Assembly (NCBI GenBank): GCA_011390785.1
Contig: JAABRR010000035.1
Location: forward strand, 1 to 42,057
Length of the DNA: 42,057 nucleotides
Direction of reading: 5' to 3'
From: Sphingobacteriia bacterium
GTDB taxonomy: Bacteria > Bacteroidota > Bacteroidia > Bacteroidales > UBA7960
The translations under genes were made by a program, and so were the position numbers. Shown here in pieces: positions 1-42,057 of this stretch (position 1 is the first letter of the stretch; each line of letters begins with the position of its first letter). The notes beneath the pieces are model-generated. The model searched no databases. It had not been told where the DNA came from and worked only from the letters and a program-made list of their open reading frames with translations.

Positions 1-2
1 TT

Positions 3-323
3 CAAATGACTACTGCTTCCACCCCTCTTGAATCGAAAAGAAGTGCTACCGCCGCCTACACTTCAGGCTATAATGATGGAGTACCTGGTTTGCATCCTGG
101 CCATACACCTTACTGGAATATGAATGACTGGGCACCCGGAATGATTATGGGGCGCCCTTCCTGGATGGCATCGCATGGTTTTCCCCAAAAGGAAGAATGG
201 CCTGTTGCAGAATTGTTTTTCAATACAGATTATGTTTGGTCGCACACCGAATTTACTCCGCAACAAACTCTACGAGGTAAATTTGCCCTTTACACATACC
301 TTTATGGATTAACATTAAGATAA
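3..323 (+). CDS. 3' end of an unidentified protein (partial at window edge)
   Basis: The frame is open from the first bases of the window to a TAA at 321-323. The first in-frame ATG at position 6 is therefore probably internal, and the true start lies outside. The readable part is about 106 residues, rich in aromatics (Trp, Tyr, Phe), with no signal peptide or membrane segment. It ends in a compact segment, LRGKFALYTYLYGLTLR. The dense Trp/Tyr content and the position just before a sugar symporter would fit the C-terminus of a carbohydrate-active enzyme, but I do not recognise the family and assign no function. A hairpin at 464-499 follows, so the gene probably ends its own transcript before the symporter gene. 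Confidence is high that this is coding and low on role. Confidence 0.6.
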   Translation, partial: QMTTASTPLESKRSATAAYTSGYNDGVPGLHPGHTPYWNMNDWAPGMIMGRPSWMASHGFPQKEEWPVAELFFNTDYVWSHTEFTPQQTLRGKFALYTYLYGLTLR

Positions 324-463
324 CAAAAAATATTACCTGCCTTTAACCCGGTAAGAGAAGGTTATATACCCATACCCATATCAGAAATAAACTTAAGCCT
401 TTGAGTACTAAAACAAAACCCCGGCTACTAATAAATATATTAACATAAAAGACTATTTTTGAT

Positions 464-499
464 GGAAAATCCGGTTTACAGTCAAATCCGGATTTTTCC
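464..499 (+). terminator. Hairpin downstream of the first gene
   Basis: GGAAAATCCGG (464-474) pairs with CCGGATTTTTCC (488-499), allowing one bulged T. The descending arm itself contains a run of five T. It lies 140 bases past the stop at 323 and 37 bases before the symporter start. This fits a weak intrinsic terminator; a role in the symporter leader is the alternative. Confidence 0.45.
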
Positions 500-535
500 C
501 TGTTAAACAAGTATTCAATTAACAAACCCGATCTG

Positions 536-1945
536 ATGGAAAGAAATGCTCCCATGTTATCTTTTAAAGAGAAAGTAGCCTATGGTTTTGGCGACCTTGC
601 TTCTGTGCTTTATTGGCAAACCTTTATGCTATACATCATCTATTTTTATACTGATGTATTTGTGATCCCGGCAGCAGCGGCGGCTACCATGTTTCTCATT
701 ACCCGAATATTCGATGGAATAAATGACCCAATAATGGGTATGATTGCCGACCGCACCACCTCCCGGTGGGGAAAATTCAGGCCTTACCTTCTCTGGCTAA
801 GTGTTCCATTTGCTATATCCGGGGTGCTGGTATTTACCACACCTGATTTTAGTGAAACCGGCAAAATCATTTGGGCATATTCTACCTTTATTCTGATTAT
901 GGTTCTTTATACGGCAATCAATATTCCCTATACAGCCTTACTGGGAGTTATTTCGCCCAATTCTCACGACCGCACATCGGTATCATCCATGAAATTTATC
1001 TTTGCTTTTGGTGCAGGTATTATCGTTTCAGCTACTTTACTGCCAATGACCAAATGGCTGGGTGGTGGTAATGAGCAGCAGGGTTGGCAATATTCTTTTA
1101 TGGTTTATGGTGTTGCAGCCGTTGCTTTTTTCCTGATCGCCTTTGCAGGCACCCGAGAAAGAGTGTTGCCACCTTCATCACAAAAATCTTCGATTAAACA
1201 AGACATCTGGGAACTCATTACCAATAAACCCTGGCTTATACTTTTGGCTACAACCATTAGTTTTATTCTCTTTGTTGCTATCAGAAGCAGTGTAACAGCA
1301 CACTATTTTAAATATTTTATTGGTGAGAAAACCATCACTCTTCCTTTTATTAAGGAAGCAACATATAGTTTTGAAGCAATTGTTTCGGCTTACAATACGG
1401 TAGGACAACTTTCTTCCCTTCTTGGAGTTATTGTCGTTTTATGGGTTTCCAAATTACTGGGTAAACGCAATACATTTATCATATTTTTTGTGATTTCGAT
1501 TATCAGCATAGGTTCTATCTATTTTGTAAGTGCAGAACAAATCGGATTAATTTTCTTCCTGCAAATAACAGGATCACTAACAGGAGGGCCTTTAAGTGTA
1601 CTTTTATGGGCCATGTATGCAGATACTGCAGATTATGGCGAATGGAAAAGAGGCCGCAGAACCACAGGGCTTGTTTTTTCAGCATCTACCATGTCGCAAA
1701 AATTTGGTTGGGCCATCGGAGCTTTTATAACTTTAAATCTGATGGCCGGAATCGGGTTCCAGCCCAACGAAGTGCAATCGGCAGAGAGTTTACGAGGATT
1801 ATTACTATTGTTTACAGTAATTCCTGCCATTACAGGAATTATTGCCTTGTTGATTTATCTGATTTACCCCTTAACCGATCTCAAAGTAAAACAAATAACT
1901 GACGAACTCCAAAAAAGAAGAAACGATGAAGAAAATAAGATTTAA
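536..1945 (+). CDS. GPH-family sugar:cation symporter (MFS superfamily)
   Basis: This is a 469-residue integral membrane protein with about 12 hydrophobic segments. The N-terminal LSFKEKVAYGFGDLAS, the following YFYTDVF, and the loop DGINDPIMGMIADRT...WGKFRPYLLW are hallmarks of the glycoside-pentoside-hexuronide:cation symporters (MelB, XynP, UidB relatives). These import sugars or glycosides with Na+ or H+ across the inner membrane. Length matches the family. A second ATG at 554 would give MLSFKEKV, closer to typical family N-termini, so the start may be 18 bases downstream. The 3' end overlaps the next gene by 20 bases, which implies co-translation with the DUF1080/PHP lipoprotein. Substrate cannot be read; a mono- or disaccharide, possibly a uronic acid, is the family expectation. 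Confidence 0.88.
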   Translation: MERNAPMLSFKEKVAYGFGDLASVLYWQTFMLYIIYFYTDVFVIPAAAAATMFLITRIFDGINDPIMGMIADRTTSRWGKFRPYLLWLSVPFAISGVLVFTTPDFSETGKIIWAYSTFILIMVLYTAINIPYTALLGVISPNSHDRTSVSSMKFIFAFGAGIIVSATLLPMTKWLGGGNEQQGWQYSFMVYGVAAVAFFLIAFAGTRERVLPPSSQKSSIKQDIWELITNKPWLILLATTISFILFVAIRSSVTAHYFKYFIGEKTITLPFIKEATYSFEAIVSAYNTVGQLSSLLGVIVVLWVSKLLGKRNTFIIFFVISIISIGSIYFVSAEQIGLIFFLQITGSLTGGPLSVLLWAMYADTADYGEWKRGRRTTGLVFSASTMSQKFGWAIGAFITLNLMAGIGFQPNEVQSAESLRGLLLLFTVIPAITGIIALLIYLIYPLTDLKVKQITDELQKRRNDEENKI

Positions 1946-3398
1946 TCAGTGCAAGATTCACCTTAAAGCAGCTATTGGCTTAATCGCAATAATAGCAATG
2001 CTTACTGGTTGTAATTATTTGAATAAGGAAACTGAAAAAGTGCTCTTTAATGGTAATGATCTTTCAGGTTGGGTAGAAATTAATCCAGCAACCTTCTTTG
2101 TTGAGCAAAGCACTATAAATGCAACGGAAATACCGGGTTCTTTATATTATATAGGTGAAGATGAAGATGATCCGAAATTCAAGAATTTTGAATTTTCAGC
2201 GGAAATAAAAACAACCAATGGGTCAGTTGCCAGTGTTGGTTTTCATACTTCAAACACACCTGGTGAGGAAAAGGGCTATCTGGTACAAATACTCAATACA
2301 GATAATCATGGCCTTAACTTTAGAAAAACCGGAAGTTTACTAGGCATTCGGGATGTTTACAAAAGTGTGGCACCAGATAATGAATGGTTTACACTAAAAA
2401 TAGACGTTGAAGGAAAACGGATAAAAGTTTTCGTAAACGATATCCAAACAGTAGATTATACCGAGCCTGATGAACTTTTTAGAGAAGCACAATATGCAGA
2501 TCGTAAACTATCTTCCGGAACCTTTGCCATTCATAGTTTGGGTAGTGGTATTTCCATCAAAAACATTAGGGTAAAAACATTGCCCGACAAGCTGGAAGCT
2601 GAACCGGCCACTGACTATTTCACGAAAGAAAAGCAGCAAATGGTAAACACACTGATTGAAAAAGGCTACCCGGTTATTGATTATCATATACATATGAAAG
2701 GTGGCGTTATGCTGGAAGACATTCTTGACAAATCGAGAAGAACAGGGATTTTCTGCAGCGTTGCTCCCAATTGCGGTGTAGGCTTTCCGGTGGATACCAA
2801 CGAAAAGCTGGAAAATTTTTACAATGAATACAAAGATGTACCCATTTTTCTTGCTATGCAGGCCGAAGGTCGAGAATGGGTAACTACCTTCGAAAAAGAA
2901 TCTATTGCCAAATACGATTATGTATTTACAGATGCTATGACTTTTAGCGATCGCCAGGGAAACCGTATGCAAATCTGGAAAGACGAACAGGTTAACATAA
3001 CTGATCCACAAGACTTTATGGAACTTCTGGTGGAAACCATCGAAGATGTACTCGATAATGAAAAAATAGACATTTATGTAAATGCTACCTTTTTACCTAC
3101 TGTTATTGCCGGTGAATACAATGAGTTGTGGACCCCTGAAAGGATGGACCGTGTGGTGGATGCCCTTGCGCGAAACGATATTGCCCTGGAAATAAGTGCA
3201 AGGTATAAAATCCCGGGTTCGGCATTCATAAAAAAGGCAAAGGACCAAGGTGTAAAATTCACTTTTGGCACTAATAATGGCGATCAGGATTTCGCCAATC
3301 TTGATTATTGTCTTGCCATGATAGATGAATGTAACCTGCAACCTTCAGATTTTTTCTTACCCAGGGCCCATGGGCAAAAACCTGTTCAGGTAAAATAA
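1926..3398 (+). CDS. Lipoprotein fusing a DUF1080 (3-keto-disaccharide hydrolase-like) domain to a PHP-like domain
   Basis: This is a 490-residue exported lipoprotein with lipobox LTGC and the lipidated Cys at about residue 29. Residues ~38-217 read as DUF1080: VLFNGNDLSGW at the start, a jelly-roll with GYLVQILNT in the middle, and GSGISIKNIRVK at the end. The family includes 3-keto-disaccharide hydrolases and laminin-G-like glycan binders. Residues ~245-485 look like a PHP/amidohydrolase-type metal enzyme: IDYHIHMKG near 252 supplies an HxH motif, and ALEISARYKIPG and KFTFGTNNGD resemble late PHP strands. The gene overlaps the symporter stop by 20 bases, so the two are surely co-expressed. 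A role in periplasmic or surface processing of an oxidised or unusual sugar is inferred. The fusion is uncommon in my experience, and the PHP assignment is less certain than DUF1080. Confidence 0.8.
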   Translation: MKKIRFNQCKIHLKAAIGLIAIIAMLTGCNYLNKETEKVLFNGNDLSGWVEINPATFFVEQSTINATEIPGSLYYIGEDEDDPKFKNFEFSAEIKTTNGSVASVGFHTSNTPGEEKGYLVQILNTDNHGLNFRKTGSLLGIRDVYKSVAPDNEWFTLKIDVEGKRIKVFVNDIQTVDYTEPDELFREAQYADRKLSSGTFAIHSLGSGISIKNIRVKTLPDKLEAEPATDYFTKEKQQMVNTLIEKGYPVIDYHIHMKGGVMLEDILDKSRRTGIFCSVAPNCGVGFPVDTNEKLENFYNEYKDVPIFLAMQAEGREWVTTFEKESIAKYDYVFTDAMTFSDRQGNRMQIWKDEQVNITDPQDFMELLVETIEDVLDNEKIDIYVNATFLPTVIAGEYNELWTPERMDRVVDALARNDIALEISARYKIPGSAFIKKAKDQGVKFTFGTNNGDQDFANLDYCLAMIDECNLQPSDFFLPRAHGQKPVQVK

Positions 3399-3569
3399 GG
3401 GCAAGTGAAAGTTCTGCAATTTTTAAAAAAATTCATCTGACAGATACAAGTAGCAGAGCAGTGAAGATATTTACAACCTGCCAATTAGCCCAATAGCTGC
3501 AGCACAGGAATAATATTGGAATCAAAGTTAGACGAAAATCAATAGAGTATTTCTAAATTACAGGAAAAC

Positions 3570-3607
3570 AAAAAATCAGGATTCCATAATGGAATACCGG
3601 ATTTTTC
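3570..3607. terminator. Bidirectional intrinsic terminator between convergent genes
   Basis: A long hairpin is centred on ATTCCA-taa-TGGAAT (3581-3592). It extends outwards as AAAAATC.GG on the left and CCGGATTTTT on the right, with one mismatch and one bulge. A and T runs flank both sides, so it can act in both directions. It ends the symporter operon (stop 3398) and the T9SS enzyme gene (stop 3732). The rest of the 333-base gap (3399-3731) is AT-rich and shows no gene. Confidence 0.7.
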
Positions 3608-3731
3608 GACTTCACAATCTAACCAAACCAATCAAATTAATCACTTAATCAAAACCAAAACAAAATTTATTTTATTTAATCATATATCTATTCTTAAAAA
3701 AATCATTGACTTGTTAATAATTCAATGATTT

Positions 3732-6700
3732 TTAATGACTTACCTGAAATTTACCTTGCGATACTTTGCCTGAAGGATCAATAAGGCGAATCATAAACAA
3801 CCCGTCAACAAAATTCGTTGTATCAATTTCATATCCATCTACAAGCTTTCTGCGTAGAACCAATCTGCCATTAAGGTCAAAAATCTCAATTACTGATTGT
3901 TGGTTAACATCTTCTGACAAATGCAAAATATCACTGGCAGGATTTGGGTAAACAAAGGCCATAGAATTATTCCAATCATCATCAACCGATACATCACAAT
4001 CTGTACCCTGGTTAATAATTTCAATAGCCACTGTATCAGCAACAAAGGGGTTATCAGCTGCCCTTACAATCACTTTCACCAATCCATCATCGCCGCATTC
4101 TCCCGAACCCCGAACCCTAAGGCGGGGTTGAGTAAAAAACTGAATAAGTTCAGCATTGGCAGTGTTTTCAATTACATCGAACCAGGTATCGTCGTTGAAT
4201 GCTTCCGCAGGATAAACGTAGCCATAAATATTTTCTGTACCTCTGTTTACATCAATAAGCCTGTCGCCATCGGTATATACATCTATGCTATCGGGTAATA
4301 TCCTGTCGTAGTAACCGTGGGGCAGCTGTGTGTACTCCGGATCAGTGCCCTGTGCTGCCAATATTACCATGGCATGTTTGGGGATGTTTACCAGCATGCC
4401 ATTTACCAGGCTAACTTCCACAGAATCGATATTGGTTTCGAAAGAGGCAAAATTATCGTTCCACAAAGTATAGAGAGTAGCCTGCGTTGAAAAAGTAATA
4501 TCTTCGGGCAATTGCACCTGAACCGTATAGTCGTCAGTAAAATCGCGATTGACAAACAGAATTGAAAAGTCTTCTCCCCTGTTGTAGGCATAGCCACCCA
4601 CAGGCGAAAGAGCTAATGTTTGCCCGTTGCTATTGGTAATAATATTGTTGGTTTCAAATTCGGTTTCCAGCACATGCCCCTTGCCAAAACGATTGAAAAA
4701 CTTGCCCATGAAGTACAAAGGCAGGCGCTTGTAATTCTCTGCCGGCCGCGTAATACGCCATTGCCCGCCCGTAAGATGGAAAATAGTGGGTACAATGGAA
4801 CCATATCGCATGCTTGCGGCAAAATAATCAGTCATAATAACAGCCTGTCCAAAACGACCATTAAAGGATGAAGTGGTCATGTTGGATTCGTAGAGATAGA
4901 ATGTTTTCAACGACCCCGTCAATTTCACCATTTCCTGGGCGGTAAGTTCAAAACCCTGTAGCGTATATTGAAGCAGATCAACTCCATTTTTAAAATAATC
5001 GAGTTCACTTTCGCCGGCAGCTACTTCCGGGTCATAATTCAGGTTTCCACCCAAATATCCTGATACGGCCAGGCAATCGCCACGACCATCATCGCCGGTA
5101 AGCACACGGGTATTGATATTGTAACTGCTTGAAGGGTGCGGATAACGTCCGCTGTAAGTAAGTATTACCTTATCGGGATCGTAGTAAGGAGATGTTTTAA
5201 TCAGATCGATCATATCTCTTACCCATTGTGCATAATTCTCATAATTGGCACCTATTTCAGCATCGTGAGAAGCACCACCCCACACTTCGTTACCAAATTC
5301 AAGTATCACCCCTTTGCTATCAGGTAAAAGAGGATCAGCAAATCCTTCAGATGCCCTGATGGCTCCACCGGGACTATCTTCCGGGCCGTTTAAATATTCC
5401 ATTAGTCGCAAAAATGTGGTTGGTTCTGTTATGTAGTCTAACCCATTCTGTACACCAACGGTAAGGGCAAAGAAAGCACCTATTTCGTTGGCATGCGCCA
5501 TCATTCGGGCGTAGGTGTTGTTATTCGATGGGCTGGTACCTGTTGAGCCTGAGAAAGAACGGCTGTTGGCTGTAATGGCTCCCCAGCGCACAGCACCCGA
5601 TCCAAACTCTTCCACCAGGTTCTTTATTTCCTGATTATTGGGATAGTTTCCATTCTCGTAAGGGACATTCAGGCCAATGCCTTCGTTCCATGAAATATTT
5701 CGGTTGTGAACAATCAATCTTCCCCGGTTTTCGCCCAAACCATCATCCATTGGATCAAAGTCTGTTGTTGCAACATTGAATGCTTCACTCAATGCTGATG
5801 GATTAAAGCTGGTATCGAACGCACGAAGGGTAATTTCGTAACTGGTAGAAGGCTGCAACCCACGAATAATAACAGTTTCATCAAAAATATAATCTTCCGC
5901 ATTGTATAATTCGCCATCTATATAGATGTTATAGGCAATAACCTCGGTTTGTGCATCAACAGCCCCACTCCACTCTATTTCCAGAGCCAGGCCGGTTGCC
6001 TTGATCAGATTCAGTTCGGTAGGCGGTGAGGGCGGCAGGTCATCTGTGGCAAATGTTTGAAAAGAAGTTGTTTCACTCACGAATGATTCATTGCCCAATG
6101 CGTCAACCGCTGTGGCCACAACAAAATAGTTCGTTTCCGGAACCAAATTCGAGATCCGGATCTCCGGGAAGCTGAGTAATTGATCATTTGCCCTTATTCC
6201 GTCCAGATACACATTATATCCTGAAACATTCCTGTTATCTTGAGAGGGCAGGAAGGTAATACCAGCCCGGGTTGTAGAAACCCATTCAGCAACTGGAATT
6301 CCGGGTGCGGTAGGTTTTTCTGTATCGTAGGTATGTCTCAGATAATCATCAGGAATAAACTGAGTTTCAATACCCGGACCTTCCCATAAAATCCCGCCAA
6401 TGGTTGTATGTATTATCCACTGGGTGGCATAAAAGGCATAAACCTGCCCGGCAACAAGTTCAACAGCAATAGATCGTTTGCGATTGTTGCCAATATCTTC
6501 ACCTACGTTTGGACTGTTTGAACCATTGTAGAGAATGTTCTGCATGTTGGTGTAGGAAGAATTCCCACTTATCCAGAATCCAAACCGATCTGCAGATTCC
6601 ATAACAATATGATAAGTACCCGTTGTAGGCGGAACAAGATACCCACGGTAAAAAGCAGTATAAAAATCATGACCCGTGCAAGGGGGTGATGTTTGACAAT

Positions 6701-7214
6701 CTAAATTTACGGTAAGGGGGATATTATCGTAATTAAGATGATCATAAGGCCCGGCTCCGCTATCAATAATGGTATCAAAAATCGGGGGGCTGCTGGCAGG
6801 TACGTTTTCCTGCCAGAAAACCATATCATGGATTTCAAAGTTCAACCCAAAATTATCGTAATTAACAACATGTATGATCATATCCCGTTGCTGGTTAACT
6901 TCCCCATCATCAAAAGTCACCGTTAGATCAACCTGCCCGGTTACCCCTTTTTCGGCAACATCGATCTGCGCAAATGTTTGCCCTTCGGTATAAAAAATAT
7001 CGGTAATTTCCAGCAGGCTTTCATCTGATGATTGGGCTGTAACATTTGGAATTCCGTTAAACACAGCAGGATTAACTCCAATCAGAACCTGATTGGAACC
7101 CGATCCGGCATATACCAATAAAGAATCCTGCAAGGGATCATCGGGCCCTGTTTGTCCAATTACAAAAAAGATAGTGATGATCGCAAAAATAAAAGATGTA
7201 AATATTTTTTTCAT
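3732..7214 (-). CDS. T9SS-secreted multidomain protein with PA14-like, FN3 and putative clan GH-A glycoside hydrolase domains
   Basis: Taking the ATG at 7214 gives 1160 residues and a clean signal peptide (MKKIFTSFIFAIITIFFVIG). An upstream in-frame ATG at 7262 only adds 16 unlikely residues. Order: an Ig-like stretch (~25-115), a PA14-like sandwich (~120-295), two fibronectin III domains (~300-388 and ~392-485), a catalytic-looking region (~495-890), a C-terminal beta-sandwich (~900-985) and a type A T9SS sorting domain (~1085-1160, starting FVYPNPAS). In the catalytic region ILEFGNEVWG places Glu643 and FYLYESN places Glu776. The spacing of 133 residues suits the acid/base and nucleophile of a clan GH-A barrel, with arabinofuranosidase-like architecture. 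Exact family is unknown. It lies downstream of SusC, SusD and a lipoprotein, so it probably supplies their oligosaccharides. A hairpin at 7333-7368 separates it from them. Confidence 0.75.
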   Translation of the reverse strand: MKKIFTSFIFAIITIFFVIGQTGPDDPLQDSLLVYAGSGSNQVLIGVNPAVFNGIPNVTAQSSDESLLEITDIFYTEGQTFAQIDVAEKGVTGQVDLTVTFDDGEVNQQRDMIIHVVNYDNFGLNFEIHDMVFWQENVPASSPPIFDTIIDSGAGPYDHLNYDNIPLTVNLDCQTSPPCTGHDFYTAFYRGYLVPPTTGTYHIVMESADRFGFWISGNSSYTNMQNILYNGSNSPNVGEDIGNNRKRSIAVELVAGQVYAFYATQWIIHTTIGGILWEGPGIETQFIPDDYLRHTYDTEKPTAPGIPVAEWVSTTRAGITFLPSQDNRNVSGYNVYLDGIRANDQLLSFPEIRISNLVPETNYFVVATAVDALGNESFVSETTSFQTFATDDLPPSPPTELNLIKATGLALEIEWSGAVDAQTEVIAYNIYIDGELYNAEDYIFDETVIIRGLQPSTSYEITLRAFDTSFNPSALSEAFNVATTDFDPMDDGLGENRGRLIVHNRNISWNEGIGLNVPYENGNYPNNQEIKNLVEEFGSGAVRWGAITANSRSFSGSTGTSPSNNNTYARMMAHANEIGAFFALTVGVQNGLDYITEPTTFLRLMEYLNGPEDSPGGAIRASEGFADPLLPDSKGVILEFGNEVWGGASHDAEIGANYENYAQWVRDMIDLIKTSPYYDPDKVILTYSGRYPHPSSSYNINTRVLTGDDGRGDCLAVSGYLGGNLNYDPEVAAGESELDYFKNGVDLLQYTLQGFELTAQEMVKLTGSLKTFYLYESNMTTSSFNGRFGQAVIMTDYFAASMRYGSIVPTIFHLTGGQWRITRPAENYKRLPLYFMGKFFNRFGKGHVLETEFETNNIITNSNGQTLALSPVGGYAYNRGEDFSILFVNRDFTDDYTVQVQLPEDITFSTQATLYTLWNDNFASFETNIDSVEVSLVNGMLVNIPKHAMVILAAQGTDPEYTQLPHGYYDRILPDSIDVYTDGDRLIDVNRGTENIYGYVYPAEAFNDDTWFDVIENTANAELIQFFTQPRLRVRGSGECGDDGLVKVIVRAADNPFVADTVAIEIINQGTDCDVSVDDDWNNSMAFVYPNPASDILHLSEDVNQQSVIEIFDLNGRLVLRRKLVDGYEIDTTNFVDGLFMIRLIDPSGKVSQGKFQVSH

Positions 7215-7332
7215 GCCAATTAATTTAGTTGAACCGAGCCATGACAAAACTTTGACACGCACAGCTTGTCCCGTAATAAAAATGGGACGGATGATTACAA
7301 TTAGTGGTATAGTAAAATATGTATTCCGATAA

Positions 7333-7373
7333 AATTCGCAGGGATGAATGAATTCAACCCTGCGAATTATTTT
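7333..7373 (-). terminator. Hairpin between the lipoprotein gene and the T9SS enzyme gene
   Basis: AATTCGCAGGG (7333-7343) pairs perfectly with CCCTGCGAATT (7358-7368), an 11-bp stem. The loop contains the self-complementary TGAATTCA. It lies 16 bases past the stop of the minus-strand lipoprotein gene, and a short T run (ATTTTATC) follows on that strand. It probably ends or attenuates the susC-susD-lipoprotein transcript ahead of the enzyme gene. Confidence 0.6.
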
Positions 7374-7388
7374 AAATAACGGTTACTC

Positions 7389-7799
7389 TTATCTCTCCTG
7401 AGGTGCTAAAACATTAATGTCGATTGACTTTACATCCTGAAGATAATCTTCGGCCCAGTTACCTGAACTGGATGCCACCACAGTGAAAACAAAGGTGGTA
7501 TCATTGAGTATATTTACCGGATATCCTGTTATCTGAAGCGAATCTGCGTCAGTTGGAATGATCGTTCCTGTGCGGGTAGGATCACTGGCATCGTAAGTAC
7601 TTTCAAGATTATGTCCGCGGAAATAGACAAGAAATTCACCCTGAACATCATCGAGATAAATAGTAAATCCTTCACCTGCCATCAGGGTATTGTTTTCAAT
7701 GTTGGTTGTAAAATTTGCTGATGGCTCAAGAGCATCTTCCTTGTTGCAGGAAACAACAACAATGGCTATCATGAGTATGAGAAAAATTAATCTTTTCAT
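7389..7799 (-). CDS. Small surface lipoprotein of the SusC/SusD locus
   Basis: This is a 136-residue lipoprotein: signal MKRLIFLILMIAIVVVSC with the acceptor Cys at residue 18, followed by an acidic CNKEDALEPSANF linker. The remainder (~28-136) is rich in Thr, Asn, Asp and Val, with alternating beta strands (FTIYLDDVQGEFLVYFRG). This suggests one PKD- or Ig-like sandwich. It follows susD by 94 bases on the same strand, the slot usually filled by a SusE/SusF-like or other surface glycan-binding lipoprotein. Function as a glycan binder or structural partner is inferred from context. The sequence is too short for a confident family call; DUF5017-like proteins are an alternative. Confidence 0.75.
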   Translation of the reverse strand: MKRLIFLILMIAIVVVSCNKEDALEPSANFTTNIENNTLMAGEGFTIYLDDVQGEFLVYFRGHNLESTYDASDPTRTGTIIPTDADSLQITGYPVNILNDTTFVFTVVASSSGNWAEDYLQDVKSIDINVLAPQER

Positions 7800-7893
7800 T
7801 GTTTGATTGAGTTAAAGTTGATTAATGATTTATTATGTAGCAATAATTCTCCGTATGTGTAAGCTGGTTATGGTCAATATTTCCAACCAGCAA

Positions 7894-9597
7894 TTACCAA
7901 CCAGGATTTTGTTCCATTTTACCATTGCTCAGGTTTATTTCGTAGAGCGGGATGGGCATGTATTCATGCTTTCCTTTTACAAAGAAACTGCCATCACCAT
8001 CAGCGGTTTGCCTGGATAATAACTGGTTCATATCGATACCCCATTCGGCATCAAAACTCCACCGGATAAGATCGTGCCAGCGATGTCCTTCCAGTGCCAG
8101 TTCAATATCTCGTTCATGAATGATTGCTTCGGCGGTAAGGGCCGGAATTGCGGGCATATCGACCCTGGCTCTTACTTCATTAAGCTTGGCAAGTCCATCA
8201 GCAACATTTTCCTGAAGCAGATAAGTAATTTCTGCATACATAAGCAAGACATCAGCATATCGGATGACTCTTCTGTTGAAAGGATCATTTCGGGGTGAAT
8301 CTTTTTGCTCATAAATTGGAAATGAGTACTTACGTAAACCAAAACCATTGGTTGGATAAGGATTATCTGATGTTGGTATATACCCCCGTGTGCGGGCAAT
8401 ACGTTTGTTATTGATTCCGGCGCGGAATTTCCTATTGAAGAAAGCGCTTTCTGGCCTGTAATCCATGGTATCACCATCGATAAACATAGTACCATATGCC
8501 CGGGGGTCGCGATCAAAACCTGCCGGAGCTCCTTCTGTTTCGTGCGCATCCCACAGGTCGGGGTGTACTTCGTGGTTACGATAGCTATCAGGGTGAGCTG
8601 AGAAGTATTGGAAATTAAGTGCACCTGTCCATTGCCATCCCGGTAGCCAACCATTCTGGATTCTTTCATCACTATACTGGATTTCCCAAATTGACTCCTT
8701 ATTGTTTTCCGAAGGATAGTCATTGGCCCCGGCAGTAAGGGTTACAAATGATGTATTACTGGCCAAAGCGAAGATATAATCATTTCTTGACTTGGGTGCT
8801 TTAGGTTGTACGAGTGAATAGACACCAGAATCAATTACCTGTAGGAATGCATCGCGGGCTACCCTTAGATCAGCAAGGTCTTCTGCAGATCCTTTCTGTC
8901 CGTTTTTAACGTAATAATGAAAATGTTTATAGAGCATAGCCTTGCCTAAGAGTGATGCGGCGCCTCCGGAAGTAACGCGTCCCAGATCATCGGCACCCCA
9001 GCTTAGCGGAAGGTTGTCTTTGGCGTATTCAAGATCAGCCTTAATTAAGTCCCAGAATAATCCAGGTTCACTGTTAAATGGTGGATCAGTAAAATCTACC
9101 GGCATAGTAACTTCATCGTAAAAGGAGGGTCGGTTAAAAATAGTTACAAGATTAAAGTTATACATGGCACGCAAAGCTCTGGCCTGTGCCATATATTCAC
9201 GCCGCATATCATCACTCATGCCCTCAATTTCTGGTTTCTCATTAAGATTCAATACAAAAGCGTTGGTTCTGAAAACACCTTTGTAAAGATCAGAATACAT
9301 ACTGTTTATAAATTCATTGGATGAATTAACAGAAATCCTGTCGAGCCCCTCACTTTCAAACAAAACCCTGTCTTCAAACGAACGAAAAAGGAGCTGTGCC
9401 CGAAGTCCGTACATACCCACATGAGCAATGGGCGTATATAAACTGTTTAACGCCAGGAGAAAGTCATTCTGAGTTTGATAGAAACTACCATCTGTGAGCT
9501 GATTTTTGTTTTCAACTTCCAGGAAATCTTCTGAACAAGCTGAAATCACAAACAGAAACACAAATACTGTTGCTAGTTTTACAATTATTTTATACAT
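7894..9597 (-). CDS. SusD/RagB-family glycan-binding outer-membrane lipoprotein
   Basis: From the ATG at 9597 the protein is 567 residues, with lipobox VISAC (Cys21) and then SEDFLEVENKNQLT, typical of SusD starts. An ATG at 9699 lies inside susC and would bury the signal peptide, so it is rejected. The family's TPR-like helical core is seen in YMAQARALRAMYNFNLVTIF (~130-150). Near the C-terminus, PFNRRVIRYADVLLMYAEI and RDIELALEGHRWHDLIRW are the strongest SusD signatures. SusD proteins cap the SusC transporter at the cell surface and deliver bound oligosaccharides. The gene starts 34 bases after the susC stop, as in nearly all such pairs. The ligand cannot be read from sequence. Confidence 0.96.
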   Translation of the reverse strand: MYKIIVKLATVFVFLFVISACSEDFLEVENKNQLTDGSFYQTQNDFLLALNSLYTPIAHVGMYGLRAQLLFRSFEDRVLFESEGLDRISVNSSNEFINSMYSDLYKGVFRTNAFVLNLNEKPEIEGMSDDMRREYMAQARALRAMYNFNLVTIFNRPSFYDEVTMPVDFTDPPFNSEPGLFWDLIKADLEYAKDNLPLSWGADDLGRVTSGGAASLLGKAMLYKHFHYYVKNGQKGSAEDLADLRVARDAFLQVIDSGVYSLVQPKAPKSRNDYIFALASNTSFVTLTAGANDYPSENNKESIWEIQYSDERIQNGWLPGWQWTGALNFQYFSAHPDSYRNHEVHPDLWDAHETEGAPAGFDRDPRAYGTMFIDGDTMDYRPESAFFNRKFRAGINNKRIARTRGYIPTSDNPYPTNGFGLRKYSFPIYEQKDSPRNDPFNRRVIRYADVLLMYAEITYLLQENVADGLAKLNEVRARVDMPAIPALTAEAIIHERDIELALEGHRWHDLIRWSFDAEWGIDMNQLLSRQTADGDGSFFVKGKHEYMPIPLYEINLSNGKMEQNPGW

Positions 9598-9631
9598 AGT
9601 TTTTATTTTAAAAATTTTTAAAGTCAAAATA

Positions 9632-12600
9632 TTAAATATCCACCTGTACACCGGCAGTAAATGCCCTTGGAACCGGGTAAGTACCGCCGTCTGAACCAAT
9701 CGAAAGGTTGTTGGTACCTGAAACAGGAGCTTCAGGATCCCTTCCTTTATACTGAGTATAAGTGTAAAGATTCATGGCACTTACGTATATTCGGGCGGAG
9801 GAGATCCCGATTGATGCGCTTACCCTTGAAGGCAATGTATAACCAAGCTGTAGATCTTTTACCCGCAAAAAGGAACCTGTTTCCAGGTACCAGGTAGAAA
9901 TCCGGTCGTTTTGGTTTTTATTGGTTGGATCAAGGCGAAGCTGGCCGGTAGGTATTGGCACTCCGTTTCCATCAACCTGACTGCCATAATAATTTAGTCC
10001 AAAATCTCTTAGTTTATTATGATCGAGATCCTGAGCAGAAAAACCTTCTATGCCGGCACGCATGCTGTTGTAAACATCAAATCTGTGCATCCCATAAAGG
10101 AAAACAGCAAAGTCGAAATTCTTGTACATCAACTGTATATTGAGACTGGTTGTAAGATCAGGAATTGGTTTCCCGATAACGGTACGGTCGAGATCGCTTA
10201 CTGCACCATCGTTATTAAGGTCGCGAAACATAAGATCACCTGGACTGGGAGCTCCGGTATTGGGCATTGCATAAAGATAATTGCCTTCTTCATCAAAATC
10301 AGCAGGGGTAATAATACGTTCTGCCACGTATCCATAAAAACTACCAATGGTATTTCCTATCTGTGTAATGTTGGCATTGGTAATTACTGAGTTTGGAATA
10401 TCCAGCACTTCATTTTTAAGGGTAGTTACTACAGCGGTAATATTGTAATTGAAATCCCCTTCCATTTTACGGTAATTACCTGTAAATTCAAAACCTCTGT
10501 TTTGAATTACCCCAAGGTTAACAAAAGGATCGGCAGCCCCAACAAGTCTTCCGTGAAATAAGGCCAATGGGTATTTTACCAGCAAACCATCCTGGGTTTT
10601 CACATAATACTCAGCAGACAATTGTATTTTATCCTGCAATAGGTTAAGATCTATCCCAAAATTGGTCATTTCAGCTGCTTCCCATTGTACGGAGGGGTTA
10701 CCTGTATTACCCATTACATTAAGGGCATCGGCCAGCCCCTGGTTAACACCAAAAACGGGCGAGAACTGAGAAAATGGGTCGAGCAGTGACTGGTACTGGA
10801 AGTTGCCAATATCAGAGTTACCGGTTTGCCCCCATCCAAAACGTAGTTTCATCATTGATATTTCTTCTACATTTTGGAGGAAATCTTCATTTACTTTCCA
10901 CGCCAATGAAAGGGATGGAAAATTACCCCAACGGTTTTCAGGACCAAAGCGGGAGTTTCCATCGCGACGAATACTGGCAGTTAACAAATATTTACTGCCA
11001 TAATCATAAATAATACGACCCAGATAGGATTCGGCTGTAAATGGCGTAAAAAAACCACCTACTTCGCGTCCGTCAATATAACTCATCCCGATGGTATTCA
11101 GATTTTCATAGGGAAACCCACTGGCCGTAACATTAATTCCATTGGATTCGAATCGTCTGATCTGATGCACAGCAGTGGCAGTAACTGTATGCTTTCCAAA
11201 AGTATTGTTGAAGGTAAGTTGATTTTCAAGGGCAGAATTAATCCCTTCACTGAAATTCTCAGTTAAGCTTGCTTGTGGTAAAGACCTAACCCCACTTTCG
11301 TAGGCCGGAATCCAGTTTTTCAACCTGTTGAAATTAGCATCTACAGAAGGGGTAATTTTGTAGGTTAGCCATGAAACAGGTTTTACTTCCATGTAAACAC
11401 TGGCGAGGATGTTGGTGCTGTTTGATACATTATCGCTTAACATCATACTAACCAAAGGATTAAACTTATCATTTCCCCCTGTATTGGCAATATCTGTTAC
11501 AGAATCAGGAAATTCGGGCAAGGGATAAGGAAAGGTTACCTGTGGTCCTTCGTATCCCCCTTTATTATTAGGATTTTCTACTCTCATCAATGGTGATGCA
11601 ATCAGCGTTCCTGACCAAGGGTTGGTGGCTGTAGTGGGGGAGCGGGTTATGCCCCGGGTTACCGCAAAAGTTTCACCAACTTTTATATACCGGCCAAGTT
11701 CAAAATCTGAATTTGCGCGAAGATTGAATCTTTCGGCTGAATTGTTGACCAGGACACCATCTTCTTTGTAATAGTTCCCTGAAATACTATAATTTGACCC
11801 TTCTCCACCTCCGGATATGCGTAGTGAATGGTTGTGTCCAAAAGCATTTCTAACAACCTCATCCTGCCAATCGGTGCCACTCTGCCAGCCATCGCCATAA
11901 TACCATTGTCTGAAATCATTGCTATAGGCTCGGTCAGGAATATTTCCGGCGTCTTCCGCAATTTTAGAATAAAATGCAGCATATTCATCAGCATTTAGAA
12001 GCTCAAACTGACGGGGTGTTTGATTAAGTACCACCCAGTTTGAGTAATTAACTCTTGGTTTTCCGCTTTCGCCGCGTTTGGTTGTAATGATAATTACCCC
12101 ATTGGCACCATCAGCACCATAAATTGCTGATGCAGATGCATCCTTTAGTATGTTGATGGATTCAATGTCGTTTGGATTAACAGAATTAAGGCTACCAGTA
12201 ATAACCCCATCAATTACATAAATCGGATTGCCGGACCGGTTAATAGAGCCAATACCCCTTACCTGTATTTTGGCGTTGCTGCCAGGGGAGCCTGATCGGG
12301 TAACTGTAACACCCGATGCCCGGCCCTGCATTGCCTGAGTAAACGTACTGGCAGGAATTCTGTTAAGGTCTTCGGCAGTTACAACAGCCACAGACCCTGT
12401 AAGGTCACTTTTCTTAACCACCCCATAACCAATTACAACCATCTCCGAAAGCATCTCAATGCTTGGAGCCAGGGCTGCATTAATTACGGTTTGGCCATTT
12501 ACCGGGATCTCCTCTTCGAGGTATCCCACATAAGAAAATACTAATACAGCATCTGCTGCTACACTCAGGGAATAATTACCATCAATATCTGTAATGGCTC

Positions 12601-12766
12601 CCTGTGTTGTTCCTTTGGTTCTTACTGTGGCTCCAATAAGGGCTTCACCGGTAATTTCGTCGGTTACATTTCCCGTTACGTTGATCTGGGCAAAACTCGT
12701 TTGCACCATTAGCAACAAAGCCAGCAAAGTGAACAGAAACTTAAGTCTTGCTAAAAAACTTATCAT
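9632..12766 (-). CDS. SusC/RagA-family TonB-linked outer-membrane transporter
   Basis: This is a 1044-residue TonB-dependent receptor. The signal peptide (to about residue 26, ending TSFAQ) is followed by a carboxypeptidase-regulatory-like beta-sandwich (INVTGNVTDEITGEALIGAT, ~27-110). The plug domain contains MQGRASGVTV, IRVRGIGSI-type repeats (here IQVRGIGSINRSGNPIYVIDG) and DASASAIYGADGANGVIIITT, all diagnostic of the SusC class. The rest (~240-1044) is a 22-strand beta-barrel ending in an aromatic-rich strand. It imports oligosaccharides into the periplasm using TonB energy, with the downstream SusD as lid. It is the first gene of its operon. No SusR, HTCS or ECF/anti-sigma regulator is adjacent, so control must be encoded elsewhere. 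No unambiguous promoter was found in the 144 bases upstream. Confidence 0.97.
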   Translation of the reverse strand: MISFLARLKFLFTLLALLLMVQTSFAQINVTGNVTDEITGEALIGATVRTKGTTQGAITDIDGNYSLSVAADAVLVFSYVGYLEEEIPVNGQTVINAALAPSIEMLSEMVVIGYGVVKKSDLTGSVAVVTAEDLNRIPASTFTQAMQGRASGVTVTRSGSPGSNAKIQVRGIGSINRSGNPIYVIDGVITGSLNSVNPNDIESINILKDASASAIYGADGANGVIIITTKRGESGKPRVNYSNWVVLNQTPRQFELLNADEYAAFYSKIAEDAGNIPDRAYSNDFRQWYYGDGWQSGTDWQDEVVRNAFGHNHSLRISGGGEGSNYSISGNYYKEDGVLVNNSAERFNLRANSDFELGRYIKVGETFAVTRGITRSPTTATNPWSGTLIASPLMRVENPNNKGGYEGPQVTFPYPLPEFPDSVTDIANTGGNDKFNPLVSMMLSDNVSNSTNILASVYMEVKPVSWLTYKITPSVDANFNRLKNWIPAYESGVRSLPQASLTENFSEGINSALENQLTFNNTFGKHTVTATAVHQIRRFESNGINVTASGFPYENLNTIGMSYIDGREVGGFFTPFTAESYLGRIIYDYGSKYLLTASIRRDGNSRFGPENRWGNFPSLSLAWKVNEDFLQNVEEISMMKLRFGWGQTGNSDIGNFQYQSLLDPFSQFSPVFGVNQGLADALNVMGNTGNPSVQWEAAEMTNFGIDLNLLQDKIQLSAEYYVKTQDGLLVKYPLALFHGRLVGAADPFVNLGVIQNRGFEFTGNYRKMEGDFNYNITAVVTTLKNEVLDIPNSVITNANITQIGNTIGSFYGYVAERIITPADFDEEGNYLYAMPNTGAPSPGDLMFRDLNNDGAVSDLDRTVIGKPIPDLTTSLNIQLMYKNFDFAVFLYGMHRFDVYNSMRAGIEGFSAQDLDHNKLRDFGLNYYGSQVDGNGVPIPTGQLRLDPTNKNQNDRISTWYLETGSFLRVKDLQLGYTLPSRVSASIGISSARIYVSAMNLYTYTQYKGRDPEAPVSGTNNLSIGSDGGTYPVPRAFTAGVQVDI

Positions 12767-12910
12767 GAATACATGTGTTTAAGTTAGTGAATAAATGAGT
12801 ATTTAAAGAAACCCTCGATTTATTTTGTTTGTGTTGGTTGGGTTAGTGTTGAAATAAATATTCAGGGTTGTGTCTTTTTCTTAATATTTCGTTATTTCAG
12901 TTGTTTTTCG

Positions 12911-13876
12911 TTATTTCAGTTGTTCTATCATTGTTCTTAATCTGGATGTTCTGCCGCTTATCTCTTCGGCTCTCGAAATCATATCCAATGCGTTTTGTTT
13001 TTCGCCTTTTCGATAATAGACGAAAGCCTGCAGTGCAAGGTAATCTGCATTTTCTGAGTCAAGGGCAATTAATTCCTGGGTTTTTCTTAATGCAAGTGGA
13101 ATAAATCCATTATTTACATAAATATTGGCCAGATTGAAAATTTTTTTCTCATCATTTTCATTTGAATTGCGAACATCAATTACTTGTTTGGCAACTTCAG
13201 GAAACAGTATTTTCCATTCAGGTTGATGGGCTTGCGGTGAAACACATTGAGAAAAAAGTTCAAGCAATGCATCCGGGTTTTCCCGGTTAATATAATTCAG
13301 CGATAACCGATAAACAGCTTCATCATTGCAAGGGCTAAGCTGCATCGACTTTTCCATATCAGCCTGTGCCATTAGTGGCTTTTCTAAACTGGCAAAAAAA
13401 GAAGATCTTTTGGCATAACTTTCGGCATCTCTTCTTTCTTTTACCACATTATTGAGATTTTCAAGAGAATCTGCAATGGTAATATTACCGGCCAACATAG
13501 GCTGATATTTTGAATCAAACCTATGTTCAAAATGTTTGCCTAATGAGTACAATCCACCTTCCTGAAGTGCCCTTAGAATTATTTCCTGGTCTGTTTCTGT
13601 CAATGGATTATCAACCTTTAAATAATATTGTAACGCCCAGGCAGAATATCCGGAAATAATCATCCGGGTGAAGTAATCTCTTTTTATAGTATCATTTTCT
13701 TCATGAGAAAGAAATATTTCTCCCATTGCCAGGAGCATTTGCTGATTGTTGATTTTATCATCCTGGTAATCCTGAGCCAGTTTTTCCATTTTGCTTTCAG
13801 CTGAATTTAGCGAACAAGCACTAAAAAACAACAGGCAGAAAACAACCAGAGAATATGTGAAAAACAATCTCATCAT
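12911..13876 (-). CDS. TPR-containing lipoprotein coupled to an SGNH protein
   Basis: This is a 321-residue protein with a lipoprotein signal (FFSAC, Cys21). The mature part is largely helical and carries degenerate tetratricopeptide-like repeats. The clearest are AESYAKRSSFFASLEKPLMA, FNLANIYVNNGFIPLALRK and ADYLALQAFVYYRKGEKQNA. TPR lipoproteins act as scaffolds on the periplasmic face of a membrane. The start codon overlaps the stop of the upstream SGNH gene in an ATGA arrangement (4 bases), a strong sign of translational coupling, so the two probably work together. I do not recognise a specific family. A role as adaptor for the SGNH enzyme is inferred only from this coupling. Confidence 0.8.
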   Translation of the reverse strand: MMRLFFTYSLVVFCLLFFSACSLNSAESKMEKLAQDYQDDKINNQQMLLAMGEIFLSHEENDTIKRDYFTRMIISGYSAWALQYYLKVDNPLTETDQEIILRALQEGGLYSLGKHFEHRFDSKYQPMLAGNITIADSLENLNNVVKERRDAESYAKRSSFFASLEKPLMAQADMEKSMQLSPCNDEAVYRLSLNYINRENPDALLELFSQCVSPQAHQPEWKILFPEVAKQVIDVRNSNENDEKKIFNLANIYVNNGFIPLALRKTQELIALDSENADYLALQAFVYYRKGEKQNALDMISRAEEISGRTSRLRTMIEQLK

Positions 13877-15009
13877 GGCTCAATATATTTTTGAAGATAA
13901 TCGGCTACCCTAAGATGACCGGGTTCACTCCAATGATTGTCACCTTCAATATAGCAGGTGCTGATAATTTCCCGGGGATTTTCGTGGTTGATAAAAACCG
14001 GAAAAAGGTTGATAAAATCAATCTCATTCTCGTTGCAAAAAGACCTCCATGTTTCCACATAATAATCTGTTGTATCTCCTTTCAAAACCTGGGTTTGCCA
14101 TGGATGAACGCTAAGCCTGAGATTTATTCCCTTTTCATCGCATATTTCTTTCAATCCTTTAATATTCTTCATGCCTAAATCCAGGCCCTGTTGTGCAAGC
14201 TCCCGAAGCTGATTGTTATAAATCCATTCAGAAACTCCATGAAAATTAGGATCACGAAGGAGGTCTTCATCATCCATATGCCTGAAAAATTCTTTGTATA
14301 ATTCAATGGCAGTGCGTGATGGCAGTTGTTCTGTGTTTTTTTGAAATCCAAGCAAGGTTTGATTAAAAACTTCGAATTCGCGGTTTCGATTGATCGCATC
14401 AAGGGTTGACCAGGTTAAAGAATTGGCTTTAAGAAATCTGTTTGCCTTATAACGTGTTCTTTGGAAAAAAGACTCCTGGGATGGAACAAATGAAGCATAG
14501 GCAATTTCATTCTGAAGATCAGAAATATCGATTACTAACCATATTTCATCAACTTCAAGCCCCAGCGTATTTAACAGATAGTCGCCTTTTAACCAATGTA
14601 TTCTGGGGCTGTAACTTACTGCTGATGCATTCAGTATCTCAACTCCTTTTTTTTCGGCTCTTTCCTGTAACAAACCGGCATAGGTAAATGGATAATCGAT
14701 CCCTACACCTTCTGAATGTGAATCACCCAAAATAAGGATTCTCTTTTTATCAGAAGTAAGAGAAACCTGCCTGTTGGAAAAATCGCGAAATCCGAGATTG
14801 TTGGTGTAGAAAGGATACAAGATAGGCCCCCAGGCTGCAATGGAATTAACGTCTTTTTCCAATCCGTGATGATATACAGCACTCCGGATACGAAATTCGC
14901 TGTAATTGCGGGGTATGAAAATTTGTCCTGTTATGATATCTATCAAAACGAAAAATGCAATAAACAGAATAACAGAAATCAGGGCCAGTCTTTTTTCCTT
15001 TCCTGCCAT
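13873..15009 (-). CDS. Membrane-anchored SGNH/GDSL-like hydrolase or O-acyltransferase-type protein (copy A)
   Basis: This is a 378-residue protein with one N-terminal membrane segment (~8-28) and a periplasmic domain. KRILILGDSHSEGVG places the block I nucleophile Ser97 in GDSHS. EGDNHWSEPGH near the end supplies the Asp357/His359 pair typical of the SGNH catalytic triad. Such proteins act as esterases or acetyl-transfer partners on glycans (AlgX/AlgJ and related). It is a clear paralogue of the protein at 21049-22206: both share YHHGL, LGFRDF, ILNASAVSYSPRIH and IDLSDLQNEI-type segments and the same layout. Copy A is coupled to the TPR lipoprotein gene by a 4-base overlap, while copy B sits with a carbamoyltransferase. 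The substrate is unknown. Confidence 0.82.
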   Translation of the reverse strand: MAGKEKRLALISVILFIAFFVLIDIITGQIFIPRNYSEFRIRSAVYHHGLEKDVNSIAAWGPILYPFYTNNLGFRDFSNRQVSLTSDKKRILILGDSHSEGVGIDYPFTYAGLLQERAEKKGVEILNASAVSYSPRIHWLKGDYLLNTLGLEVDEIWLVIDISDLQNEIAYASFVPSQESFFQRTRYKANRFLKANSLTWSTLDAINRNREFEVFNQTLLGFQKNTEQLPSRTAIELYKEFFRHMDDEDLLRDPNFHGVSEWIYNNQLRELAQQGLDLGMKNIKGLKEICDEKGINLRLSVHPWQTQVLKGDTTDYYVETWRSFCNENEIDFINLFPVFINHENPREIISTCYIEGDNHWSEPGHLRVADYLQKYIEP

Positions 15010-15235
15010 GTAACTCAGGATTTAGGGAATAAATAAAGAATTCAAATCAATAAAATAAACCAGGCTATGGTTTAGATTAATTGGGAGTAATATTTAAGAA
15101 AATTAAAATATTTGGTATACTCCTAATTGATCGTGGGTTGAAAGTAATGAGTTTTTACAACAAAAAATAAATAATTGCAAAAAAATCAAAGAACGTTACT
15201 AAATAAACAATGAAAAATAATTGGTTTAATAGTAT

Positions 15236-15270
15236 AAGAAAGGTTACCCAAAATGGGTAACCTTTCTTTT
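15236..15270. terminator. Strong intrinsic hairpin downstream of the duplicated T9SS gene
   Basis: A perfect 15-bp stem runs from 15236-15250 to 15254-15268 (core GGTTACCC / GGGTAACC) with a 3-base loop. T-rich sequence follows on both strands. It starts 13 bases past the minus-strand stop at 15282 and so ends the transcript of the tandem-module gene. It also insulates the SGNH/TPR operon, whose start is at 15009. No gene is seen in the rest of 15010-15281. Confidence 0.85.
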
Positions 15271-15281
15271 AATTGTAATAT

Positions 15282-17393
15282 TTAGTGTTTAACCACTTTA
15301 ATAGCATTGGTTTCACCATTGAGACGAATCAGGTAAATACCATTGTTAAGATCCTGCATATTAAGCTGGTTAACGGCTTTTACTGATTTTAGTTTTGCAC
15401 CAACAATATTATATACTTCAACATCGGCAGGTTGGTTCCCATTGATGTAAAGAACACCATTGTTTATGTAAGCGCGAATTTCACGATTATTGAGAACCAG
15501 GTTATCTACATTGGTTCCGAGAATGGTAGCAGAGAGGGTAAGATGACCGCTATAGAAGTTGGAAGCATATCCGTTGTTTTTATCAGCAGCCCAGAAATAT
15601 TCAACTTTATTGTCGTTTTCAGTACCACCAACGGTAGCATTTGATTTAACATCAAAAGCAAAGGTTTCTCCAACCTGAATAGCAGTTCTGTCTCCGCCAA
15701 GATCAGTTGGATCATTTGGATAGGAAAGAGCTCCATCAAATGAGAAGATCAGCACAGCACGAAGAATTCCATCAGTTGAATCCCAGTAGAGATTCTGATC
15801 CAGGAATGACTCCAGACCTGCTTCGTTGGCTCCCCAGCCACCACGCCATAATCCGCTGGCTTCGTGGAATGTTTTTGATAAACCTGCAGAAGCAGCAAAC
15901 TCGGTTACCGAACCATCTTTAAAGAGTGCTTTACCACCACCTAACTCAACAAAACGGGCATAGGCCATATTCTCATAGGCAACTCTTACTGCCTCGGCAC
16001 TGTCTGCAGCAGCAGTGAAAGAAGGCTCATGACGTACAGGAGAAGTTGGTTGTGACATAACTTCGAATGAGTAAGAACCTGCATCAGCCTGTGCATTCAA
16101 ATCCCAATACTTCAATAACACGTGTAGGTTAGCTCCATCATGAACAGCTTTCCATTGTGCACCAAAGGTATTACCAGTACCAACATCAAAAAGATCACCG
16201 GCAACACCATTAGAAGTGAGATTGTTAACACTGTTGGCATCACCCAAAAGATCCCAGGTGGCATCAAAAGATGTGTTATCTGCAATTTCTGACCAGCCAG
16301 CAGGAGCCTGGAAAACTTCATAAGTGGGATTGGTATAAGGGTTAGCAGCGTAACCAGTTACATCAGCATAATCAGGTTCAATAGCCCAGTTTACCCAGCT
16401 AACTCCAGAAAAAGTAACAGCAGGCTCTTCTCCTAGTACCTGATTTGCAAGAGTGAGGTGTCCACTATAATAGTTGGAAGCATAACCGTTGTTTTTGTCA
16501 GCAGCCCAGAAATATTCAACTTTGTTGTCGTTTTCAGTACCACCAACGGTAGCATTTGATTTAACATCAAAAGCAAAGGTTTCTCCAACCTGAATAGCAG
16601 TTCTGTCTCCGCCAAGGTCAGTAGGATCATTTGGATAGGAAAGAGCACCATCAAACGAAAAGATCAGCACAGCACGAAGAATTCCATCAGTTAAATCCCA
16701 GTAGAGATTCTGTTCCAGGAATGACTCCAGACCTGCTTCGTTGGCTCCCCAGCCACCACGCCATAATCCGCTGGCTTCGTGGAATGTTTTTGATAAACCT
16801 GCAGAAGCAGCAAATTCGGTTACCGAACCATCTTTAAAGAGTGCTTTACCACCACCTAACTCAACAAAACGGGCATAAGCCATATTCTCATAGGCAACTC
16901 TTACTGCCTCGGCACTGTCTGCAGCAGCAGTGAAAGAAGGCTCATGACGTACAGGAGAAGTTGGCTGTGACATAACTTCGAATGAGTAAGAACCTGCATC
17001 AGCCTGTGCATTCAAATCCCAATACTTCAATAACACGTGAAGGTTAGCTCCATCATGAACAGCTTTCCATTGTGCACCAAAGGTATTACCAGTACCAACA
17101 TCAAAAAGATCGCCGGCAACACCGTTAGAAGTAAGATTGTTAACACTGTTGGCATCACCCAAAAGATCCCAGGTGGCATCAAAAGATGTGTTATCTGCTA
17201 TTTCTGACCAGCCAGCAGGAGCTTTGTAAACGATGTAGGTTGGATTCTCATAGGGATTGGCTTCATAACCTGTTACATCAGGGTAATCAGGTTCAACTGC
17301 CCAGTTTACCCAGCTAACTCCCGAAAAGGTAGTTTGTCCGTAGGTAAATACGGATAACATTAACAACGCTAATAGTAAATTTAGTTTTTTCAT
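15282..17393 (-). CDS. T9SS-secreted protein with two nearly identical CBM9-like modules
   Basis: This is a 703-residue protein: signal peptide (~1-20, ending TYGQ), module 1 (~23-321), module 2 (~328-626), and a C-terminal T9SS type A sorting domain (~633-703, with VEVYNIVGAKLKSV and GIYLIRLNG). Each module begins FSGVSWVNWA and contains a stretch like FDATWDLLGDANSV, then GAQWKAVHDGANLHVLLKYWD, and ends VEYFWAADKNNGYAS. That is the strand pattern of CBM9/DOMON-type carbohydrate- or ligand-binding sandwiches. The family call is tentative. No catalytic residues are evident, so surface or extracellular binding is the likely role. The modules differ at only about ten residues. LacI-type operator-like sites lie 117-177 bases upstream, so sugar-responsive control is plausible. 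Confidence 0.8.
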   Translation of the reverse strand: MKKLNLLLALLMLSVFTYGQTTFSGVSWVNWAVEPDYPDVTGYEANPYENPTYIVYKAPAGWSEIADNTSFDATWDLLGDANSVNNLTSNGVAGDLFDVGTGNTFGAQWKAVHDGANLHVLLKYWDLNAQADAGSYSFEVMSQPTSPVRHEPSFTAAADSAEAVRVAYENMAYARFVELGGGKALFKDGSVTEFAASAGLSKTFHEASGLWRGGWGANEAGLESFLEQNLYWDLTDGILRAVLIFSFDGALSYPNDPTDLGGDRTAIQVGETFAFDVKSNATVGGTENDNKVEYFWAADKNNGYASNYYSGHLTLANQVLGEEPAVTFSGVSWVNWAIEPDYADVTGYAANPYTNPTYEVFQAPAGWSEIADNTSFDATWDLLGDANSVNNLTSNGVAGDLFDVGTGNTFGAQWKAVHDGANLHVLLKYWDLNAQADAGSYSFEVMSQPTSPVRHEPSFTAAADSAEAVRVAYENMAYARFVELGGGKALFKDGSVTEFAASAGLSKTFHEASGLWRGGWGANEAGLESFLDQNLYWDSTDGILRAVLIFSFDGALSYPNDPTDLGGDRTAIQVGETFAFDVKSNATVGGTENDNKVEYFWAADKNNGYASNFYSGHLTLSATILGTNVDNLVLNNREIRAYINNGVLYINGNQPADVEVYNIVGAKLKSVKAVNQLNMQDLNNGIYLIRLNGETNAIKVVKH
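15516..16412 (-). repeat. Tandem repeat unit, second copy (encodes residues ~328-626)
   Basis: This is the downstream copy of a 915-base in-frame tandem duplication inside the T9SS gene; the partner is at 16431-17327. From SEIADNTSF to LESFL, nearly 190 residues, the two copies are identical in protein and differ only by scattered silent changes in DNA. Differences cluster at the module start (seven changes in about 30 residues). This pattern fits a recent duplication or ongoing gene conversion. Confidence 0.9.
16431..17327 (-). repeat. Tandem repeat unit, first copy (encodes residues ~23-321)
   Basis: This is the upstream copy of the same duplication, period 915 bases (305 codons). It is joined to the second copy by a short linker (about residues 322-327, EEPAVT). 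Recombination between copies would yield a single-module protein in frame. Confidence 0.9.
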
Positions 17394-17509
17394 AGAATGT
17401 AATGTTTTGGTTGATAAATAATGAATGAATTATTAATTATATTGAAGGAATCTGAGCCAAAAAATTTGAATTGGTCATCATCATTCAATGCTTTTATTTC
17501 TGTTATTTT

Positions 17510-17570
17510 GGACAATCGTTTGCATAAGCAAAAAACTAAATAAGAATGAGCGGGACAATCGTTTGCATAA
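17510..17570. promoter_or_regulatory. Two direct repeats with LacI-type operator-like cores
   Basis: The 18-mer GGACAATCGTTTGCATAA occurs exactly at 17510-17527 and again at 17553-17570, 43 bases apart (about four helical turns). Each contains CAATCGTTTG (17513-17522 and 17556-17565), an imperfect palindrome around a central CG of the form CAAnCGnTTG. That is the core shape of LacI/GalR-family operators. The second copy runs into TGCATaaATGCA (17564-17575). The sites lie 117-177 bases upstream of the duplicated T9SS gene in a 336-base gap (17394-17729) with no other gene. No clear -7 box was found, so their relation to a start site is open. No LacI-type regulator is encoded in the window. Confidence 0.55.
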
Positions 17571-17729
17571 ATGCATAAAAAAAAGCAGAATTTGATTTAA
17601 AAATTATGACTCCCTGACATCATATTTCAATTATTACTTATTCATCGGGGTAAAAGTAAATAATATTTTATTACTGACAAACTTTTTTTGTTAACTTTTT
17701 TTTTAATGTGATTCAATCGTCCTGACAAG

Positions 17730-18407
17730 TTATTGATTCAGGTTCTTTTGCATTGTTTGGTAGTACTTACATGCATTTTTTAAGGCACATTCACTGCATT
17801 TTGGTTTACGGGCAATACATATGTAACGGCCGTGTAAGATAAGCCAATGGTGCGCCACAGCCAGAAGGTTTTCAGGAATATATTTAACCAGTTGCTTTTC
17901 GGTTTCGAGCGGTGTTTTTGCTCCCGTTGTTAACCCCAATCTTGCCGAAACCCTGAAAACATGGGTATCAACGGCCAGGGCAGGTTTATTGAAAACCACA
18001 GAAGCAATTACATTGGCAGTTTTGCGCCCAACACCAGGTAGTTTTTGCAAGGTATCAACATCATCGGGCACAATACCTTTAAATTCAGTAGTTAGCATTT
18101 GCGCCATCCCCAAAAGGTTCTTTGCCTTGTTGTTGGGATAAGAACAGCTCTTTATGTATTCGAAAATCTCTTCAACGGTAGCATCAGCCAGGGCATAAGG
18201 ATCAGGAAACCGGACAAACAAGCCGGGTGTAATCATATTTACCCTTTTATCGGTACACTGAGCAGATAAGATTACTGCAACCATTAACTGATAGGAATCT
18301 GCGTAATGAAGTTCCGTTTCTGCAATTGGGTGGTTCTTTTGAAAATAATCCAGGATATAATCAAATCGGTATTTACGGGTAATTCGTTTGGGTGGATTTT
18401 CGGTCAT
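17730..18407 (-). CDS. nth: Endonuclease III (DNA N-glycosylase/AP lyase)
   Basis: From the ATG at 18407 the protein is 225 residues, close to the ~211 of E. coli Nth. An in-frame ATG at 18485 adds 26 atypical residues and is not preferred. It removes oxidised pyrimidines in base excision repair and nicks the AP site. The helix-hairpin-helix LPGVGRKTANV carries the catalytic Lys129, and AVDTHVFRV carries Asp147. The C-terminal iron-sulfur loop is intact: Cys197-x6-Cys204-x2-Cys207-x5-Cys213, the canonical 4Fe-4S spacing. It is a monocistronic housekeeping gene transcribed away from the SxtJ-like gene, with a 170-base divergent intergenic region. Confidence 0.96.
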   Translation of the reverse strand: MTENPPKRITRKYRFDYILDYFQKNHPIAETELHYADSYQLMVAVILSAQCTDKRVNMITPGLFVRFPDPYALADATVEEIFEYIKSCSYPNNKAKNLLGMAQMLTTEFKGIVPDDVDTLQKLPGVGRKTANVIASVVFNKPALAVDTHVFRVSARLGLTTGAKTPLETEKQLVKYIPENLLAVAHHWLILHGRYICIARKPKCSECALKNACKYYQTMQKNLNQ

Positions 18408-18577
18408 TCTTCTAAAGTAAATAGGTACTTGAGAAATAATTCTCTGTTTAGGAAAAGCGAATTTAGGAAAAATAATTTGTATCATTCTCCAAATATTTGA
18501 TGGTAAGTTGCCAATTAAAAAATATTTCTAATTTTACAATCCAGAAAAAACCGGTAAAATTCATTAACAATTTCCCT

Positions 18578-18967
18578 ATGAAGCTATTTAAGCGAAATAT
18601 AACCCTGGCCCAAACTTACGGTTCAGGGCTTGCATTAATCCTGATTTTTCTGATCATCTTCTTTTTCAAACGGGAAATTCTTTACATCCAGATTATTACC
18701 GGAATTACCATTCTTTTAATGATATGGACTACTCCATTCAGGTATTTTGGAATTTTGTGGATGGCCTTTGGCGATGGGATGGGAAAAATTGTAAGCCGGA
18801 TTGTTCTCAGTGCAATTTTTTTGCTGCTTGTAGTGCCGGTAGGCCTGGTAAAAGGGGGGCATATACGAAAAACCATGCAAATTAATCTATTTGGAAAAGG
18901 GCAGGCATCTCTTTTTAAAAACCGGGATCATGTTTTTTCTAAAAACGATTTTGAAAAACCTTTCTAA
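18578..18967 (+). CDS. SxtJ-like small membrane protein
   Basis: I take the ATG at 18578, giving 129 residues that begin MKLFKRNITLAQTYGSGLAL. The open frame extends back to 18497, but the added stretch is polar and unlike the family. About three hydrophobic segments (~15-30, ~34-50 and ~73-92) flank a conserved-looking WTTPFRYFGILWMAFGDGMG. The C-terminal tail is cytosolic-type and charged. This matches what I recall of SxtJ-type proteins, which sit beside O-carbamoyltransferases in saxitoxin clusters and in many unrelated bacteria; their function is unknown. It starts a tight plus-strand cluster: 14 bases to the DUF5989-like gene, then the carbamoyltransferase and an SGNH gene. It is probably a membrane partner of that enzyme. 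Confidence 0.75.
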   Translation: MKLFKRNITLAQTYGSGLALILIFLIIFFFKREILYIQIITGITILLMIWTTPFRYFGILWMAFGDGMGKIVSRIVLSAIFLLLVVPVGLVKGGHIRKTMQINLFGKGQASLFKNRDHVFSKNDFEKPF

Positions 18968-18981
18968 ACATACACAAACCC

Positions 18982-19131
18982 ATGGAACTATTAAAAGACC
19001 TGTTCGACTTTCTTAAGACCCGCAAAAAATTCTGGATGATTCCGCTTATTGTAATTTTGCTGTTTTTCAGCTTCCTGATCATCCTTTCCGGTGGAAGTGC
19101 TATAGCACCGTTTATTTATACCTTGTTCTAG
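18982..19131 (+). CDS. 49-residue DUF5989/SxtK-like membrane peptide
   Basis: ATG at 18982 and TAG at 19129-19131 encode 49 residues. They begin MELLKDLFDFLKTRKKFWM, an amphipathic, charged N-terminus. One strong transmembrane helix follows (about 19-38), then SGGSAIAPFIYTLF at the C-terminus. The LxxLxxFLxxRKKxW start and the GGSAIAPFIYTLF end match what I recall of DUF5989 and of SxtK, a short protein encoded beside SxtI and SxtJ. The gene is easily missed because of its size. It lies 14 bases after the SxtJ-like stop and 45 bases before the carbamoyltransferase start, and is probably translated in the same transcript. A role as membrane anchor or recruiter of the carbamoyltransferase is inferred. 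Confidence 0.8.
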   Translation: MELLKDLFDFLKTRKKFWMIPLIVILLFFSFLIILSGGSAIAPFIYTLF

Positions 19132-19176
19132 ACTAATTGACAATCAACAAGTATGAGATAAAACTTATCCGAAAAC

Positions 19177-21036
19177 ATGTCAGAAATAATAATCGGAATA
19201 TCAGCCTTTTACCATGACAGCGCAGCATGCATTGTAAAAGACGGGAAAATAATTGCAGCAGCACAGGAAGAACGGTTCACCAGGAAAAAGCACGACAGTG
19301 CTTTCCCTGAAAATGCCCTTTCCTATGTGCTTTCGCAGCTCGATACCGATCCGTCCCAGGTAAACTACATTACCTTTTATGACAAACCGCTGTTGAAATT
19401 TGAACGGCTTATAGAAACCTACCACGCCTTTGCCCCCAAAGGTATGAGCAGCTTTTTCCAGGCTATGCCGGTGTGGCTAAAGGAAAAACTTTTGATCAAA
19501 CATAACATACGCAATGAGCTGAAAAAACATGGGCTGGAAAATTGCCCGGTACTCTTCCCCGAGCATCACCTTTCGCATGCAGCCAGCGCCTTCTTCCCCT
19601 CCCCGTTTGATGATGCCGCTATCCTTACCGTAGATGGTGTGGGAGAATGGACCACAACCACCTTAGGGCATGGGAAAGGAAATAAAATCAGCATTTTGAA
19701 GGAGATGCACTTTCCACACTCACTGGGTTTACTCTATTCTGCTTTTACCTATTATTGCGGTTTCAGGGTAAATAGTGGCGAATACAAACTGATGGGACTG
19801 GCCCCCTACGGTCAAAACGGTGCCGAAGAAACCGAAACTTTTAAGCGCAAAACCCTTGAACATCTTATTGATGTGCGCAATGACGGCTCTTTTGTGCTCA
19901 ACATGAAATATTTCAGCTATGCCACCGGATTAAAAATGACCAACAACAACCGCTGGGAAAAGCTATTCGGGATTCCGCCCAGGAAGCCGGAAACAGAGAT
20001 CGGGCAGTCTTACTGCAATATGGCCCTGGCCATACAACAGATTACTGAAGACATTATGCTGAAACTGGCCCAAACAGCCAAAGAGCTTTCCGGATCAAAA
20101 AACCTGGTAATGGCGGGTGGGGTTGCACTAAACAGTGTTGCCAATGGCAAACTCGAAAGAAGTGGTATTTTCGACCGGATCTGGATACAACCTGCTGCCG
20201 GAGATGCCGGTGGTGCATTGGGTGCGGCAATGGCCACTTATCATATCTATCTCAATAAAGATCGGATGGTAGTGCCCCAAAAAGACAGCATGCAGGGCGC
20301 TTTGCTTGGGCCTGAATTTTCAGCATTCGAAATCGTTAAAGCCCTGAACAAATACAATGCAACCTGGGAAGAAAGAAATTCTTTCGAAACCCTGGCACAG
20401 GAAACAGCGGATCTGCTCAATCAGGGTAAAATTGTTGGATGGTTCCAGGGGAGAATGGAGTTTGGACCGCGGGCTCTGGGCAACCGCAGCATTTTGGGAG
20501 ATGCCCGCAATAAGGAGATGCAAAAACGGCTCAACCTTCAGATTAAATTCAGGGAGAGTTTTCGTCCGTTTGCCCCATCAGTTCTTTCAGAAAAAACAAA
20601 AGATCTTTTTGATACCCCTTACGATTCACCTTACATGCTCATCGTTTGCCCGGTGCAGCAAGAACGATTGAATAAACTTCCTGACGATTACGACAAACTC
20701 CCTTTGCTCGAAAAACTTTATTATGAACGCAGCGATGTGCCGGCAATTACCCATATCGACTATTCTGCCCGTATCCAAACCGTGCATGCTGATACCAATC
20801 CGCGGTACCATAAATTGATAGAAAAATTCGAAAAAACGACAGGATATCCGGTAATCATCAATACCAGTTTCAATGTACGGGGAGAACCCATCGTTTGCAA
20901 ACCTGAAGATGCCTTTGTTTGCTTTATGAGAACCGATATGGATGTGCTGGTGATGGGAAATTATATTCTGTTCAAAGAAAACCAGCAAAATGTAAAGCCT
21001 TTGCCCCGGTTCGATTTTCTGGATAGTTTGGATTAA
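19177..21036 (+). CDS. O-carbamoyltransferase, NodU/CmcH/SxtI family
   Basis: This is a 619-residue cytosolic enzyme that transfers a carbamoyl group from carbamoyl phosphate (through carbamoyl-AMP) to a hydroxyl. N-terminal ASKHA-like domain (~1-345): GISAFYHDSAACIV at the start, EHHLSHAASAFF with His130, His131 and His134 (metal and active-site histidines), TVDGVGEW near 152 and MAGGVALNSVANGKL near 312. C-terminal YrdC-like domain (~395-590): GRMEFGPRALGNRSIL near 425 and INTSFNVRGEPIVC near 562. All family landmarks are present, so it should be active. The neighbours are an SxtJ-like and a DUF5989/SxtK-like membrane protein upstream and an SGNH protein 12 bases downstream. The acceptor is unknown. 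The membrane partners argue for a lipid-linked or envelope glycan rather than a soluble toxin. Confidence 0.93.
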   Translation: MSEIIIGISAFYHDSAACIVKDGKIIAAAQEERFTRKKHDSAFPENALSYVLSQLDTDPSQVNYITFYDKPLLKFERLIETYHAFAPKGMSSFFQAMPVWLKEKLLIKHNIRNELKKHGLENCPVLFPEHHLSHAASAFFPSPFDDAAILTVDGVGEWTTTTLGHGKGNKISILKEMHFPHSLGLLYSAFTYYCGFRVNSGEYKLMGLAPYGQNGAEETETFKRKTLEHLIDVRNDGSFVLNMKYFSYATGLKMTNNNRWEKLFGIPPRKPETEIGQSYCNMALAIQQITEDIMLKLAQTAKELSGSKNLVMAGGVALNSVANGKLERSGIFDRIWIQPAAGDAGGALGAAMATYHIYLNKDRMVVPQKDSMQGALLGPEFSAFEIVKALNKYNATWEERNSFETLAQETADLLNQGKIVGWFQGRMEFGPRALGNRSILGDARNKEMQKRLNLQIKFRESFRPFAPSVLSEKTKDLFDTPYDSPYMLIVCPVQQERLNKLPDDYDKLPLLEKLYYERSDVPAITHIDYSARIQTVHADTNPRYHKLIEKFEKTTGYPVIINTSFNVRGEPIVCKPEDAFVCFMRTDMDVLVMGNYILFKENQQNVKPLPRFDFLDSLD

Positions 21037-21048
21037 TAAGAAATAAAC

Positions 21049-22206
21049 ATGGGTTTGAAAAAAAACAATTTAAAAGTATTCTCTTTCTTACTTCTTATCT
21101 TTCTTGTTCTTTTCATTGCACTCGATTTACTCCTTGCACGGATTTTCATCAGGTACAGCGACCGGAGTGTGCGGATTGAGCACCACTACTATCATCATGG
21201 ACTGATTCCGAACCAGAAAGTAATTGCCAACTGGTACAACATCCGCTACAACCTGTTTACCAACTCGCTGGGATTCAGAGATTTTGACACCAGAAAAATT
21301 CCACTCCAAACTGACAAAAGACGGATTCTGATCATGGGGGATTCGCACAGCGAAGGGGTGGGTCTGAATTTCAGTGAGACCTTTGCCGGTATGTTACACA
21401 CGGTGGTTGACACATCGCACATTGAGATACTCAACGCCTCAGCGGTAAGTTATTCTCCGCGCATACACTACCTGAAAACCAAATATTTGCTCGAGGAAAC
21501 AAAACTCCGGTTTGATGAGATGATTGTCGTGATCGATCTATCGGATCTTCAAAATGAGATAGTTTATGAAAATTATGAGCCGAAAGAACCGGGCTGGAGG
21601 AACCAGGTTAAAATAAAAATCTATCATTGGCTTGTAAACAGGTCGTTTACATTCCATACGTTTGCCCAATTGAACCAAAACAGAAAAACCCGGGCATTTC
21701 TGAATAAAGCGGAAATTTTTGAAGAATACAGCCAACAGGATGAGCACAAAGATGCTTTGGATATGTATGCAACTTTTTTTTCAGGGTTTGATGACAAAAC
21801 CCTTCTTTCCAATCCTCAGTTTCATAGTGTGGGTAACTGGATTTATGATGAAACATTGTGGCCTCTGGCAGAGAAAGGGTTAAAGGTTGGAGCAGAAAAT
21901 ATTAAGAAGCTGGCAACACTATGCCATAAGCATGGAATAAAACTAACCATTAGTGTGCATCCATGGCCCGAACAGATAAAACTTAGGCAGACTGAAAATC
22001 GTTATACACAGTTTTGGCAGGAAGTAGCAGGTGAAAACCAGATTGGGTTTATCAATCTTTATCCTGATTTTATTTACCCATCCTTCTCAGCTGCCTTTGG
22101 CACCGATCTGTTCATACCCGGAGATAATCATTGGAATAAAAACGGAAACTACATTGTTGCTAAACGTTTGGCTGAATACATCAACACTATTGAAGCAACA
22201 AAGTAG
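21049..22206 (+). CDS. Membrane-anchored SGNH/GDSL-like protein (copy B) of the carbamoyltransferase cluster
   Basis: This is a 385-residue protein with one N-terminal membrane helix (~9-31) and a periplasmic SGNH-type domain. The nucleophile is Ser99 in RRILIMGDSHSEGVG; PGDNHWNKNGN near the C-terminus gives Asp359 and His361. It begins 12 bases after the carbamoyltransferase stop, so it is almost certainly in the same transcript. It is paralogous over its whole length to copy A at 13873-15009. SGNH proteins with this layout remove or transfer acyl groups on exported polysaccharides. A link between carbamoylation and acyl editing of one envelope product is an inference. No gene follows on this strand, so it ends the cluster. 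Confidence 0.85.
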   Translation: MGLKKNNLKVFSFLLLIFLVLFIALDLLLARIFIRYSDRSVRIEHHYYHHGLIPNQKVIANWYNIRYNLFTNSLGFRDFDTRKIPLQTDKRRILIMGDSHSEGVGLNFSETFAGMLHTVVDTSHIEILNASAVSYSPRIHYLKTKYLLEETKLRFDEMIVVIDLSDLQNEIVYENYEPKEPGWRNQVKIKIYHWLVNRSFTFHTFAQLNQNRKTRAFLNKAEIFEEYSQQDEHKDALDMYATFFSGFDDKTLLSNPQFHSVGNWIYDETLWPLAEKGLKVGAENIKKLATLCHKHGIKLTISVHPWPEQIKLRQTENRYTQFWQEVAGENQIGFINLYPDFIYPSFSAAFGTDLFIPGDNHWNKNGNYIVAKRLAEYINTIEATK

Positions 22207-22267
22207 TTCCCGGAATTCTTTCCTGCCAGGCTGAAAAACCGGAGGCAGCAAATTAATCTTTATGGAT

Positions 22268-23551
22268 TTAGTTCAGATTTAAGACCAGGCCAGCTCTGGC
22301 ACCAACCCACCAGCGTGTGTTCCAGTCTTCATGAAAATTATTGCTGTAAAAGTCCCATCCACCCGGAGAAAGTTCCGGAATATTTGCGTTGGAGCCGGCA
22401 TCCCAGGTATGGTTATACAATACCGGACCAGCGAACAAACTGAGCTGGGACGTAAGATCGTGCTTATACAACACACGCAGTTCTGACAAAAGATTGGTGG
22501 GTTGGTCATGCCATAGCCGCTCACTTTCCACCTGGTAGCTATGAGTCTCGACCAATACGGATGATTTTTCACCTGAATAAACGGTAGAGCCTACACCATA
22601 TCCAAAACCGAAGAAAAAATTCTCACCTTCCGGTCTTACACCAAAAGAGAAAATATTATAGAACAACGGTACACCAATTTTAAAAGATGCGTTGGCATAC
22701 ATGGCGTCTGAAGCTCCTGCTTCCCACTGTCGCAATCCACCCTTTTTCACTATGCTCAAAAATCCAACGGGCAATCCATTTATGGTATCAGCGTAGTTGA
22801 TAAAACCCAGTTGAATTCCATCAGCCTGTTTTGCAACATTCAGAAAACCTGCTGCCTGAATTCCCTGCATATCGTCTGCAATATTCATAAAACCCGCCAT
22901 TTGAATTCCCTGCATGGTTTTGCCTGTTACATTTCCAAAGCCTGCCAGCGAGATACCCTGGGTTTCATCCTTAGCCACATTCATAAAACCTGCAGATTGA
23001 AATCCCTGAAATCCCTGGCCTGATGTATTCATAAATCCGGCAAGGCGGATTCCGGCAAATGAGTTTCGATTAACATTCATAAACCCGGCCATAGAAATTG
23101 ATTCACTGCTGCCATTGGTAACGTTCATAAATCCTGCTCCCTGAATACCGGTATAATCGCCGTTAATGGTATTCATAAACCCAGCAAAATTAAGCCCTTC
23201 GGCTTCTCCATTGATTACATTCATAAAGCCCGAGCCCTGGAATCCGCTAAATTCACCGTTGATAATATTTGCAAAACCGGCAAATTGTGCACCCTGAACA
23301 TTTCCTTTGTTAATATTCATGAAGCCACCAGCTTCAAAGCCATCAAGGCCACCGGTTACCCCGGAAAACAGGTTCAGACTAACCTTATACCGATATTGAC
23401 TGGATTGCAACCCGTCGGTACCCAATCCGGGAAATAAACTTAACTGGAAATCCTTAACAGGTTTCTCCTGGCTATTATTCTGCGCCTGCCCGGAAGCAGA
23501 AAAAAACAATAAAGCTGATAAAACTAAAGTGGAATAAAAATTTGTTTTCAT
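22268..23551 (-). CDS. Surface protein with ~12 GFMN-type 16-residue repeats (LA_2272-like)
   Basis: This is a 427-residue exported protein: signal peptide ~1-24 (ending GQAQ), a short linker, then residues ~71-268 built of about twelve repeats of 15-16 residues. The consensus is G-hydrophobic-Q-x-AGFMN-V-x-x-G/D, for example GLNFAGFMNTINGDYT. This resembles LA_2272-type surface repeats, which probably form a beta-solenoid. The C-terminal ~150 residues alternate aromatic and polar residues and end ARAGLVLNLN, like outer-membrane barrel strands. A surface-exposed repeat fused to a barrel-like anchor is therefore likely. The gene stands alone, convergent with the carbamoyltransferase cluster (61-base gap). 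The repeats degrade towards the C-terminal end (GIQLGFINY, GLPVGFLSI). Biological role unknown. Confidence 0.75.
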   Translation of the reverse strand: MKTNFYSTLVLSALLFFSASGQAQNNSQEKPVKDFQLSLFPGLGTDGLQSSQYRYKVSLNLFSGVTGGLDGFEAGGFMNINKGNVQGAQFAGFANIINGEFSGFQGSGFMNVINGEAEGLNFAGFMNTINGDYTGIQGAGFMNVTNGSSESISMAGFMNVNRNSFAGIRLAGFMNTSGQGFQGFQSAGFMNVAKDETQGISLAGFGNVTGKTMQGIQMAGFMNIADDMQGIQAAGFLNVAKQADGIQLGFINYADTINGLPVGFLSIVKKGGLRQWEAGASDAMYANASFKIGVPLFYNIFSFGVRPEGENFFFGFGYGVGSTVYSGEKSSVLVETHSYQVESERLWHDQPTNLLSELRVLYKHDLTSQLSLFAGPVLYNHTWDAGSNANIPELSPGGWDFYSNNFHEDWNTRWWVGARAGLVLNLN

Positions 23552-23957
23552 GGTTCAAATAAAATTTATAAAATGATAATTGCCATCATCAAGTCACCTT
23601 CTGTGCCACAAACAACAACAAACTAATTATGTGATACTTATGTTTTAATAATTCCTGCACAAAGCAAGACCTATACGATAAAAGCGTACAAACTGTGACC
23701 GTTTCCGAACAGTTTAATAGCATTCTCGATGATAGTCCCTGGAAATAACCAATTTAAAACATTGCGCCCACTCCGAATAGCATATAAAATGATGCTTGCA
23801 GCAAAACAGAGTTTGCAACACACTGTTATTCCAACAGTTGAAGTATATCCTTTTGGAAATATAGCCGGGGATTGACTCTTCGTAATGAACTCAATGAGAA
23901 CACATCTAAGGAAAGCATATACTCGGGTTGTCAATCAATTTACAAAAACAGAAAAGT
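23552..23957. other. Intergenic stretch without a supportable gene
   Basis: About 400 bases separate the GFMN-repeat gene from the mazEF promoter. A minus-strand open frame (23671-23934) has no start context, no family resemblance and Cys/Ile-rich composition, so I do not call it. No tRNA, terminal inverted repeat or strong hairpin was seen. It may be a decayed gene, but nothing shows this directly. Confidence 0.4.
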
Positions 23958-23996
23958 TTTGAGAAATTGAAATACTGTAATAACTTTGTGATTACA
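23958..23996 (+). promoter_or_regulatory. mazEF promoter with overlapping inverted-repeat operator
   Basis: TTTG (23958-23961), a 19-base spacer and TAACTTTG (23981-23988) match the Bacteroidota TTTG/TAnnTTTG promoter exactly. Transcription should start near 23995, about 15 bases before the antitoxin ATG. An inverted repeat, TGTAAT (23976-23981) and ATTACA (23991-23996), straddles the -7 box. Binding of MazE or MazE-MazF there would block the polymerase, the usual autoregulation of such modules. Confidence 0.7.
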
Positions 23997-24009
23997 AAAA
24001 AAAGCAGCT

Positions 24010-24255
24010 ATGGATGTTTCAGTTATTAAAATAGGCAATTCTAAGGGAATCCGTTTAAGCAAAAGCCTTTTGGAAAGATACAATATCAAAGATACAGTCG
24101 AAATGATATTAGAAAAAGGGCATATTGTAATTAAACCCAAAGCAAACCCTCGTAATGGTTGGGAAACCGCATTCAGGAAAATGCATGAGTCAGGTGATGA
24201 CAAGGCACTTATGAATGATGTTTTTGAAGATGAAAATTTTGAAGAATGGATTTAA
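24010..24255 (+). CDS. mazE: MazE-type antitoxin (AbrB/SpoVT fold)
   Basis: This is an 81-residue protein. The N-terminal ~48 residues (VSVIKIGNSKGIRLSKSLLE onward, ending GHIVIKPK) form a swapped-hairpin AbrB/MazE DNA-binding domain; IGNSKGIRLSKSLL is the classic signature. The acidic C-terminal tail (DDKALMNDVFEDENFEEWI) should be disordered when free and wrap around the toxin. It overlaps the toxin gene by 10 bases. It would neutralise the RNase and repress its own promoter through the inverted repeat just upstream. Confidence 0.92.
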   Translation: MDVSVIKIGNSKGIRLSKSLLERYNIKDTVEMILEKGHIVIKPKANPRNGWETAFRKMHESGDDKALMNDVFEDENFEEWI

Positions 24256-24569
24256 AACAATACCAGATTGTATTGGTAAATCTCGATCCAACAGTTGGTA
24301 GTGAAATTAAAAAGACCAGACCTTGTGTAATTATTTCTCCGAATGAGATGAATAAATATCTCAATACGGTGATTATTGCACCCATGACAACTCAATCAAA
24401 AAAGTATCCAACAACAATTGAAATCAATCATGACAATAAAAAAGGCTGGATAGTTCTTGACCAAATTCGCACAATTGATAAACAACGTGTTTATAAAGTA
24501 TTAGATAACCTAACAATTACAGAAATTGAGAAAGTCAAAATGATAATAAAGGAATTATTGGTTGATTGA
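24246..24569 (+). CDS. mazF: MazF-type endoribonuclease toxin
   Basis: This is a 107-residue PemK/MazF-like toxin that cleaves RNA at short sequence motifs. It begins MDLKQYQIVLVNLDPTVGSEIKKTRPCVII, whose VNLDPTVGSEIKKTRP is the family's first catalytic loop (Arg of the TRP motif). APMTTQSKKYPTTIE carries the conserved Thr, and GWIVLDQIRTIDKQR gives the QIRTIDKxR motif. Length (~110) and all key residues are normal, so the toxin looks intact. It overlaps mazE by 10 bases and is expressed from the same promoter. No other toxin-antitoxin pair is seen. The target motif cannot be predicted. Confidence 0.93.
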   Translation: MDLKQYQIVLVNLDPTVGSEIKKTRPCVIISPNEMNKYLNTVIIAPMTTQSKKYPTTIEINHDNKKGWIVLDQIRTIDKQRVYKVLDNLTITEIEKVKMIIKELLVD

Positions 24570-24622
24570 TAATCAAAACAGTAGGTTATAACAAAACCCG
24601 CAAATAGTCCCTGATAAAAAAA

Positions 24623-26089
24623 CTAGGTAATTTGCGGATCGCCCTTACGGGTTATCAGCATAACCAAACCCAGAACGGTTATCAGCCCGTTAACGATAAG
24701 TATTTCAAAACCAAATTTGTAACCCCATAACAAACGTTCCGAATTAACACTTAACAGGTAACTTACCATCGGAGATATGATACACACAAGGGGCACCCAC
24801 TTGTCTTTGATCGACTTCCGGGTGTACAACCCGAAGAAATACAACCCCAATAAAGGCCCATAGGTATAACCGGCAATGGTAAAAAGTTTGCTGATAAGGG
24901 CAGCATCGTTGATGGCCCTGTAACCAATAATTATCAACAGAACAACTATGGAAAAAGAGATGTGAACAATATACCTGATCTTTTTAATTCGTTCTTCGGT
25001 AATACCTGCTTTCCGTTTCAATCCTAAAAAATCGATGCAAAATACGGTGGTAAGGGCGGTTAATGTCCCGTCAGCACTGGAATAGGCAGCTGAAATAAGA
25101 CCAAAAAAGAAGGTAAGGCCTGCGAAAACACTTAGGTACTGCAAGGCCAGGGTGGGAAAAAGATTATCTGATGTCTGGGGAATTGCAACACCATGCGATT
25201 CGGCATACAACCATAATACAGCGCCCAGAAACAGGAACATCAGATTTACGGGAATAAGAATAAATCCAAAGGTGAACATATTTTTTTGTGCATCGCGCAG
25301 GTTGCGGCAACTCAGATTTTTCTGCATCATATCCTGATCGAGTCCGGTCATAACTATGGTGATAAACATACCGGCAAAAAACTGCTTGAGAAAAAAACGC
25401 GGATCAGTAACATCGGTAATCAGCATTTTCGTGTATCCCTTTGATGAAGCTTCCGTCCATAATTCCGAAATGCCCATACCCAGAGAATTGCCTATGATAA
25501 AAATAGTGACCACCACAGCGGCAATCATAAAAGTAGTTTGAAGGGTATCAGTCCAGACAATAGTTTTTATACCCCCCTGAAACGAATACAAAAGAATAAG
25601 GATGATAAAAACCGCTACAGAAACCCCAAAAGGAATTCCCAACTGATCAAAAACAAACAGCTGCAGCACATTAATTACCAGGAACAGGCGAAACGATGCA
25701 CCAATTAACCTTGACAGGATAAAGTAAAAAGCTCCGGTTTTATAGGATGAAAAACCGAAGCGTTGCTGGAGATAGGTATATATTGATGTAAGATTGAGCC
25801 GGTAATACATGGGAAGTAAAACCAAGGCAATAACAAAATACCCCGCCAGGTAGCCAAAAACCAGAACCATGTATGAAAAGCTTTCAGCCTTTACCAAACC
25901 CGGCACCGACATAAATGTTACACCTGATAGCGAAGCACCAATCATCCCATAGGCTACTACATACCAGGGAGAGTTCCTGTTGCCTGTAAAATAAGCCTCG
26001 TTACCAGCTTTACGGCTTGTTAATCGTGATATGCCAAGTATAAGAAGAGTATAAAATAAAAAACTTACCAGCAAAAGGGTTGACGACAT
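24623..26089 (-). CDS. Sodium:solute symporter (SSS family)
   Basis: This is a 488-residue inner-membrane protein with about 13 hydrophobic segments. The N-terminal region has YFTGNRNSPWYVVAYGMIGA followed by SLSGVTFMSVPG, the conserved first-helix sodium site region of SSS transporters. GGIKTIVWTDTLQTTFM is the family's central signature, and FFFGLISAAYSSADGTLTAL matches the Na2-site helix. Length is typical. It begins one base after the stop of the DUF4249 lipoprotein gene, which itself follows a TonB-dependent receptor, so all three form one operon. That implies the symporter carries the same solute once it reaches the periplasm. The SSS family moves sugars, amino acids, sialic acid and organic acids; the substrate cannot be chosen here. 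Confidence 0.94.
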   Translation of the reverse strand: MSSTLLLVSFLFYTLLILGISRLTSRKAGNEAYFTGNRNSPWYVVAYGMIGASLSGVTFMSVPGLVKAESFSYMVLVFGYLAGYFVIALVLLPMYYRLNLTSIYTYLQQRFGFSSYKTGAFYFILSRLIGASFRLFLVINVLQLFVFDQLGIPFGVSVAVFIILILLYSFQGGIKTIVWTDTLQTTFMIAAVVVTIFIIGNSLGMGISELWTEASSKGYTKMLITDVTDPRFFLKQFFAGMFITIVMTGLDQDMMQKNLSCRNLRDAQKNMFTFGFILIPVNLMFLFLGAVLWLYAESHGVAIPQTSDNLFPTLALQYLSVFAGLTFFFGLISAAYSSADGTLTALTTVFCIDFLGLKRKAGITEERIKKIRYIVHISFSIVVLLIIIGYRAINDAALISKLFTIAGYTYGPLLGLYFFGLYTRKSIKDKWVPLVCIISPMVSYLLSVNSERLLWGYKFGFEILIVNGLITVLGLVMLITRKGDPQIT

Positions 26090-26090
26090 A

Positions 26091-27083
26091 TTACTGTTCG
26101 GGGTTGTTCGTAGCTACAAAATACTTTTTCATATTATATCCCCCAAAAGTACCCAATCCATTGGAAATATTGTTGTAAATGATCACACTTTCGGCAAATG
26201 GATTGTCATCTCCGTAATTGGAATAATCGTTAACACTTTTATGATACCGGTAATAAGAATTGTCTGATTCAATTAAATACACAAAAACTGAGTCAACGGT
26301 CCAGTAGAATAAATCATCAGGGTCGGTTGGAAAACCAGAATTATTACCAGTATTGACATTCCTATAATTCCAATGCCTTGCCCGGAAAGAATAAACACTT
26401 CCATCATTATCAGAAAATATGGGAATTCCTTTTTCAAGAACCAATTCATAGTAATAAGCTCCAGACGATTCAATTTGGTTGTTTTCATTTCTGTAAAAAT
26501 CAACTGTTTTGGAGAAAGCACCTGTTCTGTAGTATTTTTCATTTCCGGTATCGATAGACTGAAAGCTCCACTCAATGTCAGCGATGGTATTTCCCCATTC
26601 ATCTGTAGAAATAGTTATGGGGGATATTTCCGGATTGCTGGCTGAGAAAGTAGGCACAAAACAGCTTGCTTTTGCTACCATTCCATTTTCATCTTCTACC
26701 CGTAAATAATAATTTTTATCAGCTAAAATGGGAAACTGAGAAACCTGAAAAATAAAAGTGTCTGTACCTATAAAGTCGAGTTGAACCTCATCACCATTTT
26801 CATTGGCAATAAATACATCAAAGGAATTGATGTTGGGTAAAGAACCCACCGAATTATCAATATAAGGATCGGACCATTGCAGGTAAACCCTTCCGATAGA
26901 ATCCTGTGGTGAGATAAAACTGTTTACCACCAGTTGGGGTTCACTGCCGGGAATATCAACATTGGTAGCTTCACTTAGGAAAAAGTCTTCGCATGAAACC
27001 AGCATAGACGGAATCACAATCCCAGCCATTATCTTAATGATGTTCTTTGTTTTCTTTCTAAAATTGGAAATATCTATCTTCAT
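26091..27083 (-). CDS. DUF4249 outer-membrane-associated lipoprotein
   Basis: This is a 330-residue lipoprotein: a charged N-terminus, then a hydrophobic segment and lipobox LVSC with Cys31. The mature part opens CEDFFLSEATNVDIPG, then PQLVVNSFISPQD, the recognisable DUF4249 start, with Ig-like beta strands (DKNYYLRVEDENGMVAKASC). DUF4249 proteins are restricted to Bacteroidota and are generally encoded beside TonB-dependent receptors. They may act as surface lids or scaffolds, as SusD does, though this is not shown. It lies 19 bases after the receptor gene and 1 base before the symporter gene. The long, basic N-terminal extension before the signal may mean the true start is the ATG at residue 19 (MAGIVIPSML). 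Confidence 0.9.
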   Translation of the reverse strand: MKIDISNFRKKTKNIIKIMAGIVIPSMLVSCEDFFLSEATNVDIPGSEPQLVVNSFISPQDSIGRVYLQWSDPYIDNSVGSLPNINSFDVFIANENGDEVQLDFIGTDTFIFQVSQFPILADKNYYLRVEDENGMVAKASCFVPTFSASNPEISPITISTDEWGNTIADIEWSFQSIDTGNEKYYRTGAFSKTVDFYRNENNQIESSGAYYYELVLEKGIPIFSDNDGSVYSFRARHWNYRNVNTGNNSGFPTDPDDLFYWTVDSVFVYLIESDNSYYRYHKSVNDYSNYGDDNPFAESVIIYNNISNGLGTFGGYNMKKYFVATNNPEQ

Positions 27084-27102
27084 AATCCTTAAATTTTCGA
27101 TG

Positions 27103-29532
27103 TTAAAACTTGAAATTAAAACTAATGGAAGGAATGATCGGAAAAATACTTACCTGCATCAGCTTCCTTTCTTCGCCCTGGTTATCGTTGCCAAATTCAT
27201 CGTATTGATAAACGGTTTCCCAATAGTAGAAAAAAGGATTTTTACGGCTGTAGGCATTGTATGCACCCAGTTCAATAGTTCTTTTCCAGGGGATTCCAAA
27301 GGCTGTGAATTCTTTATGAAACTGGAAACCCAAATCCAACCTTTGATAAGAAGCCGCTCTGAAACTATTCTTTTTGTCATATATACTGGCTGAATTCCAC
27401 CAGGTATCATAATACTGCGGGCTTTCGCCCACCGGGTTATGAGTTACAACCGGCATCCGGCCAGTTGCCAAATCGAAGGCATTGCCGGTAGCGTAAACCC
27501 ATGTACCGCTAAAGGTGATCCTGGGAGAAATTTCATAAATAGCCACCAGGGAGATATCATGTCTTCTGTCGTATCGTGCCCAGAAAGTTTCACCAAAATT
27601 TAGTTCATCAAAGCGATGTTGAATCCAGGAGAGGGTGTAACCTGCCCAGCCGGATAGTTTGCCAAATTTCCTTTGCACAAGAAATTCCACACCATAGGCC
27701 CAGCCTTCGCCACTGGTCATATTGTCCTGCCATGAAAATGATGTTGCATTCTCAGGATCTTCAATATAAAGAAAAGATGCACCCTCTTTATACCCGATGA
27801 TACCATTCGATTTTTTGTAATAGCCTTCAATAGAAAATTCAAGATTTTTATCCAGCCAGTCATAGGCAAACCCGGTTGCTACCTGCCAGGTTCGCTGTGG
27901 TGCAATCTTTTCTGTAGATGGCACCCATAAATCGGTTGGCAAACCAATACCTGTTGTACTTAATAAATGTACGTATTGATTCATGGAAGCAAAAGATGCT
28001 TTCCAACTCAAAAGTGGTTGCAACAATACGTTGGATGCAAATCTGGGTTCCAGATACTGATACGAATTGTTATTTGTATAAAAATGGCTGAATCGCAAAC
28101 CAGGATTGATGGTAACAAAATCGCCAAAATCTATCTCATCTTCAACATACAAACCTGATTCTAATGAATAATGCAGTTCGGCATTACGCTCCAGTTTGCC
28201 AATATCATCATCGCGCAATACGATGGCACTGGGTGTAAATTTATGCCTTATGGTTTGAAAACCCGCTCTAACATGATGGTTGGGTATCGGATTCCAGCTA
28301 ATATCATATTTTCCACCAATATCCTGAATACCGGAAGTATATCGAAGTTCAAATGCCGAAGTCTCATTGTTAATTTTATCTCTGTAACTTTCTTCCGAAT
28401 ATATTTGTAAGGTGTAATCGGAAAAGATAAAAGATGCATTGGCAAAAAGTTTATCATTAAAAATGCGGTTCCATCTTACCGTAGTTGTAACATTCTGCCA
28501 AAACAAGCCACCTTCCATTTCATCTTCAAACTCACCTGAGCTAAATTGATCTCTAAAGAAAAATTTGTCGCGCCCCATGTAACTGCTTACGAGAATACGG
28601 TTATTTTTGTCAATATCGTAATTGAGTTTGGTATTCAAATCATAAAAGAAATAGCCTGCTGCACCATCATCAGGAACAAAAGGGGCAATCAGGGCATCGA
28701 TATAGGTTCTTCTCCCGGAAATCAAAAACGACCCTTTCTCTTTTACAATAGGCCCTTCAAGGGTTAATCTGCTGCTGATAAGACCAATACCACCTTCACC
28801 GGAGAATTTTTCTTTGTTACCATCTTTCATTTGTATATCAAGTACTGATGATAAACGTCCTCCAAATCTTGCCGGAAAACCGCCTTTGTACAATTGCATA
28901 TTTTTTACTGCATCGCCATTAAAAACGGAGAAAAATCCAAAAAGGTGGCTGGCATTATATACTATCGCATCGTCCAGTATGATCAGGTTTTGATCGGGGC
29001 CTCCACCCCTTACATAAAATCCACTGGTACCTTCAGTGCCCGACTGAACCCCCGGCATTAGCTGCAGCACTTTAAACATATCTTTTTCTCCCAGTAGTGA
29101 TGGGATATTACGGGCTTGCTGAATGGGTATATCCAGTCTCGACATTTGGGTATTTTCAGAAATACGGAAAAGACGTTCGCCCGTTACCACAACTTCTTGT
29201 AAATCAAGAGTGGGATCCAGCTCAATATCAAGACGGATATTTTCTGTCAGCACCATATCCTTTATTACAGGTGTATAACCCACGTATGAAAACAATAATT
29301 CTACACTATCAGCCGGTAGTGTTATAGAATAAAATCCATAGGTATTCGTGGTGGTTCCCAAACGTAGGTTGGGCTCGTAAATATTAACACCAATCAAAGT
29401 TTCACGGCTTCCTTTTTCGTATACAATACCACTTATGGTATATCGGCTGGTTTGCCCATAAAGGTTTATCAAGCTGATAATCATAATGATACTGGTAAAT
29501 ACAAAACGGAAGAATGGCAAAATATTTTTCAT
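27103..29532 (-). CDS. TonB-dependent receptor with carboxypeptidase-like N-terminal domain (non-SusC class)
   Basis: This is an 809-residue outer-membrane receptor. The signal peptide (~1-26, ending NLYGQ) is followed by a carboxypeptidase-regulatory-like domain (TISGIVYEKGSRETLIGVNI, ~30-112). The plug (~120-235) contains LMPGVQSGTEGTSGFYVRGG and NLIILDDAIVYNASHLFGFF, typical of the FecA-like Bacteroidota class that pairs with DUF4249. The remainder is a 22-strand barrel ending FPIIPSISFNFKF. It takes up a substrate across the outer membrane with TonB. It is the first gene of an operon with DUF4249 and the sodium symporter. At 809 residues it is shorter than SusC proteins and lacks their typical signature, so it is probably not an oligosaccharide importer of that type. 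Confidence 0.95.
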   Translation of the reverse strand: MKNILPFFRFVFTSIIMIISLINLYGQTSRYTISGIVYEKGSRETLIGVNIYEPNLRLGTTTNTYGFYSITLPADSVELLFSYVGYTPVIKDMVLTENIRLDIELDPTLDLQEVVVTGERLFRISENTQMSRLDIPIQQARNIPSLLGEKDMFKVLQLMPGVQSGTEGTSGFYVRGGGPDQNLIILDDAIVYNASHLFGFFSVFNGDAVKNMQLYKGGFPARFGGRLSSVLDIQMKDGNKEKFSGEGGIGLISSRLTLEGPIVKEKGSFLISGRRTYIDALIAPFVPDDGAAGYFFYDLNTKLNYDIDKNNRILVSSYMGRDKFFFRDQFSSGEFEDEMEGGLFWQNVTTTVRWNRIFNDKLFANASFIFSDYTLQIYSEESYRDKINNETSAFELRYTSGIQDIGGKYDISWNPIPNHHVRAGFQTIRHKFTPSAIVLRDDDIGKLERNAELHYSLESGLYVEDEIDFGDFVTINPGLRFSHFYTNNNSYQYLEPRFASNVLLQPLLSWKASFASMNQYVHLLSTTGIGLPTDLWVPSTEKIAPQRTWQVATGFAYDWLDKNLEFSIEGYYKKSNGIIGYKEGASFLYIEDPENATSFSWQDNMTSGEGWAYGVEFLVQRKFGKLSGWAGYTLSWIQHRFDELNFGETFWARYDRRHDISLVAIYEISPRITFSGTWVYATGNAFDLATGRMPVVTHNPVGESPQYYDTWWNSASIYDKKNSFRAASYQRLDLGFQFHKEFTAFGIPWKRTIELGAYNAYSRKNPFFYYWETVYQYDEFGNDNQGEERKLMQVSIFPIIPSISFNFKF

Positions 29533-29714
29533 TTTGAGAATTTAAATCAACGGTTACTTAAAGGTAAATCAAATAATTCTAAATATGATGTCATTTCAGA
29601 ACTAAATGGTCGATGATTAACGTCAACAAATTACAAATATTATCATTTATTATTTGTGTTAAAAAATATCTGCCATCAATGAGGATAATCCCATGAGAAC
29701 TCATCGGAAAAATC

Positions 29715-29722
29715 TAACTTTG
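29715..29722 (+). promoter_or_regulatory. Putative -7 element for the EamA transporter gene
   Basis: TAACTTTG matches the Bacteroidota TAnnTTTG box and lies 19 bases before the ATG at 29742, which would give a leader of about 12 bases. No good TTTG is seen at -33, so confidence is moderate. It lies in the 209-base divergent gap between the TonB-dependent receptor and the transporter, where nothing else is visible. Confidence 0.4.
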
Positions 29723-29741
29723 CGCCAAATTTTTATACCCT

Positions 29742-30635
29742 ATGGAAGTCCGTATTGGAGAACTTGCAGCGCTGGCAACTGCCTTTTGCTGGACAATAAC
29801 AGCATTATCCTTCGAAACCGCAAGCCGTAAAGTAGGTAGTGTTGCTGTAAATATCATCAGGCTATTTATGGGACTGGCTTTATTGAGTCTTTTTTCCTGG
29901 TTCAACAGGGGGTTGGCTTTACCCACAGATGCCTCTTCCTACGCCTGGTTTTGGCTGATTTTATCGGGGATTGTAGGTTTTGTAATAGGTGATTTATTTT
30001 TATTTGAAGCTTTTACGCTTATTGGTTCCCGTTTGTCGATGCTGATAATGACCCTGGTACCACCTATTACAGCAACTTTGGGCTGGTTTCTTATGAGTGA
30101 AACCCTTACTCTGTTTAATTTGGTTGGTATGTTAATGACCATATCTGGTATTGCATTGGTAATTTTTCAGCGGAAATCAAAAGATGGCACAAAAGTAAAA
30201 TATCCGGTAAAAGGTTTGTTTTTTGCCTTTCTGGGTGCTGTTGGCCAGGCAACAGGTTATGTTCTCAGCAAATATGGTATGGGTGATTATAATCCTTTTG
30301 CAGCCACACAAATCAGAATAATTGCAGGTATATTTGGGTTTTCAATTCTGATAAGTTTTTTTAGAAGGTGGAAAGCCGTTTTGGCAGCCCTGCCGCAGGT
30401 AAAACCCATGATGTTGATGCTGCTTGGGGCTACATTTGGTCCATTTATAGGGGTATCTCTTTCTCTTTTGGCTGCTCAACATACATCTACCGGTATAGCT
30501 TCAACAATTATGGCGATTACTCCTATTCTTATTATTCCACCAACGGTAATATTCTTTAAACAGCCTGTCAGCTGGAAAGAAATTATAGGCGCGGCAATAA
30601 GTGTTGCCGGTGTATCGTTATTTTTCATTATTTAG
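29742..30635 (+). CDS. EamA-family (DMT superfamily) membrane transporter
   Basis: This is a 297-residue inner-membrane protein with about ten transmembrane helices in two homologous halves, each an EamA domain. LAALATAFCWTITALSFETAS begins the first. GLFFAFLGAVGQATGYVLSK begins the second, and the end is IIGAAISVAGVSLFFII. The length is standard. EamA proteins export metabolites, amino acids or nucleotide derivatives; the substrate cannot be read. The gene stands alone, divergent from the TonB-dependent receptor. The next gene starts 66 bases downstream on the same strand, so the penicillin-binding protein gene might be read from the same transcript. Confidence 0.9.
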   Translation: MEVRIGELAALATAFCWTITALSFETASRKVGSVAVNIIRLFMGLALLSLFSWFNRGLALPTDASSYAWFWLILSGIVGFVIGDLFLFEAFTLIGSRLSMLIMTLVPPITATLGWFLMSETLTLFNLVGMLMTISGIALVIFQRKSKDGTKVKYPVKGLFFAFLGAVGQATGYVLSKYGMGDYNPFAATQIRIIAGIFGFSILISFFRRWKAVLAALPQVKPMMLMLLGATFGPFIGVSLSLLAAQHTSTGIASTIMAITPILIIPPTVIFFKQPVSWKEIIGAAISVAGVSLFFII

Positions 30636-30701
30636 GCTTGTAAGAAAATATGAGTTTTTACCGACATTATTTATAATAGATATTAAACTAATCACCCGAT
30701 T

Positions 30702-33059
30702 TTGATTAAAGTATTCCAAAACAAAAAAAAACAAAAAAATCGCACATCAACTGCTGGTGCAAAAGCACGCAAGAAAACACTTAAGCAGATTATCAAAATC
30801 TCCTTTTGGGGCTTTGTAACTATAATCACATTAAACCTACTTCTTTTACTTACAGTTTGGGCAGGCCTATTCGGAAAACTTCCCACAAGCCATGAACTGG
30901 CAGCGGTTGAAAATCAGTTGTCATCAGAAATTTATGCTGAGAATGGGGAGCTATTGGGTAAATATTTTATTTACGACAGGTCGCACGCCAATTTAATCCA
31001 GATTTCAGAAAATGTAATTAACAGCCTTATCGCTACTGAAGATGTACGGTTCTTCAACCATAACGGAATTGATTATCAAAGCCTTGCCAGGGTAGTATTT
31101 AAAACAATCCTTTTAGGGGATGAATCATCGGGTGGTGGTAGTACTTTAACACAGCAACTTGCAAAAAATTTATTTGTCAGGAAAAATAATTCAATATGGT
31201 ATATGCCGGTGAATAAACTAAAAGAAATGATTATTGCCCGTCGATTAGAGAAAGTTTATTCTAAAAATGAAATACTTACCCTTTACTTAAATACTGTACC
31301 CTTTGGCGAGAATGTTTTTGGTATCAGTGCTGCATCATTAAGATATTTCAATAAAAATCCACTTGACTTAACCATTGAAGAAGCAGCTGTTTTAATCGGA
31401 ATGTTGAAGGCTACAACTTATTACAACCCACGCCTGCAAACCGAAAGGGCTACTACCAGAAGAAATGTGGTTATAGCGCAACTGAAAAGATATGAATACA
31501 TTACCCCGGAAGAGTCGGATTCTCTTTCTGAACTCCCCTTAATACTAAACTACAACCCCATTACCCACAATCAGGGGCCTGCTCCTTACTTCAGAGAGAC
31601 CCTAAGAAAATTGATTTCTCAAATTATCACCAACTACAACACTGAAAATCAAACAGATTATAATCTTTATACTGATGGACTCAAAATCTATACAACCATC
31701 AATTATGATCTTCAGTTAATGGCCGAATCAGCCATGAAAGTGCAAATTTCACGGCAACAAAAAATTCTGGATAATTACTACAAGAACATATCCCGACAAG
31801 CTGCTATGCCACTTATCAGAACTCTTATGAAAGAGAGTGATCGTTACAAATCTTTAGCAGCAATCAACATGTCTCAGAATGAGATTACAGAAAACTTCAA
31901 TACTCCCCAAATTCTCGAAGTGTATCAATGGAATAAAACAGACCCTGTTGAAATAACGCCACTCGATTCAATTTTCATGATGCAAAAGCTACTTCATGCC
32001 GGGTTGGTTTCTATCGATCCGATAAATGGATACGTCAGGGCCTGGGTAGGTGGTATAGATTTTCGCTATTTTCAGTATGACCATGTTTTGGCGGGTCGTC
32101 AGGCGGGGTCCACTTTCAAACCCTTTTTATATTCTACCGCTTTGCAAATGGGTATAGATCCCTGCGAATACGTTAGCAACGAACAAAGAGTATATGAAGA
32201 ATATGAAAACTGGAGCCCGGCCAATTCCAGCAGAGAGTACCTGGGTTACTACAGCATGCACGGGGCGCTGGCAAACTCCGTAAATACCATATCAGCTCAT
32301 TATATTGGCCTAACCGGAATATTACCGGTAATTGAAAATGCCCATAAATCGGGTATAAAATCTTATCTTCCTGCTGTTCCATCTCTGGCCCTGGGCACAG
32401 CAAACGTTAATCTGCTTGAACTTACTGCTGCCTATGCAACCTACCTAAACAACGGCATATATTTAGAACCACAGTGGCTGTTACAAATTGAAGATAAAGA
32501 TGGAAAAATCCTTTATAAAGCGAACCCCGTAAAGGAGCGACCAGCAGCTTTTGATGCTGAAATCTCCATGCTCATCCGCAGAATGATGGAAATGGTTGTA
32601 GATAGTGGAACTGCAGGTTCTTTACGCTATACTTATGGGTTAACAGGCAATTTGGCTGGCAAAACCGGCACAACCCAAAACAATACGGACACCTGGTTTA
32701 TTGGCTTTACACCAAACCTGGTAACCGGCGTATGGACAGGACTTGAAAATCCGGCCTTTACACAGATTTACAAATCACCGGTAAATTCTTCGAATAGTGC
32801 TGTCCCGTTTTGGGGAGAGTACCACAGACGAATTAGCCGAAATACAACAACACGCAAATATTTGCAGGGAGATTTCATTCCTTTACCCTACTCGCTGGCT
32901 TCAAAACTTGACTGCACCATGTATCTTGATGAATTGCCTGATGAAAATTGGTGGGATATACTCTTTGGACCAAAAAAGGAAACACCCGAAGAGAAAAAAC
33001 CTGCTGACGAAAAGCGTAGAGGCAGCAGGTTGAGAAAATGGTTGGAAAATATTTTTTAA
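30702..33059 (+). CDS. Class A penicillin-binding protein (glycosyltransferase/transpeptidase)
   Basis: This is a 785-residue bifunctional peptidoglycan synthase anchored by one N-terminal helix (~31-55) after a very basic tail. GT51 domain (~80-270): EDVRFFNHNGID with catalytic Glu113, GGGSTLTQQLAKNLF, and KLKEMIIARRLEKVYSKNEIL. Transpeptidase domain (~400-740): Ser470 in the SxxK motif GSTFKPF, an SVN motif near ANSVNT, and Lys654-Thr-Gly in GKTGTTQNNTDTW. All catalytic motifs are present. The start is a TTG at 30702; no ATG occurs in frame before the catalytic region and the frame closes at 30684-30686, so a non-ATG start is needed. It converges with the sensor gene (stop 33074), 14 bases away. 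Confidence 0.94.
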   Translation: MIKVFQNKKKQKNRTSTAGAKARKKTLKQIIKISFWGFVTIITLNLLLLLTVWAGLFGKLPTSHELAAVENQLSSEIYAENGELLGKYFIYDRSHANLIQISENVINSLIATEDVRFFNHNGIDYQSLARVVFKTILLGDESSGGGSTLTQQLAKNLFVRKNNSIWYMPVNKLKEMIIARRLEKVYSKNEILTLYLNTVPFGENVFGISAASLRYFNKNPLDLTIEEAAVLIGMLKATTYYNPRLQTERATTRRNVVIAQLKRYEYITPEESDSLSELPLILNYNPITHNQGPAPYFRETLRKLISQIITNYNTENQTDYNLYTDGLKIYTTINYDLQLMAESAMKVQISRQQKILDNYYKNISRQAAMPLIRTLMKESDRYKSLAAINMSQNEITENFNTPQILEVYQWNKTDPVEITPLDSIFMMQKLLHAGLVSIDPINGYVRAWVGGIDFRYFQYDHVLAGRQAGSTFKPFLYSTALQMGIDPCEYVSNEQRVYEEYENWSPANSSREYLGYYSMHGALANSVNTISAHYIGLTGILPVIENAHKSGIKSYLPAVPSLALGTANVNLLELTAAYATYLNNGIYLEPQWLLQIEDKDGKILYKANPVKERPAAFDAEISMLIRRMMEMVVDSGTAGSLRYTYGLTGNLAGKTGTTQNNTDTWFIGFTPNLVTGVWTGLENPAFTQIYKSPVNSSNSAVPFWGEYHRRISRNTTTRKYLQGDFIPLPYSLASKLDCTMYLDELPDENWWDILFGPKKETPEEKKPADEKRRGSRLRKWLENIF

Positions 33060-33073
33060 ATAATGGGCAGATT

Positions 33074-33541
33074 CTAATTTCGTCCACGACCAGGCGCCGG
33101 ACCTCTCCCATCCTGTAATAATTGCCGGTTGAAGCCGCGCTCGGCATTATAAAGCTTTACTACTTTTAAAATGGGAAGAATCTCTTTGAATCTTTCATGG
33201 TATTCCCTGCGCAGGGATGCCATTTCTTCAAGCCCCAAAATTTCATTATCAGCAATTTCCATCAACTCCTGCTCTGTTAAATCTTCCACATTCGCACTTT
33301 CTAATCGCTGATTTCGATGCAATACCATCATTTTTAATCTTTTATCGTGATACTCATTGTAAACTGGCCAAAATACCCGGGCCTCTTCTGGCGTAAGAGA
33401 AAGTTCACGTGTTATAAAAGCTACCCTGCGCGATTCCAACTCCTGAAAACGTTGTTGTATAGCTCCTCGACGGGGTTGCTGGGCTTCAACAAAAGTTGAA
33501 GAAAGTAACAAAAGCCCTAATAAGATTGATAATTTTTTCAT
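33074..33541 (-). CDS. Periplasmic helical protein, probable sensor of the ECF sigma system
   Basis: From the ATG at 33541 the protein is 155 residues: signal peptide ~1-20 (ending VEAQ), then a helical domain. RVAFITRELSLTPEEARVFWPVYNEYHDKR is its core, given here in two overlapping parts: FITRELSLTPEEARVFW and PVYNEYHDKR. This LTPEEAxxFWPVYxEY pattern is what I recall from Bacteroidota proteins annotated as sensors of ECF-type sigma factors, distantly like Spy/CpxP chaperones. The C-terminal end is Arg/Gly/Pro-rich. It starts 47 bases after a putative anti-sigma gene, which follows the sigma gene. An in-frame ATG five codons upstream is less likely as start. A periplasmic stress-sensing role is inferred. 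Confidence 0.8.
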   Translation of the reverse strand: MKKLSILLGLLLLSSTFVEAQQPRRGAIQQRFQELESRRVAFITRELSLTPEEARVFWPVYNEYHDKRLKMMVLHRNQRLESANVEDLTEQELMEIADNEILGLEEMASLRREYHERFKEILPILKVVKLYNAERGFNRQLLQDGRGPAPGRGRN

Positions 33542-33588
33542 CGAAAATATCTCCATATCGTTTAAATTTTAAAAATGCAGTTAAAGCT

Positions 33589-34065
33589 TTATTGGTAAGA
33601 ATCAATTTCAACAGCCGGATAATCAACCAAATAATAACTATAATCGAGTAAATAATCAATTATTTGCTCGTCAGTTAAATCAAGATCGGGTGTTTCTTCA
33701 ACCTGATTATCCTCCAAAGATAAAACCATGTCGTAGTATACATCAGTCTGGTAATCAGAATACCACGCTAATTCATCCATAACCCAATCCTGGTTGTTTA
33801 AACCATTGGAAGCTTCTTTAATAAAATAGAAATAACCAGCAAAAATAATAACTAAAAAAGTTGTTATTCCAGACAAGACAAACCGTGGATTGGAAAAAAA
33901 AGAAACAACCGGAGAAGGTTTCTTTTCCTTAGAAATGCTTTGTTGAATGCTTTGTGGTAACTCCTGAAAATAATCAACCGGAACAGCGAAAGGGTTTTCC
34001 TTCCTAAGTTTATTCAGTTCGGGAGCTATTTGATGCAATTCATTATTTGTAATTTTTTTTTCCAT
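33589..34065 (-). CDS. Putative anti-sigma factor (single-pass membrane protein)
   Basis: This is a 158-residue protein with one transmembrane helix (~62-82). The N-terminal cytosolic part contains ELNKLRKENPFAVPVDYFQE, a segment recurring in Bacteroidota anti-sigma-like proteins (the VPxxYF box). The periplasmic part is strongly acidic (DLDLTDEQIIDYLLDYSYYL). The gene is placed directly after the ECF sigma gene (42 bases) and before the sensor gene. The topology allows the cytosolic end to hold the sigma factor while the periplasmic end contacts the sensor. No zinc-binding HxxxCxxC motif is present, so it is not a ZAS-type anti-sigma. Assignment rests on context plus the VPVDYF motif. Confidence 0.7.
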   Translation of the reverse strand: MEKKITNNELHQIAPELNKLRKENPFAVPVDYFQELPQSIQQSISKEKKPSPVVSFFSNPRFVLSGITTFLVIIFAGYFYFIKEASNGLNNQDWVMDELAWYSDYQTDVYYDMVLSLEDNQVEETPDLDLTDEQIIDYLLDYSYYLVDYPAVEIDSYQ

Positions 34066-34107
34066 AACAAGGGTTTTGGTGCTTTGACTATAAATAGTCT
34101 AAAGAGT

Positions 34108-34656
34108 TTAATCTTTGGTTACAAATTCTTCAATTTTTTTTGCCGCGTGATGATAAGATGCCTTTAATGCACCAACAGAAGTTTGCAGAACTTCAGACAT
34201 TTCTTCGTATTTCATTTCATCGTAATATCGCAAATTAAATACAACTCTTTGCTTTTCGGGTAACTTTAAAATAGCTCTTTGCAATTTCTTTTGGATTTCA
34301 TTCCCCTGAAACCATGAGTCTGAATCAATTTTATTGAGCATATTATTTTCAACATCTTGCCAGGGAATAAAAAAGCGCCGTTTTTTGCGTTGCAGGAAGC
34401 TTAATGCTTCGTTGGTTGCAATCCGGTAAAGCCATGTGTAAATCCCTGAATCTGCCCTGAAATTCTCAAGTCCCTTCCATGCTTTGATAAATACTTCCTG
34501 AACAATATCATTGGCGTCTTCATGGTCCAACACAAGACGTCTTATATGCCAATAGATCTTTTCCTGGTATTTGCGCACAAGTAGTCCGAAGGCATAATTT
34601 GGATTATTGCCATGATGAAAGAGTTCCAGAAGTTTATCATCGGAATAATGATCCAT
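34108..34656 (-). CDS. ECF-type RNA polymerase sigma factor
   Basis: This is a 182-residue sigma-70 family factor with only regions 2 and 4. Region 2 (~20-95): LVRKYQEKIYWHIRRLVLD, then DANDIVQEVFIKAWKGLENF and IYTWLYRIATNEALSFL, the core-binding and -10-binding helices. Region 4 (~125-180): LPEKQRVVFNLRYYDEMKYE and SVGALKASYHHAAKKIEEF, a helix-turn-helix. It directs RNA polymerase to a stress or envelope regulon. The downstream membrane protein and periplasmic sensor on the same strand make a complete signalling trio. The 294 bases upstream (34657-34950) show no gene and no clear promoter. Confidence 0.95.
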   Translation of the reverse strand: MDHYSDDKLLELFHHGNNPNYAFGLLVRKYQEKIYWHIRRLVLDHEDANDIVQEVFIKAWKGLENFRADSGIYTWLYRIATNEALSFLQRKKRRFFIPWQDVENNMLNKIDSDSWFQGNEIQKKLQRAILKLPEKQRVVFNLRYYDEMKYEEMSEVLQTSVGALKASYHHAAKKIEEFVTKD

Positions 34657-34950
34657 ATAACCATCAATAAAATTTGATCACAGGAAAGAAAGAATAATCT
34701 TCAACCATGCAACATAGACTCATCTTAATCTTAAAAGTTTAATGATCCTCTGAAAAAAGATTGATGATATTATTTAATAAGTCCTGCTGAAAACCAACGA
34801 CATGTAAATGCATAGTTTTTCGAATAATTAATTAATAATCCTTGCTCCCAACGTTTAGAATATTAACATAGTAAATTAACAACCAGCTGATTGAGTGTTT
34901 TTCAGCGGGCCCTTAATAAAGAAATTAAATAATTACTACAGGGGTGAAAG

Positions 34951-36336
34951 CTAGAACATTAAATTGACCATAGTAGATATGCCGGATTCTATCCGGAATG
35001 ACCTATCGATAGAAAAAATAGTTTGACTGGCTGCCTTTGGCCTGTATATAACCCTGTAATTGCCAGGCTGCAGATAGATCGTTTCACTTTGTGTATTATC
35101 TCTGAGCACATGAATAACATGTAACTCATTTCCCTCCTCATGTAATACTTTGGCATAACCTTGTGCGGGTAATCTGATAACAGCAATTCCTGGCTGTGGA
35201 ACTTCTACTGTTGTATTATGGCTTTGCGATATTTCTACGTTAGAAACATGAATACGAGGCAATGATAATATTTCCAGATCATAATTTCCTACAAGATATT
35301 TTTCAGTATTACCAAATGTTTGTGTTGTAAGGGTCTCCATTTCGCCGGCTTTTCTTACAATAGCCCTGTAAGCAACCTGTGTAGCACCGCCTACCAGCAT
35401 GGTAAGGCTTCCCTGTGGCGCATCTACCGGGATAATATTATGTTTTCCGGCATTAACTTTCACTTCTTCCAGAATTACAGGTGGAACAGTATGAACTTTA
35501 ATATCATAAACCATTAAAGGATCAAGATAATAAATAGTATCAGGAGTGCCCCGATGATTTAAAGTATGAACAAAATTATCAGCAATTTTACCACTTTTAT
35601 GATCATAAAGGGTAACAGGAACATTTGTTTCTGAAGGAACTCCGTAAACATCAAGCAGATTTATCTGAGCAGTGGTATTATCTAAGGCTTGTGAAATTAC
35701 TATGTTAAGGCTTTGTCTGAACTCTACTTCGCTGGTGGCATCAAAATACTGGCCTACACATTCAAAATCTGCCCTAAAATCCCTGCCAATTCCAATAATA
35801 AATGGTTTTAGGGCAATTCCCTGTTTTTGCAGCTCGCGAGACACAGCGCAGGGATCTCCACCACATTCTTCAATTCCATCAGTAATTAATACAATTATAT
35901 TACGGCAATTATCACAAGGAGGAAAATCGTTTTGTGATCTTTCCAAAGACATGGCAATAGGCGTTGTACCCCGTGGTGTTATACTTTTTAAACGTTGCTT
36001 AATCTGGAAGATATTGTTCTCGGAAAAAGGAATTTCCAGCTTGGAATCATTACAATCCTGGGGTGGAAATCTTTTCTGATGCCCGTATACCCTGAGTGCT
36101 AACTGAGTATTTTCGGTATTCTTAAGGCTATCAAGAAGTTCGATAAGCAGATTTCGTGCAATATTAATACGCATATCGCTTTGCCAGCGGGCAAACATGC
36201 TCTGTGATGCATCAAAAATAAATAATATACGGGTTGTAGGAGGCTCCTGTTCGTTTGTTTGCCTGCCCTGCCCTAATGAAAAATTACTGCTTAGAATCAG
36301 TAACCCTAATATAATTGTAAGTTTTGCTATTTTCAA
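34951..36336 (-). CDS. Exported VWA-domain protein
   Basis: This is a 461-residue exported protein: signal peptide (~1-22, ending SLGQG), then a von Willebrand A domain (~35-220). The MIDAS metal site is intact: FIFDASQSMF (DxSxS), Thr in TPRGTTPIAMSL, and Asp in LITDGIEECGGD. The next ~235 residues are beta-rich and repeat-like, with Ig/PEGA-like strands such as YLVGNYDLEILSLPRIHVSN and IYLQPGNYRVIYRPK. Cysteines cluster inside the VWA domain (PPCDNC, CGGDPC), suggesting disulfides. It has no membrane anchor or T9SS domain that I can see, so it is probably periplasmic. It may bind protein partners or a cation. The downstream sigma gene is 294 bases away and probably independent. Confidence 0.82.
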   Translation of the reverse strand: MKIAKLTIILGLLILSSNFSLGQGRQTNEQEPPTTRILFIFDASQSMFARWQSDMRINIARNLLIELLDSLKNTENTQLALRVYGHQKRFPPQDCNDSKLEIPFSENNIFQIKQRLKSITPRGTTPIAMSLERSQNDFPPCDNCRNIIVLITDGIEECGGDPCAVSRELQKQGIALKPFIIGIGRDFRADFECVGQYFDATSEVEFRQSLNIVISQALDNTTAQINLLDVYGVPSETNVPVTLYDHKSGKIADNFVHTLNHRGTPDTIYYLDPLMVYDIKVHTVPPVILEEVKVNAGKHNIIPVDAPQGSLTMLVGGATQVAYRAIVRKAGEMETLTTQTFGNTEKYLVGNYDLEILSLPRIHVSNVEISQSHNTTVEVPQPGIAVIRLPAQGYAKVLHEEGNELHVIHVLRDNTQSETIYLQPGNYRVIYRPKAASQTIFSIDRSFRIESGISTMVNLMF

Positions 36337-36744
36337 TACCTATACCTTTTCAATACTTATGCATTTAATAATTTGGCTAAACTAAAACGTTAATTTATGA
36401 TTTTTACTTTAATTAGCTTACTTACTTTACGAAAAAACAAAATATTTGTTGCTATAATCAGGGCATCCATAAATATTTTGAGTAAAAAGCCATACCTGAA
36501 AAAGGAAACAATTTCTCAATTATCTCACTAAATAAAAGACCAGTTGGCAAAGTTAAACTATTACCTACAAAAATATATCCGCAATCCTACTGAAAAAGAG
36601 TGTTAAAACACCTGAATTTAGTATGTTTAAATTAAGGTTTAGATAACTTTAATAAAAAATGATCAGAAAGAACTAAAAATATACTTTACTTAACCTTTAT
36701 ATAATTTTTTCTACCCATTTTTTATTTTTTATGACATTTTTTAG
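36337..36744. other. AT-rich intergenic stretch without a gene
   Basis: About 400 bases between the VWA gene and the glutamine synthetase promoter are very AT-rich. They carry no open frame of note, tRNA or strong hairpin. The two flanking genes are divergent, so both leaders and possible regulator sites for nitrogen control must lie here, but none can be named. Confidence 0.5.
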
Positions 36745-36773
36745 TTTGCACCCTTAATTTTTTACTACTTTTG
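36745..36773 (+). promoter_or_regulatory. Promoter of glutamine synthetase III gene
   Basis: TTTG at 36745-36748 and TACTTTTG at 36766-36773, with a 17-base spacer, fit the Bacteroidota TTTG/TAnnTTTG promoter; the spacing is slightly short. Transcription should start near 36780, giving a leader of about 20 bases before the ATG at 36800. Confidence 0.65.
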
Positions 36774-36799
36774 CCGTCAAACTTAAACTTTTTCAAATT

Positions 36800-38989
36800 A
36801 TGAGCAACAGAAGATTTACAGCATTAAAAGAGGCGTTAAGCCATGAGCCGGTTATTGTTCCGGATATGTCTACAAAAGTATCCGAATATTTTGGAAAGAG
36901 CGTCTTTGATGATCGCGCTATGCGGGAATATCTTCCCGAAGATGTTTATAAAAGCATCACCGAAAACATTGAAAAATCAGAAAAAATAGAAAAGAAAATT
37001 GCTGATCAGGTTGCGTCTGCAATGCGTGCGTGGGCCTTAAGTAAGGGAGCAACTCACTATACCCACTGGTTTCAACCCCTTACAGGTGCTACTGCAGAAA
37101 AACATGATGCATTTTTTAATCCTGCATCTGACAACAGAAGTATTGAGCAGTTTGATGGTGGTAAGCTTGTACAACAAGAGCCCGATGCCAGTAGTTTCCC
37201 CAGTGGTGGATTAAGAAATACTTTCGAAGCCCGCGGATACTCTGCCTGGGACCCATCCTCACCCGCCTTTATTATGGATGGAACTCTTTGTATCCCCACT
37301 ATCTTTGTTGCCTATACCGGTGAAGCGCTGGACTTCAAAACTCCTTTGTTAAAATCTACAGCCGCTATTGATAATGAAGCAACTCAGGTTTGCCAATTAT
37401 TTGACCGCAGCGTAACAAGAGTTTATTCAACCCTGGGATGGGAACAGGAATATTTTCTTGTAGATGAAGCTCTTTTCCACGCAAGGCCCGACCTTGTAAT
37501 GACCGGAAGAACTCTAACCGGCCACGCTCCTGCCAAAGGTCAACAATTAGAAGATCATTATTTTGGCGCAATAGCTCCCAGAGTCAAAGCCTTTATGAAA
37601 GAATTTGAATATGAAGCATGGTTACTGGGTATACCTGCTAAAACACGGCATAATGAAGTAGCCCCCAATCAATTTGAACTTGCTCCGGTTTTTGAAGAAG
37701 CCAATTTAGCAATAGACCACAACCAGCTTGTAATGGTAATTATGGATAAGGTTGCCAGAAGACATAAATTCAGAATATTATTCCATGAAAAGCCATTTGC
37801 CGGTATCAACGGAAGCGGAAAACACAATAACTGGTCATTGTCTACCAATACAGGTAAAAACCTGCTTAGTCCGGGCCATACACCCAAAACGAACCTACTC
37901 TTTCTGACATTTTTTGTCAACTTCATTAAAGCAGTGCATGAAAATGCTGATCTTTTGAGAGCCGCTATTGCTTCTGCCGGAAATGATCACCGTTTAGGTG
38001 CCAACGAAGCCCCTCCTGCTATAATTTCTATCTTTATCGGTTCACAGCTAACAAAAGTATTGAGCGATATTGAAAAGAAAGTTAAGGAAGGTAAAATGAC
38101 CCCGGAAGAAAAAACTGAATTGAAACTCAATATTGGAAAAATTCCTCAAATCATTTTAGATAATACCGATCGTAATCGTACCTCTCCGGTAGCCTTTACA
38201 GGTAACAAATTTGAAGTGAGAGCTGTAGGCTCATCTGCCAATTGTGCTCCAACCATGATTGTTTTGAACACCATGCTTGCCAGTCAACTCAGAACTTTCA
38301 GGAACACTCTTGAAAAAGCTACCAGCAAAGGCGAAGATAAGGATGAAGCAATCTTTAAAATCCTGAGGAAATACATTACCGAATCATGGCCAATTCTTTT
38401 TGAAGGAAACGGATACAGTGAAGAGTGGGTAAAAGAAGCTGAAAAAAGAGGTCTTTCTAACCTGATGAATACTCCCGATGCATTGATTTCTTATGTTTCA
38501 GAAAAAACCAAAAAACTTTTTGAAGAAAACAATGTACTTACCGAAAAAGAACTCGAAGCTCGGTGGGAAATCAGACATGAGAATTATGCCAAAGTAATAC
38601 AGATTGAATCCAGGGTACTTGCAGATTTGGCTGGAAACCACATTATCCCTACTGCTATTAAATACCAGAATGTTTTGGTTGCTAATGTAAAAGGATTAAA
38701 GGAGATCCTTCCAAAAGATCAGTTTGAAACCCAGGCAGAATTACAAATCTACATAATCAGCAAAATTTCTGAGCACATTTCGTCCATTCGTAAGGATGTA
38801 CAGGAGATGATTGACAAAAGAAAAGAAGCCAATACTATTGAAGAAGCCAGTAAGAAGGCAATCTTCTATTGCAATGAAGTAAAACCATTTCTTGAAAGTA
38901 TCAGGTACCATGTTGATAAACTCGAAATACTCGTTGATGACGAAATGTGGTCACTGCCCAAATACAGAGAAATGCTGTTTGTTAAATAA
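36800..38989 (+). CDS. glnN: Glutamine synthetase type III
   Basis: This is a 729-residue enzyme that makes glutamine from glutamate, ammonia and ATP; type III (GSIII) is the long form common in Bacteroidota. It is a cytosolic homo-oligomer. Landmarks: the GSIII-type N-terminus, AWDPSSPAFI near 150, GWEQEYFLVD near 212, KTRHNEVAPNQFELAPV near 278-298, EKPFAGINGSGKHNNWS near 330 (ATP- and glutamate-binding) and RTSPVAFTGNKFEVRAVGSS near 457. Both metal- and substrate-binding blocks are complete. It is monocistronic, with its own promoter (36745-36773) and a strong terminator (39130-39159). Confidence 0.97.
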   Translation: MSNRRFTALKEALSHEPVIVPDMSTKVSEYFGKSVFDDRAMREYLPEDVYKSITENIEKSEKIEKKIADQVASAMRAWALSKGATHYTHWFQPLTGATAEKHDAFFNPASDNRSIEQFDGGKLVQQEPDASSFPSGGLRNTFEARGYSAWDPSSPAFIMDGTLCIPTIFVAYTGEALDFKTPLLKSTAAIDNEATQVCQLFDRSVTRVYSTLGWEQEYFLVDEALFHARPDLVMTGRTLTGHAPAKGQQLEDHYFGAIAPRVKAFMKEFEYEAWLLGIPAKTRHNEVAPNQFELAPVFEEANLAIDHNQLVMVIMDKVARRHKFRILFHEKPFAGINGSGKHNNWSLSTNTGKNLLSPGHTPKTNLLFLTFFVNFIKAVHENADLLRAAIASAGNDHRLGANEAPPAIISIFIGSQLTKVLSDIEKKVKEGKMTPEEKTELKLNIGKIPQIILDNTDRNRTSPVAFTGNKFEVRAVGSSANCAPTMIVLNTMLASQLRTFRNTLEKATSKGEDKDEAIFKILRKYITESWPILFEGNGYSEEWVKEAEKRGLSNLMNTPDALISYVSEKTKKLFEENNVLTEKELEARWEIRHENYAKVIQIESRVLADLAGNHIIPTAIKYQNVLVANVKGLKEILPKDQFETQAELQIYIISKISEHISSIRKDVQEMIDKRKEANTIEEASKKAIFYCNEVKPFLESIRYHVDKLEILVDDEMWSLPKYREMLFVK

Positions 38990-39129
38990 ATATTTCTGCT
39001 GTTGATGAAAAGTTGAAATTGCTTAATTTATAAATCAGCAAGTTAAAAACTGATACAGATAGAAAACTTTGATATTTTATCAGGATTGCAATATCCTGAA
39101 GTTTTGGTTGATAGGTTGATTAATTTGAA

Positions 39130-39159
39130 AAAAGGGTTGAATTTACATTCAACCCTTTT
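39130..39159. terminator. Bidirectional intrinsic terminator shared by glnN and the DUF3078 gene
   Basis: AAAAGGGTTGAAT (39130-39142) pairs perfectly with ATTCAACCCTTTT (39147-39159), a 13-bp stem with loop TTAC. A and T runs lie on the outer edges of both arms. It lies between the convergent stops at 38989 and 39184, so it can end both transcripts. Confidence 0.88.
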
Positions 39160-39183
39160 ATTTATGTTTATAAATCACTTAAA

Positions 39184-40095
39184 TTAAAAGTTATAAACCA
39201 GGCCAATCCCTAAAAGTTGTTTAAACTGAACCGTTGGTCTAGAGTATAGAGTAACTTCTTCGCCATTTACCATTCCCGTTTTCGGTATTTTGATATCATG
39301 GTCATAAAGTAAATGAAATCCAACACTTGCCGTAATGAATTTATTAATGGGCATATTAATACCTGTTAACCAGTCTACATCTGTATTTTTTCTGTTCGAT
39401 GCATCAGAATCGGTATAATTATTAAACAATATAATTCGTGAATTTATATTCACATTTGTAATTACTTCCTTTTCAAATTCAATACGCATTAAAGCACCGA
39501 ATTCAGGATTTACAGATTCTCCCGGGTCAACACCAAATGCACCGGTTTCAGATAAAGTTTCATCCAAAACAAAAGTAAACTTACCTGTGGCGGGTGAAAA
39601 GAAAATAGAAAGGTAATCGATTGGTTTATAGTCAAAACCCAACGAAACAGTTAAATAGCCAGGAGCCAAAAATCTGGAAACATACATTTCATCGCCAGGA
39701 GCTTTAAAACCCTTATCAAACTGAGAAAGAAAGTTTACCACCGATGAAAAGTTAATCTTAGGGGAAAGCTCATAACCCAATTTGGAAAACATATCAATTT
39801 TATCAGTATTTTTCCTTATAGGGTCATCTTCTGTTTTAACTATACCGTAAGATAAATCAATATAATTCTCCCACTTTAATTTATTCTTCGTATAATTGGC
39901 TGTAACCCGCGCATTAGAGGTAGATGCAAAAGAGCTTTCACCACCTGCTGCCCAGTTTGTAAAACTCACCTGATTAAGATTTTGCTGGAAAAAGCCGGAA
40001 AATTTCCAGGGCTTTTCAACTTCTGTAGTATCCTGGGCTGAAACATGGGATACCAATAGTACTAAGGCAAAAAGCCATAAAACTGATTTTTTCAT
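39184..40095 (-). CDS. DUF3078 outer-membrane beta-barrel-like protein
   Basis: This is a 303-residue exported protein: signal peptide ~1-20 (ending HVSAQD), then KPWKFSGFFQQNLNQVSFTNWAAGGESSF, given as two parts: KPWKFSGFFQQNLNQ and VSFTNWAAGGESSF. The QVSFTNWAAGG box is the hallmark of DUF3078. The rest alternates aromatic and polar residues in barrel-like strands (YLTVSLGFDYKPIDYLSIFF) and ends QLLGIGLVYNF, with the terminal Phe typical of outer-membrane barrels. DUF3078 is common in Bacteroidota and its function is not established. It is a stand-alone gene convergent with glnN. No unambiguous promoter is seen in the 251 bases upstream (40096-40346). Confidence 0.9.
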   Translation of the reverse strand: MKKSVLWLFALVLLVSHVSAQDTTEVEKPWKFSGFFQQNLNQVSFTNWAAGGESSFASTSNARVTANYTKNKLKWENYIDLSYGIVKTEDDPIRKNTDKIDMFSKLGYELSPKINFSSVVNFLSQFDKGFKAPGDEMYVSRFLAPGYLTVSLGFDYKPIDYLSIFFSPATGKFTFVLDETLSETGAFGVDPGESVNPEFGALMRIEFEKEVITNVNINSRIILFNNYTDSDASNRKNTDVDWLTGINMPINKFITASVGFHLLYDHDIKIPKTGMVNGEEVTLYSRPTVQFKQLLGIGLVYNF

Positions 40096-40346
40096 AAAAA
40101 GAAATTAATAGATTAAAGTAAAAAATTGATTATCATTAGAATTTAAGTAAGAATCTTGAAAAGTTATTTTAAAAGAATGAATCATATATACGCCTGCTGC
40201 ATAAGCTAATTCAAACAGTTTAAACAAAGATGAAACTTATAATGTTTTATTATCAAAAATTTTCTGCAAATATATTGCTTAATTAAAAAACTGAAAAGGA
40301 AATTTAATATTAAACCTGATTTAGAAAACCATTAAACAATTATATT

Positions 40347-41345
40347 ATGAGAGCAATCATAATTTCATCTCCAGATCATCTTTCTATTTATGAATTGTCC
40401 AATCCAGAGCCTGCCCCGGGAGAAGTTAGAGTTAAAATCTTTGCAGCTGCTCTTAATCGAAGGGATCATTGGATAAAAAAAGGGATTTACCGTGATAGTA
40501 AATATCCTGTTGTACCCGGATCAGATGGAGCAGGAATTGTAGACATGCTAGGCGATGGAGTAAGCAAGGATTTACTCAATCAGGAAGTAATTATTAATCC
40601 GGCAATTAATTGGGGGGATAATCCAAACTTTCACTCAGAAAAATTTCAGATTCTCGGTTTACCCGAACAGGGAACCATGGCAGAATATGTATGTGTGCCT
40701 GCAGAAAACATTATTAAAAAGCCTTCATTTTATAGTTTTGAAAAAGCTGCGGCTCTTCCATTGGCAGGGCTAACAGCCTACAGAGCCTTGTTTACAAGAG
40801 GAGGGTTGGAAAGTAACCAAAAAGTGCTGATTACAGGAGCTGGTGGTGGAGTCTCAATGTTTATGATAAAGTATGCTCACGCTATTGGTGCAACTGTTTT
40901 TGTAACGAGCAGTTCAGAGAAAAAAATAAAAAAAGCGCAACAGATCGGAGCTACAGATGGTGTTCTTTACTCATCGAATGATTGGGACAAGCAATTACAG
41001 GAAAAACAGCCTGAAGGTTTTGACCTGATCGTTGATGGAGCTGGTGGAGAAAACTTTGATCTGTTCTTTTCTTTGTTACATACAGGTGGTAAGATAGTTA
41101 TCTATGGTGGTACTGCAGGGAAACTCCCCGAAATAATTCCAGCCAAAATATTCTGGAAACAAATTTCTGTTTTAGGAACCACTATGGGTAGTCCCTTTGA
41201 CTTTGAAAATATGATATCCTTTATTCATAAACATCGTATTGAACCAGAGATAGATAAGATTTTCCCATTGGAAGATGCAGAGCTTTCCTTTAAACATATG
41301 GAAAGTCAGGAACAATTTGGTAAAATTGTTATAAAAATAGGCTAG
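40347..41345 (+). CDS. Zinc-independent medium-chain dehydrogenase/quinone oxidoreductase-like protein
   Basis: This is a 332-residue cytosolic oxidoreductase of the MDR superfamily. An N-terminal GroES-like domain (~25-125) has NRRDHWIKKGIY and PVVPGSDGAGIV. A Rossmann domain (~130-290) has AAALPLAGLTAYRALF, VLITGAGGGVSMF (the NAD(P)-binding glycine loop near 160) and DLIVDGAGGENFD. The usual catalytic-zinc Cys after the first strand is replaced by Asp in NRRDHW, and no four-Cys structural-zinc lobe is present. It is therefore probably a zinc-free NADPH-dependent reductase of quinones or activated alkenes. No operon partner is visible. Terminators or genes do not follow for 380 bases. Confidence 0.88.
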   Translation: MRAIIISSPDHLSIYELSNPEPAPGEVRVKIFAAALNRRDHWIKKGIYRDSKYPVVPGSDGAGIVDMLGDGVSKDLLNQEVIINPAINWGDNPNFHSEKFQILGLPEQGTMAEYVCVPAENIIKKPSFYSFEKAAALPLAGLTAYRALFTRGGLESNQKVLITGAGGGVSMFMIKYAHAIGATVFVTSSSEKKIKKAQQIGATDGVLYSSNDWDKQLQEKQPEGFDLIVDGAGGENFDLFFSLLHTGGKIVIYGGTAGKLPEIIPAKIFWKQISVLGTTMGSPFDFENMISFIHKHRIEPEIDKIFPLEDAELSFKHMESQEQFGKIVIKIG

Positions 41346-41526
41346 GATTTAACATAAAAAAGACAAATTTTCTAAATAATCTTTTCTAAACCGTGTCAAG
41401 AGAAGATTGCTCATTTATATATATAAACCTGTATATCAAGTGTTTATTTATTCGTATTTTGAATTTTTTAAAAATAATTCAATCATTTTATTTGTGGCAA
41501 TTACTTAAAAAAAAATTAGTAATTAA

Positions 41527-41562
41527 ACGGATTGTATAGAGTAAAAAGCTGTATTACATTTG
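41527..41562 (+). promoter_or_regulatory. Promoter upstream of an orphan transcription unit
   Basis: TTG (41532-41534), a 20-base spacer and TACATTTG (41555-41562) match the Bacteroidota promoter form. Transcription would start near 41570. The interval before it (41346-41526) is AT-rich and shows nothing else. The strong terminator at 41938-41973 lies on the same strand about 370 bases on. Confidence 0.5.
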
Positions 41563-41569
41563 ATCTATG

Positions 41570-41973
41570 ATTGTTCTTTAAAGATTTGAGCTTAAAATAT
41601 TTCGACATAAATAAAAAACAGTACAGCAACTTGCCTGATAATAGACAGACATTGCCAATATTTAAACCGAAAGAAGAGACATTGTTAAATCATAGTCGTT
41701 AGTTGAAGATTGTTTATATGGAGGCATGTCAGAGAATTTGATTAAGCTTTCAAGTGTTGTCGGATACATTTTGAAATTAACTTGTCTTTTTCTCTCTGAA
41801 TGGGGAGGTATCAGAGTTTATCTATATTATGGCAAGTTGCTTATTTTAAAAAATAGCTTATTCCAAGCAAATAAAATTGGATATCCATCAGGAAATCCAA
41901 GTTTTTGGTTTTATTGTTTTACAGTGTTAGTGGTGTGAGGGTTGTCTTTGTGAAAAGACAACCCTTTTTTTTT
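41570..41973 (+). other. Possible ~400-nt orphan transcript (small RNA or small-protein mRNA)
   Basis: A matching promoter (41527-41562) and a very strong terminator (41938-41973) bracket about 400 bases. The only open frame is 70 codons (41726-41938). It has a GGAGG one base before its ATG, too close to work normally, and no recognisable family. No signature of RNase P RNA, tmRNA or SRP RNA was seen. It may be a regulatory RNA, a short membrane peptide, or a decayed gene. The call rests only on the two flanking signals. Confidence 0.35.
41938..41973 (+). terminator. Strong intrinsic terminator
   Basis: AGGGTTGTCTTT (41938-41949) pairs perfectly with AAAGACAACCCT (41954-41965), a 12-bp stem closed by a GTGA (GNRA-type) tetraloop and followed by nine T. 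The T run is only on the plus strand, so it ends a plus-strand transcript, not the minus-strand regulator whose stop lies 2 bases away. Confidence 0.9.
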
Positions 41974-41974
41974 A

Positions 41975-42057
41975 CTATACTTCTATAACATTATTCTTTA
42001 AGGCAAAACTGATTAGGGCAGCCGTATTTTTTAATCCGGATTTAGATAACATATTAT
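41975..42057 (-). CDS. 3' end of a LuxR/NarL-type response regulator or transcription factor (partial)
   Basis: Read on the minus strand from the window edge to a TAG at 41975-41977, about 27 codons encode NMLSKSGLKNTAALISFALKNNVIEV, given here in parts: MLSKSGLKNTAALISFA, then LKNNVIEV. This is the last helix of a LuxR-type helix-turn-helix, as in many two-component response regulators. The N-terminal part, which would show whether a receiver domain is present, lies outside the window. Confidence 0.7.
   Translation of the reverse strand, partial: NMLSKSGLKNTAALISFALKNNVIEV

What the first reader, a model, noticed from the sequence alone, without database searches (positions are those of the whole stretch)
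18578..22206. SxtJ / DUF5989(SxtK) / carbamoyltransferase / SGNH cluster: candidate envelope carbamoylation module
Four genes on one strand with gaps of 14, 45 and 12 bases encode an SxtJ-like membrane protein, a 49-residue SxtK/DUF5989-like membrane peptide, a complete NodU/SxtI-type O-carbamoyltransferase and a membrane-anchored SGNH protein. Seen directly: the gene order, motifs and tight packing. Known: SxtI-J-K occur together in saxitoxin clusters, where J and K have no assigned function. Inferred: J and K bring the cytosolic carbamoyltransferase to a membrane-bound acceptor, and the SGNH protein edits acyl groups on the same product after export. No toxin or antibiotic pathway genes accompany it, so a glycan, lipid or exopolysaccharide acceptor is more likely than a secondary metabolite.
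Basis: partly seen in the sequence, partly recalled or inferred. Interest (0 to 1): 0.78.

Follow-up and report, generated by a model that had tools for sequence, protein, structure and literature searches.

The report
Candidate carbamoyl relay across bacterial membrane
Four neighbouring bacterial genes look like parts of a machine that passes a small carbamoyl group through the cell membrane on a tiny helper protein, a job so far described for other chemical groups and other membrane enzymes; this is a prediction from sequence and has not been tested at the bench.

Summary
The four genes are real and where stated. SxtJ-like (J), DUF5989 (K) and carbamoyltransferase (I) form a trio: in 296 genomes of the window's phylum J occurs in 103, all with K and a carbamoyltransferase; K alone occurs once, as a fragment with a stop. 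A second phylum nearly repeats this: both in 50 of 279, K-only 3, J-only 2. SGNH genes are enriched beside the trio but near only about half of them. J is naturally fused to I in two genomes. New point: K ends exactly in F-x-Y-x-x-F in 73 of 75 and 60 of 60 loci, Tyr always kept. This is the acyl-shuttle motif of DltX and MBOAT acyltransferases, whose Tyr hands an acyl group to an SGNH protein (PMC12148441, passages). Best reading: an MBOAT-free relay in which I activates carbamoyl, K's Tyr carries it and the SGNH protein delivers it outside. Saxitoxin clusters hold the same quartet, sxtI-J-K-L, sxtL being a GDSL lipase. Chemistry, topology and acceptor are untested.

The parts
18578..18967 (+). 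J: SxtJ-like membrane protein, 129 aa, three hydrophobic segments; proposed dock for I and K
   Evidence: (23.4 bits, under cut-off)
18982..19131 (+). K: DUF5989/SxtK microprotein, 49 aa, one hydrophobic segment; proposed carbamoyl shuttle
19111..19128 (+). C-terminal hexapeptide FIYTLF (FXYXXF) of K, with Tyr46 at 19117-19119
   Evidence: motif named in PMC12148441
19177..21036 (+). I: TobZ/NodU/SxtI-type O-carbamoyltransferase, 619 aa, K-positive clade
19396..19488 (+). Segment of I (residues 74-104) conserved in the K-positive clade and gapped or changed in the K-negative enzymes; possible dock for J/K (inferred)
21049..22206 (+). Membrane-anchored SGNH protein, 385 aa; hydrophobic segment 10-28; Ser99, Asn129, Asp359, His361; proposed terminal transferase
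13873..15009 (-). Second SGNH gene, 42% identical to the first; possible further member (inferred)
12911..13876 (-). TPR-like lipoprotein gene overlapping the second SGNH gene; SGNH-TPR fusions occur beside other trios
   Evidence: weak TPR_2 match, under cut-off

Best explanation
J, K, I and the SGNH protein form a machine that moves a carbamoyl group across the cytoplasmic membrane and puts it on a hydroxyl outside. I makes carbamoyl-adenylate from carbamoyl phosphate and ATP in the cytosol (known for TobZ-type enzymes; recalled). J holds I at the membrane. The group is passed to Tyr46 in the C-terminal FXYXXF tail of K, as D-Ala is passed to DltX and acetyl to the C-terminal Tyr of PatA. 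K hands it to Ser99 of the membrane-anchored SGNH protein, which transfers it to an envelope glycan or another exported molecule. Shown here: the parts, their co-occurrence, the motif, two I-J fusions, SGNH enrichment. Inferred: carbamoyl as the cargo, K's orientation (N-in, C-out, from charge), J as the device that lets I reach K's tail, the SGNH protein as transferase rather than hydrolase.
For: K ends exactly in FXYXXF in 73 of 75 loci and 60 of 60, Tyr kept in all of these; a mechanism is described for that motif (PMC12148441, passages). Of 1,980 other proteins (85 aa or more) in the annotated loci 6 end in FXYXXF; 5 of these are MBOATs by Pfam. J and K: same 103 of 296 genomes, K alone in 1 (a fragment with a stop), J alone in 0; all 103 have a carbamoyltransferase although J and K lie apart in 35. 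Second phylum: both in 50 of 279, K-only 3, J-only 2, all 53 K genomes with the enzyme. Tree of 160 enzymes: 20 of 20 from K-negative genomes on one side, 140 of 140 others on the other, support 0.999. Two I-J fusions, each followed by K and then an SGNH gene. SGNH genes: 47 of 291 genes within two genes of the trio, 3 of 480 further away; untrained Pfam check: Lipase_GDSL_2 in 18 of 115 near genes, no GDSL family among the 25 listed for 115 far genes. K has on average 4.7 Lys/Arg before its hydrophobic segment and almost none after.
Against: A hexapeptide can converge; K has no DltX Pfam match and no MBOAT was found among the 16 window proteins scanned, so the step that loads the Tyr has no precedent. 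How a cytosolic enzyme reaches an outward tail is unexplained; J is small. In 19 of 60 K-anchored loci K is not near I. SGNH lies within two genes in only 44 of 78 and 20 of 40 trio loci, in 3 of 20 K loci without the full trio and in 2 of 20 enzyme loci whose K lies elsewhere, and often on the opposite strand (10 same, 15 opposite). G602 has K and I but no J found; G539 (L241) has J and I, no K found, and a 1068-aa SGNH-carbamoyltransferase fusion without a clear membrane segment, so that SGNH may be cytosolic. The fold search puts CgnD and esterases, not DltD or PatB, on top. Saxitoxin, the known product beside this quartet, is a small molecule. The enrichment tests ignore shared ancestry.
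Confidence: 0.5

Rival explanations
1. One reading: J and K only recruit the cytosolic carbamoyltransferase to a membrane-bound acceptor on the inner face; the product is then exported and the SGNH protein is an independent esterase that edits acyl groups.
For: J-I fusions show association; the nearest solved folds include many esterases; SGNH genes are near only about half of the trios.
Against: Does not explain why K ends exactly in FXYXXF with an invariant Tyr, a motif otherwise seen here almost only in MBOATs.
Confidence: 0.25
2. The SGNH protein is a decarbamoylase, as proposed for SxtL: I adds and the SGNH protein removes carbamoyl; J and K are accessory to I.
For: SxtL is proposed as a decarbamoylating GDSL enzyme (PMC2679770 and PMC3037375, passages); Ser/Asp/His of a hydrolase are present.
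Against: That role is a proposal in those passages; it leaves K's motif unexplained.
Confidence: 0.13
3. J-K-I is a self-contained unit for carbamoylating a cytosolic metabolite; SGNH genes nearby are general glycan-modification neighbours without a direct role.
For: The trio is stricter than the quartet; glycosyltransferases and other polysaccharide genes also occur nearby.
Against: GDSL families top the near genes and are not in the listed far families; I-J fusion, K and SGNH genes in a row in L238 and L239.
Confidence: 0.12

Closest known systems
Dlt system (DltA, DltC, DltB, DltX, DltD), teichoic-acid D-alanylation
   Same: Cytosolic activating enzyme; membrane microprotein with a C-terminal FXYXXF; SGNH protein as partner (PMC12148441, passages)
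   Different: Carbamoyltransferase instead of DltA/DltC; J instead of the MBOAT DltB; K is no DltX by Pfam; cargo presumably carbamoyl
MBOAT-SGNH acylation pairs (PatA/PatB and, as that paper argues, alginate and cellulose systems)
   Same: C-terminal FXYXXF tyrosine shuttle and an SGNH partner
   Different: Motif is fused to the MBOAT there; here it ends a free microprotein and, as a rule, no MBOAT is beside it
sxtI-J-K-L of saxitoxin clusters
   Same: Same four gene kinds: O-carbamoyltransferase, SxtJ, SxtK, GDSL/SGNH protein
   Different: Small-molecule pathway; no other gene of it was recognised in the window; J and K have no assigned function there
TobZ / NovN / GdmN / NodU O-carbamoyltransferases
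   Same: Both Pfam domains and the GPRALGNRS motif
   Different: K-positive enzymes form their own clade against the K-negative ones sampled and have their own segments; TobZ, NovN and GdmN were not in that tree
CgnD, SGNH-like enzyme of the crocagin cluster (8a2n)
   Different: CgnD releases a peptide core, slowly, in vitro; J or K in that cluster not tested

Membership tests
TobZ/NodU/SxtI O-carbamoyltransferase (PF02543 + PF16861) | Both domains over curated cut-offs | tested here: met
   302.7 and 251.5 bits
TobZ/NodU/SxtI O-carbamoyltransferase (PF02543 + PF16861) | Intact GPRAL motif, given as GPRALGGRS and called putative catalytic site in PMC3037375 (passage) | tested here: met
   GPRALGNRS present
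TobZ/NodU/SxtI O-carbamoyltransferase (PF02543 + PF16861) | Carbamoyl transfer activity | not testable with these tools
   No assay
DUF5989 / SxtK (PF19451) | Pfam model over cut-off, full length | tested here: met
   83 bits against 27, 49 of 49 positions
SxtJ (PF19588) | Pfam model over cut-off | tested here: not met
   23.4 bits against 24.4; therefore called SxtJ-like
SxtJ (PF19588) | Occurs with DUF5989 and the carbamoyltransferase | tested here: met
DltX (PF12459) | DltX Pfam match | tested here: not met
   K matches only DUF5989 and, weakly, ATP-synt_Z up to E = 1
DltX (PF12459) | One hydrophobic segment and C-terminal FXYXXF with invariant Tyr | tested here: met
DltX (PF12459) | Works with an MBOAT protein | tested here: not met
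   No MBOAT among the 16 window proteins scanned; MBOATs carrying the motif in 5 annotated loci, 3 of them K loci
SGNH hydrolase superfamily | Active-site blocks (GDS, Asn, DxH; block names recalled) | tested here: met
   Ser99, Asn129, Asp359, His361 invariant in 8 sequences
SGNH hydrolase superfamily | SGNH fold | tested here: met
SGNH hydrolase superfamily | A Pfam SGNH-type model over its cut-off | tested here: not met
   ALGX 24.6 bits against 26.5
MBOAT-SGNH transferases (DltD, PatB, AlgX) | Closest fold is one of these | tested here: inconclusive
   Not among the 50 rows shown or
Saxitoxin sxtI-J-K-L quartet | All four gene kinds together | tested here: met
   quartet from papers

The most novel reading that the evidence does not exclude
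A further class of transmembrane acyl relay, using neither MBOAT nor AT3: a cytosolic carbamoyltransferase docked on a small membrane protein (SxtJ type) carbamoylates the C-terminal tyrosine of a 49-residue shuttle protein (DUF5989/SxtK), and an SGNH protein uses that carbamoyl-tyrosine to carbamoylate exported glycans or metabolites. It is widespread, from Pelagibacteraceae to Bacteroidota, gives a function to SxtJ and SxtK and recasts SxtL as a transferase.
Probability: 0.42. Interest if true: 0.9.

Novelty: new variant of a known kind. Interest (0 to 1): 0.8.

Why it matters
DUF5989 returned no paper in the open full-text library searched, and the passages seen here leave SxtJ and SxtK without an assigned function. 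The shuttle motif turns both into a testable mechanism. If right, bacteria have a way of moving an activated group through a membrane without an MBOAT or AT3 protein, carbamoyl joins D-Ala and acetyl as cargo, and a trio present in 103 of 296 sampled genomes of the window's phylum, and in Pelagibacteraceae, gains a role in the chemistry of exported molecules.

Tried and rejected
Empty-site test: nine nth-side loci of the genus were read, the own genome included. In 5 of the 8 congener loci (L227, L229, L231, L233, L234) another gene, aminopeptidase-like by recall, lies upstream of nth; L230 has a different gene there, L228 and L232 end at the contig end; no J/K/I match was found in these stretches. 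The module is accessory here (K in 0 of 11 congeners; the SGNH proteins in the own genome only, of 59), but no clean insertion boundary was found.

SGNH as a strict fourth partner: rejected as too strong. It lies within two genes in 44 of 78 and 20 of 40 trio loci, in 3 of 20 enzyme loci from K-negative genomes, and in 2 of 20 enzyme loci from genomes whose K lies elsewhere. Fisher p = 0.011 for 20 of 40 against 3 of 20, ancestry ignored. The SGNH profile was trained partly on near genes; the Pfam check was not. Its near set (115 of 131 genes: same-strand runs, 800 aa or less, repeats of one Pelagibacter gene thinned) and far set (115 drawn at random from 451, both strands) differ in strand rule.

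Direct DltX profile comparison: of 4 and 81 genomes searched for PF12459 one held a DltX (L225), too few for a profile test; a PDB search with it gave one chance-like match. PDB search with K: nothing; with the SGNH sequence: no SGNH entry.

Fold search: DltD, PatB and AlgX are not in the rows shown; this excludes nothing. J model: helices 10-31, 34-49 and 52-99; its fold search did not run. If J's N-terminus is inside, as the I-J fusions imply, three passes would put its charged tail outside, which fits the positive-inside rule badly; topology left open. Complex modelling was not available.

Rows dropped: L012 and L074 had no clear I in the simple gene caller and were left out of neighbour counts (80 to 78). 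The 60 K-anchored loci are 60 of 105 matches over the cut-off (59 of 104 genomes), chosen by me, mostly high-scoring. The K-negative set is 20 loci from 19 of 24 genomes. Truncated enzymes were left out of the tree, as were second enzymes of K-positive genomes and the solved TobZ, NovN and GdmN. In one search I removed G331 and G198 (K under cut-off), G535 and G561. One search counts the window's K three times (itself, L001, L087); use. Genome searches score a limited number of first-look candidates, so single absences (G602, G539) may be misses. K-only G570 has K at a contig start; K-only G691 and J-only G578 are fragments.
Full report
Observation. Pfam identifies K (DUF5989) and I (carbamoyltransferase N and C domains) well above cut-offs; SxtJ and the SGNH-type models fall just below theirs. 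I aligns with the solved enzymes NovN, GdmN and TobZ (NovN alignment) and keeps GPRALGNRS. A second SGNH gene, 42% identical, lies 6 kb away on the other strand and overlaps a TPR-like lipoprotein gene.

Conservation of the trio. Of the seven exceptions four (L014, L031, L042, L043) have a contig end beside or inside I; L033 lacks J (contig end 0.9 kb upstream), L060 and L081 lack K. Orders vary (J-K-I, I-K-J, I-J-K), so linkage is kept while order is not. In 296 genomes of the window's phylum (not named by the tool; Bacteroidota inferred from SusC/SusD and sorting tails) K is over its cut-off in 104, a carbamoyltransferase in 127, and J, by a 51-row profile, in 103. All 103 J genomes hold K and the enzyme; the single K-only genome, G105, has a fragment with an internal stop near a contig start. 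In 35 of the 103 J and K are more than 6 kb apart or on different contigs, so this is not mere inheritance of one operon. In 279 genomes of the phylum of the L050 genome (a Pelagibacteraceae record) K is over its cut-off in 53, J in 52, both in 50; all 53 K genomes have the enzyme; 57 genomes have the enzyme with neither. A FastTree of 160 enzymes separates 20 of 20 from K-negative genomes from 140 of 140 others (114 linked to K, 20 with K elsewhere in the genome, 6 at contig ends or with J only), support 0.999. The K-positive clade has a conserved segment, residues 74-104, that the other clade lacks or changes. Shared ancestry inflates all these counts; in the first sample K is found in 71 and J in 69 of 140 genera. 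Near the window the trio is rare: K in 5 of 59 relatives, 0 of 11 congeners.

Fusions. In two genomes one 738-aa protein contains the carbamoyltransferase (about residues 1-593) and J (about 610-734), followed by K and then an SGNH gene (L238, L239). Pfam supports SxtJ in L238 at 23.7 bits, under its cut-off, and not in L239; of the two SGNH proteins downstream Pfam sees GDSL weakly in L238 only. The fusions argue that J touches I and that J's N-terminus is cytosolic. In a third genome (L241), beside I and J and with no K found, a 1068-aa protein joins an SGNH domain to a second, diverged carbamoyltransferase domain without a clear membrane segment. It supports an SGNH-carbamoyltransferase link but not an outside location in that case.

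SGNH neighbours. Pfam over 115 genes close to the trio finds GDSL families first (18 and 13 genes; then TPR 9, ALGX 4); over 115 randomly drawn genes at least three away no GDSL family is among the 25 listed, whose smallest count is 2. A local profile gives 47 of 291 near and 3 of 480 far genes, and 44 of 78 loci (p 6e-18, ancestry ignored). Many are 330-450 aa; of six 579-751-aa members put to Pfam all but L060 (ALGX only) show GDSL and TPR matches where listed: L009, L016, L063 and L015; the others were not scanned. In the K-anchored set 20 of 40 trio loci have one within two genes, against 3 of 20 K-negative enzyme loci; K loci without the full trio 3 of 20, enzyme loci with K elsewhere 2 of 20. 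The SGNH gene is a preferred, not a fixed, neighbour.

The shuttle motif. K's last six residues are F-[IV]-Y-x-x-F, and nothing follows them. Exact matches: 73 of 75 loci of the first set and 60 of 60 of the K-anchored set; Tyr is kept in all of these and in the 7 further K, some of which differ elsewhere (PYIYAMF, PLIYTMF, PFIYTLY). PMC12148441 (passages) describes FXYXXF as the acyl-shuttle motif: DltX, a membrane microprotein, takes D-Ala on this Tyr from the MBOAT DltB and gives it to the catalytic Ser of the SGNH protein DltD; PatA acetylates its own C-terminal Tyr and PatB uses an acetylated FIYANF peptide as donor. PMC11035591 (passages) gives FLYFGF for a DltX and calls its role unclear. 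In my data 6 of 1,980 other proteins end in FXYXXF and 5 of them are MBOATs. K has about five Lys/Arg before its hydrophobic segment and almost none after it, which suggests N-in and C-out.

Mechanism. I activates carbamoyl in the cytosol; J anchors I; K's Tyr46 takes the group; SGNH Ser99 takes it from K and passes it to an exported acceptor. Shown: presence, co-occurrence, motif, fusions, active-site residues. Inferred: cargo, direction, topology, transferase role. The weakest step is the loading of K: no MBOAT is part of the unit, and J is small.

What is known. Saxitoxin papers list sxtI, sxtJ, sxtK and sxtL; sxtL is a GDSL lipase proposed to remove carbamoyl, J and K are 'unknown' or hypothetical (PMC2679770, PMC2684587, PMC3037375; [quoted passage not shown] In the Lyngbya wollei cluster sxtI is truncated and sxtL missing, and the main text has no occurrence of sxtJ or sxtK, as expected if the four work together; the authors give another reason. 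In the searches made no paper was seen that links DUF5989 or SxtK to the shuttle motif: 'DUF5989' (0 papers), SxtJ with SxtK (10, listing), carbamoyltransferase with SxtJ (7, listing), carbamoylation/exopolysaccharide/carbamoyltransferase/SGNH (2), DltX/tyrosine/MBOAT (2), acyl shuttle/carbamoyl/SGNH (10, listing), SxtL with GDSL (5), carbamoyltransferase/MBOAT/SGNH/DltX/carbamoylated (15 of 52 listed). Only open-licence papers are held.

Verdict. The finding is real and more interesting than stated: not an SGNH gene beside a recruited enzyme, but a likely tyrosine-shuttle relay for carbamoyl, built without an MBOAT. Confidence is about even because no chemistry has been seen.

Noticed in passing
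window 24010-24569 (+): MazE-like (under cut-off) and PemK/MazF-like genes in tandem, a type II toxin-antitoxin pair.
   Followed up: no
window 15282-17393 (-): 703-aa secreted protein with a sorting tail (under cut-off) and two nearly identical halves (95% over 301 residues).
   Followed up: no
window 22268-23551 (-): Protein of many short GFMN-type repeats with no Pfam match, convergent with the quartet.
   Followed up: no
L241:7599-10805 (-): 1068-aa fusion of an SGNH domain and a diverged carbamoyltransferase, in a genome with J and I but no K found.
   Followed up: partly
L073, L125, L126, L212, L213: MBOAT proteins ending in FXYXXF near a carbamoyltransferase, with an SGNH gene close by; possibly mixed acylation and carbamoylation clusters.
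   Followed up: partly
L162, L164, L168, L170, L171, L173, L174, L184: K lies away from I and J beside a gene of about 410-430 aa on the other strand that looks like an ABC permease (by eye, no family call), yet those genomes keep I and J.
   Followed up: partly
L244:7426-7867 (-): Two K copies in tandem, ending PLIYTMF and PFIYTLY.
   Followed up: no
PDB 8a2n (CgnD): Closest solved fold of the window SGNH protein comes from another cluster that has a carbamoyltransferase.
   Followed up: partly
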